The position numbers and the translations under genes were made by a program. From positions 1 to 43,710 of IMG/VR virus record IMGVR_UViG_3300005471_000008: a stretch of 43,710 nucleotides of DNA; one strand, given 5' to 3'. Below, one piece after another: positions 1 through 43,710 of the stretch (the first letter of the stretch is position 1; every line of letters begins with the position of its first letter). The notes beneath the pieces are model-generated. The model did no database searches and had not been told where the DNA came from. It saw only the letters and a program-made list of their open reading frames with translations. Origin of the DNA: a virus.

Positions 1-90
1 AAGTCAAAGGCGCCGGCTCACCCGCGGGAACGGACCAGAGCGCGACGCCTCGACGAGGAGGTCATCGTGACCCACAACACCGGCAACCGC
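1..90. repeat. Terminal direct repeat, left copy
   Basis: The first 90 bases are identical to the last 90 (43621-43710). This shows that the sequence closes on itself, with a unit length of 43,620 bp. The repeat contains the ribosome site (AGGAGG at 56-61) and first codons of the first early gene, so it lies inside an operon. That fits an assembly overlap on a circular molecule better than a true phage terminus, although a short terminal redundancy cannot be excluded. Confidence 0.95.
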
Positions 91-363
91 AACACCACCT
101 CGGCCAAGGCGCAGGAGCCGACCCATCCCAGCGCCGTCGCTGGCCTGTCACTGCATTTCGACCCGGGCGACCGCGCGCACGTGCACGCCTACCGGAGCGA
201 GCAGACCGGCAAGTTCGTCCTGAGGATCTCCGATCACGAGCACTCGCTGATCGACTTCGTCATGCAGGGCGCCACCCGGGAGGTCCTGGAGACCACTCTC
301 CTCGACGCGCTGGAAGCGGTCCGCGCCGTGTCCGAGCCCGCCGACGCGGAGGCTGGCCAGTGA
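67..363 (+). CDS. Hypothetical early protein, 98 aa
   Basis: First gene of the early operon. The GTG start is fixed by AGGAGG at 56-61, five bases upstream. The product is a 98-residue soluble protein with a polar, disordered N-terminus (about residues 1-30) and a more ordered remainder of alternating hydrophobic and charged residues, without cysteines or membrane segments. It overlaps the next gene by a GTGA junction at 360-363, which indicates translational coupling. I do not recognise the family. Its promoter is probably the one upstream of the Cro-like gene at 43177, across the circle junction. Confidence 0.75.
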   Translation: MTHNTGNRNTTSAKAQEPTHPSAVAGLSLHFDPGDRAHVHAYRSEQTGKFVLRISDHEHSLIDFVMQGATREVLETTLLDALEAVRAVSEPADAEAGQ

Positions 364-800
364 GGCGCCGCGCACTCCGCACCCACCTGCCCGCCCTCAA
401 GGTGCTGCGCCCCGTTCAGCCGATCGACGCCGAGCAGGTCGAATCGCAGCCCGAGCCGGCCGTCGCGCTCCAGCCCTCCACGACCGCCCCACCCCCGCCG
501 GTCGAGACGGCACTGCTGCGCTGCTACGTGCGCGTCCTGCGCAGCCTCGACCGTGACGGGCACGCCCCGCTGGCACGGCATCTGGCAAACCGTCTCGGCC
601 GCGTCTACCGCAAGCCACCAGCCGAGCAGCTCAGCCGCCTCGCCCAGGTGAAGGGCGAGCTGTGCCAGGCACTCCACGTCCTGGAGCTGCTCGAAGCCGC
701 CTCCGATCAGATCCACCGCAACGAGGTGGCCGCCGCCGAGCTCGCGCGCGACACGGTCGAGCTGGCACCGCTGCGGGGGATCGCTGCGAGGAGCCGCTGA
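360..800 (+). CDS. Hypothetical early protein, 146 aa
   Basis: GTG start overlaps the preceding stop (GTGA, 360-363). The product has a proline/alanine-rich N-terminal third and a helical C-terminal two-thirds rich in Leu, Arg and Glu (for example LLRCYVRVLRSLDRDGH, roughly residues 56-72), suggesting a small all-alpha protein. No catalytic motif, cysteine pair or membrane segment is seen. The stop overlaps the next start as TGATG at 798-802. Function unknown; position suggests a DNA-metabolism accessory or host-takeover protein. Confidence 0.7.
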   Translation: MRRRALRTHLPALKVLRPVQPIDAEQVESQPEPAVALQPSTTAPPPPVETALLRCYVRVLRSLDRDGHAPLARHLANRLGRVYRKPPAEQLSRLAQVKGELCQALHVLELLEAASDQIHRNEVAAAELARDTVELAPLRGIAARSR

Positions 801-1108
801 TGCTCGCCCTCCACCACCTGCACCGCCCACCCACCGCCCCGCCAGCACCAGCGCCGGCGGTGAGTGCCGCCGAGCTGTTCGCCCTGGCCCGCCAGCTGGA
901 CCGTGCCGCGATCGCCATCGACACGCGCAGCCCCGGCATATGCCCGGTGAGTCTGCTGCGCCTGTTGGAGGAGGACCTGGTGCAGCGTGCGGCGGCCGCC
1001 TCGGTGGACGAGTTCCTGCTGGCGCGGGCGACGGCTTCCCTGCGCCGCCCGCGCCGGTGGGGCAGCCGGAGCGTCGCGGTGCTCACAGCCGGGAGGTGGC
1101 CGGCGTGA
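800..1108 (+). CDS. Hypothetical early protein, 102 aa
   Basis: ATG at 800 overlaps the previous stop (TGATG). An in-frame reading extends further upstream, but it overlaps the preceding gene and is Arg/Pro-rich as shadow frames are, so 800 is preferred. The product is mostly alpha-helical by composition: SAAELFALARQLDRAAIAI, followed by a Leu/Glu-rich helix and a basic C-terminus. It resembles the preceding protein in length and helical character, but I see no clear homology. Function unknown. Confidence 0.65.
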   Translation: MLALHHLHRPPTAPPAPAPAVSAAELFALARQLDRAAIAIDTRSPGICPVSLLRLLEEDLVQRAAAASVDEFLLARATASLRRPRRWGSRSVAVLTAGRWPA

Positions 1109-1362
1109 GCGACCGCACCTGCGCCCGGCATGCCAACCCGCTGGTCGGCTGGCGCCAGCGGAAGCTGTGCGAGCAGTGCCGCGCCGAGATCCGCAACGGT
1201 CGGGGCCGGGGCGCGACCCTGTACGCCCTGGCATGCCGGTACGGCGTGTGCGTGAACGCGGTCTGGCGGGTGTGCCGTCAGGTCGAGCCGGCCGTGCCGT
1301 CGCTAGCTGAGCGGGTTGCCGCGGTCCGCGCGCTGGGCGTCACACGGGGTGAGCAGCCATGA
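1105..1362 (+). CDS. Small Cys/His-rich putative DNA-binding protein, 85 aa
   Basis: GTG start in a GTGA overlap at 1105-1108. The product begins with a Cys/His cluster (C6, H9, then CEQC around residues 25-28) that could bind one zinc ion. It continues into a stretch resembling a helix-turn-helix (LYALACRYGVCVNAVWRVCR). This combination suggests a small nucleic-acid-binding regulator, but no named family is recognised. The stop overlaps the next gene (ATGA at 1359-1362). It is one of several small Cys-rich proteins in this operon. Confidence 0.6.
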   Translation: MSDRTCARHANPLVGWRQRKLCEQCRAEIRNGRGRGATLYALACRYGVCVNAVWRVCRQVEPAVPSLAERVAAVRALGVTRGEQP

Positions 1363-1745
1363 CCGCCCGCGCCTGGGTCGACGTCGACCCCGTGCAGGTG
1401 AGCGCCTACTGCGCCGACAAGGCCGACCGCTTGCGGGACCACGAGCAGCTCGCCCGCGAAACCTTCGGACCGACGTGGGCGACCTACCTGGTCCTCGGCG
1501 ACTCGGAGCTGGTCTACCGCGTCGACCTGTGGTTCCAGGAGCACCGGTGGGTCGCCTGGTGCGAGCACCCGCAGCTCCTCCGCGAGCGTCACGGCACCCC
1601 GATCCGCGTCGGCCAGGCCTGCTCCCACATGCACGCGGCCGCGGCCGAAGAGGCCCGCGTCCGTGACACCTACATCCCCGTCCCGCCCGCGTCCGAGCCC
1701 GCCCGGGCGCGGCCCGCCGCCGCGACCGCCGGCTTCTACGACTGA
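1359..1745 (+). CDS. Hypothetical early protein, 128 aa
   Basis: ATG in an ATGA overlap with the previous stop. The protein is soluble and mixed alpha/beta in composition, rich in Trp and Tyr (VDLWFQEHRWVAWCEHP near the middle), with an Ala/Pro-rich C-terminal tail. It has no membrane helix or obvious catalytic motif. It is followed after eight bases by the next gene, whose GAGGAGA ribosome site overlaps this stop region. Family unrecognised. Confidence 0.65.
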   Translation: MTARAWVDVDPVQVSAYCADKADRLRDHEQLARETFGPTWATYLVLGDSELVYRVDLWFQEHRWVAWCEHPQLLRERHGTPIRVGQACSHMHAAAAEEARVRDTYIPVPPASEPARARPAAATAGFYD

Positions 1746-1753
1746 GGAGACCC

Positions 1754-2146
1754 GTGACCCGCATCATCATCGTCCTCGAGACGGCCGCGCTGGTGGCGTC
1801 CTGGCTAGTGGCACGCTGGCGTGGCCGGAAACTCCGCAACCGGCTCTTCGCCCTGCGTGTCAGCCTGGACCGGCAGACCGCCTCCACCGCCCGGGCGGTC
1901 GCCGCCAGCATCGCCACCCCGCCGCCGCCGGCGGCGTCGATGCGGCCTGCTGCCGCCCGCCGGTCCCTCACCGCGCTGGCCCCCCAGGACGCCGCCGATC
2001 TGCTGCTCATCACCCAGTACGTCCGCCGGCGCGCAGAGCAGGGAAGCGCGCTGGGTGAGGCGGCGCGGCGGGTCCGGGTGATCGGCGAGACCGCCGCGAT
2101 CGACCTTGGCATCGGCCCACACCTGCTCCGCCGGGACGACCGATGA
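1754..2146 (+). CDS. Membrane-anchored hypothetical protein, 130 aa
   Basis: GTG start preceded by GAGGAGA at 1744-1750. Residues 3-20 (RIIIVLETAALVASWLVA) form one hydrophobic segment followed by a basic WRGRK stretch, so the N-terminus is probably a signal anchor with the remainder in the cytoplasm. The rest is helical, with an Ala/Pro linker in the middle. The next gene is also a membrane protein and overlaps it by ATGA at 2143-2146. The pair may act together at the membrane. Function unknown. Confidence 0.65.
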   Translation: MTRIIIVLETAALVASWLVARWRGRKLRNRLFALRVSLDRQTASTARAVAASIATPPPPAASMRPAAARRSLTALAPQDAADLLLITQYVRRRAEQGSALGEAARRVRVIGETAAIDLGIGPHLLRRDDR

Positions 2147-2259
2147 GCCGGGGCCCGCTGGCCGCCATAAGCTGCATGGCCGCGATCGGTCTTGGCCTCT
2201 GCTTCTGGCTGCTCCTCTTCCTGGCTCTCTGGCTGACCAGGGGATGGTGGGGCGGATGA
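2143..2259 (+). CDS. Small single-span membrane protein, 38 aa
   Basis: A short reading frame placed between two overlapping junctions: ATGA with the preceding gene at 2143-2146 and ATGA with the following gene at 2256-2259. The peptide is almost entirely hydrophobic (AAIGLGLCFWLLLFLALWL), with a short polar N-terminus and a Trp/Gly-rich end. Both junctions and the composition support a real gene despite its size. Role unknown. Confidence 0.6.
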   Translation: MSRGPLAAISCMAAIGLGLCFWLLLFLALWLTRGWWGG

Positions 2260-2450
2260 GCGTTCGCGTGACCGTCGTCGACGAGCAGACCGGCGACACC
2301 GAGACCAAGCAGATCCCGGACGGGGACTACCTGCTCATCGTCACCGAGCCGGCCTACGCCGCCTTCCAGGTCTATCCCAAGACCGGCACCCACGTCATCA
2401 CAGTCAAGGGCCGCATCGTCAGAGCCCCGGAGGACGGTGATGGCCAATGA
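2256..2450 (+). CDS. Hypothetical early protein, 64 aa
   Basis: ATG in an ATGA overlap; a longer upstream reading only follows a shadow frame of the membrane genes. The product is beta-rich (SVRVTVVDEQTGDTETKQIP, then a hydrophobic LLIVTEP strand and AFQVYPKTGTHVITVKG), consistent with a small beta-barrel or sandwich. No cysteines. The stop region overlaps the nuclease gene start at 2447. Family not recognised, though compact proteins of this kind are common in actinophage early operons. Confidence 0.65.
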   Translation: MSVRVTVVDEQTGDTETKQIPDGDYLLIVTEPAYAAFQVYPKTGTHVITVKGRIVRAPEDGDGQ

Positions 2451-3502
2451 CCGGCGTGCTGCAGGACGGCCCCTACTGGCTCTCGCCGACGAAGATCAGC
2501 ATGGCGCTCGGCTGCCCGCTGCGCGCGCAGCGCCGCTACAAGCTGAAGCTGCCGGAGCGACCGAGCCTGCCGATGCACCGCGGCAACCAGCTGCACGCCG
2601 CGCTGGAGGCCACCAAGGGCACGCCCGGCGGCCTGGCCGAACAGGTCCGCGAGGCCTGGGAATTCAACGCACCACCACCATGGGGTGAGCTGTTCAAGCC
2701 GTGGCTGGCCCTCCAGGAGGAGATGAAGCCGGTCGTGGCCGAGCTCGATCAGCTCGCTAGCAGGATCCAGGAGGACGCCAAAGCTGGCCGGCGCAAGGGC
2801 GGCGCGCAGGCCCCACGGATGACCAGCGACTACAAGCGCACCGAGGCGGACCTGCTCGGCCCCTGGCAGGACACGATCCAAAGCCTCCGCGCCGCCGAGC
2901 GGGAGCTGCTGGACGACCCCGATCGCTCCCCGTGGGCGCCAACCAGCCGCAGCGGCTTCGAGGAGTACACCTCCAGCCTGGACACCGCCCGCGCCTACGC
3001 GGCCTGGTGGGACGCGACCGCCACCGATGAGCGGCCGGAGATCCTGCAGTGCGAGCGCCGCTTCGAGACCCTGCTCGACCAGGGCCACTTCAAGGTCGGC
3101 GGCCGCGTCGACCGCATCGACCTCGACCCCGTCCACGACGCCCTGGTCGTCGTCGACTACAAGACAGGCTCAGGCTCCTGGAGCAAGCAGGAGCGGTGGG
3201 TGCAGGCCGCCTGCTACGCGCTCGGCGCCGAGCAGGTGATCGGCCAGCGGCCCGACCTCGTCAGGTTCATCGACCTCGACAAGGGGCCCAGCACCGAAAC
3301 CTACCGGGTCTACCCGCTCTGGGATTTGAAGCTCGTCGACACCTGCAGGTGGGCGCGCGACCTGATCGAAGGGCCGCCGATCGCCACCTTCTCCAGCTGC
3401 GGCATCTGCGCCTACACCGACCTGTGCTTCGACATCGGCGGCAACGGGGTGCAGTTCCAGCCGCTCGAAGACCTCGCCGAAACCACGGAGGCAGCAGCAT
3501 GA
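2447..3502 (+). CDS. Cas4/RecB-like PD-(D/E)XK exonuclease with four-Cys cluster
   Basis: A 351-residue nuclease of the RecB/Cas4 (PDDEXK_1) type. Visible motifs are a first Cys at about residue 23 (GCPLRAQRRY), the catalytic strand ALVVVDYKTG with Asp237 and Lys239, the QxxxY-like AACYALG helix after it, and a C-terminal cluster CGICAYTDLC (Cys318, 321, 327). One N-terminal plus three C-terminal cysteines is the arrangement that holds an Fe-S cluster in AddB and Cas4 proteins. Known relatives resect DNA ends. Next to the Rad52-like protein (ATGA overlap at 3499) it probably forms an exonuclease/annealase recombination pair. A Cas1-free context argues against a CRISPR role. Confidence 0.88.
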   Translation: MTGVLQDGPYWLSPTKISMALGCPLRAQRRYKLKLPERPSLPMHRGNQLHAALEATKGTPGGLAEQVREAWEFNAPPPWGELFKPWLALQEEMKPVVAELDQLASRIQEDAKAGRRKGGAQAPRMTSDYKRTEADLLGPWQDTIQSLRAAERELLDDPDRSPWAPTSRSGFEEYTSSLDTARAYAAWWDATATDERPEILQCERRFETLLDQGHFKVGGRVDRIDLDPVHDALVVVDYKTGSGSWSKQERWVQAACYALGAEQVIGQRPDLVRFIDLDKGPSTETYRVYPLWDLKLVDTCRWARDLIEGPPIATFSSCGICAYTDLCFDIGGNGVQFQPLEDLAETTEAAA

Positions 3503-4455
3503 CGACCCCCACCCGCGTGCAGCTCGCCAAGCTGGCGCAGCGCATCCCCGGCCAGTATGTCGAACAGGTCGACGTCGGCCGCGGCCGACGCGAGGCCTAC
3601 ATCCCCCACGAGGTCGTCGAGCAGTTCCTGCTCTACATCCTCGGCCCGTTCGACTTCGAGATCCTCCAGCTGATCCGCGGCGACGTCGCCGCCATCCCAC
3701 CCAACCCGCAGGGCTCCAGCGAGCGCGCCAGGGCTGGCACCCCGCCGCTCACCGGCGTGGTCGTCGGCGCGCTGTGCCGCCTGACGGCCGAGGTCGACGG
3801 GCGCCACACCGTCATCACCGAGGCTGGCGACGTCGAGGACCCCCACAACTGGAACAACGACGGCAAGCGTGCGAAGGCCGCCGCCAGCGACGCGCTGAAA
3901 CGGTGCGCGATGCGGCTCGGGTTCGGCCTGGAACTCAGGGCCGGCGAGCAGTACGTGCTCGACAAGTGGCTGCCCGTCCCCCCGAAAGACGGGGCAGCCT
4001 CCACGTCCGGGGCGGGTCGCGGCGGGCCCGCCCCGGACACCACGTCCGAGCCGGCAGGCCCAGCCTCGGGGGACAAGGGAACCGCCGGCTCGGACACCAC
4101 CCAAACCAAGCAGCAGCGCGCCACTGCCGAACCGGCCGCCCCCCCTGCGGCGCCGCCGGCAGAGGAGGAGGCCCCGGCCGCAGGCGCCACGGCCCCCCGG
4201 GCAGCGGCGGCCGGGGCCACCACCAACGGCCACCCCCCCGACCAGGCCGCCAACATGGAGCAGCTCGCCGTCGCGCTCGGCCGCGCGCTGAACAACTGCT
4301 GGATCCGCCTGCGTCGCGCCGGCCAGCAGGGCGACCTGCCCGCCAAGCCGTTCGGCGAGCTCGCCGACGCGAACGCCGTCAAGCAGCTCGCCGGCGAGGA
4401 CTTCGAGCTGGCCCGCGCGTGGCTGATCGACAACAACGGGAAGGCCGCAGCATGA
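3499..4455 (+). CDS. Rad52-like single-strand annealing protein
   Basis: A 318-residue protein whose first 160 residues match the Rad52/Rad22-type annealing fold in overall pattern: a positively charged beta region followed by the signature helix RAKAAASDALKRCAMRLGFG (the ASDALKR segment begins at about residue 129). From about residue 170 to 270 comes a low-complexity Pro/Ala/Gly linker, then a short helical C-terminal domain that may recruit a partner. Such proteins anneal complementary single strands during phage recombination and replication. It overlaps the nuclease upstream and the HAD gene downstream (ATGA at 4452), forming a recombination operon. Confidence 0.85.
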   Translation: MTTPTRVQLAKLAQRIPGQYVEQVDVGRGRREAYIPHEVVEQFLLYILGPFDFEILQLIRGDVAAIPPNPQGSSERARAGTPPLTGVVVGALCRLTAEVDGRHTVITEAGDVEDPHNWNNDGKRAKAAASDALKRCAMRLGFGLELRAGEQYVLDKWLPVPPKDGAASTSGAGRGGPAPDTTSEPAGPASGDKGTAGSDTTQTKQQRATAEPAAPPAAPPAEEEAPAAGATAPRAAAAGATTNGHPPDQAANMEQLAVALGRALNNCWIRLRRAGQQGDLPAKPFGELADANAVKQLAGEDFELARAWLIDNNGKAAA

Positions 4456-4961
4456 CCCGGGAAAAGCGCGTGCCGCTGCTTGTCTGCGACCTGGACGGCA
4501 CCGTCCGCCATGGCAAGGACGAGCTGGGCCGCTTCGTCAACACACCCGACGACGTCGTCATCTTTCCCGAGGCGCTGGAGCTCCTGCGCCGCTGGAAGCA
4601 GAGAGGCGGCCGCGCCATCGCGGTCTCCAATCAGGGCGGGATCGCGCTCGGCCACATGACCATGCAGGTCTGCGCCTCCACGATGCTGCGCACCTACGAG
4701 CTCTGCGATCAGCTGTTCGACAAGATCGTCTGGTGCTCGCACCACCCGGCCGCCGGGGACCCGGAGATGGCGCGCTGCTGGTGCCGCAAACCATCCCCCG
4801 GCCTGCTCATCGAGGCGGCACTGGAGATCGCGCATCGCCACAACGAGATCTACCCGCCCTACATGGGCCTGTTCGTCGGCGACCGTGACGAGGACGAGCA
4901 GTGCGCTCGACTCGCCGGCTTCGACTTCCTCTCCGCCCCCGAATGGAGGTCGCAGGCGTGA
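4452..4961 (+). CDS. HAD-superfamily phosphatase, HisB-N/PNKP-3'-phosphatase-like
   Basis: A 169-residue haloacid-dehalogenase hydrolase with all four motifs: DLDGT (nucleophile Asp13, acid Asp15), Ser59 in VSNQGG, Lys113 in CRKPSPG, and GDRDED from Asp144. The SNQGG and two Cys/His-bearing loops (WCSHHP, RCWCRKP) are typical of the HisB-N/GmhB/polynucleotide 3'-phosphatase branch, which often binds zinc through such a loop. Sitting between an annealing protein and an exonuclease, it plausibly removes 3'-phosphates from DNA or RNA ends. A nucleotide or sugar phosphatase role remains possible. No kinase domain is fused. Confidence 0.85.
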   Translation: MTREKRVPLLVCDLDGTVRHGKDELGRFVNTPDDVVIFPEALELLRRWKQRGGRAIAVSNQGGIALGHMTMQVCASTMLRTYELCDQLFDKIVWCSHHPAAGDPEMARCWCRKPSPGLLIEAALEIAHRHNEIYPPYMGLFVGDRDEDEQCARLAGFDFLSAPEWRSQA

Positions 4962-5620
4962 GCACCCTTGTCTTCCTGGACACCGAGACGACCGGGCTGG
5001 ACCCGGACCGGCATGCGATCTGGGAGCTGGCCTGCATCGTCGCTGACCACCCCGACGAGTCCTACAACGGCGAGTGGCTCTGGCAGATCAAGCCCGACCT
5101 CACCGTCGCCGACCCGACCGCGTTGCGCATCGGCCAGTACTACCGGCGAAACCAGCTGTGGCGCGCGGAACCGCGGCGTGCCGTCATCCTCGCCTCGCCC
5201 TGGTGGACCGACAAGCAGCGTGACGTCCCCTACCCGTCCGAGGGCACCACTGTGGTCGACATCGCCCGCGTGCTCGCGCGGATGCTGGACGGCGCACACA
5301 TGGTCGGCGCGGTCCCCTCGTTCGACGCCGCCTTCCTCACCCGCTTCCTCCGCGCCTACGGGCAGGCGGCCACCTGGCATCACCACCTCGTGGATGTGGA
5401 GGCCCTGGCCGTCGGTGCGCTCGCGACCCGCCCGGAGGGCCGACACCTTCTCAGCGCGGCCGAGGCGCTGGCCCTGTCCCGGCAGCCGTGGGACTCGAAC
5501 GAGTTGAGCCACGCGGTCGGTGTCGAGCCCAAAGACTTCGACCGGCACACCGCGCTCGGCGACGCCCGCTGGGCGCGCGCCATCTACGACGCGGTCATGG
5601 CGGAAGGACCGACGCCGTGA
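4958..5620 (+). CDS. DEDDh 3'-5' exonuclease (DnaQ/RNase T-like)
   Basis: GTG start in a GTGA overlap. The 220-residue protein opens with FLDTETTG (Asp8, Glu10; ExoI motif), has VPSFDAAFL (Asp123; ExoII) and HTALGD (His197, Asp202; ExoIII), giving the complete DEDDh set. No polymerase domain is attached. Such proteins trim 3' ends or proofread; here it is embedded in the recombination block next to a HAD phosphatase, suggesting a DNA-end-processing team. The stop overlaps the next start (GTGA at 5617-5620). Confidence 0.9.
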   Translation: MSTLVFLDTETTGLDPDRHAIWELACIVADHPDESYNGEWLWQIKPDLTVADPTALRIGQYYRRNQLWRAEPRRAVILASPWWTDKQRDVPYPSEGTTVVDIARVLARMLDGAHMVGAVPSFDAAFLTRFLRAYGQAATWHHHLVDVEALAVGALATRPEGRHLLSAAEALALSRQPWDSNELSHAVGVEPKDFDRHTALGDARWARAIYDAVMAEGPTP

Positions 5621-5781
5621 GCGCGCCGCGCCGCCACCTGAGCTGGCTCTCCATCACCATCGCGTTGGCGATCATCCTCGGCTTGGCGATCCTCAACGCC
5701 GCCACCGACCCGACGTCGGTGCCCACGCCCCACCCCACCACCACCGTGACGACGTCGGGAGCCGGACCGTGGGCCGGCTGA
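5617..5781 (+). CDS. Small single-span membrane protein, 54 aa
   Basis: GTG in a GTGA overlap with the exonuclease. A basic N-terminus (RRHLSW) precedes one transmembrane segment (ITIALAIILGLAILNAA), then a Thr/Pro-rich tail likely outside the membrane. The end overlaps the next gene by 13 bases. Function unknown. Confidence 0.6.
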   Translation: MSAPRRHLSWLSITIALAIILGLAILNAATDPTSVPTPHPTTTVTTSGAGPWAG

Positions 5782-6005
5782 CCACCCTCGCGCTGGACGA
5801 CCAGCTCCTGGCCGTCCTCCGCGACGCCCAGGGGTTCCCACTGTCGACCCTGCAGGTCTGCGAGCGGGCCGGGCCGATGGCATGGCCACCCGACGCCGTC
5901 ACCTGGAAGCGGCTCGACGCGCTCGCCAAGGCGGGGCGGGTCGAGCGGGTCAAGCTGGCTGGCTGGCGGCAGGTCTGGTGGCGAACATCCGGCGGTGCAC
6001 GGTGA
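5769..6005 (+). CDS. Winged-helix-like small protein, 78 aa
   Basis: GTG start at 5769, inside the end of the preceding membrane gene. The sequence DDQLLAVLRDAQGFPLSTLQ followed by a second helix, KRLDALAKAGRVERVKLAGW, and RQVWWR resembles a winged-helix domain: helix, recognition-like helix, basic wing. It has no other domain and may be a small DNA-binding regulator. It overlaps the resolvase-like gene by GTGA at 6002-6005. Confidence 0.55.
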   Translation: MGRLTTLALDDQLLAVLRDAQGFPLSTLQVCERAGPMAWPPDAVTWKRLDALAKAGRVERVKLAGWRQVWWRTSGGAR

Positions 6006-6340
6006 GCGCGAGCCGGCGCGCCGGCGCCCGCTTCGAACAGCAGGTCGCCGACTACCTCGCCGCCAACGGCTTCCCCTACGCCGAACGGCGCCACTCCAAC
6101 GGCGCCAAGGACCGCGGCGACATCGCCGGCGTCCCCGGCTGGGCGCTCGAGGTGAAAGCCGAGCGGGCGATGGACCTGGCCGGCTACATGGCCGAGGCCT
6201 CCGTGGAGGCCGACCACGCGGGCACGCGTTGGTTCGCGGCGATCGTCAAGCGGCGCCGCAAGCCCACCGCGGAGGCATACGTGGTGCTGCCGTTGCGCCT
6301 GTTCGCCGAGATGCTCCGGGAGGACGGTGAGCGCGCATGA
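6002..6340 (+). CDS. PD-(D/E)XK Holliday-junction-resolvase-like nuclease
   Basis: A 112-residue protein with the compact resolvase-type nuclease core: Glu12 in an N-terminal helix, Asp40 in DRGDIAGVPG, then Glu50-Val-Lys52 in WALEVKAE, followed by a helix and a strand (TRWFAAIVKRR). The size and DxnExK spacing match phage and archaeal Hjc-like resolvases. It probably resolves branched DNA made by the upstream annealing protein before packaging. Flanked by GTGA and ATGA overlaps (6002, 6337). Confidence 0.78.
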   Translation: MSASRRAGARFEQQVADYLAANGFPYAERRHSNGAKDRGDIAGVPGWALEVKAERAMDLAGYMAEASVEADHAGTRWFAAIVKRRRKPTAEAYVVLPLRLFAEMLREDGERA

Positions 6341-6816
6341 CCGCTCCCTATGCCCAGGGCACGGAGGTCAGCCCGGAGCGGTCCAAGGCCGAGATCGAGC
6401 GGACCCTGAAGCGCTATGGCGCCGAGGCGTTCCTCTATGGCGAGAACCAGCATGGCGTCCTGATCCAGTTCGCCGCCCACAACCGCATCGTGCGGTTCGT
6501 CCTGCCGCTACCGGCCCGCGGCGACTTCGAGGACTACCGGGCCCGCAACAACGTCGTGGTGTCCGGCCAGAAGGCATATGACGCCGAGGTGCGGCGCCGC
6601 TGGCGCAGCCTCGCCAACGCGATCAAGGCGAAGCTCGAGGCGGTCGAGAGCGGCATCGTCGACTTCGAACGCGAGTTCCTCGCCCAGATCGTCCTGCCAG
6701 ACGACTCGACCGTCGGCCAATGGTTCGGGCCGCAGCTCGAGCAGGTGTACCGCAGCGGCGCGATGCCGGCGATGCTGCCTGCGCTTGAGCGTCCACCGCG
6801 GGAGGGGCAGCCGTGA
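6337..6816 (+). CDS. Conserved actinophage-type hypothetical protein, 159 aa
   Basis: ATG in an ATGA overlap with the resolvase-like gene. The sequence has an N-terminal alpha/beta part (SKAEIERTLKRYGAEAFLYG; IQFAAHNRIVRFVLPLP), then a helical region (RRRWRSLANAIKAKLEAVES) and a strand (EFLAQIVLPDDSTVGQW). I recall similar sequences from actinophage and prophage early operons, annotated only as phage proteins; that is memory, not a search. Soluble, no cysteine cluster or catalytic signature. It sits between resolvase and methyltransferase genes, suggesting a DNA-metabolism role. Confidence 0.7.
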   Translation: MTAPYAQGTEVSPERSKAEIERTLKRYGAEAFLYGENQHGVLIQFAAHNRIVRFVLPLPARGDFEDYRARNNVVVSGQKAYDAEVRRRWRSLANAIKAKLEAVESGIVDFEREFLAQIVLPDDSTVGQWFGPQLEQVYRSGAMPAMLPALERPPREGQP

Positions 6817-7199
6817 CCGCTCCCACCCTGGCAGTGGCCACCACCACAGCACTTGCCCGCGACGGCCTGGAGGTCCACACCATCTACCAAGGCCTCCTGC
6901 GCGAAGGCAGCCAGAAGGGCCGTGAGGTGTGGCGCTGCGACCACGCCCACCCACAGCGCCCCGGCGCCCGAGCGTGCGCCCTCGGCGAGCTCCGCCAGCG
7001 CGCCCTCCCCGAAATGAAAGGCAACTGGGACGGCTGGACCCACACCGTCCGCGACTGCCTCGCCCCCGGCGGCACCCGCCAGATGCCCGTGTGCCCCATG
7101 TGCGCCAAGGGCCTGAAACACACCCAGGCCGAACACGACCGGCTCGAAAAGGCCGTCCCCGCAAAGGAGCTGCAACGACGTGACCGCACCAACCGCTGA
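6813..7199 (+). CDS. Cys/His-containing hypothetical protein, 128 aa
   Basis: GTG in a GTGA overlap. After about 40 residues come a first Cys/His group (WRCDHAHPQRPGARACALGE) and, further on, a second (VCPMCAKGLKH). Together these could form a zinc site, suggesting nucleic-acid or protein binding. The C-terminus is helical and basic. It overlaps the next gene by 20 bases. Unrecognised family. Confidence 0.6.
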   Translation: MTAPTLAVATTTALARDGLEVHTIYQGLLREGSQKGREVWRCDHAHPQRPGARACALGELRQRALPEMKGNWDGWTHTVRDCLAPGGTRQMPVCPMCAKGLKHTQAEHDRLEKAVPAKELQRRDRTNR

Positions 7200-7578
7200 C
7201 ACCACCCAGACCCTCGACGCGTGGGCCAAGCTCGACCTGTTCGGCCGGCAGACCGCCGCCGGCCACGTCAGCGAGGTCAAGATCGCCGGCGCCGACTTCC
7301 TCCGCCTGCACATCCCCGCCCAGGACGGCAAGCAGGCCCGCACGATCGACTACAACCCCGCCGCCGTCTACTCGATCGAGCATGTCGATGAGGAGACCGC
7401 CCGCGCGGCCGCCCGTCTCGACCAACCACCCCTACCTGTCGAGTCGTGGAGCGCGCGGCGCCTGCTCGGCGTCGGCACCAGCCAGCTCGCCCTCGGCACC
7501 CCCGACCCCGACCCCGACGCCGACGCCGGCGACGAGGACCTGGACGACAAGGCATTCAGGGACTTGGACGACGAGTGA
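7180..7578 (+). CDS. Acidic-tailed hypothetical protein, 132 aa
   Basis: GTG start at 7180, 20 bases before the previous stop. The N-terminal 75 residues look like a beta-rich domain (HVSEVKIAGADFLRLHIPAQ; RTIDYNPAAVYSIEHVDEE). The last 35 residues form a strongly acidic tail of repeated Asp-Pro and Asp/Glu runs. Acidic tails of this kind occur in phage DNA mimics and SSB-like proteins, but neither can be claimed here. The stop overlaps the next start as TGATG at 7576-7580. Confidence 0.6.
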   Translation: MTAPTADTTQTLDAWAKLDLFGRQTAAGHVSEVKIAGADFLRLHIPAQDGKQARTIDYNPAAVYSIEHVDEETARAAARLDQPPLPVESWSARRLLGVGTSQLALGTPDPDPDADAGDEDLDDKAFRDLDDE

Positions 7579-7805
7579 TGGCCGCCAAGTCGACACCAGG
7601 AGTTGAGGCGGCCCGCCCGGTTGCCGCGCCACTCGACAAGTGCGCCCGGCTCCTCGGCGTTCCCCTCGAACAGCTGAAGCCAGTCGCCGCCCAGGTCGAG
7701 CCATACCAGCATGCGGACGGCCACCCAGTCTGGAGCCTGTTCCTCCTCGAACGCCAGCTCCACCCGGAGCGGTCCGGCCGACGCCGACGAGGTGGGGCAG
7801 CATGA
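7578..7805 (+). CDS. Small hypothetical protein, 75 aa, with basic HPER tail
   Basis: ATG in a TGATG junction. The C-terminal 25 residues (RQLHPERSGRRRRGGAA) closely match the tail of the protein encoded at 8059-8193 (RELHPERYTRRRRKGEQA). The two tails are therefore related by duplication or shared descent. The N-terminal part (LGVPLEQLKPVAAQVEPYQH) may be a short helix-turn-helix-like element. Function unknown; the basic tail suggests nucleic-acid binding. Confidence 0.6.
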   Translation: MAAKSTPGVEAARPVAAPLDKCARLLGVPLEQLKPVAAQVEPYQHADGHPVWSLFLLERQLHPERSGRRRRGGAA

Positions 7806-8062
7806 GCGACCGGCCACCCCCCAACGTGCTGTACCAGCAGGCCGTCGTCTCCCACGGCGCCCGGGGTACCGAGGCGGTCCGACGCGAGTACCACCGCCTC
7901 ATGGTCGAAGCGGGCCACCTCGTCCCCCGCCCCGCGTGCACCTGCGGCAACCCCGAAGACCCCTCGATGCACCTGCAGGACTGCCCCCGCTACCAGGACA
8001 ACGACCGGCGCCTGCCCTGCGGCTGGCTACCCGGGGAGAGTCATCGGGGTGGTGCGCGGTGA
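7802..8062 (+). CDS. Cys-rich hypothetical protein, 86 aa
   Basis: ATG in an ATGA overlap. The middle of the protein carries CTCGNPEDPSMHLQDCPRY, with a further Cys ten residues on (LPCGW). Three to four Cys plus His could bind zinc. The first 35 residues are helical (VLYQQAVVSHGARGTEAVRR). Unrecognised; it belongs to the run of small zinc-binding candidates in this operon. Confidence 0.55.
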   Translation: MSDRPPPNVLYQQAVVSHGARGTEAVRREYHRLMVEAGHLVPRPACTCGNPEDPSMHLQDCPRYQDNDRRLPCGWLPGESHRGGAR

Positions 8063-8193
8063 TGGTCCTCAAGCTCATCCCAGGCGACCAGGTCTTCGGC
8101 CCTGACGGTCGCAGCGCCGTGTTCGTCGCCCTGGACCGCGAGCTCCACCCGGAGCGCTACACCCGCCGCCGCCGAAAGGGGGAGCAGGCATGA
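8059..8193 (+). CDS. Small hypothetical protein, 44 aa, paralogous tail
   Basis: GTG at 8059 overlaps the preceding stop as GTGA; an ATG one codon later (8062) is an equally possible start. The peptide ends in RELHPERYTRRRRKGEQA, nearly the same as the end of the protein at 7578-7805. It appears to be a shortened relative of that protein. It overlaps the next gene by ATGA at 8190-8193. Confidence 0.5.
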   Translation: MMVLKLIPGDQVFGPDGRSAVFVALDRELHPERYTRRRRKGEQA

Positions 8194-8654
8194 AGGTCTA
8201 CTTCGCTGCCCGCTACAGCCGCCGCCGCGAGCTGTGCGTCTACCGCGCCGAGCTGCTGAGGCGCGTCGAGTGGGTCACGGTCACCTCACGCTGGCTGGAT
8301 GGCAATCACCAACTCGACGACCAAGGCGTCCCGATCGGCGAGCACGGAGAAGCCCTCGTCGAAAACGGCCATGGCGCCGAGGCGGCACAGCTTCGCGCCA
8401 AGTTCGCCCTCGACGACTACCAGGACGTGCTCGTCGCCGACCTGCTCGTCGCCTTCACCGAGCCACCCCGCAGCGACAAGGGGCGCGGCGGTCGCCACGT
8501 CGAGTTCGGCATCGCGCTTGGCGCCGGCCGCCAGATCGTGGTGATCGGCCCGCGCGAGAACGTCTTTACCTGGCTGCCGACCGTGGCGCACTTCGACACC
8601 TGGGGTGAGTTCGTCGCCTTCTGGCTGCCGGAGCCATCGGAGACTGCCCTGTGA
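8190..8654 (+). CDS. Nucleoside 2-deoxyribosyltransferase-like protein
   Basis: A 154-residue Rossmann-like protein beginning MKVYFAARYSRRRE, with a central acidic segment (FALDDYQDVLVADLLVAF) and the signature GRGGRHVEFGIALGAGR, followed by a strand IVVIGPRENVFTWLP. This order (KVYFAaP-like strand, aspartate loop, xEFGxAxAxG) is that of nucleoside 2-deoxyribosyltransferase-like and related phage nucleotide-binding proteins; Glu in HVEFG would be the candidate catalytic residue. It could exchange or salvage bases for phage DNA synthesis, but related proteins without proven activity are common in phages. Confidence 0.7.
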   Translation: MKVYFAARYSRRRELCVYRAELLRRVEWVTVTSRWLDGNHQLDDQGVPIGEHGEALVENGHGAEAAQLRAKFALDDYQDVLVADLLVAFTEPPRSDKGRGGRHVEFGIALGAGRQIVVIGPRENVFTWLPTVAHFDTWGEFVAFWLPEPSETAL

Positions 8655-8878
8655 GCGTGACCGCCGCGCCGGCGTGGCGGCTGGTCCGCCTCAGCCCCGC
8701 CCACCCCCTCTGGCACCTGGAGCGCGTCGGTGCCCAGCGCACCGAATGCGGCCGCGACTGGCGCGAACCGATCCGCCACACCCTCACCGAACCACTCCCA
8801 ACACCACGCTGCACCACCTGCGGGCCACGGATGCTCGGCGAGCTCGCACAGCAGCTCCCGCTCATCAAGGACGGCTGA
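8651..8878 (+). CDS. Hypothetical protein with Cys pair, 75 aa
   Basis: GTG in a GTGA overlap. The product has a Trp-rich N-terminal half (WRLVRLSPAHPLWHLERV), one isolated Cys in RTECGRDW, and CTTCG near residue 55. Three Cys plus His make a zinc site possible. Soluble, unrecognised. The stop overlaps the next start (TGATG at 8876-8880). Confidence 0.55.
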   Translation: MSVTAAPAWRLVRLSPAHPLWHLERVGAQRTECGRDWREPIRHTLTEPLPTPRCTTCGPRMLGELAQQLPLIKDG

Positions 8879-9105
8879 TGGTCACCCTGCTGAGCGTGGG
8901 CAACTCGGAGGGGGAGCGCCGCTGCGACGCCCGCTGCCACGAGGCCACCGAGCCTGACTGCGACTGCATCTGCGGTGGCCGCTACCACGGCAAGGGCCTC
9001 ACCCACGCCCGCCAGCAGCTCGGCCAGGACATGCGCGACGGCCGCTTCGGCGAAGACATCAAGGTGCTCGTCGAGAACCTGTGCGAGCAAGGACAGCTGC
9101 TATGA
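8878..9105 (+). CDS. Cys-rich hypothetical protein, 75 aa
   Basis: ATG in a TGATG junction. Residues about 15-35 form a dense Cys/His cluster (CDARCHEATEPDCDCICGGR) typical of a small metal-binding loop. A helical C-terminal half follows (THARQQLGQDMRDGRFGEDI). It directly precedes the methyltransferase (ATGA overlap at 9102). I recall similar Cys-rich proteins near phage methyltransferases, but no function can be assigned. Confidence 0.6.
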   Translation: MVTLLSVGNSEGERRCDARCHEATEPDCDCICGGRYHGKGLTHARQQLGQDMRDGRFGEDIKVLVENLCEQGQLL

Positions 9106-11042
9106 GCCTCGACCTGCTGGTCTACGATCAGTTCTGCGGCGCTGGCGGGTCCAGCCAGGGCATCCGCCGTACCGGCGCGATCGTGCGGCTGGCAATGAAC
9201 CACAACGCCACCGCGATCGCCAGCCACCAGGCGAACTTCCCCGACGTCGATCACGAATGCGAGGACGTCCGCAAGCTCGACCCGCGGAAGTTCCCCCGGG
9301 TCGACATCCTCGTCACCTCGCCAGAGTGCAAGGCCCACACCTACTCACGCGGCAAGGGCCGTCGTGACCAGGAAGAGCCGCTGTTCGAGACCGCCAAGGA
9401 GCGGGATGCGCGGCTGGCGGCGCAGCGCAGCCGCGCGACGATGGACCAGGTCACCCGCTGGATGTGCGCCCACCGCTACGAGGCCGTCATCCTCGAGAAC
9501 GTCGGCGAGCTGGTCGACTGGATCCCCTTCGACGCCTGGCTCCGCGAGGTCGACAAGCTCGGCTACCGGGTCCAGTTCTGCTGGTTCAACAGCATGTTCT
9601 TCGGCGGCCAGGACGACGGCCCCCACCCGCCGCAGTCCCGCGACCGCCTGTACTTGGTGCTCACCAAGAAGGGCAACCGCAAGCCCGATCTCGACTTCCG
9701 GCCGCGTGCCTGGTGCCCGGACTGCCAGACGGAGGTTGACGCGGTGCAGCGACTCAAAGACCCGCACCGGCGCCGGAAGATGTGCTATCGCCGCCAGTAC
9801 GACTACCGCTGCCCGACCTGCGGCGCCGAAGCGTCCCCCTACGTCGCGCCCGCCGCCACGGCGATCAACTGGGCGCTGCCGACCACCGTGATCGGGGAAC
9901 GGAAGTCCCCCCTCAAGCCCGCCACCATCGCGCGCATCCGGGAGGGACTGATCCGCTACGGGTGGGCGCCGCAAATGGTTCCTGTCGAGCGGCCCCACCG
10001 GCAGGGCGAGATCGAGGTGAAGGTTCCACGGCTGGCCAGCCTCCCGGCGCGGACCCAGACCGGCCGGAACGAAACCGGGGTGCTCCAGCCGCCGCTGATG
10101 ATCACCAACCGGATCCACTCGACCCCCAAGACGGTCGAGGACCCGATCACTACCATGCAGACGGGGCTGCACCACCTGCTGGTCACCGAGCGGCGCAACA
10201 CCGTCCCGCGCAGCCCGGAGGAGCCCGCGTCAACCATCGCTGCGGGCGGCACCCACCATCTGCTCGTGGAGCGCCCCGACGGGCTCGTCGTGTCGAACTA
10301 CTCGCCCGGGTGGGTGCGCCCCGCCGGGAAGTTGCCGACCGGCGCGATCACCGGTGTCGACCATCACGCACTGCTGCTGCCGACCAATGGGAACCTGCGC
10401 CGCGGCCGCGCCGCCCAGGAGGAGCCGGCGCCGACGCAGACCGGCGACAAAGGCAACGCTGTCATCCAGCTCCCCCTCATCGACGCCTACGACGGCCTCG
10501 CCCGCTCCGTCGACCGAGTCATGCCGACCCAGACCGGCGTGCAGGGCGACGGGCTGCTGGTGCCCTCCGGGGGCGGCTGGGCCGACCGCGCCACCGGCAC
10601 CGACGACCCGTTCCCCACCCAGACCGGCAAGGAATGCCGCGGGATGGTCCGCCTCCCCGACGGGATGGTCGTCCAAGTCGGTGGGAACACGTGGACCCGG
10701 CCCGGGTCGACGTGCCGGGTCCGCCCGGTGGAGTGGCCGATGCGCGCGCAAACCGGTACCCGCTCCGAGGCGCTGGTCACCATCCCGCCCGACTTCCTGC
10801 TTCCGTACCGGCCACCAGCTCCGCCGTTCCACGGCCAGGTCGACGCGGCCGCCCTCGACGAGCTCGTCAACGCATGCAGCTACCGCATGCTGACCTGGCA
10901 GGAGATCCGCTCGGTCATGGGGTTCGACCCCGGCTACATCCTGCACGGCAACGGCCGCGAGAAGGTCTACCAGCTCGGCCAGGCCGTCACCCCGCCCGTC
11001 ATGGCGTGGATCTTCCGCCGCGTTGCGGAGTCGCTGTCATGA
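9102..11042 (+). CDS. DNA cytosine-5 methyltransferase, phage type
   Basis: A 646-residue C5-methyltransferase. Motif I is FCGAGG (from residue 11); motif IV appears as TSPECKAHT with Cys76 the presumed nucleophile in place of the usual PPC; motif VI is LENV (Glu132); motif VIII is QSRDRLYLVL; motifs IX/X lie in RMLTWQEIRSVMGFDPGY and GQAVTPPV near the end. A zinc ribbon (CPDC ... CPTC, about residues 206-243) and a long region with repeated TQTG elements (starts near 318, 351, 445, 476, 506, 549) fill the recognition part. No restriction enzyme accompanies it, so it probably protects phage DNA from host cleavage. It overlaps neighbours on both sides. Confidence 0.93.
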   Translation: MSLDLLVYDQFCGAGGSSQGIRRTGAIVRLAMNHNATAIASHQANFPDVDHECEDVRKLDPRKFPRVDILVTSPECKAHTYSRGKGRRDQEEPLFETAKERDARLAAQRSRATMDQVTRWMCAHRYEAVILENVGELVDWIPFDAWLREVDKLGYRVQFCWFNSMFFGGQDDGPHPPQSRDRLYLVLTKKGNRKPDLDFRPRAWCPDCQTEVDAVQRLKDPHRRRKMCYRRQYDYRCPTCGAEASPYVAPAATAINWALPTTVIGERKSPLKPATIARIREGLIRYGWAPQMVPVERPHRQGEIEVKVPRLASLPARTQTGRNETGVLQPPLMITNRIHSTPKTVEDPITTMQTGLHHLLVTERRNTVPRSPEEPASTIAAGGTHHLLVERPDGLVVSNYSPGWVRPAGKLPTGAITGVDHHALLLPTNGNLRRGRAAQEEPAPTQTGDKGNAVIQLPLIDAYDGLARSVDRVMPTQTGVQGDGLLVPSGGGWADRATGTDDPFPTQTGKECRGMVRLPDGMVVQVGGNTWTRPGSTCRVRPVEWPMRAQTGTRSEALVTIPPDFLLPYRPPAPPFHGQVDAAALDELVNACSYRMLTWQEIRSVMGFDPGYILHGNGREKVYQLGQAVTPPVMAWIFRRVAESLS

Positions 11043-11326
11043 GCGCCCTGCTGCAGTGTCCCCGCTGCCAGGTGCCCCTCCGCGAGCATCCGCTCCATGA
11101 GTGCCCCAACTGCCACCGCTGGGCCAACCACCTCGAGCCCGACGGGCGCTGCCTGGACTGCAACTTGGGCTGGACCCACTGCCCCACCCACGCCCGCCTC
11201 GAACACGCCGGCTCCGACCATCGCAAGGTCACCGCCCACGAGGTCCTCGCCACCTTCCGCCAGCACCAGCAGAAACCCCCACCTGTCCCTCTGACCGGTC
11301 CCCGAGGTGTCAGTGCCCCACGATGA
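11039..11326 (+). CDS. Zinc-ribbon protein, 95 aa
   Basis: ATG in an ATGA overlap with the methyltransferase. Residues 7-46 hold three CxxC pairs (CPRC, CPNC, CLDC) plus CPTH, enough for two zinc sites of the ribbon type. A basic His/Lys-rich helical tail follows. Such double-ribbon proteins usually bind nucleic acid or a partner enzyme. It overlaps the helicase gene by 20 bases and may serve replication. Confidence 0.7.
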   Translation: MSALLQCPRCQVPLREHPLHECPNCHRWANHLEPDGRCLDCNLGWTHCPTHARLEHAGSDHRKVTAHEVLATFRQHQQKPPPVPLTGPRGVSAPR

Positions 11327-12785
11327 CCACCAGCAACCACCACCGCACAACCTCGAAGCCGAGGAGGCGGTGCTGGGCGCCATGCTCCTCGACCCCGGCG
11401 CCCTCCAGCACGCCCTCATCACGCTGGATAGCACCGACTTCTACCGGCCCGCCCACCGCACCATCTTCAACACCTGCGCTTCGCTCGAAGCCGCCGGGCG
11501 TCCCGTCGACCCGATCACCGTGGCCGCCCACCTGCTCGCCAGCGGCAACCTCGCAGGCGTCGGCGGCCACCCGTTCATCCACACCCTCGTCTCCAGCGTC
11601 CCCACCATCGCCCAGCACACCCACTACGCCGAGCTCATCGCCCAGGCCGCCGCCGCCCGGCGCCTCATCGACGCTGGCACCCGCATCAGCCAGCTCGGCC
11701 ACGAACAGGGCCTGGACCCCGACAAGGCCCACCAGATCGCCCTGGAGCTCCTCACCCAGCTCGGCACCGCCAGACCCCACGCTCTCACCAGCGACCGCCG
11801 CCTCCAGGAGGCCGCCATGTTCATCTTCGACCCGACCGTCGACCTTCCCGCCGTGTGGGGCAACGGCCAAGAGGTCGCATGGGCCGCCGGCGAGAGCCTC
11901 GTCCTCGCCGGCCCCCAGGGCGTCGGCAAATCCACCCTCGCCCAGCGCCTCGTCCTCGCAAGGATCGGCATCGGCCCCGCCCAACTGCTCGGCATGCCCG
12001 TCGCCCGCACCTCAAACCGCGTGCTCTACCTGGCCTGCGACCGGCCCGGCCAGATCGCCCGCTCCATGCGCCGCATGGTCACCGAAAACGACAGCGCCAC
12101 CCTGAACGAGCGGCTGGCCATCTGGCGAGGCCCGCCCCCCGTCGACCTGGCCAAGGAACCCCGCGCACTACTCAGCCTGGCCCGCAACGCCGGCGCCGAC
12201 ACCGTCGTCATCGACTCCCTCAAAGACGCCGCACTCGACCTCGTCAAGGACGAAGTGGGCGCCAGGTACAACCAGGCACGCCAAATCGCCCTCACCGAAG
12301 GCATCGACCTGCTGGAATTGCACCACCAGCGAAAGGCCGCAGCAGACAACAAACGGCCACGCAAGCTCGACGACGTCTACGGGTCAAACTGGCTGACCGC
12401 CGGAGCCGGCTCCGTACTCCTATTGTGGGGCGAAGCCGGCGACCCGATCGTCGAATTGAACCATCTAAAGCAGCCAGCCGAAGAAGTCGGGCCGATGAAG
12501 CTCCTCCACGACGCCCCGACCGGGTCAATCAGCATCCAGCAAAGCGTCGACCTGCTCACCCTGCTCCGCACCCAGCCAGGCCTCACCGCCGCCGACGCCG
12601 CCCGCCTCCTGTTCGACGTTGAGGGCCGCTCACCGGAGCCCAAGGAGGTCGAGAAGGCACGGCGACGCCTCGACAGCCTCGTCACCCGCGGCCTCGCCAA
12701 GCTCCAGTCCGGCACCCGCGGCCGCCCCGGCGGTGCCGCCAACCCAGCGACCTACCACCCCATCGTCGATCTCGAGGCGTCATGA
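11307..12785 (+). CDS. DnaB-like replicative helicase / RecA-fold ATPase
   Basis: A 492-residue protein in three parts. Residues about 10-115 match the DnaB N-terminal domain (PPHNLEAEEAVLGAMLLDP; FYRPAHRTIFNTCASL). Residues about 180-390 are a RecA/KaiC-like ATPase with Walker A GPQGVGKST (Lys208), Walker B TVVIDS (Asp303) and LELHHQRK as a candidate sensor. The last 70 residues form a winged helix (GLTAADAARLLFDVEGRSPE). It probably unwinds DNA at the phage fork or acts as an initiator-helicase of the RepA type. GTG at 11307 gives the full N-terminal domain. Repeats follow directly downstream. Confidence 0.85.
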   Translation: MSVPHDDHQQPPPHNLEAEEAVLGAMLLDPGALQHALITLDSTDFYRPAHRTIFNTCASLEAAGRPVDPITVAAHLLASGNLAGVGGHPFIHTLVSSVPTIAQHTHYAELIAQAAAARRLIDAGTRISQLGHEQGLDPDKAHQIALELLTQLGTARPHALTSDRRLQEAAMFIFDPTVDLPAVWGNGQEVAWAAGESLVLAGPQGVGKSTLAQRLVLARIGIGPAQLLGMPVARTSNRVLYLACDRPGQIARSMRRMVTENDSATLNERLAIWRGPPPVDLAKEPRALLSLARNAGADTVVIDSLKDAALDLVKDEVGARYNQARQIALTEGIDLLELHHQRKAAADNKRPRKLDDVYGSNWLTAGAGSVLLLWGEAGDPIVELNHLKQPAEEVGPMKLLHDAPTGSISIQQSVDLLTLLRTQPGLTAADAARLLFDVEGRSPEPKEVEKARRRLDSLVTRGLAKLQSGTRGRPGGAANPATYHPIVDLEAS

Positions 12786-12813
12786 GCGACACCACCATCA
12801 GCCGCACACCGGT

Positions 12814-12945
12814 ATCTCACGCGACATCTCACGCAACTCACGGCCATCCAAAACTCGGACAAGCGACCATTCACGCGACTACACGGCCACAACAATCGCC
12901 GCAGGTCACAGGCCCAACAGGAACTCACGGCAGTACTCACGGTAT
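12814..12945 (+). repeat. TCACG-centred short direct repeats downstream of the helicase
   Basis: Six TCACG cores lie on one strand at 12817, 12829, 12838, 12871, 12925 and 12937. The first two are in adjacent near-identical 12-mers (ATCTCACGCGAC, ATCTCACGCAAC). The block follows the helicase stop and precedes a strong hairpin, as in replication-control regions. All spacings are multiples of three, so the repeats could instead be codon repeats (His-Ala-Thr or Ser-Arg) in a degenerate reading frame starting at 12782. Role unproven. Confidence 0.5.
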
Positions 12946-12959
12946 CCCCGGCCGCCGCC

Positions 12960-12993
12960 CACGGGGGTGGTACGTAGTACCACCACCCCCGTG
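12960..12993. promoter_or_regulatory. Strong hairpin between helicase and next gene
   Basis: CACGGGGGT at 12960-12968 pairs with ACCCCCGTG at 12985-12993, and GGTAC pairs with GTACC around a GTA loop, with a three-base bulge. There is no T-run after it, so it is not a canonical terminator. It may shield the ends of transcripts or act as a structured origin or regulatory element together with the repeats just upstream. Confidence 0.6.
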
Positions 12994-13031
12994 GAGACGC
13001 GGCAGGCCACCCGCAACCCAGGAGCAAACCG

Positions 13032-13532
13032 ATGATCCCCGTCCCGATCCCGGCCGACTACCAGCTCGCCCCCAACCAGCGGCGCCTGATCGTCGGCCCG
13101 CCAGACAACGACCTGACCGGCGACATCCGCGCGCTGGAGGCGATCTTCGAGGTCGTCGTCGATGCCCGCGGGACGCAGCGCCGGTTCCACGTGCTCATGG
13201 AGATCGAGCCCAGCGACTGGGACCACTGGGGCATCGCCCCGCCCCCCCGCCCCGCCCGCTTCTGGATGCTCCAGATCGGCGCCCAGATGGCCGCGTTCGC
13301 GCTCACCGCCGAGCCCACACCCGGTTTGCCCGAACGGACCGTCCACCTGGTCGCCGATGAGCAGGGCCTGTGGCGCTGCCCCCTCTGCCACCGCCTGTGT
13401 ACCCTGGAGTACCTGCTCGGCGAGCACGTCGAGCTGCACCGCTACACCGTCGATGGGCACCAGCACGCCGAGCTGGAGGTCACCGTGGTGGCCACCATCC
13501 GCGACCGCTACACCCAGGGAGCGCCCCGATGA
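13032..13532 (+). CDS. Hypothetical protein with C2H2-like motif, 166 aa
   Basis: ATG preceded by AGGAG at 13020-13024, seven bases away: an independent ribosome site, unlike the coupled genes before it. The first 100 residues form an alpha/beta domain with a conserved-looking EIEPSDWDHWGIAPPP stretch. Residues about 116-137 carry CPLCHRLCTLEYLLGEHVEL followed by His, a C2H2-like zinc arrangement. Function unknown. It overlaps the next gene by ATGA at 13529. Confidence 0.65.
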   Translation: MIPVPIPADYQLAPNQRRLIVGPPDNDLTGDIRALEAIFEVVVDARGTQRRFHVLMEIEPSDWDHWGIAPPPRPARFWMLQIGAQMAAFALTAEPTPGLPERTVHLVADEQGLWRCPLCHRLCTLEYLLGEHVELHRYTVDGHQHAELEVTVVATIRDRYTQGAPR

Positions 13533-13747
13533 CGCGCAAGCTGCGCATCGAGGTCTACGACGACCGCACCCCACCCGGCGGCGAGCTCGACTACGCCACC
13601 ATCGCGTCGGTCGAGATCGAGCTGCCAGCCGGCATGGAAATCCCTGGCGAGCGGATGATCGAAGCGGCCAGGCAGGCCTATGCGCATATGATCGGCGCGG
13701 ACTTTCAGGAGCTGGTGGCCCGCGCAGAGACAGACCGCGCCAGCTGA
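13529..13747 (+). CDS. Hypothetical protein, 72 aa
   Basis: ATG in an ATGA overlap. A small alpha/beta protein: KLRIEVYDDRTPPGG, a strand pair TIASVEIELPAG, and a C-terminal helix (MIEAARQAYAHMIGADFQEL). No cysteines. It sits immediately before the HNH gene (TGATG junction at 13745-13749). Unrecognised. Confidence 0.6.
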   Translation: MTRKLRIEVYDDRTPPGGELDYATIASVEIELPAGMEIPGERMIEAARQAYAHMIGADFQELVARAETDRAS

Positions 13748-14004
13748 TGAGCCGCGACTGGAAGAAGGGCGGCACGCGCCAATGGCGCAGACTCAAAGCC
13801 GAGATCATCGCCCGAGACGGCGGCCGCTGCCAGCTCCAGCTCGACGGCTGCACCCGCAAAGCCACCACCGCCCACCACACCGTCGGCAAGACCATCACCG
13901 GTGACAACCCTGCCTACCTCGTCGCCGCCTGCGAACACTGCAACCTCAAGGTCGGCGACCCACGGCGAGCTGACCCGGACCCTAAGCCATGGGGTGGCTG
14001 GTGA
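13747..14004 (+). CDS. HNH endonuclease, 85 aa
   Basis: A complete small HNH nuclease: the RRLKAEIIARDGGRC entry helix, zinc cysteines C28, C34, C60 and C63, and the catalytic core ATTAHHTVGK (His41/His42) with DNPAYLVAACEHCN closing the fold. In many cos-type siphoviruses such an HNH protein assists terminase at cos and lies next to terS. Here it is the last plus-strand gene before a repeat-rich gap and an inverted packaging module, so that link is positional inference. Confidence 0.9.
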   Translation: MSRDWKKGGTRQWRRLKAEIIARDGGRCQLQLDGCTRKATTAHHTVGKTITGDNPAYLVAACEHCNLKVGDPRRADPDPKPWGGW

Positions 14005-14460
14005 ATTGGAGATGGATGATACGAAATAACAGTGGGTCGTGGGATGAAATAACGGTGACCCAGCCTGTCGAAATAACCGTGGCGATGGTAGTTAATAGTC
14101 AGCGAGGGACGGGAAATAATCGCCGAGCCGGAGCGCCGCGAAAGTTACCTCGGCATGGAGGGGGCGGACAGGGCGCGGGAGGGGTCTTTTCCCTCCCCGC
14201 ATCATCGCAGGTCAGAGCCCTGTCCGGTTTAATCCCTTCTGCAAAACCGCAGGTCAGAGGGGGTGTCGGCGGAATGTCCGGTTCGAGCGTTCATGTTTCC
14301 GCTCCCGAATCGGGCATAGCCGACGACAGGACAGGTGAAATAGCTAGGGGATGGCGTGAAATGGCGGGCCCGACAAGGTGCGAAATAGCCTGGGCGGGCC
14401 GTGAAATAGCCGGGGTGGGGTGGCGAAATGGGGACCGGTGATCCCCTGGCATTTCGCGGG
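14005..14460. repeat. Non-coding region with phased GAAAT box array
   Basis: A 456-bp stretch without a convincing gene, between the HNH gene and the portal 3' end. GAAATAAC-type boxes start at 14023, 14046, 14070 and 14113 (with a degenerate GTTAATAG at 14091), and GAAATAGC/GAAATGG boxes at 14337, 14358, 14382, 14403 and 14425. Steps are 21-24 bp, about two helical turns. Between the clusters are a hairpin (14175-14200) and two copies each of CGCAGGTCAGAG (14206, 14248) and TGTCCGGTT (14221, 14275). This looks like an iteron-type protein-binding array: origin, packaging or partition site. Confidence 0.75.
14175..14200. terminator. Possible terminator-like hairpin in the repeat region
   Basis: GGGAGGG at 14177-14183 pairs with CCCTCCC at 14191-14197 around GTCTTTT; flanking GC bases extend the stem with a one-base bulge. 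It stands between the plus-strand early operon and the minus-strand packaging operon, where stopping both transcripts would be useful. No T-run follows, so this is tentative. Confidence 0.45.
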
Positions 14461-15822
14461 TCAGGGGCCTATCGGAGGCCCGCCGGGCCCTTCCGGCTGC
14501 GGCTGGGATGCAAGGGCGGCACCGGCCCGGTTCAGGATCTCTCTGGCCTCGTCCCAGGTGACCACCGTGTCGACGCCGAGGTAGATCTTCTGGATCATCT
14601 CCGTCAGCGCCCGCGCGGTGACTGGCGTATCGCCCGCCTCCGCCATCCGCACCGAGGGCCATCCGCAGAGCATGGCGGCGTCCTTGGGGTCGACGCCGGC
14701 GTCGACGAGGGTCTTGAACGCGGTGGCCTTGCTGATGCGCTCGCGGTCGTCGGATTCGCGGTCGGGTGGTTCGGGGTCGTCGTGGTCCAGCTCGAGACCC
14801 TGGGTGGTCTGCCCGAACATGGGTAGCAGCCGGGTGTTGACCGCGCCTTTGATCCGGCCGAGGCGTGGCCGGATCAGCCACTTGCCGAAGCTGGTGGCGC
14901 CGGCCTCCGCGTTGGCTTTGTTGACGTCTTCGGAGAGGCCGAGCATGTGGCCGTGGATGCCGAATGCCTCGCGGATGACTTCGCGGGCGACCTTGCGGAG
15001 CTCGACGAATTGCATGTCCCGCTGGCTGATGCTGCGGTCTTTCCAGGTGGCCTTCTCGAGGACGGCGACCCGGTGGGCTGCAGCCACGCCCTGGTGCTGC
15101 TCGCGCCACCGCGCCGTCATCTCTTTGAACTCGTCGTCGCTGAGCTTCTCCGGTACCTCGATGATGCCGCCGGGCTCGGCGGAGTTGAGGAAGAAGTTGC
15201 GGTTCCATTCGGCCGAGTAGCGGGCGGCGTCGAGGTCGGTGAGGATCGCCTGGACGGGCCCGAGACCGCGGTAGGGGTCCAGCGGGTTGGGGAGTTTGAT
15301 GTGGATGACTTCGTTGAGCTGGAGGGGGACCTGCTCGCCGTCGGGGCCGGTGTAGACGTAGCCGGTCAGGAACCGGGTCGGGTGGGGGACCGGGGCCATC
15401 CGGTCTGGGCGCACGCACCACAGCTCGAGCGGCAGGTCGACCAGCGGGTTGCGGGCGACGATCCACCAGCCCTCGCCGACGAGGTCCAGGTGCTGCTGGG
15501 TGCCCTCGACGAACGACTGGCGGGTCTCCCACGGGTTGGGCTGGTTCCACAGGTCGAGGGCGGCGTGGCGGGTGACCTCGGTGCGGGTCTCCTCGGCTTC
15601 GTAGCGGCGGCGCCCGTCGGTGGTCTTGCGGTACAGGCGCCAGTCGACCTGGCTGGTGGACTCGCTGAGCCGGTGGACGATGGCGAACAGGGTGCCGACC
15701 GATCCGTAGGCGCGGAGCTGCGTTTCGGCGGTGTTGGGGTGGAACAGGGGCAGCCGGAGCGTGGAGTGGGCGGCCATGGGGACGGGTGCCTGGTTGCGCA
15801 GCAGCTTCAGGGTCGATCTCAT
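14461..15822 (-). CDS. Portal protein, HK97 family
   Basis: A 453-residue portal. Typical blocks are the N-terminal VGTLFAIVHRLSESTSQVDW, the central PDGEQVPLQLNEVIHIKLPN and DPYRGLGPVQAILTDLDAAR, NRNFFLNSAEPGGIIEVPE, and the ANAEAGATSFGKWLIRPRL stem region. The dodecameric portal is the DNA entry gate at one capsid vertex. The start at 15822 overlaps the preceding stop (ATGA on the minus strand); longer upstream reading covers the neighbouring gene. The C-terminus is Pro/Gly-rich. Its minus orientation, opposite to protease and capsid genes, is unusual. Confidence 0.92.
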   Translation of the reverse strand: MRSTLKLLRNQAPVPMAAHSTLRLPLFHPNTAETQLRAYGSVGTLFAIVHRLSESTSQVDWRLYRKTTDGRRRYEAEETRTEVTRHAALDLWNQPNPWETRQSFVEGTQQHLDLVGEGWWIVARNPLVDLPLELWCVRPDRMAPVPHPTRFLTGYVYTGPDGEQVPLQLNEVIHIKLPNPLDPYRGLGPVQAILTDLDAARYSAEWNRNFFLNSAEPGGIIEVPEKLSDDEFKEMTARWREQHQGVAAAHRVAVLEKATWKDRSISQRDMQFVELRKVAREVIREAFGIHGHMLGLSEDVNKANAEAGATSFGKWLIRPRLGRIKGAVNTRLLPMFGQTTQGLELDHDDPEPPDRESDDRERISKATAFKTLVDAGVDPKDAAMLCGWPSVRMAEAGDTPVTARALTEMIQKIYLGVDTVVTWDEAREILNRAGAALASQPQPEGPGGPPIGP

Positions 15823-16067
15823 TCGCCGGCTCGCAGCTCGAGGATGAACATGGCGGCGCCGGCGACGACCAGGCCGAGCGGAATTGCGACCATGGCGGCC
15901 GCGGTGGTGAAGCATGCGAGGCCGGCGATGGCCAGGCCGTGTTCGGCCACCGCCGCGTGCAGCCGGCGGCCGTGGGCGCGCTCGCGGCGGGTCGCGCGGC
16001 GCTGCTTGGCCGCCTGCCGGGCCGCGCGGTAGCCGGTGCTCAGGATCTCCATGGTGCTCATCGGCAT
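15819..16067 (-). CDS. Small membrane protein between terminase and portal, 82 aa
   Basis: Start at 16067, preceded on the minus strand by an AAGGGGG ribosome-binding sequence. The first 45 residues are strongly basic and helical (YRAARQAAKQRRATRRERAH); residues about 47-77 are hydrophobic enough for one long or two short transmembrane spans (GLAIAGLACFTTAAAMVAIP). It overlaps the portal start by four bases, so it belongs to the packaging operon. I know no standard function for a membrane protein at this position. Confidence 0.65.
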   Translation of the reverse strand: MPMSTMEILSTGYRAARQAAKQRRATRRERAHGRRLHAAVAEHGLAIAGLACFTTAAAMVAIPLGLVVAGAAMFILELRAGE

Positions 16068-16078
16068 CCCCCTTCGGG

Positions 16079-17524
16079 TCAGTATCGCAGGATGCGCAGG
16101 CCGACCCTGCTCGGCGCGGGTATGGTCTGGGCGGTGTAGCAGGCGCCGGCGGCGGCGTAGGCGGCGTCGACGTGGCCGGCGCCGCGGCGGACGAACCGCC
16201 ACCCGTCGCCGACGTGGAGTTTGCTCGCGCCGGCGATGTGGGCGTCCAGGAGTGCGTCGCCGGGGTGGACGACCCTGCGGGTGAGGGCCAGGTCGGCCAG
16301 GCCCTGGCATGCCTCGCCGACCTTGGAGCCGGTCAGCTCGAGGCTGCCGGGGCGGGCGCGGAGGATCGGCGCGAGCGCGGCGGCCGGTCCGCTGGGGTAC
16401 CAGGCAAGCTGGACGGGCTGGAGCTGGTCGAGGACGCCGGCGAGCTGGAAGCGCGCGTCGTCGGTGCTGCGCCATGCGGCGATGATCTGGACGCGGACGC
16501 GTCCGTCGTCGGTGAGCGCGGCCGCGGCCAGGGTGGCGTGGGCGCTGTCGGGGGCGACGTCGACGCATGCGGCCACCCGGTCCTTCTGGGCGCGGAGTGA
16601 GCCTTGCGGGTCGGTGCACGCCTTCCACGCGCCAAGGTCGATCGCCGAGTCGAGGTGGTCGACCTTCTGGCAGAGCACCTCGGTTCGGAACACCTCGGGC
16701 GGGTCGGTGCCAAGCGCGGACCGGATGGCCTGTTCGCTGATGACGTGGCCCAGGCCCGGGTTGGCCTGCGCCCACGCTCGCGGGTCGTCGAGCTCGCAGC
16801 CTTCGGGGGCGGACCACTCGAAGATGCCGATGCTCGGGTCGCGGCCGGCTAGGGCGGCGTCGCGGAGCTGGTTGAGGACCACGCTCTCGTCGTCGCCGGC
16901 GTTGCTCATGGCCCACAGCTGCGCGTTGTCGCGGGCCATGAGGGTCTTGGAGACGGCGCTCCACGCTTTCCAGTCGTGCTGCTCGCGGAGCTCGTCGATG
17001 TTGGCTTCGTCGATCGAGTAGCCACGGCCGGCCTTGCGGTTCATCGCCCGGATCAGGTAGCGGCCACCCGAGCGGAGCCAGAATTTCTCGTCGCCGTTGA
17101 CGTTGCGGACGCCGCCCCACTCGGCTTCCAGGTCGGGGTGGTCGTGGATGGCGTCCTGGCAGAGCGTCCACTGCTCGCGGGCCAGCGCAACATCCTGGGC
17201 GAGCCCGAGGATGGTGCGGGCGCCGTCGAGGTACAGCCGCCACAGGCTGATGGTCCGTTTCCCGCTCGACTTGCCGTTCTGGCGGCCGACCAGGACCAGG
17301 ATGACGCGGAAGCGGTAGGTGCCGTCGGGGAGCAGTTCCATCGCGTGGATAACGAGCCAGCGCTGCCATGGCAGGAACGGCTCGCCGATCAGCTCGGCGA
17401 ACTCGGCGACCTCGTAGCCGCGGCTGGTGCGCCGGTTCAGCGGCCGCAGCGGCGGGGTGAACAGCCGTGGCGTCTGCTTACCGACGAGTCTCGCGGAGCG
17501 CCTTGAGGCGGTTCGGGCCGGCAT
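16079..17524 (-). CDS. terL: Terminase large subunit
   Basis: A 481-residue packaging motor. Near residue 80 is the Walker A variant LVGRQNGKSSG (Lys85) typical of actinophage and HK97-like TerL; GYSIDEANID contains the Walker B-like acidic pair, and WAMSNAGDD is the coupling motif. The C-terminal half carries the RNase-H-fold nuclease with Asp in AACVDVAPD. ATG at 17524 is chosen because upstream extension only runs through the small-subunit gene, which it overlaps by 47 bases. TerL cuts concatemers and pumps DNA through the portal encoded downstream. Confidence 0.92.
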   Translation of the reverse strand: MPARTASRRSARLVGKQTPRLFTPPLRPLNRRTSRGYEVAEFAELIGEPFLPWQRWLVIHAMELLPDGTYRFRVILVLVGRQNGKSSGKRTISLWRLYLDGARTILGLAQDVALAREQWTLCQDAIHDHPDLEAEWGGVRNVNGDEKFWLRSGGRYLIRAMNRKAGRGYSIDEANIDELREQHDWKAWSAVSKTLMARDNAQLWAMSNAGDDESVVLNQLRDAALAGRDPSIGIFEWSAPEGCELDDPRAWAQANPGLGHVISEQAIRSALGTDPPEVFRTEVLCQKVDHLDSAIDLGAWKACTDPQGSLRAQKDRVAACVDVAPDSAHATLAAAALTDDGRVRVQIIAAWRSTDDARFQLAGVLDQLQPVQLAWYPSGPAAALAPILRARPGSLELTGSKVGEACQGLADLALTRRVVHPGDALLDAHIAGASKLHVGDGWRFVRRGAGHVDAAYAAAGACYTAQTIPAPSRVGLRILRY

Positions 17525-17855
17525 CGCCACCCCCCGTCTTGACCCGCGCGCGAGCGGCCGGGGTCGCGCCGAGCTGCTCGAGCGCGGCGAGGAGCTTCGG
17601 GCCGAGGGACGCCAGCACCGCTGTCCGTTCGATCCGGACCGCGAGCGGCAACAGCCGATCATGGAGCTTCGGGTCAAGCGCCATGAGCTCGCGGAGGACC
17701 GGCTCGAGCGACGCGGTGATCAGGCTCGCCTCGTCGATGTCGCGGGCGTATCGCTGCGCCAGGCGGACGGCGGCCGCGTCGACCGTGTCGGGTTGAAGCG
17801 CCGCGAGCGTTTGCTCGACGGCTGGGGCGAGCAGCTGATCGGCCGACCGGAGCAT
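17478..17855 (-). CDS. terS: Probable terminase small subunit
   Basis: A 125-residue helical protein immediately upstream of TerL on the same strand. ATG at 17855 has a perfect AGGAGG four bases upstream on the minus strand and is preferred over a GTG at 17888 that lacks one. The body is a series of amphipathic helices (VEQTLAALQPDTVDAAAVRL; LEPVLRELMALDPKLHDRLL) with a basic C-terminus. No clear DNA-binding motif is visible, so the call rests on position, size and helical composition. It would recognise the packaging start site. Confidence 0.75.
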   Translation of the reverse strand: MLRSADQLLAPAVEQTLAALQPDTVDAAAVRLAQRYARDIDEASLITASLEPVLRELMALDPKLHDRLLPLAVRIERTAVLASLGPKLLAALEQLGATPAARARVKTGGGDAGPNRLKALRETRR

Positions 17856-17943
17856 CCGACCTCCTACCCGCGCAGTTTCCTCCAGCACGTAACACGCTTT
17901 GTTCTAGTACAGAGTATTCTGCTGCCAGCCAGGAGGGGGTTGC
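17856..17943. promoter_or_regulatory. Divergent intergenic region between terS and head protease
   Basis: 88 bp separate two head-to-head operons. The segment 17888-17921 is clearly richer in A+T than its surroundings. It contains TATTCT and TAGTAC as possible -10 elements, but I find no well-spaced -35 partner on either strand. Both flanking genes have strong ribosome sites (AGGAGG on each strand). It most likely carries back-to-back late promoters, possibly needing a phage activator. Confidence 0.5.
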
Positions 17944-18993
17944 ATGAAGCTGAAGACCGCGCGGCCGGTGGCCAAACTCCGGCAGGGGCGAACCGACTGG
18001 TACCGGATCGCCAACAAGGCCGGCGATGGCGACCAGCCCGCCGACGTCTACATCTACGACGAGATCGGCTACTGGGGCACGACCGCCCAGCAGTTCGTCG
18101 ACGACCTCCGCGAGATCACCGCCGACCAGATCAACCTGCACCTCAACTCGCCGGGCGGCGACGTGTTCGACGGGTTCGCGATCTATCAGGCGCTGCTGGA
18201 CCATCCCGCACAGGTCACCAGCCGCGTCGACGCGCTGGCCGCCTCAGCCGCCTCCATCATCGCGATGGCCGGCCAGCGGATCGTGATGGGCCGCACCGCC
18301 ATGATGATGATCCACGACGCGTGGGGCCTGGCGATCGGGAACGCGGCCGACATGCGGGACATGGCCAACCGGCTCGACAAGATCAGCAACACCATCGCCG
18401 GCGTGTACGCGGAGCGCGCCGGCGGGCCGGTGGAGTTCTGGCGGCAGGCGATGCTGGAGGAGTCCTGGTACAACGCCGACGAGGCGGTCCAGGCTGGCCT
18501 GGCCGACGAGGTCGCCCGCCGCGCCACCGGCGACCAGGGCGACGAGGGCGACGGCGGCGAGGGCGGTCAGGGCCAGGCGCCCAAGGACTCCTGGGACCTG
18601 TCGATCTACCGCTACGCCGGCCGGCAGCACGCCCCGGCACCGCCGCTGCGGCCCCACGCGCATCCGGCATCGGCGCCGGGGGCGGCGGTCGCCGCGGTCC
18701 AGCCGCCCCCGGCCACCCCGGGCTCGGCGCCCACCGCCCCCCAGCCGGCACCCGCCCTGGACGACCCGTTCGCCGAGTTGCCCGACGAGGCGTTCACCAG
18801 CCTTGCCGATCCGCTCGAGGACGTGTTCGACCCGATGGGCGGCTACGACCCGCAGGCCGTCAGTTCGGCGATCGGTGGCGTGTACGAGGACGCGCCCGCC
18901 CCACCCCAGCTTCCGCCCCGGCCGGACCCGCCGGCGACCAGCATCAGCATCGACGAGATGATCGGTGCCATCCAGGAAGGAGTCCGGCCGTGA
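17944..18993 (+). CDS. Head maturation protease, ClpP-like
   Basis: A 349-residue ClpP/S14-type prohead protease. The fold is recognisable from INLHLNSPGGDVFDGFAIY, the nucleophile region ALAASAASIIAMAG (Ser101 by ClpP spacing) and MMMIHDAWG (His124). From about residue 200 the protein is Gly/Asp then Pro/Ala-rich, and it ends with a short helical segment; this long tail may act as an internal scaffold, since no separate scaffold gene is seen. AGGAGG sits just upstream of the ATG. It opens the late operon and overlaps the capsid gene (GTGA at 18990). Confidence 0.9.
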   Translation: MKLKTARPVAKLRQGRTDWYRIANKAGDGDQPADVYIYDEIGYWGTTAQQFVDDLREITADQINLHLNSPGGDVFDGFAIYQALLDHPAQVTSRVDALAASAASIIAMAGQRIVMGRTAMMMIHDAWGLAIGNAADMRDMANRLDKISNTIAGVYAERAGGPVEFWRQAMLEESWYNADEAVQAGLADEVARRATGDQGDEGDGGEGGQGQAPKDSWDLSIYRYAGRQHAPAPPLRPHAHPASAPGAAVAAVQPPPATPGSAPTAPQPAPALDDPFAELPDEAFTSLADPLEDVFDPMGGYDPQAVSSAIGGVYEDAPAPPQLPPRPDPPATSISIDEMIGAIQEGVRP

Positions 18994-20354
18994 CCACCAC
19001 CGTGCCCGAGGTCGATGAGCTCACCATCCCGAGCACGCCGGCCGAGCTCGAGGAATTCATGCGCGACCCCAAGAAGATGCGCGCGCTCTTCCAGCAGAAG
19101 GACGGCTTCGCCAACTTCGTGCGCAACTACGCCAAGGCCGTCCACGACCGCGACCAGGAGATCGCCACCCAGGTCCGTGAGGAGACCCAGCGGGTCCTGG
19201 CTGACTGGCTGCGGGAGAACCGCGACGACGGCATCGTCCCCGTCAACCTGAACGTCAACCCGACCGACGTGGTCCGCCGCGCCGACGCCCGCGGCGGGCT
19301 GTTCAACCCCCGGGCGATGGGCGCGGCGATCGACAAGGAGTTCAAGGGTTCGGCCGAATACTTCTCGCTGATCTGGCACAACCGCAGCCGCGACGCGAGC
19401 GCGCAGGCCAAGCTCAGCCGGGTCCGCAACGCCTTCTCCACGACCGTCCCCTCCGAGGGCGGGTTCCTGGTCCCCGAGCAGCTCCGCAGCGAACTGCTGC
19501 GCGTCTCGCTGGAGACCTCGATCGTGCGGCCCCGCGCGCGGATCATCCCGATGGAGACGCTGCGGGTGCCGTTCCCGGCCATCGACGACACCAGCCACGC
19601 CTCCAGCGTGTTCGGCGGGATCGTCGGCTACTGGACCGAGGAAGGCGCCGCGCTCACCGCCTCGCAGGCCAGCTTCGGCCGGATCGTGCTGGACGCCAAG
19701 AAGCTGACCGCCTACACCGAGGTCCCCAACGAGCTGATCTCGGACTCGATCTCGAGCTTCCAGGCGTTCATCGACGAGATCTTCCCCGAGGCGCTCGGCT
19801 TCTACGAGGACGACGCGTTCATCAACGGCTCTGGTGTCGGGATGCCGCTCGGGTTCCGCAACGGTTCCGGGGTCATCACCGTCACCGAGAACAGCGCGAA
19901 CCTGATCAAGTTCGAGGACATCGTAGCGATGTATTCCCGCATGCTGCCTGCCTCGCTGGGCCGGGCAGTGTGGATCGCTTCGCTGGACACCTTCCCGCAG
20001 CTCGCCGCGATGGTCGTTCCCGGAGGCGCCGCTCCCAACGCGGTGTGGCTGAGCAATGGCCAGGTGATCGACTCGCCGCCGATGACGATCTTCGGCCGGC
20101 CGGTCTACTTCACCGAGAAGGTCCCCAAGCTCGGTGTGACTGGTGCGCTGAGCTTCGTGGACTTTGGCTTCTACCTGATCGGCGACCGGCAGGTCATGAG
20201 CGCCATGTCCAGCCCGCACTTCAAGTTCCAGAACGACCAGACCGCCTACCGGATCATCGAGAGGGTGGATGGTCGTCCCTGGCTGAACTCGGCGATCACC
20301 CCCAAGAACGCATCCGCGACCCTGTCCGCCTACGTCACGCTGCTGTCCGCCTAG
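18990..20354 (+). CDS. Major capsid protein, HK97 fold
   Basis: A 454-residue HK97-type capsid protein. The first 100 residues are a charged helical delta domain (AELEEFMRDPKKMRALFQQK) of the kind removed by the protease. The core is typical: FSTTVPSEGGFLVPEQLRSE, YWTEEGAALTASQASFGRI, KLTAYTEVPNELISDS, and ALGFYEDDAFINGSG followed by PLGFRN. GTG at 18990 follows an AAGGAG site and overlaps the protease stop. Forms the icosahedral shell. A hairpin and a separate ribosome site precede the next gene, allowing high independent expression. Confidence 0.95.
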   Translation: MTTTVPEVDELTIPSTPAELEEFMRDPKKMRALFQQKDGFANFVRNYAKAVHDRDQEIATQVREETQRVLADWLRENRDDGIVPVNLNVNPTDVVRRADARGGLFNPRAMGAAIDKEFKGSAEYFSLIWHNRSRDASAQAKLSRVRNAFSTTVPSEGGFLVPEQLRSELLRVSLETSIVRPRARIIPMETLRVPFPAIDDTSHASSVFGGIVGYWTEEGAALTASQASFGRIVLDAKKLTAYTEVPNELISDSISSFQAFIDEIFPEALGFYEDDAFINGSGVGMPLGFRNGSGVITVTENSANLIKFEDIVAMYSRMLPASLGRAVWIASLDTFPQLAAMVVPGGAAPNAVWLSNGQVIDSPPMTIFGRPVYFTEKVPKLGVTGALSFVDFGFYLIGDRQVMSAMSSPHFKFQNDQTAYRIIERVDGRPWLNSAITPKNASATLSAYVTLLSA

Positions 20355-20370
20355 TCCTGCACCACTCGCC

Positions 20371-20407
20371 CGACCGGGGTGGGCAATCAACCCCCCGTCC
20401 CCGGTTG
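20371..20407 (+). terminator. Hairpin downstream of the capsid gene
   Basis: CGACCGGGG at 20371-20379 pairs with CCCCGGTTG at 20399-20407 (nine pairs, one G-T). It lies 17 bases after the capsid stop and lacks a T-run. It could be a partial terminator or an mRNA-stabilising hairpin after the most abundant message. Confidence 0.5.
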
Positions 20408-20452
20408 TCACCTCCCAGGCATTGAAACCCCCGGGAGGAGAAGGGAAGCCAG

Positions 20453-20974
20453 ATGGGAGTCAAGGGACTCGGGAGGGCCTTCGACATCGCTTCGGTGGTC
20501 GTCCCGGTAGCGGACCTCGCTGCGGGTGCTCAAACCGGCCACCGCATCCACCTGAAGAACTACGACGGCGTCGCGTTCGTGCTCTACATGGGCGCGGTCT
20601 CCGCCGGCACCGACACCTTCGTCCCGGATCTCCAGCAGCACAGCGCCGCGACTGGTGGCACCAGCCTGGACCTGGACGTGGTCACCACCTGGTACCACAA
20701 GAGCGAGGCCACCCTCGACGGCGACGAGACGTGGACGAAGGTCACCCAGTCCGCCGCGTCGGAGATCTCGCTGACCGGCGCGACCTTCGCCGCACTCCAG
20801 ATGATCGTTGTGGCCGAGGTGCTGTCCAGCCAACTCACCGACGGTTTCGAGTGGGTGTCGGTGGACATGGCCGACCCTGGCGCGGGTGGCACCCGACCGG
20901 GCGGGATCCTGGCGATCCTGTTCAACCTCAACGTGCAGCGGGCTCCGGAGAACCTGGCACAGCCAAACGCCTAA
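20453..20974 (+). CDS. Probable capsid decoration or structural protein, 173 aa
   Basis: ATG with AGGAG and AAGGGAAG upstream. The product is beta-rich and lacks membrane or catalytic motifs (HRIHLKNYDGVAFVLYMGAV; SEISLTGATFAALQMIVVAE; FEWVSVDMADPGAGGTRPGG). Proteins of this size and pattern directly after the major capsid gene are often head decoration or minor capsid proteins. The match is by position and composition, not by a named family. Confidence 0.6.
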   Translation: MGVKGLGRAFDIASVVVPVADLAAGAQTGHRIHLKNYDGVAFVLYMGAVSAGTDTFVPDLQQHSAATGGTSLDLDVVTTWYHKSEATLDGDETWTKVTQSAASEISLTGATFAALQMIVVAEVLSSQLTDGFEWVSVDMADPGAGGTRPGGILAILFNLNVQRAPENLAQPNA

Positions 20975-21009
20975 CGGGCCTGCCGCCTGGGGCGGCAGAG
21001 GAGGACGGG

Positions 21010-21402
21010 ATGCTCTGGACGTGCGGGCGGTGCGGCACCCGGTTCGCGGTGGGACTGCCGTTCTGCCCGCAGTGCACCTCGACCGACATCGAGAAGGAGG
21101 ACGGCGTGCCGAAGATCACCGTGCATGGCGGGCCGAGCAACGCCTCCGAGACGGAAGGCCCCCCAGCCGCCGCCTCGGAGGCGACCACGGAGCAGGAGGA
21201 GGGTGAGCGGCCATCGGCTGGGAGCAGCTCCTCAGCATCTACCGGGAAGCCGCCGACGAGCGGCGAGCCGAGCTCGCCGAGCCCCCGCAGGCCTGCCCGA
21301 ACTGCGGGGAGCCGCTCCGCGACGGGCCGGGCGGGGTCCTCTTCTGCCCGTTCGGGGACGGCTACCAGTGGCCCCGAGACGGACGGTAGCCAGACCAACT
21401 GA
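21010..21402 (+). CDS. Zinc-ribbon protein after capsid genes, 130 aa
   Basis: ATG five bases after AGGAGG. The first 25 residues form a zinc ribbon (WTCGRCG ... FCPQCTS); the middle is Pro/Glu-rich (SNASETEGPPAAASEATTEQ). From about residue 68 the protein becomes a Ser/Pro/Thr/Arg string, as expected when a GC-rich gene is read out of frame. Exactly there the -1 frame opens into another well-formed zinc-ribbon sequence (21213-21389). The true C-terminus is therefore uncertain: either this Ser-rich tail is made or ribosomes shift into the other frame. Function unknown. Confidence 0.6.
   Translation: MLWTCGRCGTRFAVGLPFCPQCTSTDIEKEDGVPKITVHGGPSNASETEGPPAAASEATTEQEEGERPSAGSSSSASTGKPPTSGEPSSPSPRRPARTAGSRSATGRAGSSSARSGTATSGPETDGSQTN
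21213..21389 (+). CDS. Second zinc-ribbon ORF with non-canonical ATC start, 58 aa
   Basis: In this frame a TGA at 21204-21206 is followed by ATC GGC TGG; there is no ATG, GTG or TTG. The protein would read IGWEQLLSIYREAADERRAE, then ACPNCGEPL and FCPFGDGYQWPR. I recognise this pattern as a common small actinophage protein of the head region (helix plus Cys-ribbon), usually with an ATG at this point. A strong purine-rich ribosome site (GGAGGAGGG, 21195-21203) ends nine bases before ATC. It may start at ATC, be reached by a -1 shift from the gene at 21010, or have lost its start by mutation. Confidence 0.5.
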   Translation: MGWEQLLSIYREAADERRAELAEPPQACPNCGEPLRDGPGGVLFCPFGDGYQWPRDGR

Positions 21403-21486
21403 ATACGGGTCCTGACCGGGGCGAGCTGCGCGCTTCTCCAGGCACAGCAGCCCTAGGCCAGAAAGCAAGGCAGCGGGAAGGACAGC

Positions 21487-22530
21487 ATGGCAGCGGTGTG
21501 GTACTGCACGCGCGAGGATGTGAAGCGCGCGCTGGACGCGGCGGAGACGGCCCGCAACGACGCCCAGGTCGACCGGGCCATCGAGTCCGGCGCCCAGGCG
21601 GTCGAGGGGCTGACCCACCGCCGCTTCTACCCTGAGCTCGCGACCCGCTACTTCGACTGGCCGTCTCCTCAGCGGTCCCGGCCGTGGCGGCTGTGGCTGG
21701 ACGCCGACGAGGTCATCAGCGTCACCACGCTGGTCGCCGGCGGGGTCACCATCCCGAGCTCGGACTACTTCCTGGAGCCGGTCAACTCTGGGCCGCCGTT
21801 CACCCACGTCGAGATCAACCTGGCGTCCGGCTCCGCGTTCCAGGCTGGTGCGACCCACCAGCGCGCCATCGCGATGACCGGGCTGTTCGGCCATTCGGCC
21901 GCCGAGGCGCCCGCGGGCGCGCTCGCCGAGGCGCTGGACAACTCGGAGACGGGCGTGGACGTGACCGACTCCTCCCTGGTCGGGGTGGGCACGATCATCA
22001 AGGTCGAGTCGGAGCGGATGATCGTCGTCGGCCGCTCCATGCTGGACACGACACAGAACACCTCGGCGCTGACGGCCTCCAGCTCGGACGTGGCGATCAC
22101 GGGCATCACCGCCGGGACCATCAAGGTCGGCGAGATCATCCTGGTCGACGCTGAGCGGATGCTGGTCGTCGACGTGGCCGGGACCACCCTGGTGGTGAAG
22201 CGGGCCTGGGATGGTATGGCGCTGGCCGCCCACTCGGCCGGCGCGGACATCTACGCGCCGCGGACCCTCCAGGTGGAGCGGGGCGCGCTCGGCACCACCG
22301 CGGCCTCCCACGCGGACACCACACCGGTCACCAAACATCTGGTGCCGGCGCTGGTCCGGGACCTGAACGTCGCCGAGGCGATCAACCAGCTCCAGCAGGA
22401 AACCTCCGGGTACGCCCGCGTGATCGGTGAGGGCGAGAACGCGCGGGAGGGGACCGGCCGGAGCCTGTTCGACCTGCGCCGCGACACCGTCACCGCCTAC
22501 GGCCGCAAGGCCCGTGTGAGGGCCGTGTAG
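21487..22530 (+). CDS. Head-tail connector-like protein with inserted beta domain
   Basis: A 347-residue protein. The N-terminal 130 residues resemble gp6-like connectors (CTREDVKRALDAAETARNDA; GLTHRRFYPELATRYFDWP), and the C-terminal 70 residues are helical (NVAEAINQLQQETSGYARVI). Between them (about residues 148-260) lies a beta-rich domain beginning LDNSETGVDV and containing two VESERMIVV/VDAERMLVV-like repeats. A related element (DTTETGVDV, then VKAHASGE) ends the large tail protein at 28154-30901. ATG follows GGAAGGA. It probably forms the ring below the portal. Confidence 0.75.
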   Translation: MAAVWYCTREDVKRALDAAETARNDAQVDRAIESGAQAVEGLTHRRFYPELATRYFDWPSPQRSRPWRLWLDADEVISVTTLVAGGVTIPSSDYFLEPVNSGPPFTHVEINLASGSAFQAGATHQRAIAMTGLFGHSAAEAPAGALAEALDNSETGVDVTDSSLVGVGTIIKVESERMIVVGRSMLDTTQNTSALTASSSDVAITGITAGTIKVGEIILVDAERMLVVDVAGTTLVVKRAWDGMALAAHSAGADIYAPRTLQVERGALGTTAASHADTTPVTKHLVPALVRDLNVAEAINQLQQETSGYARVIGEGENAREGTGRSLFDLRRDTVTAYGRKARVRAV

Positions 22531-22946
22531 TGGCGACGCAGATCAAGCTGGAGGCCGACGTCGACATCCGCGGGGCGCTCCTCAACGACCGTGACGGGCC
22601 AATCATGCGCGCGTTCTACCGGGACGCCAAGCAGCTCCTCGGCGACGCCGGCGTGCAGCGGGTCCGGGAGCGGGTCGGCGCTCGCGCCAAGCATCCGACT
22701 GGCTCGTTTGCTGGCGCGGTCCGGGTGCAGGACTTCAAGCAGGGCCGCACGATCATGGCCGACTACCCACAGGTGCTGTATGGGCCGTGGCTGGAGGGCA
22801 CCAGCGAGCGGAACACCTCGACCCGGTTCAGGGGCTACCGGATCTTCCGGCTCACCCGCAACTGGCTCCGCAAGAACGTCGGCCCGCTCGTCGAGGCGCG
22901 CTTCCAGCAGGCCCTCGACGAGCTGCGGGGCGGTGGTAGGTCGTGA
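22530..22946 (+). CDS. Probable HK97 gp10-like head-tail/neck protein, 138 aa
   Basis: GTG at 22530 overlaps the connector stop (TAGTG). A small alpha/beta protein: FYRDAKQLLGDAGVQRVRER, QDFKQGRTIMADYPQVLYGP, then LEGTSERNTSTRFRGYRIFR and a terminal helix. The YGPWLEGTS segment is characteristic of the gp10/minor head-tail joining group. It is followed by the likely tail-terminator gene (GTGA overlap), the usual order. Confidence 0.7.
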   Translation: MATQIKLEADVDIRGALLNDRDGPIMRAFYRDAKQLLGDAGVQRVRERVGARAKHPTGSFAGAVRVQDFKQGRTIMADYPQVLYGPWLEGTSERNTSTRFRGYRIFRLTRNWLRKNVGPLVEARFQQALDELRGGGRS

Positions 22947-23401
22947 GCCTGGACACCAAAGCCATCCTGGCCGCGGTCATCTCTCACGCCAAGGCATCCG
23001 GCCGGTTCGAGCGGACTCTCACCCACGAGCCCAAGAGCGCGCCCGGCAACGGCCTCAGCATCGCCGTGTGGGTGCAGAACCTCCGCCCCGTCGCCGGCGC
23101 GTCAGGGCTGGCCAGCACCACCGTGCGGCTGGAGCTGTCGGTGCGCGCGTACACCAACATGCTCGCCGACCCCCAGGACGACATCGACACGCGACTCCTG
23201 GACGCCGTCGACGCGCTGATGGCTGCGTATAGCGGCGATTTCGATCTCGGTGGGCTGATCCGCAACGTCGACCTGCTCGGCGAGCACGGCGATCCGCTGA
23301 GCGCCGACGCCGGCTACCTCGAGCAGGACAAAAAGCTGTACCGCGTGATGGTGATCACGTTGCCGCTCATCATCAACGACCTCTGGGGGCAAGCACCATG
23401 A
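22943..23401 (+). CDS. Probable tail terminator/completion protein, 152 aa
   Basis: GTG in a GTGA overlap. An alpha/beta protein with an N-terminal helix (AILAAVISHAKASGRFERTL), a beta sheet (LSIAVWVQNLRPV; TTVRLELSVRAYTNML), a helix (DTRLLDAVDALMAAYSGDF) and a final strand (LYRVMVITLPLIIND). This topology and gene order suit the lambda gpU/HK97 gp11-type protein that caps the tail tube. Sequence-level recognition is moderate. Confidence 0.65.
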   Translation: MSLDTKAILAAVISHAKASGRFERTLTHEPKSAPGNGLSIAVWVQNLRPVAGASGLASTTVRLELSVRAYTNMLADPQDDIDTRLLDAVDALMAAYSGDFDLGGLIRNVDLLGEHGDPLSADAGYLEQDKKLYRVMVITLPLIINDLWGQAP

Positions 23402-24012
23402 GCGACCTGGCTGGCCGGGGCGACCCGAAAATCCCGCTCGATCTCCGCGAAGCGATATGGGCGCTGACGAACCTGTACTTGGACGAGCACGTGAGCAGTG
23501 CGCCGCACCAGCACGGCCTGCTCGGCTGGACCTTCGACCCAGCCGTCCCCTCGGCCAACACGACAACCCCAACCGATGGGGTCGAGCACCTGATCCGTGT
23601 CATCCCCCAGAGGAGTGAGGCGGTACGTAGCGTCCTTCTCCACGTTGCCTCTGCCGGCGTGACGCTTACCGCCAACCAGAATTGGGCGGGTCTGCGATCG
23701 GCCAGCGGCCTGCTGCTGGCCAAGACCGCCGACCAGTCAACGAACTGGGCTTCAACTGGAAGCAAGGTGATGGCCCTTGACGCGCCGGTCCCGGTCCAAG
23801 CCGGCCAGCCGTACTACGTCGTTTTTGTCGCCAACGGCACGACCAAGCCGCTCTTCGTGCGCGGGCTCAACTCGACCCTGGTGAACGTCGGGCTGGCCAC
23901 TGGCCGGGGCCGCTACATGACCAACGGGAGTGGGCTCACCGACCTGCCCGCGCAGATCACGATGACTGATGCCGCCTTCTACACCTTCGCCACCTGGGCG
24001 GGGATCATCTGA
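23398..24012 (+). CDS. Jelly-roll-like accessory tail or capsid protein, 204 aa
   Basis: ATG in an ATGA overlap. The protein is beta-rich with blocks seen in phage receptor-binding or capsule-like proteins: VEHLIRVIPQRSEAVRSVLL, LLLAKTADQSTNWASTGSKV, APVPVQAGQPYYVVFVANGT. It resembles carbohydrate-binding or fibre-tip beta sandwiches. Its place between neck and tail-tube genes, rather than with the tail fibres, suggests a capsid or neck fibre or a horizontally gained extra. Function inferred only. Confidence 0.55.
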   Translation: MSDLAGRGDPKIPLDLREAIWALTNLYLDEHVSSAPHQHGLLGWTFDPAVPSANTTTPTDGVEHLIRVIPQRSEAVRSVLLHVASAGVTLTANQNWAGLRSASGLLLAKTADQSTNWASTGSKVMALDAPVPVQAGQPYYVVFVANGTTKPLFVRGLNSTLVNVGLATGRGRYMTNGSGLTDLPAQITMTDAAFYTFATWAGII

Positions 24013-24311
24013 TGGCCAAGCAGACTGACCAGCCCGTCATCACCGTCACCTCCACCATCATGGATGGGACCGTCGTGCGGTGGTTCGAGTCTCTCGGGGC
24101 CGCCGAGAACATGCGTCCGGCGCTCAGCGCGTCCCGCCGCGGCGTCGCTGTTCACGCCGAGTTCCTCACCGATATCCCGGTCCAGTGGGTCGAGCACGCC
24201 ACCCAGGTCCACCGTGCCTTGGCCGTCGACCCTGGCGCCGATGCGAGCGGCCTGGCCACCCACAGGCGGCGCGGGCTGTCCGGCCCGCTGGAGGAGGTGC
24301 CACGTGGCTAA
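24012..24311 (+). CDS. Hypothetical structural-region protein, 99 aa
   Basis: ATG overlaps the previous stop (TGATG). Beta-rich at the start (PVITVTSTIMDGTVVRWFES), then helical (LGAAENMRPALSASRRGVAV), with a Gly/Arg-rich end. It overlaps the tail-tube gene by eight bases. No family recognised; perhaps a tail assembly cofactor. Confidence 0.6.
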   Translation: MAKQTDQPVITVTSTIMDGTVVRWFESLGAAENMRPALSASRRGVAVHAEFLTDIPVQWVEHATQVHRALAVDPGADASGLATHRRRGLSGPLEEVPRG

Positions 24312-25050
24312 GCAATCGGGCCTCGGCGACAACCTCTATGTCGCCGGCAGGGACCTGTCCGGCGACATCGGCTCGATCGGTGGGATCAGCGGCGGCCCGG
24401 CGGCGCTGGAGGTCACCGGGATCGACAAGAGCGCCTACGAGCGGCTCGGCGGGGTCCGGGACGGGTCGCTTGAGTACACCGCGTTCTTCAACGACGCCGT
24501 CGGCCAGGCACACCCGACCCTGGCGGCCCTGCCGACCGCAGACCAGATCGTGTCGTACCTGCGGGGCACCACGCTGGGCAACGCCGCGGCGAGTATGGTC
24601 GGCAAGCAGATCGGCTACGACGGCGCCCGCAACGAGAACGGGTCACTCACCTTCAAGGTCCAGGCGCTCGCCAACGGGTTCGGGGTCGAGTGGGGTCGGA
24701 TGCTCACCGCCGGGAAACGCACCGACGGCGGCGCGGCCAACGGCACCGGCGTAGACGCCGGAGCTTCGTCCGCCTTCGGCCTGCAGGCCTACCTGCACGT
24801 CTTCGCGTTCACCGGCACCAGCGTGACGATCAAGCTGCAGGAGTCCTCCGACAACGCCGTCGGCGACCCCTACGCGGACGTGGTCGGCGGCGCGTTCTCA
24901 CTCGTGAACACGGCCCCGGTCAGCGAGCGGATCGCGACCGCGGGGAACCTCACGGTGGAACGGTGGCTGCGGGTCGTCACCACCGGGACCTTCAGCAACC
25001 TGGTCTTCGCGGTGCTGGTCGCCCGCAACGACACCGCGGTGGTGTTCTAA
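24304..25050 (+). CDS. Tail tube-like protein A, 248 aa
   Basis: GTG at 24304. The N-terminal 140 residues contain EVTGIDKSAYERLGGVRDGS and EYTAFFNDA, closely paralleling VTGVDKSAMERLLLLADFSI and LNGVFND in the protein at 25496-25903; the two are paralogs of the major tail-tube type. Residues about 150-248 form an additional beta domain (LQAYLHVFAFTGTSVTIKLQ; RWLRVVTTGTFSNLVFAVLV). This larger copy, with a C-terminal decoration domain, is a candidate major tail protein. Confidence 0.7.
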   Translation: MAKQSGLGDNLYVAGRDLSGDIGSIGGISGGPAALEVTGIDKSAYERLGGVRDGSLEYTAFFNDAVGQAHPTLAALPTADQIVSYLRGTTLGNAAASMVGKQIGYDGARNENGSLTFKVQALANGFGVEWGRMLTAGKRTDGGAANGTGVDAGASSAFGLQAYLHVFAFTGTSVTIKLQESSDNAVGDPYADVVGGAFSLVNTAPVSERIATAGNLTVERWLRVVTTGTFSNLVFAVLVARNDTAVVF

Positions 25051-25052
25051 AG

Positions 25053-25490
25053 ATGCGCGAGCCGTTCCGGGTCGACCCGGCGCTCCCCGTCGGCGCGGTC
25101 AAGACCTACACCGTCAGCGCGCCGCTTCCCACGCACTGGCGGGAGGCGACCTGCGAGGAGGCGGGCTGCCAGGCGTACCAGCATGGCTGGATGACCGCCG
25201 TCGACGAGACCAGCGACCTCGGCCAGCGGCAGGCCGCTTACATCCGCCAGCATGCCGGCCGCCGGTTCGCCGAGACCCGCACCGCCACCCACACCGAGTT
25301 CACCTTCGAGCCGGGGCAGCGATGCTTCGCCGTCCACCAGGTCCCGCTGGAGCGTGACCCGCTGTTCCTGGTCCGCATGGGTGACTGGCGCGGCTACGGC
25401 ACCACCAGGGTCCACCAGCGGCCGGGGGACTGGGTGGAGGACATGCAGGAGAACCTCGACCGGGTGAGGGCCCGGCAGGAAAGGGGCTGA
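25053..25490 (+). CDS. Hypothetical tail-region protein, 145 aa
   Basis: ATG two bases after the previous stop. Soluble alpha/beta protein with HWREATCEEAGCQAYQHGW, AYIRQHAGRRFAETRTATH, FEPGQRCFAVHQVPLERDPL and a helical end. Cys pairs are present but not in a clear zinc pattern. Similar proteins occur near tail-tube genes in actinophages as far as I recall. It is placed between two paralogous tail-tube-like genes, so it may be a minor tail or adaptor protein. Unassigned. Confidence 0.6.
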   Translation: MREPFRVDPALPVGAVKTYTVSAPLPTHWREATCEEAGCQAYQHGWMTAVDETSDLGQRQAAYIRQHAGRRFAETRTATHTEFTFEPGQRCFAVHQVPLERDPLFLVRMGDWRGYGTTRVHQRPGDWVEDMQENLDRVRARQERG

Positions 25491-25495
25491 CCGAA

Positions 25496-25903
25496 TTGGC
25501 GAAGGAAACCGGGCTCGGCTGGACCACACTCTCCGTCGACAACTCCGCCGGGGTCGTCAAGGCGATCAAGAACGACGTGACCAGCTTCGACTTCGCAACC
25601 CCCCGCGACGTACAGGAGGTCACCGGCGTCGACAAGAGCGCGATGGAGCGGCTGCTGCTCCTGGCCGACTTCTCGATCACCCTCAACGGGGTCTTCAACG
25701 ACGCGACCGACTTCTCCCACGACGTGTTCAAGACCGTGCCGTCCACCAGCGTGGCCAGGACCACCACGCTGGTGGTGAGCGGGGACACCCTGACCAACGA
25801 GGTGCTCTACACCGACTACGCGCTGACCCGCGGTGAGAAGGGCGAGCTGACCTGGAAGGTCCCCGGCGTGCTCGCCGACGGCACCGTCCCAACCTGGGCC
25901 TGA
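25496..25903 (+). CDS. Tail tube-like protein B, 135 aa
   Basis: TTG at 25496, preceded by AAGGGG; no better start is available. The protein shares VTGVDKSAMERL and GVFND with the protein at 24304, but lacks its extra C-terminal domain and ends with a short strand set (GELTWKVPGVLADG). This compact form matches the core tail-tube fold. Two such genes before the chaperone suggest a heteromeric tube or one tube plus one baseplate/terminator ring protein. Confidence 0.7.
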   Translation: MAKETGLGWTTLSVDNSAGVVKAIKNDVTSFDFATPRDVQEVTGVDKSAMERLLLLADFSITLNGVFNDATDFSHDVFKTVPSTSVARTTTLVVSGDTLTNEVLYTDYALTRGEKGELTWKVPGVLADGTVPTWA

Positions 25904-25914
25904 GAGGCGGGACT

Positions 25915-26334
25915 GTGGGATACGTCCGGCAGCGCAAGCTCTACCGACTCCGGTTCGACGACGAGGAGATGGCCGGCCTCGTCGTCCGGGCCAAGTCGGT
26001 CCCGCTGGGCGCGTTCCTGGAGATGGTCAAGCTGATGGACCTCGACACCAGCAGCGTCACTCCGGAGGACGCGGAGCACCTCGACGAGCTGTTCTCCAGG
26101 TTCGCCGGCGCGCTGGTCGACTGGAACCTGGAGGAGCCCGAGGGCGTCCCGGTCCCGGCGACGTTCGAGGGGCTGAAAAGCCAGGACATCGACTTCACCA
26201 TGCAGATCCTGCGGGCGTGGATCGCGGCGCTGTCACAGGTCCCCGATTTTTTACCTCCAGGATCGTCCAATGGCGAGCGGTCCCTGGAGGTGTCGATCCC
26301 GATGGAACCGTTGTCACCGAACCCGCCGAGCTGA
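25915..26334 (+). CDS. Tail assembly chaperone, short form (gpG-like)
   Basis: GTG at 25915. A 139-residue protein beginning with a beta strand (YRLRFDDEEMAGLVVRAKSV), then helices (LGAFLEMVKLMDLDTSSVTP; FSRFAGALVDWNLEEPEG). It lies directly before the tape measure and contains a T TTT TTA slippery heptamer at 26247-26253 in the correct frame. The product read without shifting ends in a Pro/Ser-rich tail. Known tail chaperones bind the tape measure during tail assembly. Confidence 0.82.
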   Translation: MGYVRQRKLYRLRFDDEEMAGLVVRAKSVPLGAFLEMVKLMDLDTSSVTPEDAEHLDELFSRFAGALVDWNLEEPEGVPVPATFEGLKSQDIDFTMQILRAWIAALSQVPDFLPPGSSNGERSLEVSIPMEPLSPNPPS

Positions 26335-26453
26335 GCTACGCGACCTGGCTGCTCAACACGTGTGAGCGGTTCGGGTGCCTGCCAAGCCAGCTCCTGGACG
26401 AGGACGCGGAGCTGCTCCGGCTCCAGAGGATCGAGGCGATGGGAAGGGGGTGA
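25915..26453 (+). CDS. Tail assembly chaperone, -1 frameshift fusion (gpGT-like)
   Basis: A -1 shift at T TTT TTA (26247-26253) joins the first 113 codons of the chaperone to 66 codons ending at 26453, giving about 179 residues. The shifted part (FTSRIVQWRAVPGGVDPDGT; LSYATWLLNTCERFGCLPSQ; LLRLQRIEAMG) is a normal-looking helical gpT-like domain without its own good start. Slippery site, frame relation and gene order all match the conserved siphovirus arrangement. Confidence 0.85.
26247..26253 (+). other. Programmed -1 ribosomal frameshift site
   Basis: Heptamer T TTT TTA lies on codons GAT TTT TTA of the chaperone frame, so both tRNAs can re-pair after a one-base backward slip. In a GC-rich genome a run of six T inside a gene is exceptional. 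It connects the two parts of the tail chaperone. Confidence 0.88.
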
Positions 26454-26459
26454 GCAAGC

Positions 26460-28157
26460 ATGGGGGCCGGCAGCAATAACGAGGTCCTGATCGTCGTCAA
26501 GTCCAAGGAGCAAGCCGGGAATTTCAAGAAGACCAAGGGCGATGTTGAGGGGCTGCACCGGTCGGTCCTGAAATCCTCGATCGGCTTCAAAGCCTTCGGC
26601 GGGTTCTTCCGGTCCGCGGTGTCGACGGTGACCGCCGCCGGCGTGGTCGGCTTCGCCGCGGTGACCGCGGAGGTGGTCAAGGCCACGAAGGGCTGGGCCG
26701 ACCATGAGGCGATCGTCCGCGACACCGCCAACACGATCAAGTCGACCGGCGGGGCCGCGAAGGTCACCACCGCCCAGGTGTCGGATCTGGCTGATGCGAT
26801 CGAGCGGAAGACCACCAAGGACGGCGACGCGGTCCAGTCCGGCCTGAACATGCTGCTCACCTTCAAGGACATCCGCAATGAGGTCGGCAAAGGCAACGAC
26901 ATCTTCAATCAGGCCGGCTCGATCCTGACCGACATGACCGCCAAGATGAATCAGGGGTCGGTCACCAACGAGACCATGTCGCAGAGCGCGATCCAGCTCG
27001 GCAAGGCACTCAACGACCCGATCGCGGGGGTGGGCGCGCTGTCCCGGGTCGGGGTGACCTTCACCGAGGGGCAGAAAAAGCAGATCGAAACGCTGGTGAA
27101 ATCCGGCCACACCATGGAAGCCCAAAAGATCATCCTCGGAGAGCTGAAATCCGAATTCGCGGGAGCGGCCAAGGCCAGCGCGAAACCCTGGGATGGGGTC
27201 GTGGTGGTGCTGCGCCAGGTCGAGGACGCCATCGGGAAGTTCGTGCTCCCCAAGGTCCAGGCGATCAGCAACTGGGCGCTGAACAAGGGCCTGCCCGCGC
27301 TCGGCCGGCTGAAGAAGGAGTGGGACCACAACAAGGACGCGATCAAGGCGCTGGCCGACATCATCGTCGGCCAGTTCACCCCAGCCGGCGGCCAGGCGAA
27401 AACCACACTGGACGGCCTGCGCAACGCGACCGAGCACGTCGAGGTCTCGTTCGACAACCTCCTCATCGCTGTGCTGGGGATGGTCAAGCACTGGCTTGAG
27501 TTCGAGGAGAAGACCCTCCACGCACAGTTCGCAATCGAGAATCTTGGCATCGCTGTCGGCCTTGCGATCAACGTGATCGACCGGATGAGCGGCGGGAGCG
27601 GCCACGCGGCTGACGGGGTGGTCGCCGCCTTCCGGGAGATGAAGGTCGGCACCCAGCAGCAGCTCGACAAGATCAAGGGCGACATCCGCTCGGCGCAAGG
27701 CAAAATCGACAGCCTCCACGGCCGCGTCATCGAGATCCAGGCCAGAGACCGAGCGTCAGCCGTCATCCAGCACATCAAGGCGCAGATGAACAGCATGCCG
27801 GGCGTGCAGGTCTCCACCATCCTGTATGGCGGCCGCTACCAGCACGGCACGATGTTCGTCCCACAGACCGGCCCGGCGATGGTTCACAAGGGCGAGATCG
27901 TCGTGCCCCCCGACGAGTCCGAGCAGATCCGACGAGGCCGGGCGGTGTTCGGCGCCCGCGGTGCCATGGGCGTCGACCATGCCGCGGGCGCCACGGGCGT
28001 CGGCCACGCCGGCATGGTCGCCGCCGGCGGTGGCGGTGGCACGGTGGTCCTGGAGATCCACTCCGGCGGATCCCGCCTTGACGACCTGCTGGTCGAGGTG
28101 CTCCGCAAGTCCATCCGCTCGCGTGGCGGCGACGTCCAGGTGGTGCTCGGCACATGA
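26460..28157 (+). CDS. Tape measure protein, 565 aa
   Basis: Follows the frameshifted chaperone. A long helical protein: charged N-terminus (EVLIVVKSKEQAGNFKKTKG), a hydrophobic stretch near residues 53-75 (AVSTVTAAGVVGFAAVTAEV), helical repeats with ASKPW-like AKPWDGVVVVLRQVEDAIGK, and a Gly/Ala-rich C-terminus with FVPQTGPAMVHKGEIVVPP, an end often found in actinophage tape measures. Its length determines tail length; 565 residues implies a short siphovirus tail (roughly 85 nm using the usual 0.15 nm per residue). It overlaps the next gene by ATGA. Confidence 0.9.
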   Translation: MGAGSNNEVLIVVKSKEQAGNFKKTKGDVEGLHRSVLKSSIGFKAFGGFFRSAVSTVTAAGVVGFAAVTAEVVKATKGWADHEAIVRDTANTIKSTGGAAKVTTAQVSDLADAIERKTTKDGDAVQSGLNMLLTFKDIRNEVGKGNDIFNQAGSILTDMTAKMNQGSVTNETMSQSAIQLGKALNDPIAGVGALSRVGVTFTEGQKKQIETLVKSGHTMEAQKIILGELKSEFAGAAKASAKPWDGVVVVLRQVEDAIGKFVLPKVQAISNWALNKGLPALGRLKKEWDHNKDAIKALADIIVGQFTPAGGQAKTTLDGLRNATEHVEVSFDNLLIAVLGMVKHWLEFEEKTLHAQFAIENLGIAVGLAINVIDRMSGGSGHAADGVVAAFREMKVGTQQQLDKIKGDIRSAQGKIDSLHGRVIEIQARDRASAVIQHIKAQMNSMPGVQVSTILYGGRYQHGTMFVPQTGPAMVHKGEIVVPPDESEQIRRGRAVFGARGAMGVDHAAGATGVGHAGMVAAGGGGGTVVLEIHSGGSRLDDLLVEVLRKSIRSRGGDVQVVLGT

Positions 28158-30901
28158 CCTTCCCCGCCACCCCGCTGGGCATGACCGTCGAGCTCCTCAT
28201 CAACGGCACGTGGACGAACGTGACCAGCCTGGTCTACCGCCGCGACAGCCTCACCGTGACACGCGGGCGGACCAGCGAAGCGACCAAGGTCGACCGGTCC
28301 ACAGCCAAGTTCACCGCCAACAACCGCAACGGGAACCTGTCGCCCCGCAACCCCGTGGGTGCCTACTACGGGCTGATCGGCCGGAACACCCCGTGCCGGG
28401 TGCGCCTGTCGCCGGCACCGGCCGGCTACCTGCTCAGCCCGGTCGAGCTGGACGGCGCGCAGACACCCGACTCCGCGAACCTCTCGATCACCGGCGACAT
28501 CGACATCCGCATCGACGTGATCGTGGACACCTGGACGGCGCGCACAGGACTGTGCAACAAGTTCGGAGCCCCCGGCCAGTGGTCGTGGACGCTCTCGAAG
28601 ACCGTGACCAACACGCTCACCTTCAGCTGGTCGGCCGACGGGACGACCCCCATCACCAAAGCTTCGACCGCCGCGGTCACGGTCCCTGCCTCCGGGCGGC
28701 TGGCCCTGCGGGTCACCCTGGACGTCGACAACGGCGCCGCCGGCAACACCGTCACCTTCTACACCGCCCCGGACATCAGCGGCCCATGGACCCAGCTCGG
28801 CGCGACCGTGGTGACCGCCGGCACCACGTCGATCTTCGACTCGACCGCTCCCGTCCAGATCGGTCGGTCGAACTCCGGCATCGGCCTGGTCGGCCGCGTG
28901 TACGCCTTCCAGGTGTACCAGGGGATCGCCGGCACGCTCCGCGCCAGCGTCGACCTGGACTCCTACGAGGCCGGCGCCGCCACGTTCACCGACCCGCAGG
29001 GCAACCTGTGGACGCTGCTGACCGACGCGTCCATCGTCGACCCGTCGGTCCGGTTCATCGGGGAGATCAGCGAGTGGCCGCAACGGTGGGACGTCACCGG
29101 GCGGGACGTGTACGTCCCGATCGAGGCGTCGGGGATCCTGCGGCGGCTGGGGCAGGGCGCCTCGGCGCTGAAGTCCACCCTGTACCGGGGCTACACATCA
29201 GCAACGTTCACGCCCAGGGCGTACTGGCCCTGCGAGGACGGCGCCGACGCCACCGAGATCGCCTCCGCGATCGGCGGCCCACCGATGAGGTTCCAGGACG
29301 CCGCCAGGCCAACACTGGCCAGCTTCGACGGGTTCAAATGCTCGGACCCACTGCCGACACTGCAGGGCAGCCACTGGCTCGGCAACGTGGCCTCCTACAC
29401 CGGGACCGGGAAGGTCCAGGTCTGGTTCCTCATGCACATCCCCACCGGCGCGGCGACCGTCGGGAAGCGGATCATCACGATCTACACCGCCGGGACCGGA
29501 CCCGTGGCCTCGTGGATCCTCTCCTACGCCTCCGCCGGTGGGAACCTGACCTTCGCAGGGTTCGACGCTGCTGGGACGCAGCTGTTCACCGACACGGCCG
29601 CGTTCGACGTCAACGACAGGCTGCTCCGCGTCGACATCGAGCTGCAGCAGAACGGCGCCAACATCGACTGGAACTACGCCACCCTGGAAGTCGGGGCAAG
29701 CGTCGGAGGCCTGTCCAGCGGGACGCTGAACGCCAACAACATCTCCCGCTGCCACGCCGTACGGGTCGCCGGCGACAATCTCGGCAACGACATCGCCATC
29801 GGCCACATCAGCGTCCACGACTCCGTTCGCAGCCTGTTCGACCTCTGGCCCGAGCTGCTCGCCTATGACGGTGAGGCGGCGAGCAGACGCATCGAGCGGC
29901 TCTGCGGCGAGGAGGGCGTCACCTTCCGGGCGGTCGGCAACCCAGATGCGTCGGCGGCGATGGGACCCCAGCTCCCCGCCGAACTGGTCACCCTCCTCCA
30001 GGACGCCGCTGATGCCGATGGGGGGATCCTGTACGAGCCGCGAGACCTGTTCGGGCTGGCCTACCGCACCCGCGAGAGCCTGTACGACCAGACCGCCCGG
30101 CTGGCGCTCGACTACGCCGCAGCACACCTGTCCGGGATCGAACCGGTCGACGACGACCAGGCGGTCCGCAACGACATCACCGTCAAGCGGACCGCCGGAT
30201 CCTCCAGCGGCTCATCCGCCCGCGCCGTGGCCTCCACCGGGCCGCTGTCGATCCTGCCGCCCCCAGGCGGGGTCGGCCGCTACGACGAGCAGGTCACCCT
30301 CAACCTGGCGGCCGACAGCGTGCTCGCCGACGCGGCCGGCTGGCTACTGCATCTGGGCACCGTCGACGAGGCCCGCTACCCGGTCCTGCAGGTGGACCTC
30401 GCCCGGGCGCCGTTCGTGGCCAGCAGCGCCCTGGCGCTGGCCGCCCAAGACCTCGACGTCGGCGACCGGCTCACCGTCGACAACCCGCCCTCCTGGCTGC
30501 CACCCGACGACATCACCCAGCTCGCCCAGGGCATGGCCGAAACGATGGGCAACTTCACCCACCGGATCGAGGTGAACTGCTCCCCGGAGACGCCATGGGG
30601 CCAGGCGGCCATCTACGACGACGGCGCGTCCCGCTACTCCAGCAACGGGACCACCCTGAACGAGGTCCTGGATACGACCGAGACCGGCGTGGACGTGCTC
30701 ACCCCGACAGGCCGGGTCTGGTCCCACGCGGATGGGGACTTCGACATCCGGGTGGGCGGTGAGGTCATGACCGTGACCGCCATCTCAGGCGCGGGCTCGG
30801 CGCAAACGTTCACCGTGACCCGGTCGGTCAACGGGGTCGTCAAGGCCCACGCCAGCGGCGAGGCGGTCACGCTGGACCATCCCCGCGTCTATGTGAGGTG
30901 A
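28154..30901 (+). CDS. Large minor tail protein, 915 aa
   Basis: ATG in an ATGA overlap with the tape measure. The N-terminal part (LLINGTWTNVTSLVYRRDSL; KFTANNRNGNLSPRN) matches the distal tail or tail-hub proteins of actinophages. Two lectin-like beta-sandwich regions follow (about residues 105-275 and 350-565, for example ALRVTLDVDNGAAGNTVTFY). The C-terminal third resembles a hub (DVGDRLTVDNPPSWLPPDD), and the end (DTTETGVDV, VKAHASGEAV) is related to an insert in the connector at 21487. It probably fuses distal tail, carbohydrate-binding and baseplate functions, as no separate genes for them exist. Confidence 0.82.
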   Translation: MTFPATPLGMTVELLINGTWTNVTSLVYRRDSLTVTRGRTSEATKVDRSTAKFTANNRNGNLSPRNPVGAYYGLIGRNTPCRVRLSPAPAGYLLSPVELDGAQTPDSANLSITGDIDIRIDVIVDTWTARTGLCNKFGAPGQWSWTLSKTVTNTLTFSWSADGTTPITKASTAAVTVPASGRLALRVTLDVDNGAAGNTVTFYTAPDISGPWTQLGATVVTAGTTSIFDSTAPVQIGRSNSGIGLVGRVYAFQVYQGIAGTLRASVDLDSYEAGAATFTDPQGNLWTLLTDASIVDPSVRFIGEISEWPQRWDVTGRDVYVPIEASGILRRLGQGASALKSTLYRGYTSATFTPRAYWPCEDGADATEIASAIGGPPMRFQDAARPTLASFDGFKCSDPLPTLQGSHWLGNVASYTGTGKVQVWFLMHIPTGAATVGKRIITIYTAGTGPVASWILSYASAGGNLTFAGFDAAGTQLFTDTAAFDVNDRLLRVDIELQQNGANIDWNYATLEVGASVGGLSSGTLNANNISRCHAVRVAGDNLGNDIAIGHISVHDSVRSLFDLWPELLAYDGEAASRRIERLCGEEGVTFRAVGNPDASAAMGPQLPAELVTLLQDAADADGGILYEPRDLFGLAYRTRESLYDQTARLALDYAAAHLSGIEPVDDDQAVRNDITVKRTAGSSSGSSARAVASTGPLSILPPPGGVGRYDEQVTLNLAADSVLADAAGWLLHLGTVDEARYPVLQVDLARAPFVASSALALAAQDLDVGDRLTVDNPPSWLPPDDITQLAQGMAETMGNFTHRIEVNCSPETPWGQAAIYDDGASRYSSNGTTLNEVLDTTETGVDVLTPTGRVWSHADGDFDIRVGGEVMTVTAISGAGSAQTFTVTRSVNGVVKAHASGEAVTLDHPRVYVR

Positions 30902-30904
30902 ACC

Positions 30905-31360
30905 GTGCCATCCGCAGGTGACTACGTCCGGGCCAGCGACGTCCCCGGGGACGTTGGCTGCCAGCTCCGCAGGGTCGCCAACCAGTCGATCACCAACGGG
31001 GTGGCGACCGCGATCTCGTGGGACACCGAGGACGTGGACACCAACGGGTTCATCGCCGTGACCTCCTCGACGATCACCATCCCAGCGGGGCTGGGTGGCC
31101 TGTACGCGATCACCGCGTACCTGAACTGTGCGGGCATTACCGGTACTGGCGGTGCGATCATCATCGACCCGACCAGCTCCATCACCGGCATGCCGGCCGA
31201 CTTCCTCACTCCGCTGGACGAGACCCGCGACCGTGGCAGCTTCGGGATCATCATCCCGCTGCTGGCCGGCGACACGTTCAACGTGCAGGCCTTCCACGCC
31301 AGCGCCGCCGCGGTGAACTTCACCGCCTGGCTATCCTGCTACAGGATCGCGGTGCTCTAA
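30905..31360 (+). CDS. C1q/TNF-like jelly-roll tail tip protein, 151 aa
   Basis: GTG four bases after the previous stop. The sequence fits a C1q-like trimeric jelly roll: SITNGVATAISWDTEDVDTN, STITIPAGLGGLYAITAYLN, and the final AAVNFTAWLSCYRIAVL. Such domains cap receptor-binding fibres in many phages. Position after the large minor tail protein supports a receptor-binding role at the tail tip. Target unknown. Confidence 0.72.
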   Translation: MPSAGDYVRASDVPGDVGCQLRRVANQSITNGVATAISWDTEDVDTNGFIAVTSSTITIPAGLGGLYAITAYLNCAGITGTGGAIIIDPTSSITGMPADFLTPLDETRDRGSFGIIIPLLAGDTFNVQAFHASAAAVNFTAWLSCYRIAVL

Positions 31361-31792
31361 ATGCGGTCGCTGCTGCTGCGCCTCGCCCGCCAGCTCCCCC
31401 CGATCCTGCTCGAGGAGCCATGGGCGCTGTTCATCAAGACCGCCTGCATCCTGTCGGGGGTGACCTACCTGTTCCAGCTCGGCTCACCCAGCGCGATCAG
31501 CCGGCTGCTCCCCCCGTTCGTGGTCGCACTCTGGAACGTGGACCTGCTGCTCGGCGGCGCGCTCGGACTGGCCGGCCTGATCCGCCGGATACGCCGCTGG
31601 GAGGTCGCCGGCCTGTGCCTGCTCGGCGCGTCCACCGTCGTCTACGCCACGGTGATCCTGGCGGTCGCCGGGCGACGCGGCATCGTCGCCGCCCTGCTGA
31701 TCGGCTCGTTCGGCGTCGCAGCGTACCTGCGCGCGCTCGGCTCGTGGGCAGCCGGCGTTGCCATACGGGAGAGGGTCGACGGTGCCGGGTGA
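31361..31792 (+). CDS. Multi-span membrane protein, holin candidate, 143 aa
   Basis: ATG directly after the previous stop. After a basic amphipathic start (MRSLLLRLARQLPP) there are about four hydrophobic segments (ACILSGVTYLFQLG; LPPFVVALWNVDLLLGGALG; VAGLCLLGASTVVYATVILA; IVAALLIGSFGVAAYL). It opens the lysis cassette and overlaps the next membrane gene by GTGA at 31789. Likely a holin or related membrane protein that frees the endolysin; other tail-associated membrane roles are possible. Confidence 0.65.
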   Translation: MRSLLLRLARQLPPILLEEPWALFIKTACILSGVTYLFQLGSPSAISRLLPPFVVALWNVDLLLGGALGLAGLIRRIRRWEVAGLCLLGASTVVYATVILAVAGRRGIVAALLIGSFGVAAYLRALGSWAAGVAIRERVDGAG

Positions 31793-32028
31793 GAGAGTGG
31801 CTCGTCCCCATCGTCGCCAGCCTGCTGGGCGGCACGCTCATCCAGGGCCTGGTGCTGCTGCTGCGCGCCGGGCCGGACCGCCAGGCCGTCGTCGCCGGCG
31901 GCGCCGAGAAGGCCGTGCTGTCGCTGGAGCGGAGCCTCAGCCATGCGGAGCGGGAACGCGACCGGCTCGCCGCCCGCCTCGAGCTGGTCGAGGCCGAATA
32001 CGCCACCTATCGGAGGGAGCACCCCTGA
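31789..32028 (+). CDS. Single-span membrane protein with coiled coil, 79 aa
   Basis: GTG in a GTGA overlap. One N-terminal transmembrane segment (WLVPIVASLLGGTLIQGLVL) is followed by a charged helix likely to form a coiled coil (EKAVLSLERSLSHAERERDR; AARLELVEAEYATY). This arrangement is common for the second membrane protein of actinophage lysis cassettes (holin partner or spanin-like). It overlaps the Acb2-like gene (TGATG). Confidence 0.65.
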   Translation: MREWLVPIVASLLGGTLIQGLVLLLRAGPDRQAVVAGGAEKAVLSLERSLSHAERERDRLAARLELVEAEYATYRREHP

Positions 32029-32258
32029 TGGACCTTGAAGGCCGCCACCCGGCCACCGTGAGCATCGCCCGGTTCTTCGCCTACGACCACCTGCCGGAGC
32101 CGATGCGGACCATCTCCATGTACAGCGAAGCGCTGGCCGAGGCGATGATCCGTGAACTCCCGGACGGCCCGGAGCTGACCACTGGGCTGCGGAAGCTCCT
32201 GGAGGCCAAGGACTGCTTCGTCCGCGCCGCGCTTCCCACCGAGGACGGTGGGGGCTGA
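32028..32258 (+). CDS. Acb2/Tad1-hairpin-like protein, candidate anti-CBASS sponge
   Basis: A 76-residue, two-helix protein. FFAYDHLPEPMRTISMYSEA, then LAEAMIRELPDGPELTTGLR and KLLEAKDCFVRAAL follow the pattern of the Acb2/Tad1 hairpin family: HLP/HPP loop, long helix, PxGPE turn, LRKLxEAK helix. Known Acb2 proteins form hexamers that bind cyclic di- and trinucleotide signals and so silence CBASS and Thoeris-type defences. Family recognition is from sequence pattern; binding activity here is inference. It lies between two lysis-cassette genes, with TGATG junctions on both sides, so it is expressed late unless a separate promoter exists. Confidence 0.7.
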   Translation: MDLEGRHPATVSIARFFAYDHLPEPMRTISMYSEALAEAMIRELPDGPELTTGLRKLLEAKDCFVRAALPTEDGGG

Positions 32259-33295
32259 TGGCCATCACCCTCGGCATCGACGTCAGCTCCTACCAGGACC
32301 CGAGCGGGTCCGGCGACCGGAACCTGATCGACTGGAGCCAGGTCGCGCCCACCCCGTACGACTTCGCGCTCGCGCGGATGAGCATCGGTCGGGGCACCCT
32401 GGACGAGGACGGCCGGCAGAACCTCCGCGCGATGGGAGGCCGCATCCCCGTCCTGGGCGCCTACGGGGTCGTCGGCATCAGCGAGCCGGTCGAGGATGGC
32501 GCGAAGCTGCTCGTCGACGAGATCGCCGCGTGTGGCGTGGATCCGCGCAGCATCCTGGTGATGCTGGACGCGGAGAAGTTCGGGAACGGCTCCCACCCCT
32601 CGCGGCGGCAGATCAACCGGTACGCGATCCAGCTCCATACCGAGCTCGGCACCTGGCCCCACGCCTACGTCCCCGACTGGTTCCTCGACCAGCTCGCCGC
32701 CGCCGGCGACGGCGACGGGACGGTCCGCGGCCTGGAGCTGGCCAACTGCCTGTGGGTGCCGTCCGAGTACCTGCCGGCGCCGTGGACCGAGGACCGGATC
32801 CGGACCAAGCGGCCGACGAACCTGCGCGGCTTCGCAGGCCTGGCCTGGCACCAGTTCACCAGCTCCGGGTCGGTCCCGGGGATCACCGGCCGGGTCGACC
32901 TCAACTGCTACTACGGCACGCTCACCCAGCTCCGGGCCCAGCTGCTCGGCGGACAGGAGGAGATCGACTTGACCAAGCAGGAGTTCATCGAGGCGTGGCA
33001 GCAGCTCACCGCCCAGGGCATCATCTCGGGCCAGGACAACTGGGCCGACTACTTCCGGGTCGCCCCCGACCGGCTCGCCAAGATCCTCGCCCAGGAGGAG
33101 GCCAACGGGGCGGCGCTGGCCAAGCTGGGCACGCTCCTGGAGGCCGGGCTGAAAGTCGAGGTCACCCTCGACCTCGCCACCGCGTCGCCGCAGCAGCTCC
33201 AGGACCTCGGCAGCGCGATCGGTGACCGGCTCGCCATCCTTGGCGCCGGCTACACCGGCACGCTCGAGCTCACCCCGAAGACACCGGCGACGTGA
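32258..33295 (+). CDS. Endolysin, GH25 lysozyme
   Basis: A 345-residue muramidase. ITLGIDVSSYQDPSG contains the family's first acidic residue (Asp8), LVMLDAEKFGNG holds Asp104 and the catalytic Glu106, and AWHQFTSSGSVPGITGRVDL with DLNCYYG closes the barrel. From about residue 235 a helical C-terminal domain follows (KQEFIEAWQQLTAQGIISGQ), probably for wall or partner binding. No signal peptide, so export depends on the holin. It cleaves the peptidoglycan MurNAc-GlcNAc bond at the end of infection. Confidence 0.92.
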   Translation: MAITLGIDVSSYQDPSGSGDRNLIDWSQVAPTPYDFALARMSIGRGTLDEDGRQNLRAMGGRIPVLGAYGVVGISEPVEDGAKLLVDEIAACGVDPRSILVMLDAEKFGNGSHPSRRQINRYAIQLHTELGTWPHAYVPDWFLDQLAAAGDGDGTVRGLELANCLWVPSEYLPAPWTEDRIRTKRPTNLRGFAGLAWHQFTSSGSVPGITGRVDLNCYYGTLTQLRAQLLGGQEEIDLTKQEFIEAWQQLTAQGIISGQDNWADYFRVAPDRLAKILAQEEANGAALAKLGTLLEAGLKVEVTLDLATASPQQLQDLGSAIGDRLAILGAGYTGTLELTPKTPAT

Positions 33296-33642
33296 CCCTC
33301 GCGCACCCGCCCGGGGTCGACGTGGGCATGCGCCTCACCGGCGGCTACCCGCTGTGCCGCTGCGTGAAGTGGCACCGGCCGGTCCCGGCGGAGGAGGAGA
33401 GCCACCACATCGTCCCGGTCGGCGCCCCGTTCCACGGCCCCGAGCACGGCGACCAGGTGCTCCTGTGCCCGACCTCCCACAGTGCCGTCCACGCCTGCAT
33501 CCGGGTCCACCTGTACGCGGCCACGCAGGACCGGGCGCCGACCAAGCTGGAGCTGCGCCCCTTCACCAAGTACGTGCGGAAGCTGGCCGAGCAGGCGATG
33601 GACGCGCTCGGCCCGCAGGCCGAGATCCCCCTGGACCCCTGA
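33292..33642 (+). CDS. HNH-like nuclease fold protein, 116 aa
   Basis: GTG in a GTGA overlap with the endolysin. The core CRCVKWHRP, EESHHIVPVGAPFHG and VLLCPTSHSAVHACIRVHL carries the His pair, Cys and His residues of a treble-clef HNH-like domain, though the closing CxxC is modified (CPTSH). Positions of this kind after endolysins are known for phage HNH genes. It may be a DNA-cutting enzyme or a degenerate relative; catalytic state uncertain. Confidence 0.65.
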   Translation: MTLAHPPGVDVGMRLTGGYPLCRCVKWHRPVPAEEESHHIVPVGAPFHGPEHGDQVLLCPTSHSAVHACIRVHLYAATQDRAPTKLELRPFTKYVRKLAEQAMDALGPQAEIPLDP

Positions 33643-33693
33643 TTCGTCGCGAATCATGCCGGCGTGTGGCCGGCCCGAACGAGAGGAGCACGC

Positions 33694-33948
33694 ATGTCCG
33701 TCGTGGCCAAGTTCCGCGTCTCATCCCGCACCGAGTACGCCGGCTACGCAAGCGAGCCCGGCAAGACCATGGAGTCGGTCAAGCTCATGGCCGCCGCCGG
33801 CGAAGAGAACAAGTCGTGGGCGGCGGCGACCCCGGCCGGAACGATCGACATGACGATCACCAATCCGGCCGCGCTCGATCAGTTCCAGGTCGGCGAGTAC
33901 GTCATGGTGACGTTCGAGCCGGTAGAGGCCGAGGCGCCGGTGTCATGA
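33694..33948 (+). CDS. Conserved phage hypothetical protein, 84 aa
   Basis: ATG six bases after GAGAGGAG. A small beta-rich protein: VVAKFRVSSRTEYAGYASEP, MESVKLMAAAGEENKSWAAA, TIDMTITNPAALDQFQVGEY. I recognise this pattern from actinophage genomes, where it is usually annotated as a hypothetical or minor structural protein near the end of the late operon. No enzyme motif. It overlaps the next gene by ATGA. Confidence 0.72.
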   Translation: MSVVAKFRVSSRTEYAGYASEPGKTMESVKLMAAAGEENKSWAAATPAGTIDMTITNPAALDQFQVGEYVMVTFEPVEAEAPVS

Positions 33949-34130
33949 GCAAGCTTGCGCGCTACCGCAAGGCCATCGCCGCGGCGCTTGGCAGTGCGGC
34001 CACCGTCGCCGCGACGATCCCCCCGGACACGCCGCTGTGGCGCACCGCACAGATCATCCTCGCGTTGGCCACCATCGTCGGCGTGACCGCCGTCCGGAAC
34101 GCGCCGGCGCCTGTCCCGCCTGCCAGGTAG
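33945..34130 (+). CDS. Small holin-like membrane protein, 61 aa
   Basis: ATG in an ATGA overlap. One or two short hydrophobic segments (AIAAALGSAATVAATIPP; AQIILALATIVGVTAVRNA) with a basic N-terminus (MSKLARYRK). The composition matches small actinophage holins of the DUF7439-like kind. It is the last gene before the late terminator. Together with the membrane proteins at 31361 and 31789 it makes the holin assignment ambiguous. Confidence 0.65.
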   Translation: MSKLARYRKAIAAALGSAATVAATIPPDTPLWRTAQIILALATIVGVTAVRNAPAPVPPAR

Positions 34131-34156
34131 GCTCAGCCCCGCCAAGGGGACAAGGC

Positions 34157-34195
34157 AAGAGGCCCCGCGCTCCTTCGGGAACCGCGGGGCCTCTT
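34157..34195. terminator. Strong (probably bidirectional) transcription terminator
   Basis: AAGAGGCCCCGCG at 34157-34169 pairs perfectly with CGCGGGGCCTCTT at 34183-34195, a 13-bp stem with a 13-base loop. It lies between the convergent ends of the late operon and the minus-strand gene at 34203, so it can stop both transcripts. Confidence 0.85.
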
Positions 34196-34202
34196 CGCGT
34201 GC

Positions 34203-34775
34203 TCAGGCGCTGTCGACTGAGGTGACGCGGGCGGTCAGCTTCTTGCTCGAGGAGCTGGTCGACGCGAACTCCTCCCGATCCACCTGGTAGTCGGTGCCCT
34301 GGATGGTGAGGGTGTTGATCTGCGGCCCGTCCTCCCCGCCGCGGACCTCATAGACGACCTCCCAGGTGGTGCTCGGATCCAGCGGCTCGCCGGAGTAGCC
34401 AACGCCGATGCGGAAGGTGAGGTTGCAGCCGGCCGACCCGAAGCACTCCTTGGACAGGGTCTTGACGGTCAGCTTGAAGTCGCTCGGGGTCGGCGTGTAC
34501 GCGGCTGGCGTGGCCTGCTCGGTGGCCGCCGACGTGTCGGCAGGCTGGCTGGCGATGGTCGCTGGCGTGGCGGTGGCCGCCTGCTTGTCGCCGGTCGACC
34601 CGCCGGCCATGAGCATCGCCACCAGCACGATCAGGCTGACGATGAACAGGGCGATTCCTGCGGCGACACCGATGGCGATCTTGGTGACGAGGAACTGCCG
34701 CTTCTGCTTCGGCGGTTTGGCCGGGTTGGGGTAGGGCGGCGGTGGCGCGGGGTTGGGTCCCCACTGCTCAGACAT
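34203..34775 (-). CDS. Membrane-anchored surface protein, 190 aa
   Basis: The second of two adjacent ATGs (34775) is preferred: AAGGAG lies six to seven bases upstream. The N-terminus is Pro-rich (SEQWGPNPAPPPPYPNPAKP), then one transmembrane segment (IAIGVAAGIALFIVSLIVLV), a Thr/Ala-rich linker and an extracytoplasmic beta domain with two Cys (KTLSKECFGSAGCNLTFRIG). Such proteins are widespread in actinomycete genomes. In a prophage this could be expressed in the lysogen and alter its surface (superinfection exclusion is one possibility). Function not demonstrated. Confidence 0.7.
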   Translation of the reverse strand: MSEQWGPNPAPPPPYPNPAKPPKQKRQFLVTKIAIGVAAGIALFIVSLIVLVAMLMAGGSTGDKQAATATPATIASQPADTSAATEQATPAAYTPTPSDFKLTVKTLSKECFGSAGCNLTFRIGVGYSGEPLDPSTTWEVVYEVRGGEDGPQINTLTIQGTDYQVDREEFASTSSSSKKLTARVTSVDSA

Positions 34776-35014
34776 CATGGTCTCCTTGCCCGGCATGCCC
34801 AGGCGAATGGGTGATGAGAGGATTGTGAGCATGTGCGTGATGCGCGCGGATCAGGTGTCCTGCGTAGGATCGGCTACGGCGCCTGCTGGTCGTCTCCACG
34901 CCCTCGGATCCCCTCTCGCCAATCCCCCATAAGAGATCTTATGTAAACCTACGCTATTTCCGGGCAGGTCAACCGTCACTCCCCCGCCACCGTCCGTCCC
35001 GCTCGGCAGTGTGG
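34776..35014 (-). promoter_or_regulatory. Intergenic region with short palindrome
   Basis: 239 bp between two minus-strand genes, with a marked A+T-rich spot. CATAAG-AGAT-CTTATG (34928-34943) is an inverted repeat suited to an operator; on the minus strand TAAGAT within it could be a -10 element. It likely drives the surface-protein gene separately from the upstream operon. No gene is seen in it. Confidence 0.5.
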
Positions 35015-35542
35015 TCACCGAGGTGCTTGGCGCGGGGACTGTCGGGGGCCGCGGGGGCCCGGGCGGCGGAACGTCGTGCCGGCCGCCTTCAGCCGGTGGT
35101 AGATCGTGGACTGGTGGACTCCGTAGGTGGCGGCCAGCTCCTGTGTCGTCTGGCCCTCGTCGTAGGCCCGCTGGAGCGTCTGGTCGTCCGGTAGCCGCCT
35201 GGTCGCCGGGTTCGGCGGGCGTCGGTGCCCGACGATCCAGCCGGGCGGGCGGGCCGGGATGCTGTAGCGGGTCAGCAGTGTACGCACCCCGTCTTTGGAG
35301 CGGCCGACCCGCTTGCCGACCTCGGCCATCGTGAGCTGCCGGTCCACGTACAGGCGTACCAGCAGCTCCTTGCTGATCGTGATCGGCCGTGGCTGGCGGA
35401 TCCCGTAGCTGTTGCGCCAGCGTCCCACCGTCGGCGGTGACACTCGGGCGACCTCGGCGAGCTCGATATCGCTCAGCCGCCATTCGGTTACCAGGAACGC
35501 CAGCACCGGACGTGGTGGCCGCCGCCGCGGCGGCGCGCTCAC
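35015..35542 (-). CDS. Multi-HTH DNA-binding protein, 175 aa
   Basis: GTG start at 35542 (AGGGGAAG just upstream on the minus strand); longer reading upstream is Arg/Gly-rich and covers a hairpin. Three helix-turn-helix-like units follow: LSDIELAEVARVSPPTVGRW, LTMAEVGKRVGRSKDGVRTL and TTQELAATYGVHQSTIYHRL. The last resembles the resolvase/transposase-type HTH. There is no catalytic domain, so it is a DNA-binding regulator or structural protein. It lies downstream of a hairpin that separates it from the SpdB-like operon. Confidence 0.75.
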   Translation of the reverse strand: MSAPPRRRPPRPVLAFLVTEWRLSDIELAEVARVSPPTVGRWRNSYGIRQPRPITISKELLVRLYVDRQLTMAEVGKRVGRSKDGVRTLLTRYSIPARPPGWIVGHRRPPNPATRRLPDDQTLQRAYDEGQTTQELAATYGVHQSTIYHRLKAAGTTFRRPGPRGPRQSPRQAPR

Positions 35543-35608
35543 CGGGCTTCCCCTGGCAGATAAGCTTGCGGGTTGGTGGCCATGGAAGTCGCATCCTTCC
35601 TGGTCGCT

Positions 35609-35638
35609 TGCCCCCAGCCGTTGGCGCGGCTGGGGGCA
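35609..35638 (-). terminator. Terminator-like hairpin after SpdB-like gene
   Basis: TGCCCCCAGCCG at 35609-35620 pairs perfectly with CGGCTGGGGGCA at 35627-35638 (12 bp, six-base loop). It lies about 95 bases after the stop of the gene at 35734 (minus strand) and before the next gene. No clear T-run follows on the minus strand; terminator or attenuator. Confidence 0.65.
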
Positions 35639-35733
35639 CCTTCGTCTTTGTGCAACTGCGTCGTGCAAGTGCGGCGGGTCGCTCCCCCGCCGTGAACGGT
35701 CAGCGGCGGCGGCTACTCCCCCGCCTCTATCCA

Positions 35734-36462
35734 TCAGCGCTTCCCGTTGGTCGAGATCCCCCGCTCTGCCTTTACCTGATCCAGGGCAACGTTCGCCCAC
35801 GAGCGGTCGATTGCGAGCCCTTCGTGGCTCAATTCCTTGACCACGGCCGAGCCGGTCGCCTTGGCCAGCGCCGCATCATCCTTGAGACGCAATTTCGCCC
35901 GGGCAATCTCCGCCACTGACACCTGTCCGCTTTGACCGGATCGCGGAGACGCTGACCTGCGGAGCTGCGCGGCGAGTCGGCCCGGCACCTCACGCACTGG
36001 CGGAATGTCGCCGATGTCGTAGCCCTGGATGTGTGCGACCCACCTGCAGATCGCCACCAGCACATTGAACGCGAGGATCATCAGCACCGGGGGGAGTGCC
36101 GCGATCAGCATTCCCACCTTGTCATTGCCGGCATGCAGGATGTTGATCCAGATGCTGCCAACCGCACAGATCAGCATGATCGTCAGCGGCCCGAACGGGT
36201 AGCGGCTGATCTTGCGCGGATCCGGCGCCAACGGGCGCAGCGCCACCGCGACGATCGCGGCGAATTCGGCGATCAGAAAGCCGCTGTCCAGGATGAGCGG
36301 ATACACCTGCGCCGCCTTGGGGGAGTAGTGCCCATGGGCGAGCACCAAGTGGTAGGCGGCGTCATAGGACAGTGCGACCGCCACGGCGGCAAGCCCCGCA
36401 GTGAGAATCGCTGCGGCGACGATGCCGACCTTGGCGATCGGTGGGAAGTCGGCCCACTCCAT
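35734..36462 (-). CDS. DUF2637/SpdB-like membrane protein
   Basis: A 242-residue protein with about four transmembrane segments in its first 140 residues (AKVGIVAAAILTAGLAAVAV; LILDSGFLIAEFAAIVAVAL; LTIMLICAVGSIWINILHAG; PPVLMILAFNVLVAIC). The segment SYDAAYHLVLAHGHYSPKAA is the hallmark of DUF2637 proteins, which include SpdB spread proteins of actinobacterial conjugative plasmids. The cytoplasmic C-terminus (SVAEIARAKLRLKDDAALAK) could bind DNA. Known SpdB-type proteins help transferred plasmids pass between mycelial compartments. Why a phage carries one is unknown. It overlaps the upstream membrane gene by one base. Confidence 0.85.
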   Translation of the reverse strand: MEWADFPPIAKVGIVAAAILTAGLAAVAVALSYDAAYHLVLAHGHYSPKAAQVYPLILDSGFLIAEFAAIVAVALRPLAPDPRKISRYPFGPLTIMLICAVGSIWINILHAGNDKVGMLIAALPPVLMILAFNVLVAICRWVAHIQGYDIGDIPPVREVPGRLAAQLRRSASPRSGQSGQVSVAEIARAKLRLKDDAALAKATGSAVVKELSHEGLAIDRSWANVALDQVKAERGISTNGKR

Positions 36463-36959
36463 TACGTCTTCCTCCTCGGGGTGGTGGTCGTGGTGGGGGA
36501 CAGGCGCTTGGCCTCGTCGTTGGCCTGCTGCAGCACGCAGGTCACCCAGGCGCGCAGCCGCCGGATCCCCGGGCAGCCATCACCGACCGCCAGCGCCTGC
36601 GCCTGGGCCGGCGGGTGCGCGGCCGGCTTGGCGGCGCTCTTGGCCGTCGGGTGCCCGGCGGGGGTGGTGGTCAGCAGCAGGGTGAGCAGCGCCACCGCGG
36701 CGTACTGGGCGAGCATGGCGGCGAGCTGCCGCGGGCCGGCCACGCGGTGCTTGCCGAGCAGCAGCGTCAGCAGCCCGGCCAGGCCGAGCGTGAGCCAGCT
36801 ACGGTTGGACAGGTGAAGGCCCGGGCCCGGGTCGTGGGCGACCACCCAGCCGAAGGCGGTCAGGAAGCCGGCCAGGAGCGGCACCAACCACAGCCAGCGG
36901 GTGCGCGTAGGACCAGCGGGCAGGGGCGCGGGGGCGGGGAGGGCGCGCGGGCGGAGCAT
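36462..36959 (-). CDS. Membrane protein, 165 aa
   Basis: Start at 36959 in a TGATG junction with the small gene upstream. Two or three hydrophobic segments lie in the first 115 residues (WLWLVPLLAGFLTAFGWVVA; WLTLGLAGLLTLLLG; LAQYAAVALLTLLLTTTPAG), then a Lys/Ala/Pro linker and a terminal segment with CPGIRRLRAWVTCVL. It is adjacent to the DUF2637 gene. This is a typical companion membrane protein in actinobacterial plasmid transfer regions, though I cannot name the family. Confidence 0.65.
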   Translation of the reverse strand: MLRPRALPAPAPLPAGPTRTRWLWLVPLLAGFLTAFGWVVAHDPGPGLHLSNRSWLTLGLAGLLTLLLGKHRVAGPRQLAAMLAQYAAVALLTLLLTTTPAGHPTAKSAAKPAAHPPAQAQALAVGDGCPGIRRLRAWVTCVLQQANDEAKRLSPTTTTTPRRKT

Positions 36960-37120
36960 CAGCGCACCCCCTGGATGGTCGTGGCGCTGGTGGCGCGGGT
37001 GGTGAAGACCTCGACGGCCAGGTAGGTGCTGGCGGAGGAGATCACCATGAGCAGGAGCACTGCCAGCACGAGCCGGGCTGTGCGCCGGCGCTTGCGGCGG
37101 CGTCTGGGCTTGCTGGGCAT
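36959..37120 (-). CDS. Small basic membrane protein, 53 aa
   Basis: Start at 37120 with AAAGGA seven bases upstream on the minus strand; the stop overlaps the next start as TGATG. A strongly basic N-terminus (SKPRRRRKRRR) precedes one transmembrane segment (LVLAVLLLMVISSASTYLAV). This inside-positive design predicts a cytoplasmic basic tail and a short outer end. Function unknown. Confidence 0.6.
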   Translation of the reverse strand: MPSKPRRRRKRRRTARLVLAVLLLMVISSASTYLAVEVFTTRATSATTIQGVR

Positions 37121-37144
37121 GCGATGGTCCTTTCGGGTTGGTGG

Positions 37145-37185
37145 CGGGGGCGCGTCCGGGGAGCCGGGCCGGGATGGCGCCCCCG
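37145..37185 (-). promoter_or_regulatory. Hairpin between two small membrane genes
   Basis: CGGGGGCGC at 37145-37153 pairs with GCGCCCCCG at 37177-37185 (nine bp). It lies in the only untranslated gap of the upper minus-strand operon and may moderate downstream expression. Confidence 0.5.
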
Positions 37186-37193
37186 CTCGGGTG

Positions 37194-37304
37194 CTAGCTG
37201 CGGGTGATGTTGTGGGTCCGGTCGTACCGGCGGTTCAGCCGGTTGCCGATCGCACAGCCGATGACGATGGCGAGGAGGAGCCAGAGCACGATCACGAGGT
37301 TCAC
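37194..37304 (-). CDS. Very small membrane peptide, 36 aa
   Basis: GTG at 37304 overlaps the preceding stop as GTGA, with GGGGAG just upstream. The peptide is one transmembrane helix (LVIVLWLLLAIVIGCAIGN) with a basic C-terminus (RLNRRYDR). The coupled start and hydrophobic pattern support it, although it is short. Possibly a subunit of the transglycosylase complex. Confidence 0.5.
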   Translation of the reverse strand: MNLVIVLWLLLAIVIGCAIGNRLNRRYDRTHNITRS

Positions 37305-37930
37305 CTCCCCCCGGCCTGATAGGAGCGGGCGAGGGCGAGGACCTGGTCGACGTACCACCAGGCGTGGTTGTAGGCGTAGATGGCCTGGCGCACGTCCCGC
37401 TGGGCGCCGTTGGCGCACAGCAGCCGCGCGGCTGCGGGGATGGCGTAGCGCGGGTCGTAGACGTGGGCGAGCACGCCGTCGCCGTAGTGGTCCCAGGTGC
37501 TCGGCGGACCATTGCGGATGTTGAATTGCATCGGACCCGAGCAGCACCCGAACGCGTTGACCCCGGAGACGACGCCGGGCGCACGGGAGCGGCCGTGGTT
37601 GGTCTCCACCTTCCCGATGCCGGCCAGCACGCCCCACGGCAGCCCCGGGCATGTCCTGGCGGAGCTGCGGTACAGCGCGAGGTAGGCCGGGGGGATGTCC
37701 GCGCGGCCGAGGTGGCTCGGCACCGCCGGCGGGGCCACCTTCGCCAAGGGCGCGCCCTGCTGGTTGCCCCTGGCGTGCTGGCGGGCGTGACGCGGGGGGG
37801 CCGTGCCGGCCTCCAGGGTGATCCAGCCCTTGTCCTGTGCCACTCCGCCGATGACGACGAGCAGCGCGAACCACGGCGCCAGGATCACCTTGGGCCGCAC
37901 TGGCATCTGCGGGTAGCCGCGCGGGATCAT
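37301..37930 (-). CDS. Membrane-anchored lytic transglycosylase (SLT-like)
   Basis: A 209-residue protein with an N-terminal signal anchor (VILAPWFALLVVIGGVA). The catalytic domain begins near residue 78: IPPAYLALYRSSARTC, VLAGIGKVETNHGRS (Glu109 as general acid), SGPMQFN, and AIYAYNHAWWYVDQVLALAR. This is the SLT/lysozyme-like pattern. Related proteins open peptidoglycan locally for conjugation machines or DNA entry. It differs from the lysis muramidase at 32258 and lies in the SpdB-like operon, so a transfer or envelope-remodelling role is more likely than lysis. It overlaps both neighbours. Confidence 0.85.
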   Translation of the reverse strand: MIPRGYPQMPVRPKVILAPWFALLVVIGGVAQDKGWITLEAGTAPPRHARQHARGNQQGAPLAKVAPPAVPSHLGRADIPPAYLALYRSSARTCPGLPWGVLAGIGKVETNHGRSRAPGVVSGVNAFGCCSGPMQFNIRNGPPSTWDHYGDGVLAHVYDPRYAIPAAARLLCANGAQRDVRQAIYAYNHAWWYVDQVLALARSYQAGGR

Positions 37931-38118
37931 CGGCTCCGGGCGCCGCGGCGCTCCCGCCGCACAACCCTCGCGGACAGCCGCTCGATGAACTGGTAGGCCG
38001 CAGCGTTCTCGGCCTCCAACCCCTCGACCCGGTCCTGCAGCGCGCGGAGCTCCCGCGCGAGGTCCTGGATGTCGACCTGGGCGGCTGGGCGGGTGATCTC
38101 GGGCAGCGTCGTAGACAA
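37927..38118 (-). CDS. Small coiled-coil protein, 63 aa
   Basis: First gene of the minus-strand operon. The middle is a clear heptad-like helix (IQDLARELRALQDRVEGLEA, ENAAAYQFIERLSARV), and the C-terminus is basic (RRERRGARSR). It overlaps the transglycosylase by ATGA. It may form dimers or trimers and bind DNA or a partner. Its promoter should lie in 38119-38390, shared with the divergent gene at 38391. Confidence 0.6.
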   Translation of the reverse strand: MSTTLPEITRPAAQVDIQDLARELRALQDRVEGLEAENAAAYQFIERLSARVVRRERRGARSR

Positions 38119-38139
38119 GGCGCCTCGCCTCCTGAATGA

Positions 38140-38175
38140 GATCGCCCGGCGCTGGTGGCGCAGCGCCGGGCGATC
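38140..38175. promoter_or_regulatory. Perfect 15-bp inverted repeat (hairpin)
   Basis: GATCGCCCGGCGCTG at 38140-38154 is followed by a six-base loop and its exact complement at 38161-38175. It stands 20 bp upstream of the minus-strand operon. It may be a transcription block between divergent operons, or a binding site. No T-run follows. Confidence 0.7.
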
Positions 38176-38235
38176 AACCCTGGAGTGGTCATCTCAGCGC
38201 GCCACCGCTGTGCATCAGGCCCCATGCTGCCCAGC

Positions 38236-38288
38236 TTGAGTCTGTCTGTCAAGACTCAAAGCCATCTGATGCGCTATACTCGGACTCA
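38236..38288 (+). promoter_or_regulatory. Promoter with operator-like palindrome
   Basis: TTGAGTCT at 38236-38243 and its complement AGACTCAA at 38252-38259 flank an eight-base spacer; the good -10 box TATACT follows at 38275-38280. The palindrome covers the expected -35 zone, whose own match is poor, so a bound protein could repress or replace it. GACTCA recurs at 38283-38288. The predicted start of transcription is near 38287, about 100 bases before the gene at 38391. Confidence 0.65.
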
Positions 38289-38390
38289 TGCAGGGTGAGA
38301 AGGTGCCCGCCATCAGAGCCTTGACCGGTCGGTTTGAATCTCCGACGATGGACTCGACGTGTTTGATTCCGGACTCGGGAGGTCACCGGA

Positions 38391-39146
38391 ATGCTTCGTG
38401 TGGTGGCGAAGATCGAGACCTGCAACGACATCGACACCTGTCCGCAGATCGTCGAGGTGCCCGGCATGGCAGGTGACGTGCTCGTCCAGGGCTACGACGA
38501 CGTCGACCCGAACGGGACGGCGGAGGCCGGCACGCCGGCAGGGGAGCGGCTGGTCCGCGTGCCCCGGGCCATGCTGATCGAGGCCGGCCGTCGTCTCGAG
38601 CGCGAGCGGCTGTTCGAGGAGTTCACCCACTCGGCGTTCCGGCTGGAGACCCTGCCGGCCTACCAGCTCACCCCGGAGAGCCAGGAGCGGTTCCGCGCCT
38701 TCCTGGCGGGCGAGCCGCTGCCGGAGCGGACACCGACCAACAGCCCCTGGCTCGCCCGGATCCGGGCCAGCACCGCGGCCGGGCGGACCTGGACCCGCGC
38801 CCACATCGTCACCCAGCCGCTCACCGATCTCATGCGGTTTGAGCTCGTCACCGACCTGGAGAACGTCGAGGCCGGCGAGCGCGTCTACGTCGCCGACAGC
38901 GCCATCCACCCCTGGATGAAGGGCCTCACCCAGGACTTCTGGCTCCTGGACGGCGACGAGCCCAACGGTGCCACCGCGCTGCTAATGCGCTACGACCGCC
39001 AGGGCCGATTCCTGAACGCGGAGATCAGCACCGACCACGACGTGATCCGCCGGTGCCGCCGGCGCCGGGACATGGTCCTGGCTCGGGTGATCCCGGTCGC
39101 CGACTACCTCGACCAGATCGGCCTCGAGCCGGCCAGGGTGGGGTGA
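38391..39146 (+). CDS. DUF6879-like protein with N-terminal regulatory-type domain
   Basis: ATG preceded by GGGAGG. Residues 1-65 (ETCNDIDTCPQIVEVPGMAG; DVLVQGYDDVD) resemble small actinobacterial proteins usually encoded separately. The rest follows the DUF6879 pattern: FEEFTHSAFRLETLPAYQ, WLARIRASTAAGRTWTRAHI, RVYVADSAIHPWMKGLTQDF, ISTDHDVIRRCRRRRD. DUF6879 genes commonly lie beside XRE regulators with DUF5753, as here (gene at 39156). Such pairs form regulatory or toxin-antitoxin-like units in mycelial actinomycetes. The two-domain fusion is somewhat unusual. Biochemical role unknown. Confidence 0.75.
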   Translation: MLRVVAKIETCNDIDTCPQIVEVPGMAGDVLVQGYDDVDPNGTAEAGTPAGERLVRVPRAMLIEAGRRLERERLFEEFTHSAFRLETLPAYQLTPESQERFRAFLAGEPLPERTPTNSPWLARIRASTAAGRTWTRAHIVTQPLTDLMRFELVTDLENVEAGERVYVADSAIHPWMKGLTQDFWLLDGDEPNGATALLMRYDRQGRFLNAEISTDHDVIRRCRRRRDMVLARVIPVADYLDQIGLEPARVG

Positions 39147-39155
39147 TCCTCAAGC

Positions 39156-40013
39156 GTGCAGAACGGCCGCCCGCGTGACCTCCTCCAGGCCTGGCCACGG
39201 CTCGCCGCCGAACTGACGCAACTCCGCGAGGCCGCCGGCCTGACCACCCGGCAGCTCGCAGACCGCCTCGGCGTGAGCCAGGGCAAGGTCACCAAGACCG
39301 AGAACGCCCGCACAGTCCCCTCCGTCGAGGATGTGCGCGCCTGGGCGGAGGCGACCGGCGCGCCGGCGGAGGAGGCCGCGCGGCTGGTCGACCTGGTGGA
39401 GCGGGCCCACACCGAGGCGATCATGTTGCGCGCCGCGCGCCGCGCAGGCCTGCCGGACCTGCAGCGCCAGGTCGCCGCCTCGGAACAAGCCGCGACCGCC
39501 ATCCATGTCTACACCCCGACGATTATCCCGGGGCTGCTGCAGACCCCCGACTACGCCCGCCTGCTCGTCACCTCCGTGCACCAGGATCGTCCCGACGTCG
39601 CCGAGGCGATCTCCCAGCGCATGCAACGCCAGGCGATCCTGTACGAGGAGGGCCGCCGCTTCGAGTTCGTGATCGGCGAGGCGGCGCTGCGGTGGCGCTA
39701 CGGGGCGGCGGCCGTGCAACTGGGCCAGCTCGACCGCCTCCGCACCGCCGCGCTGCTCCCCGGCGTCCAGGTAGGGGTGCTGCCGTTCGACCGGGAGGTG
39801 CCGGCGTGGCACAGCCACGGCTTCACTCTATTCGAGGCCGACGACGGCGCCCCGTACGTCCACGTGGAGACGCTGACCGCCAGCCTGAACGTGACCGAGC
39901 CGGCCGACGTCGAAGCCTACCGGCAGGCGCTCGAGCGGCTACGCGAGCTCGCGGTCCAGGGTGAGGAAGCCCAGGCGCTCCTGGTGCAGGTCATGGAGGA
40001 GCTCAGCGGCTAG
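39156..40013 (+). CDS. XRE-family regulator with DUF5753 domain
   Basis: A 285-residue regulator starting at GTG nine bases after the previous stop. Residues 18-70 form a helix-turn-helix (LREAAGLTTRQLADRLGVSQ, GKVTKTENARTVPSVED). The C-terminal DUF5753 domain is recognisable by IHVYTPTIIPGLLQTPDYAR, RRFEFVIGEAALRWRYG, LLPGVQVGVLPFDREVPAWH and GFTLFEADDGAPYVHVETLT. Such regulators are abundant in Streptomyces and relatives, which supports the host inference. It probably controls its own operon or the minus-strand genes in the lysogen. Confidence 0.9.
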   Translation: MQNGRPRDLLQAWPRLAAELTQLREAAGLTTRQLADRLGVSQGKVTKTENARTVPSVEDVRAWAEATGAPAEEAARLVDLVERAHTEAIMLRAARRAGLPDLQRQVAASEQAATAIHVYTPTIIPGLLQTPDYARLLVTSVHQDRPDVAEAISQRMQRQAILYEEGRRFEFVIGEAALRWRYGAAAVQLGQLDRLRTAALLPGVQVGVLPFDREVPAWHSHGFTLFEADDGAPYVHVETLTASLNVTEPADVEAYRQALERLRELAVQGEEAQALLVQVMEELSG

Positions 40014-40028
40014 ATTCTAGAATCTAGC
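40009..40028. promoter_or_regulatory. Perfect 20-bp palindrome at end of regulator gene
   Basis: GCTAGATTCT followed directly by AGAATCTAGC, covering the stop codon of the regulator at 39156-40013. It is A+T-rich in a GC-rich setting and perfectly symmetrical, as for a dimeric repressor operator. It could also belong to the phage attachment region before the integrase. Confidence 0.75.
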
Positions 40029-40421
40029 GGCGTGCGGTTGGCGGGAGGGCGGCCGCCACCGGCAGTTGACGGGGCTGTCCGGCGCAGCGCCGCCCTCCCT
40101 GCCGCGCGGAGACGTCCCGTAGTCCGTCTCCGGCGGTCCTGCGCATCGAGGTGGCGGCGCAGCGACGGGTCTTTCGCCTGGTGGGGCTGGGTCGTTTGGG
40201 CCAGCGCAGGCGGGTAGAGTCCATCGCGTCGGCACCTTCCCGTAGGGTGTCGGCCAGGCCCCGGGGGTGACGGCCCGCCGGGGCCACAAACTGCGGTGAG
40301 TCTTACACCCAGGGCCGCCATCCGGTCCAACATGACGGCCAGTTTTGTGGGCTCATACTCTGCCCATAGGAAGACTTGTGTCAAGATAACGCCCACTTCT
40401 GTCTGACATGAGGAGACCGGT
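40029..40421. other. Integrase upstream region, probable attP location
   Basis: 393 bp without a convincing gene. A hairpin (GGCCCCGG 40257-40264 with CCGGGGCC 40278-40285) and TGTCAAGA at 40379, also found inside the operator at 38236-38259, are the visible elements. A weak promoter (ATGACG 40332, CATACT 40354, 16-base spacer) could serve the integrase. Serine-integrase phages normally carry attP next to int, so attP is expected here, but a single core cannot be fixed from the sequence alone. Confidence 0.5.
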
Positions 40422-41855
40422 ATGGACGTGGGCGTGTACGGCCGGCTCAGCGTCGCCAAGCGGGAGGTCGAGGCGACCGAGATGGCCATCGAGCGGCAAC
40501 ATCAGCGCTGCATCGACTACTGCAACGCCAAAGGATGGACCCCGGCCCGCTTCTACGCCGACCTCGACCCCGCCTACCGAAAGCCCGGAAAGGCCAAGGC
40601 GCCACGCCGCGACGACTTCGAGCAGGGCCTGGCCGACATCCAGGCCGGCATCGTCAAGGGCCTGGTGTTCTTCAAGCTGGACCGGTTCGTCCGCGACCAC
40701 GGCGACTTCGAGCGTGCGCTGGCGGTGACTGAGCGGCACGACGCGATCCTGGCGTCGGTCACCGAGCCGCTGGACACCAGCTCCCCGATGGGGGAGGCGG
40801 TCGCGCGGCTGCTGGTCACCTTCGCCCGCCTGGAGAGCCAGACGATCGCACTTCGGGTCGCAGCGCAGGCCGAACAGAAGGCCACCATGGGGCGGCCGTG
40901 GCTGAGCGGCCGGCACCACCCGTACGGCTACGACCCCAAGGACCGGGTCACGATCGTCCCGCATGAGGCCGACGTGATCCGCGCGGTGGCGGGCCAGCTC
41001 CTGGACGGCCAGAGCCAGAGCGCGGTGGTCGCCTGGCTCGAGGCAGCCGGGATCCCAGCGCCGGCGAGTGGGCGCTGGAACCGCGCGAAGCTGAGCAGCC
41101 TGCTCCGCAACCCGCGGCTGGCCGGCCTGCGCAGCTACCACGGCGAAATCGTCGCCCAAGCCATCTGGGAGCCGATCCTCGACCAGGAGACCTTCGAGCG
41201 GCTCGGTCGGCTGTTCGACCGGCGACGCCAGCCTGGCCGGCCGGCGCGCCGCTACCTGCTGTCGGGGATCGTCCACTGCGGCCCGTGCGGCGCGATCATG
41301 GAGACCCAGGGCCACAAGGCCGGCCCCCGGTACAAGTGCGAACGCCACTCCCGGCGGGCCACCCAGATCGCCGAGCCCTGTGGGGCGATCTCCATCGTCG
41401 CTGAGCCGCTCGACCAGCTGGTCGCCGAGTGCGTCCTGGAAGCGCTGGCCGGGGCCTCGCTGGAACGCCGCCGCCGCAGCTTCGACAGCGACCGGCTGCA
41501 GGTCGTCGCCGAGCGGCAGGAGGCCGACAGGGGCTCGCTGCGGCAGGCCGCCAAGGAGCGATTCGTGGACCGCTCGTTGGACCCGGCCGCCTACTCGGAG
41601 GTGAAGCGGGAGCTGGAGCGACGCATCGCCGACGCCGAACGGGAGCTTGCCGCAAGCGCCGACGGTAACGTCCTGGCCGGCCTCCCAACGCTGCGCGCCG
41701 ACCTGGACGTGATGTGGGAGCGCGCCGACATCGAACGGCGCCGCGACATCGTCCGCGCGGTCCTCGAGCGTGTCCAGGTCAGCCGCGCCACCCGGTACGG
41801 CCGCGGCATGGACCCTTCAAGGGTGCTGCCCGACGGCCTGATCTGGAAGGCCTAG
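40422..41855 (+). CDS. int: Large serine integrase
   Basis: A 477-residue large serine recombinase. VGVYGRLS gives the nucleophile Ser10; FFKLDRFVRD and SPMGEAVARLLVTFARLE complete the resolvase domain (1-150). The recombinase domain follows (GRHHPYGYDP, ISSLLRNP-like LSSLLRNPRLAGLRSYHGEI), then a zinc ribbon (HCGPCGAIM ... CERH ... CGAI, about residues 285-325) and a coiled-coil region (RELERRIADAERELAA). AGGAGA lies five bases before ATG. It recombines attP with the host attB, making the phage temperate. The stop overlaps by four bases the stop of the convergent gene. Confidence 0.95.
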   Translation: MDVGVYGRLSVAKREVEATEMAIERQHQRCIDYCNAKGWTPARFYADLDPAYRKPGKAKAPRRDDFEQGLADIQAGIVKGLVFFKLDRFVRDHGDFERALAVTERHDAILASVTEPLDTSSPMGEAVARLLVTFARLESQTIALRVAAQAEQKATMGRPWLSGRHHPYGYDPKDRVTIVPHEADVIRAVAGQLLDGQSQSAVVAWLEAAGIPAPASGRWNRAKLSSLLRNPRLAGLRSYHGEIVAQAIWEPILDQETFERLGRLFDRRRQPGRPARRYLLSGIVHCGPCGAIMETQGHKAGPRYKCERHSRRATQIAEPCGAISIVAEPLDQLVAECVLEALAGASLERRRRSFDSDRLQVVAERQEADRGSLRQAAKERFVDRSLDPAAYSEVKRELERRIADAERELAASADGNVLAGLPTLRADLDVMWERADIERRRDIVRAVLERVQVSRATRYGRGMDPSRVLPDGLIWKA

Positions 41856-42490
41856 CCTGGCAGGCAGAGCGCCAGGCAGACCACGCTGGAGGCAGTCGAC
41901 TCCACGTCGTCAACGATGCTGGACACCGTCGAGCTGACCTGGGGCCGTGCGGTCTTGACGGTCTGCTGGGCTTGGTGGACCGCGTCACGGACCACCGGGC
42001 CCAGCTTCTGCCCGGTGGTGGTGGACGGTACCGTCGACGCCGGTGGGGTGGTGGGGGAAGCCTGTGTCGGGACGGTTGGTGCCTGCCAATGGGCCGCTTT
42101 CACGCTCGTGCGGGGCGGCCTGGTCGTGGACGGCACGGCGCCTGGCGTGCTGGAGCTCGGCGTGATGGCGGCCGGTACGGTGCCGCCGGCCCCTGGCGGT
42201 GGGCCGATGCCGGGGTCGTCCCAGACGACGGTCCACACCATGCCCATCACCACCGCCGCCATCACGATCGCTATGGCCGCGCCACCTAGGACGGCGCCCA
42301 GCAGCGCGCGGGGTGACAGCCCGCCGAACAGGCGGTGATGCAGATCGACCCATTGGCGGCGGGGCAGCAGCGCCTTCGTGCACTCGGCGATGTCCTCGTC
42401 GCAGACGTCGGGACCGGCGAGGACGATCGGCTGGCCGTCCTGCCAGATGATGCCAACGCCATGCACGATCTCGGAGCGGATAACATCCAT
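41852..42490 (-). CDS. Single-span membrane protein with Thr/Pro-rich exterior, 212 aa
   Basis: ATG with AAAGGGGGG just upstream on the minus strand. Residues 1-65 are a cytoplasmic domain (VHGVGIIWQDGQPIVLAGPD; DIAECTKALLPRRQWVDLHH), 66-90 a transmembrane helix (LGAVLGGAAIAIVMAAVVMG), and the rest a long Thr/Pro/Ser-rich extracellular part with a helical end. It is convergent with the integrase and lies beside the repressor, so it is likely expressed in the lysogen and may act in superinfection exclusion. No family recognised. Confidence 0.65.
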   Translation of the reverse strand: MDVIRSEIVHGVGIIWQDGQPIVLAGPDVCDEDIAECTKALLPRRQWVDLHHRLFGGLSPRALLGAVLGGAAIAIVMAAVVMGMVWTVVWDDPGIGPPPGAGGTVPAAITPSSSTPGAVPSTTRPPRTSVKAAHWQAPTVPTQASPTTPPASTVPSTTTGQKLGPVVRDAVHQAQQTVKTARPQVSSTVSSIVDDVESTASSVVCLALCLPG

Positions 42491-42599
42491 AAACCCCCCT
42501 TTGGCGCGAGCGCCACTGCTGCGCCGGACAGCCCCGTTCGGCCGAGACTATCCACAAGCGCCGGTTTCAGGCAAGGGCGTCACATCGGGGGGCTCGGAG

Positions 42600-43034
42600 C
42601 TAGTGGGAGGACCGTTCCTGCTGCTCACGTCGCCGCCGTTTCGCCTCGACGATCGCCAGCAGTTCCTCGACGTCGTCGTCGGTGAGGTTGGGGATCGACG
42701 CCATCAGCGTTGCCCGTTCCCCGCCGACCTCGACCTCGCGTTCCTCGTAGGGGAGCCCGGCCGCCTCGAACGCTTTGGCGCGCAGCTGCGAGGCGGCGAT
42801 CTGTAGGCCCTTGGCGAGCCCCTCGATGGTCGCCTCGTTGGGGAGGCCTCGGCGTGGCTGGGTGCCGATCGTGTGGACGGTCGCGCGGGAGAGGCCGGAG
42901 CGGCGGCCAAGCTCTGCCCAGCTCCCGATCCCAAGGGCGTCCATGCGCTCACGGATGAGCTGCTGGAGGGGATCCACCCGATGGCTCCTATCGTCGTCGT
43001 CGTCCGACGTCGGTAGACGCATCGTGGCCTGCAC
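42600..43034 (-). CDS. Probable immunity repressor, XRE/cI-like
   Basis: GTG at 43034, with GGGGAGG five bases upstream on the minus strand. A short acidic stretch (DDDDD) precedes a helix-turn-helix at about residues 37-65 (SWAELGRRSGLSRATVHTIG, then NEATIEGLAKGLQIA). The C-terminal part is helical (IPNLTDDDVEELLAIVEAKR) and may serve dimerisation. It is transcribed away from the Cro-like gene at 43177, with shared operators between: the classic lysis-lysogeny layout. Confidence 0.82.
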   Translation of the reverse strand: MQATMRLPTSDDDDDRSHRVDPLQQLIRERMDALGIGSWAELGRRSGLSRATVHTIGTQPRRGLPNEATIEGLAKGLQIAASQLRAKAFEAAGLPYEEREVEVGGERATLMASIPNLTDDDVEELLAIVEAKRRRREQQERSSH

Positions 43035-43176
43035 GGCCTCCCCTCGTCAAGTGAGCAGTTTACGCAGGTACTGAGACGTACCGAGATCGCCGCATCGTTG
43101 AGTTGTCTCTTGACGACGACGACGACCGGAGGTACCGTGCAGTCCCACGCCGCATCTCGACCCTTGGAGCGACTCC
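43035..43176. promoter_or_regulatory. Lysis-lysogeny switch region with rightward promoter
   Basis: 142 bp between divergent HTH genes. Rightward promoter: TTGACG at 43110-43115, 17-base spacer, TACCGT at 43133-43138. An inverted repeat GGTAC-N6-GTACC lies at 43067-43082 and another GGTACC at 43132-43137 overlaps the -10 box, so one protein could bind both. A possible leftward -10 (TAAACT on the minus strand, near 43057-43062) has no clear -35. GAGAC/GTCTC half-sites occur at 43073 and 43105. Confidence 0.72.
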
Positions 43177-43449
43177 TTGACGACGCGAGCCCCCAACCCC
43201 CAAGTCCGCAATCCGGAGCGGCTGCGCGCCCTCATCGAGGCCAGCGGCAAGAGCTATGCGCAGCTCGGCAGGGCCATGGGCTGCTCGAAGGCGATGGTGC
43301 ACCAGCTCGCCACCGGCCTGACGCCGGGGTGCCGCCCGGAGCTCGCCGCCAGGTTGGCCGCCGAACTGGAGGTCGACAAGACCAGCATCTTCGTCTTCTA
43401 CACCGACGCGTTGTCGTCAACCGCCGACAATCGGGGCATCACGCCATGA
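43177..43449 (+). CDS. Cro-like XRE regulator, 90 aa
   Basis: TTG start with GGAG seven bases upstream. Residues about 15-60 are an XRE-type helix-turn-helix (LIEASGKSYAQLGRAMGCSK, AMVHQLATGLTPGCRPELAA). It is the first gene of the rightward transcript from the switch promoter, and the stop overlaps the next start by ATGA, linking it to the early operon. It probably represses the repressor gene and opens the lytic programme; an excisionase-like role is an alternative. Confidence 0.75.
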   Translation: MTTRAPNPQVRNPERLRALIEASGKSYAQLGRAMGCSKAMVHQLATGLTPGCRPELAARLAAELEVDKTSIFVFYTDALSSTADNRGITP

Positions 43450-43619
43450 GCCCGGCAGAGCGGGAGGTGTTCCGCCAGCAGGTCATCGCATCCCGGCGGG
43501 CGCAGGGCCTGCCCGACCACGTGGAAGACCCGACCGTGCTGGACCTGGTCCTGGCCGGCCTGCCGCGCCACCCAGCCCGGGCCGAACAGCAGCGCCGCAG
43601 GGAGAGGCGCGCGTCCTAG
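43446..43619 (+). CDS. Small early protein, 57 aa
   Basis: ATG in an ATGA overlap with the Cro-like gene. A short helical peptide (SPAEREVFRQQVIASRRAQG, then a Leu-rich segment and a basic end, EQQRRRERRAS). It ends two bases before the repeated terminal segment, after which the gene at 67 follows on the circle. Function unknown. Confidence 0.6.
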   Translation: MSPAEREVFRQQVIASRRAQGLPDHVEDPTVLDLVLAGLPRHPARAEQQRRRERRAS

Positions 43620-43620
43620 C

Positions 43621-43710
43621 AAGTCAAAGGCGCCGGCTCACCCGCGGGAACGGACCAGAGCGCGACGCCTCGACGAGGAGGTCATCGTGACCCACAACAC
43701 CGGCAACCGC
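43621..43710. repeat. Terminal direct repeat, right copy
   Basis: Exact second copy of bases 1-90. The gene ending at 43619 runs straight into it, and the partial coding sequence at 43687-43710 is the 5' end of the gene at 67-363. Confidence 0.95.

Follow-up and report, generated by a model that had tools for sequence, protein, structure and literature searches.

We identified a 76-amino-acid (aa) protein, encoded in the lysis cassette of a 43.7 kb virus record, as a member of a widespread phage protein family that very probably shares both common descent and the helical-hairpin fold with the Acb2/Tad1 hairpin family (Pfam PF24729, Acb2_Tad1_hairpin). On the basis of structure modeling and profile comparison, the protein itself is probably small and cytosolic, folds as a helical hairpin and belongs to a family that is sister to the Acb2/Tad1 hairpins. 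The whole record was analyzed and is referred to as the window (43,710 nt, 70% GC).

The gene, its cassette and its family

A previous sequence-only reading had described a 76-residue protein with the motifs HLPEP, LPDGPE and LRKLLEAKD, located between a coiled-coil membrane protein and the endolysin and coupled to both by TGATG junctions. The ORF at 32028–32258 (+) carries all three motifs (residues 21–25, 44–49 and 54–62, respectively), and its neighbors are as described:

31361–31792, plus strand: 143-aa protein with multiple transmembrane (TM) segments at the start of the cassette, without family match
31789–32028, plus strand: 79-aa protein with a single hydrophobic segment at its N terminus and a coiled coil after it, without family match
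32028–32258, plus strand: 76-aa gene, phrog_5120/1761 family, probable sister family of the Acb2/Tad1 hairpin (ORF, PHROG, AlphaFold2, hhalign)
32258–33295, plus strand: GH25 endolysin (Pfam PF01183, E = 2e-6; PHROG endolysin)

Both junctions of the gene are indeed TGATG overlaps. The stop codon of the 79-aa gene (32026–32028) overlaps the ATG of the 76-aa gene (32028–32030), and the stop codon of the latter (32256–32258) overlaps the ATG of the endolysin gene (32258–32260). At its upstream end, the 79-aa gene (31789–32028) has a GTGA overlap. A separate promoter had been considered for the 76-aa gene; a simple sigma-70-type scan, which excludes actinobacterial promoter types, revealed neither a separate promoter nor a terminator in the region from 30.8 to 34.4 kb.

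The multi-TM protein (31361–31792) and the TM/coiled-coil protein (31789–32028) are holin candidates. The 3' end of the endolysin gene is overlapped by four bases by an ORF (33292–33642) for a small, possibly HNH-like protein (C-x-C..H-H-I-V..H) without family match. The window also encodes a large phage-type DNA methyltransferase (9081–11042; phrog_116, E = 1.5e-56), a possible anti-restriction gene.

The 76-aa protein matches phrog_5120 (E = 3e-30) and phrog_1761 (E = 2e-23) and is a member of these groups, to neither of which PHROG assigns a function; compared to the 76-aa protein, the phrog_1761 profiles are longer and include extra N-terminal sequence. Using tblastn, we found the phrog_5120 family in 363 phage records, with hosts including Vibrio, Mycobacterium, Erwinia, Acinetobacter, Brevibacterium, Gordonia and others. 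The family was confirmed in at least 583 viral contigs, and 197 genome contigs from Actinomycetota, Pseudomonadota, Chloroflexota, Cyanobacteriota, Bacteroidota and further groups carry it as well. The gene had been assigned to an actinophage-type branch, a scope that is wrong, as the family is also carried by phages and prophages from Proteobacteria, Cyanobacteria, Chloroflexota, Bacteroidota and other groups. Nearly all of the matches inspected are annotated as "hypothetical protein", with the remaining annotations being no more informative, and we found no paper naming the family in the open-licence literature. When the lysis cassette (3.3 kb) was used as a query, the best matches to phage DNA, in the ten listed of 60 matching records, all fell within the 76-aa gene. 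PHROG matches, the presence in 363 phage records and a dN/dS of 0.17–0.52 (against ten relatives) establish the ORF as a real gene.

Some family members (L044, L145, L155, L164, L194 and L215) have N- or C-terminal extensions, which could represent fusions or, in some cases, mis-called starts. A BFVD match to the family, a protein of Ochrobactrum phage OH labelled as anti-TRAP-domain, is another possible fusion.

Relationship to the Acb2/Tad1 hairpin family

Membership in PF24729 was defined by an HMM score above the curated cut-off of 27 bits. An HMM search gave no match for the 76-aa protein or any of 38 relatives, while T4 Acb2 scored 71 bits. A Pfam search of the 76-aa protein matched no family, and direct sequence searches against solved Acb2/Tad1 proteins yielded no match either. 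Its sequence matches in the PDB were designed helical bundles and chance matches.

Profile–profile comparison, on the other hand, linked the two families. We aligned the phrog_5120 family (177 sequences) with phage PF24729 sequences (101 sequences; set compiled from Streptomycetaceae genomes and viral contigs) using hhalign and obtained a probability of 94% (P = 1.8e-7, score 38), or 86% with smaller alignments. The match follows a single register in which F-x-[YF]..H, LA, P-D-G-x-E and L-x-K-L-x-E are common to both families. Column-shuffled controls (n = 150) reached a best score of 21.8 and the reversed profile 9.7, and none of 23 other families of short proteins encoded in the neighborhood at these loci exceeded a score of 18.7 or a probability of 4.9%. 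Against the same PF24729 profile, the T4 Acb2 family reached a probability of 63%, so that the link of the phrog_5120 family to PF24729 is stronger than that of the proven sponge T4 Acb2. The T4 Acb2 profile showed no link to the phrog_5120 family when compared directly (0.4%), and the two are bridged only via the broad phage PF24729 family.

The AlphaFold2 model of the 76-aa protein (39 sequences; pLDDT 94) predicts a short helix (residues 8–17) followed by an antiparallel helical hairpin (residues 26–43 and 48–67). The model of a PF24729 member (L276) has the same layout, with helices at residues 4–10, 19–42 and 47–69, and the PF24729 feature of a short N-terminal helix plus a long antiparallel hairpin is thus present in the model of the 76-aa protein. 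A Foldseek search against viral models retrieved the family itself first, followed by many proteins named "Acb2/Tad1 hairpin domain-containing" (E = 0.15–3; best E = 0.15, probability 0.99), mixed with unnamed ones. Helical hairpins are simple folds, a point that weighs against the relationship. Against the PDB, Foldseek did not retrieve Acb2 with the 76-aa model; we consider this search uninformative because the model of a genuine PF24729 protein did not retrieve Acb2 either.

The aligned residues fall into a retained and a rebuilt part, located as follows:

32076–32090, plus strand: codons 17–21, F-A-Y-D-H, matching F-x-[YF]-H of PF24729
32157–32210, plus strand: codons 44–61, LPDGPELTTGLRKLLEAK, covering the turn and the first part of helix 2 (from alignment and conservation)
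32211–32228, plus strand: codons 62–67, D-C-F-V-R-A, in the place of F-W-A-N-A of PF24729

Common to both families are F-x-[YFW]-x-H, LA, PxGxE and KLxEA. Y19, a position with Y, F or W in 162 of 177 sequences of the phrog_5120 family, aligns with the PF24729 aromatic residue that corresponds to Y8 in the dinucleotide pocket of T4 Acb2, a correspondence resting on Pfam alignment coordinates combined with hhalign. H21 (His in 174 of 177 sequences) aligns with a PF24729 His conserved in 99 of 100. Within codons 44–61, E49 and KL-EA are common to PF24729, and P48, R55 and K61 are specific to the phrog_5120 family.

The helix-2 signature R-E...T-K-L-E-E...W-A-N-A of PF24729 is missing from the 76-aa protein, which has P48-E49...R55-K-L-L-E...C-F-V-R. 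At the level of single positions, P48, R55, K61, D62, C63, V65 and R66 stand against R, T, M/V, F/M, W, N and A, so that the R/T/W/N signature becomes P/R/KDC/VR; the PF24729 invariants R42, W57 and N59 correspond to P48, C63 and V65. The position of T4 Acb2 T68 is T in 95 of 101 PF24729 sequences and the invariant R55 in the phrog_5120 family. In this family, E49, R55, K61 and D62 are invariant (100% of 174–177 sequences) and R66 is 99% conserved (174–175 members). K61 and the practically invariant D62 and R66 are new to it. In T4 Acb2, Y8A causes a binding defect and abolishes function, and T68M lowers binding (PMC12657230); the replacement of T68 by R55 counts against the sponge reading proposed below. 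We infer that the positions Y19, H21, R55, K61, D62 and R66 form a putative pocket in the phrog_5120 family.

Since the PF24729 HMM score stays under the cut-off and the helix-2 signature is absent, we place the phrog_5120 family as a sister family in the hairpin superfamily and not as a member of Acb2/Tad1. The designation "Acb2/Tad1-like" in the sequence-only reading therefore stands at the superfamily level, where profile–profile comparison with controls, the predicted fold and slot exchange (see below) support it; as a statement of membership it does not, given the missing PF24729 match and the missing R-E/T-K-L/W-A-N signature.

The replaced residues also allow for a hairpin descendant with another role, binding a host protein, a nucleic acid or an NAD-type metabolite without acting as a sponge. 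The invariant charged residues R55, K61, D62 and R66, which replace the PF24729 T/W/N signature, would fit such a role, as would a conservation across phyla above what is usual for an arms-race gene. The retained F-x-aromatic-x-H, with its aromatic residue at T4 Acb2 Y8, and the slot in which a PF24729 gene takes the place of this one suggest instead that the type of function was kept, and we regard a change of role as rather unlikely.

Genomic slots and accessory presence

Comparison of genomic slots served as a positional test independent of the gene's own sequence. In two loci (L053 and L071), the phrog_5120 family gene directly follows a PD-(D/E)XK nuclease gene and precedes a conserved one, and in a third (L276) the same two flanks enclose a PF24729 gene (E = 2e-18). 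Relative to L276, the aa identities in L053 and L071 are 71% and 61% for the upstream nuclease and 82% and 63% for the downstream gene. The slots do not coincide to the base: L276 has a gap of about 170 bases between the nuclease and the PF24729 gene, and in L071 an additional ORF precedes the downstream gene common to these loci. Additionally, both families have neighbors from the same PHROGs, namely terminase large subunit (phrog_2, 9), portal (phrog_12, 2662), head protease (phrog_18402) and endolysin (phrog_880, 1493). Because the neighboring ORFs come from mechanical calling and slots of this kind may also hold other small accessory genes, we consider the slots supportive and not proof.

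The phrog_5120 family gene is accessory. The surrounding sequence shows about 79% identity between Gordonia phages Gustav and Trine; the insertion in Gustav is precise, and Trine and Jojo24 are cleanly without the gene. This presence/absence between two minor tail genes (Gustav, L369; Trine, L376; Jojo24, L377) constitutes a natural experiment, with Gordonia terrae 3612 as one laboratory host for all three phages.

None of 50 phages with a phrog_5120 family gene had a PF24729 match over the cut-off, and one of them carries a sub-threshold third hairpin. This divergent hairpin (RLTEAKMWANTAL; PF24729, 21 bits) was found in L366, a virus record also holding L200, and possibly represents a further branch. 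Among 299 Streptomycetaceae genomes, 12, including some seed genomes, carry the phrog_5120 family, 9 carry PF24729 and one carries both, all of these being small numbers.

The location of the gene invites the reading that its product is a lysis component, e.g., a cytosolic lysis-timing regulator acting with the TM/coiled-coil protein and the endolysin. In the window it is translationally coupled between the genes of these two, and in Gordonia phage Jumbo it is flanked on both sides by lysin A genes, with overlaps of 4 bases; endolysin and holin families are among its commonest neighbors. However, the family occurs equally beside terminase, portal and head protease genes, and it is also found in the right arm of mycobacteriophages (BigNuz and AlanGrant), beside the PD-(D/E)XK nuclease and, in one locus, between head morphogenesis and capsid genes. 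Trine and Jojo24 do without the gene yet retain their endolysin and tail genes, and of the lysis genes in the window only the endolysin recurs, in the locus of one relative (L003) and in another order. A role in lysis is therefore improbable. The lysis cassette had been called an unexpected place for an anti-defense gene; PF24729 genes use the same late slots as the phrog_5120 family, Jumbo and Gustav carry the family at lysin A and at the tail/lysis junction, respectively, and with right-arm and other slots on record the lysis cassette is one location among several and no anomaly.

In relatives of Jumbo, a PF24729 gene in the lysin slot was considered and rejected: GMA3 has an HNH gene there and GordTnk2 a gene for an 88-aa protein. 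The accessory slot between the lysin A genes (L367, Jumbo; L374, GMA3; L375, GordTnk2) hence has three different occupants.

A small accessory of head/tail assembly or packaging, e.g., a chaperone or connector helper, would account for terminase large subunit, portal and head maturation protease as frequent neighbors. Such a role is very unlikely, as the gene is also found in lysis, replication and right-arm modules, related phages are cleanly without it, and PF24729 sponge-type genes occur in the same slots.

Proposed function and comparison with known systems

The phrog_5120 family probably functions as a sponge that takes up an immune signal of an anionic, nucleotide-like kind. The 76-aa protein would oligomerize, as Acb2/Tad1 proteins do, and the oligomer may sequester an anionic nucleotide-derived signal of host CBASS, Thoeris or a related defense, whereby the defense effector would stay inactive before lysis. 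Translational coupling inside the lysis operon would result in late production, which would suit signals made once capsids accumulate. As the invariant residues differ from those of PF24729, the ligand or ligand set probably differs as well. According to a review, Acb2 acts in prophage induction and not in lysogeny (PMC12043709); late expression would thus be compatible with an anti-defense role.

More tentatively, we consider it possible, at close to even chances, that the family represents a large unnamed class of phage sponges in many phyla, in which the Acb2/Tad1 scaffold has a pocket rebuilt with charged residues (R55, K61, D62, R66) to take another immune nucleotide and whose genes can exchange positions with those of the Acb2 type. 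The gene is present as "hypothetical" in at least several hundred phages and prophages from many phyla, and the invariant charged residues offer a direct, testable candidate pocket. If it is a sponge, the family would be among the widest anti-defense families, with a specificity outside those of Acb2, Tad1, Tad2 and Acb4, and would predict nucleotide signals that actinomycete phages must neutralize. Defense signaling in actinomycetes is little studied.

Acb2 (anti-CBASS 2; Vs.4 of phage T4 and Acb2 of Pseudomonas phage, PDB 7UQ2/8H2J; Pfam PF24729) forms a homo-hexamer with three sites for dinucleotides and two for trinucleotides, binds cyclic di- or trinucleotides and blocks CBASS. Acb2 genes have reportedly been announced for mycobacteriophages Xandras and BigBubba and Microbacterium phage Statler, whose sequences lie outside our comparison with the phrog_5120 family. 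Like the 76-aa protein, Acb2 is small and phage-encoded and consists of a short N-terminal helix and two antiparallel helices; the aromatic residue at T4 Y8 and the profile homology of the phrog_5120 family to the phage PF24729 family add to the likeness. In contrast, the 76-aa protein has no match to the Acb2 HMM, T4 T68 is R55, and W-A-N of helix 2 is changed to K-D-C-x-V-R. Hexamer formation and cyclic-nucleotide binding characterize Acb2, whereas the 76-aa protein is known here from its sequence and a monomer model.

Tad1 (Thoeris anti-defense 1), which has the same Pfam hairpin name, binds gcADPR and resembles the 76-aa protein in its C-terminal helical hairpin. It possesses an additional N-terminal beta-sheet (PMC12043709). 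This antiparallel sheet distinguishes Tad1 from the strand-free 76-aa model, and there is no sequence match between the two. Acb4, the SPO1 family of more than 1,300 sponges (PMC11722364), is likewise a widespread family of small phage sponges, a likeness that is a functional analogy only. Acb4 is a tetramer with beta strands, structurally unlike Acb2 and unrelated to the helical 76-aa protein.

Follow-up and report, generated by a model that had tools for sequence, protein, structure and literature searches.

A transglycosylase and DUF2637 membrane operon of probable conjugative-element origin in a temperate actinophage

Phages and conjugative elements are commonly regarded as following distinct strategies of transmission. 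The virus record IMGVR_UViG_3300005471_000008 (43,710 nt, analysed at its full length and referred to here as the window) carries a minus-strand operon in which a putative SLT-type transglycosylase stands beside small membrane proteins and a DUF2637 protein, a set that a preliminary description had likened to a conjugation remnant. This raises the question of where such genes came from and what they could do for a phage.

The window genome and its minus-strand operon

The window carries an exact 90-bp terminal repeat and therefore represents a complete circular phage genome of ~43.6 kb. It is a complete temperate actinophage, a virus of soil actinobacteria: terminase, portal (Phage_portal match of 2e-60 in the profile search), major capsid, tail, endolysin, serine integrase (phrog_95, 1e-85) and a repressor-like regulator are all encoded in this single genome, and the major capsid protein (MCP), terminase and tail proteins have homologues in phages. 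The operon occupies a slot beside the lysis cassette, here between that cassette and the repressor/integrase region, and is adjoined by a DUF6879/DUF5753-HTH regulator pair. A phage DnaB-like helicase gene was also spotted by eye in the gene call, and Rfam, tRNA and sigma-70 scans of the window gave nothing useful.

Genes were called with a custom codon-usage script, from which the gene starts given here derive. All eight minus-strand genes reported earlier were recovered at this place and scored as coding, with corrected coordinates:

32258-33295, opposite strand to the operon: GH25 endolysin (profile match)
34157..34195, no strand: perfect inverted repeat with 13-bp arms, in the gap that separates the end of the operon from the convergent lysis genes; candidate bidirectional terminator
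34203..34832, minus: 209-aa proline-rich single-TM protein with an extracytoplasmic domain (phrog_6812/30705)
35015..35506, minus: predicted multi-helix-turn-helix DNA-binding protein; the ORF is open from 35800, with the best coding start at 35506 or possibly 35737
35734..36462, minus: DUF2637 protein (PF10935 match), four TM helices and a cytoplasmic C-terminal region
36462..36959, minus: 165-aa membrane protein with 2-3 predicted TM helices; homologue in the related phage G037
36959..37120, minus: 53-aa single-TM protein with a basic N-terminus (codon score, TM prediction)
37194..37304, minus: 36-aa single-TM protein, its GTG start overlapping the SLT stop (codon score, TM prediction)
37301..37930, minus: membrane-anchored SLT lytic transglycosylase of the T4SS/VirB1-like group (homology, Glu109, fold match)
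37927..38118, minus: 63-aa coiled-coil protein, first in the operon (ORF, codon score; TTG start with an AGGAGG-like RBS upstream)
38140..38175, no strand: perfect inverted repeat with 15-bp arms and a 6-bp spacer, in the divergent intergenic region upstream of the operon; candidate operator or hairpin

The first six genes (38118-35734, minus strand) are tightly spaced, with overlaps of 4, 4, 1 and 1 nt and one 73-nt gap, the 4-nt overlap of the coiled-coil and SLT genes being the first; Pfam matches of the 63-aa protein are sub-threshold and of coiled-coil type, such as SlyX/DivIC. Longer gaps of 227 and 182 nt set off the HTH and 209-aa genes, which are more loosely attached. Relatives of the 209-aa protein occur in cluster J mycobacteriophages at the same position, on the minus strand just after LysA/LysB/holin. 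It is an ordinary actinophage accessory protein, tied to the operon by position only, and falls outside the conjugation inheritance discussed below.

The reported lack of a TraB/FtsK translocase was confirmed: profile searches of the whole circular window genome gave no match to FtsK/TraB (PF01580) or to the T4SS coupling protein (PF02534), and no VirB4/VirB6-like genes were seen in its gene call. The window thus encodes neither the DNA translocase nor the coupling protein of a conjugative or mobilizable element. It has an integrase but not the FtsK/TraB transfer protein of an AICE, and its SLT gene is not accompanied by a T4SS in the same element.

Relatives of the transglycosylase and the DUF2637 protein

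The SLT protein of the window matches no Pfam family itself, and its identity as a transglycosylase was instead established by homology, a conserved catalytic-type residue and a fold match. It shares 44-60% identity over ~130 aa with SLTs of plasmids and genomes. While 151 plasmid records matched it by tblastn, none of 50,697 phage records did, and the best plasmid matches (Embleya and Streptosporangium plasmids) adjoin PrgI, VirB4/VirD4-type and "replication-relaxation" genes. In 84,980 species genomes, a profile search recovered 447 relatives; among the best 80 of these, T4SS genes (VirB4/VirD4-type) lie within 6 kb of the SLT in at least 70 loci, versus no T4SS match in 20 control loci (~322 kb). 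Glu109 is invariant in 26 aligned SLT sequences, AlphaFold2 predicted a confident domain across most of residues 70-209, and Foldseek matched this model to Slt35/MltB and goose-type lysozyme with a probability of 0.99, the E value being only ~0.06. In predicted structure and alignment, the window protein therefore combines a lytic-transglycosylase fold with a conserved catalytic Glu.

In the SLT tree, the window and G037 proteins are sisters nested among T4SS-associated SLTs (local support 0.96), and those of two further phage contigs (G001 and G002) form a separate clade, which suggests at least two acquisitions. By sequence, the window SLT belongs to the T4SS (VirB1-like) transglycosylase group. 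Like the VirB1-like SLT-NlpC/P60 proteins of actinobacterial plasmids and ICEs, it has a TM anchor in addition to the conserved Glu and the SLT-domain identity given above. Unlike these host proteins, which are mostly ~290-450 aa long and in many cases have a further domain, for example NlpC/P60, the phage SLTs are only 209-222 aa long and end after the SLT domain, the window protein having no NlpC/P60 domain, and the phage lacks T4SS genes.

The assignment of the DUF2637 protein also stood, with a PF10935 score of 31.3 bits against a cut-off of 22.8 and four predicted TM helices followed by a cytoplasmic tail. Used directly as a query, it is too diverged and retrieved nothing from phages or plasmids or from viral and genome contigs; relatives were reached by way of the SLT alignment and the tail protein. 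Relatives of this family adjoin TraB/FtsK-like ATPases in AICE-like elements found in genomes (L124, L128 and L132). The elements in L124 and L132 were also considered as prophages, on account of long tape-measure-like proteins beside FtsK. This reading was dropped, as the gene calls around the FtsK genes showed no recognisable capsid, portal or terminase.

Profile comparison linked the family to a known spread protein: pJV1 SpdB2 aligned to the DUF2637 profile with an hhalign probability of 91% (P 9e-7), against 0.6-0.7% for two other membrane proteins used as controls. The SpdB protein of pIJ101 did not match this profile, and neither SpdB protein matched PF10935. SpdB2 of pSVH1 is reported to be an integral membrane protein that binds DNA, oligomerises, interacts with TraB and affects pock size (PMC4170104). 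As 44 records of 130-kb Streptomyces phages contain DUF2637 too, the domain alone is no proof of a conjugation role, and it may serve phages in a way that has nothing to do with transfer. The Karimac copy lies near a transglycosylase, and this pair was considered as the parent of the operon and rejected, as that transglycosylase is unrelated and fails the SLT profile.

Contents of the same slot in related phages

Relatives were taken as contigs sharing the tail protein of the window, together with G099, which was found via the capsid protein; most are metagenome contigs. In G037 (MCP 77% and portal 82% identical to the window), the slot reads SLT, 153-aa TM protein, DUF2637 and WhiB; next comes DUF6879/DUF5753, an arrangement shared with the window. 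The gene between SLT and DUF2637 aligns with that of the 165-aa membrane protein at 35%, and the trio as a whole is intact at 51/35/37% identity. The term "remnant" used in the preliminary description is therefore probably wrong.

Other relatives carry the DNA-moving components that the window lacks. G099, a circular contig of an actinobacterial genome assembly (141-bp repeat, MCP 88%), has, in the interval from its tail genes to its lysis genes, a GntR-UTRA regulator, a DUF2637-like TM protein, a 199-aa TM protein, an FtsK/SpoIIIE ATPase (FtsK_SpoIIIE match, E 2.9e-12) and further TM proteins, and thus encodes a transfer protein of AICE type (PF01580). G034 combines an FtsK-like ATPase 32% identical to that of G099 with a DUF2637-like protein and a 190-aa protein that is likewise related (46%); the 251-aa protein of G099 and G034 is called DUF2637-like because its support for DUF2637 is weak (hhalign 82%). 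An FtsK-like ATPase, DUF2637 and a serine integrase are found together in G051 (circular, 127-bp repeat). In G039 (circular, 93-bp repeat; MCP 71%, tail 59%) the slot holds a TrwC relaxase-helicase (4e-77) and a VirD4-type coupling protein (T4SS-DNA_transf, 2e-37), with DUF2637 further along; this phage also has a Prim-Pol gene, and no integrase was seen in it. In the more distant circular G001, the lysis genes are adjoined by genes for an FtsK-like ATPase, WhiB and a membrane protein, and its terminase and portal genes enclose those for an SLT and two TM proteins. In L157-L159, which are one phage found three times, the slot is empty and the lysis genes almost abut DUF6879/DUF5753, indicating that the module is dispensable.

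Wider scans of viral contigs with the G099/G034 ATPase and the window/G037 DUF2637 returned only contigs already known, and no phage record closely matched the ATPase of either G099 or G051. The nearest isolated phage by capsid is Streptomyces phage Dagobah (52%), whose annotation lists no such module.

The presence of SLT/DUF2637, TraB-like ATPases or a relaxase with a coupling protein in the slot of sister phages points to a recurrent accessory module derived from conjugation rather than a chance remnant. Together with the T4SS-group SLT and the TraB-adjoining DUF2637 family, these genes lend good support to the proposed origin, in which the phage recombined with conjugative plasmids or AICEs.

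Possible functions and comparison with known systems

We give a probability of about 0.5 to the reading that the accessory slot of this temperate actinophage carries an envelope module from actinobacterial conjugative elements that helps element DNA to pass between compartments or mycelia. In such a process, the anchored transglycosylase would open peptidoglycan locally, and the DUF2637 and small TM proteins, by analogy with the reported SpdB2, might form or line a DNA-binding membrane complex, so that these proteins would jointly aid passage. As the pump is missing from the window genome, it would have to act in trans; host FtsK would be one candidate, and TraB from an AICE or plasmid resident in the cell another. 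The position of the operon beside the DUF6879/DUF5753-HTH pair, on the strand opposite to the lytic genes, suggests use during lysogeny. The most likely function of the module would be to spread DNA or open the wall in mycelium. Against this reading stand the missing translocase or coupling protein, the DUF2637 genes of the 130-kb Streptomyces phages, the profile mismatch of pIJ101 SpdB, the ordinary actinophage nature of the last gene and the slot that is sometimes empty.

The strongest rival, which we consider doubtful, is that conjugation-type genes have been co-opted for lysogenic conversion or superinfection exclusion, with an altered lysogen envelope stopping adsorption or injection by competitors. 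A moron-slot position would suit such a role, as would the DUF2637 genes of the 130-kb phages and the 209-aa TM protein, which has same-position relatives in mycobacteriophages and weak, sub-threshold matches to Sie-like PHROGs (E 0.036-0.065), but it leaves unexplained both the membership of the SLT in the T4SS group and the translocases, or relaxase and coupling protein, in the slot of sister phages. It is unlikely that the genes are a decaying passenger, that is, functionless leftovers of AICE or plasmid recombination: although neither a pump nor a coupling protein is present, relatives differ in module content and some have nothing in the slot, all ORFs are intact with good codon scores, translational coupling is kept, the SLT Glu is invariant, and the trio has kept its order in G037 despite strong divergence. 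SLT domains are used in tail proteins by many phages, and the SLT and membrane proteins could in principle be packaged or made early to aid genome ejection through the wall, but this is highly improbable for an anchored protein (N-terminal TM) whose operon lies outside the structural and lysis operons and is transcribed against the structural genes, whose relatives were seen in no virion module and in no phage record (the preliminary description had named homologues confined to virion modules of lytic phages as the opposing case), and whose genome encodes a separate GH25 endolysin.

If DNA passage through the mycelium is what the module serves, these phages may have a second, mating-like way of moving DNA. 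More broadly and more tentatively, it is possible that a lineage of temperate actinophages spreads in two ways, as virions and by mating-like transfer through mycelium, via interchangeable modules in one slot (TraB/DUF2637, relaxase/T4CP, or SLT/DUF2637 with a pump in trans). Along hyphae, septa and dense mycelium limit virions. Several circular syntenic actinophages with conjugation modules in one slot would give direct access to the question of whether phages spread by conjugation or along hyphae as well, and they link the little-studied DUF2637 family to a genetically testable phage context.

Parts of this picture are already known, namely FtsK/SpoIIIE-like phage morons (phrog_1358), phage DUF2637 genes and rare phage-plasmid relaxases (PMC10879196); in the literature, as far as it could be searched, we found no account of actinophages whose conjugation modules occupy a shared slot. 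Stanwilliamsviridae (Streptomyces phages Karimac, LukeCage and Wofford) share with the window a phage-borne DUF2637 membrane protein, but they have ~130-kb genomes, different neighbours and an unrelated transglycosylase, and their DUF2637 is only ~25% identical to that of G039. Similar to the window, Streptomyces TraB/Spd modules (pIJ101, pJV1, pSVH1) and AICEs offer a counterpart in pJV1 SpdB2, which DUF2637 resembles by profile, and in the FtsK/TraB genes that the family adjoins, and the GntR-UTRA regulator and TraB-like ATPase of the sister phage G099 recall the pIJ101-style set. Unlike these modules, the window lacks TraB, has an SLT enzyme and is a complete tailed-phage genome, and pIJ101 SpdB falls outside the profile. 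Phage-plasmids with mobilization genes (P1-like; just two P1-like ones were found to carry a relaxase or oriT, PMC10879196) resemble G039 in joining a phage genome to conjugation genes (relaxase, coupling protein), whereas in the actinophages described here AICE-type and T4CP-type genes recur in one slot.

Genome ends and boundaries of the operon

Because an exact direct repeat of 90 bp lies at both termini of the window (1-90 = 43621-43710), the window is a complete and circularly closed phage genome. The minus-strand operon with the SLT transglycosylase and the DUF2637 protein is flanked by two perfect inverted repeats:

38140-38175, 15-bp arms with a 6-bp spacer, separating the operon from the divergent DUF6879 gene
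34157-34195, 13-bp arms, separating the convergent lysis genes from the operon end

The first repeat, which had no second occurrence in the other loci compared, is a candidate operator or hairpin, and the second is likely a bidirectional terminator. A 76-aa gene (32028-32258) is a small gene that changed place; it is positioned in the lysis region of the window, and its relatives in three related phage contigs (G037, G099, and G039) are found near terminase or portal genes.

Transfer-type modules in other phages

A more distant circular siphophage (G001; loci L190-L192) encodes an FtsK-like ATPase, a WhiB-like regulator, and a membrane protein next to its lysis genes. Between its terminase and portal genes, on the opposite strand, it has an insertion that encodes an SLT protein and two transmembrane proteins. 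WhiB-like regulators repeatedly adjoin transfer-type modules in these phages:

L146, 15739-15984
L149, 12018-12263
L190, 4776-5180

In Streptomyces phage Karimac (L208, 5559-8759), one strand carries a DUF2637 gene and, ~2 kb away, the gene for an unrelated transglycosylase.

Relatives in host elements and plasmids

AICE-like elements carrying FtsK and DUF2637 were located at:

G017:C19, 44103-48620 (L124/L138)
G010:C1, 912527-916072 (L132)

Both elements also contain a solitary tape-measure-like protein of 1181-1505 aa, and no capsid, portal, or terminase genes were recognised in them. In Amycolatopsis sp. WAC 01376 (L033, 5875-12363), a short phage-like SLT of 174 aa and small membrane proteins are located upstream of the apparent start of an AICE-type FtsK protein, and this locus is a possible cellular origin of the short SLT. 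In the Streptomyces plasmid pJV1, the third gene of the spd region (L205, 1778-2221) matched the Pycsar effector transmembrane domain (PF18967, 1.6e-14), a profile match hinting that spread proteins may be connected with defence effectors.
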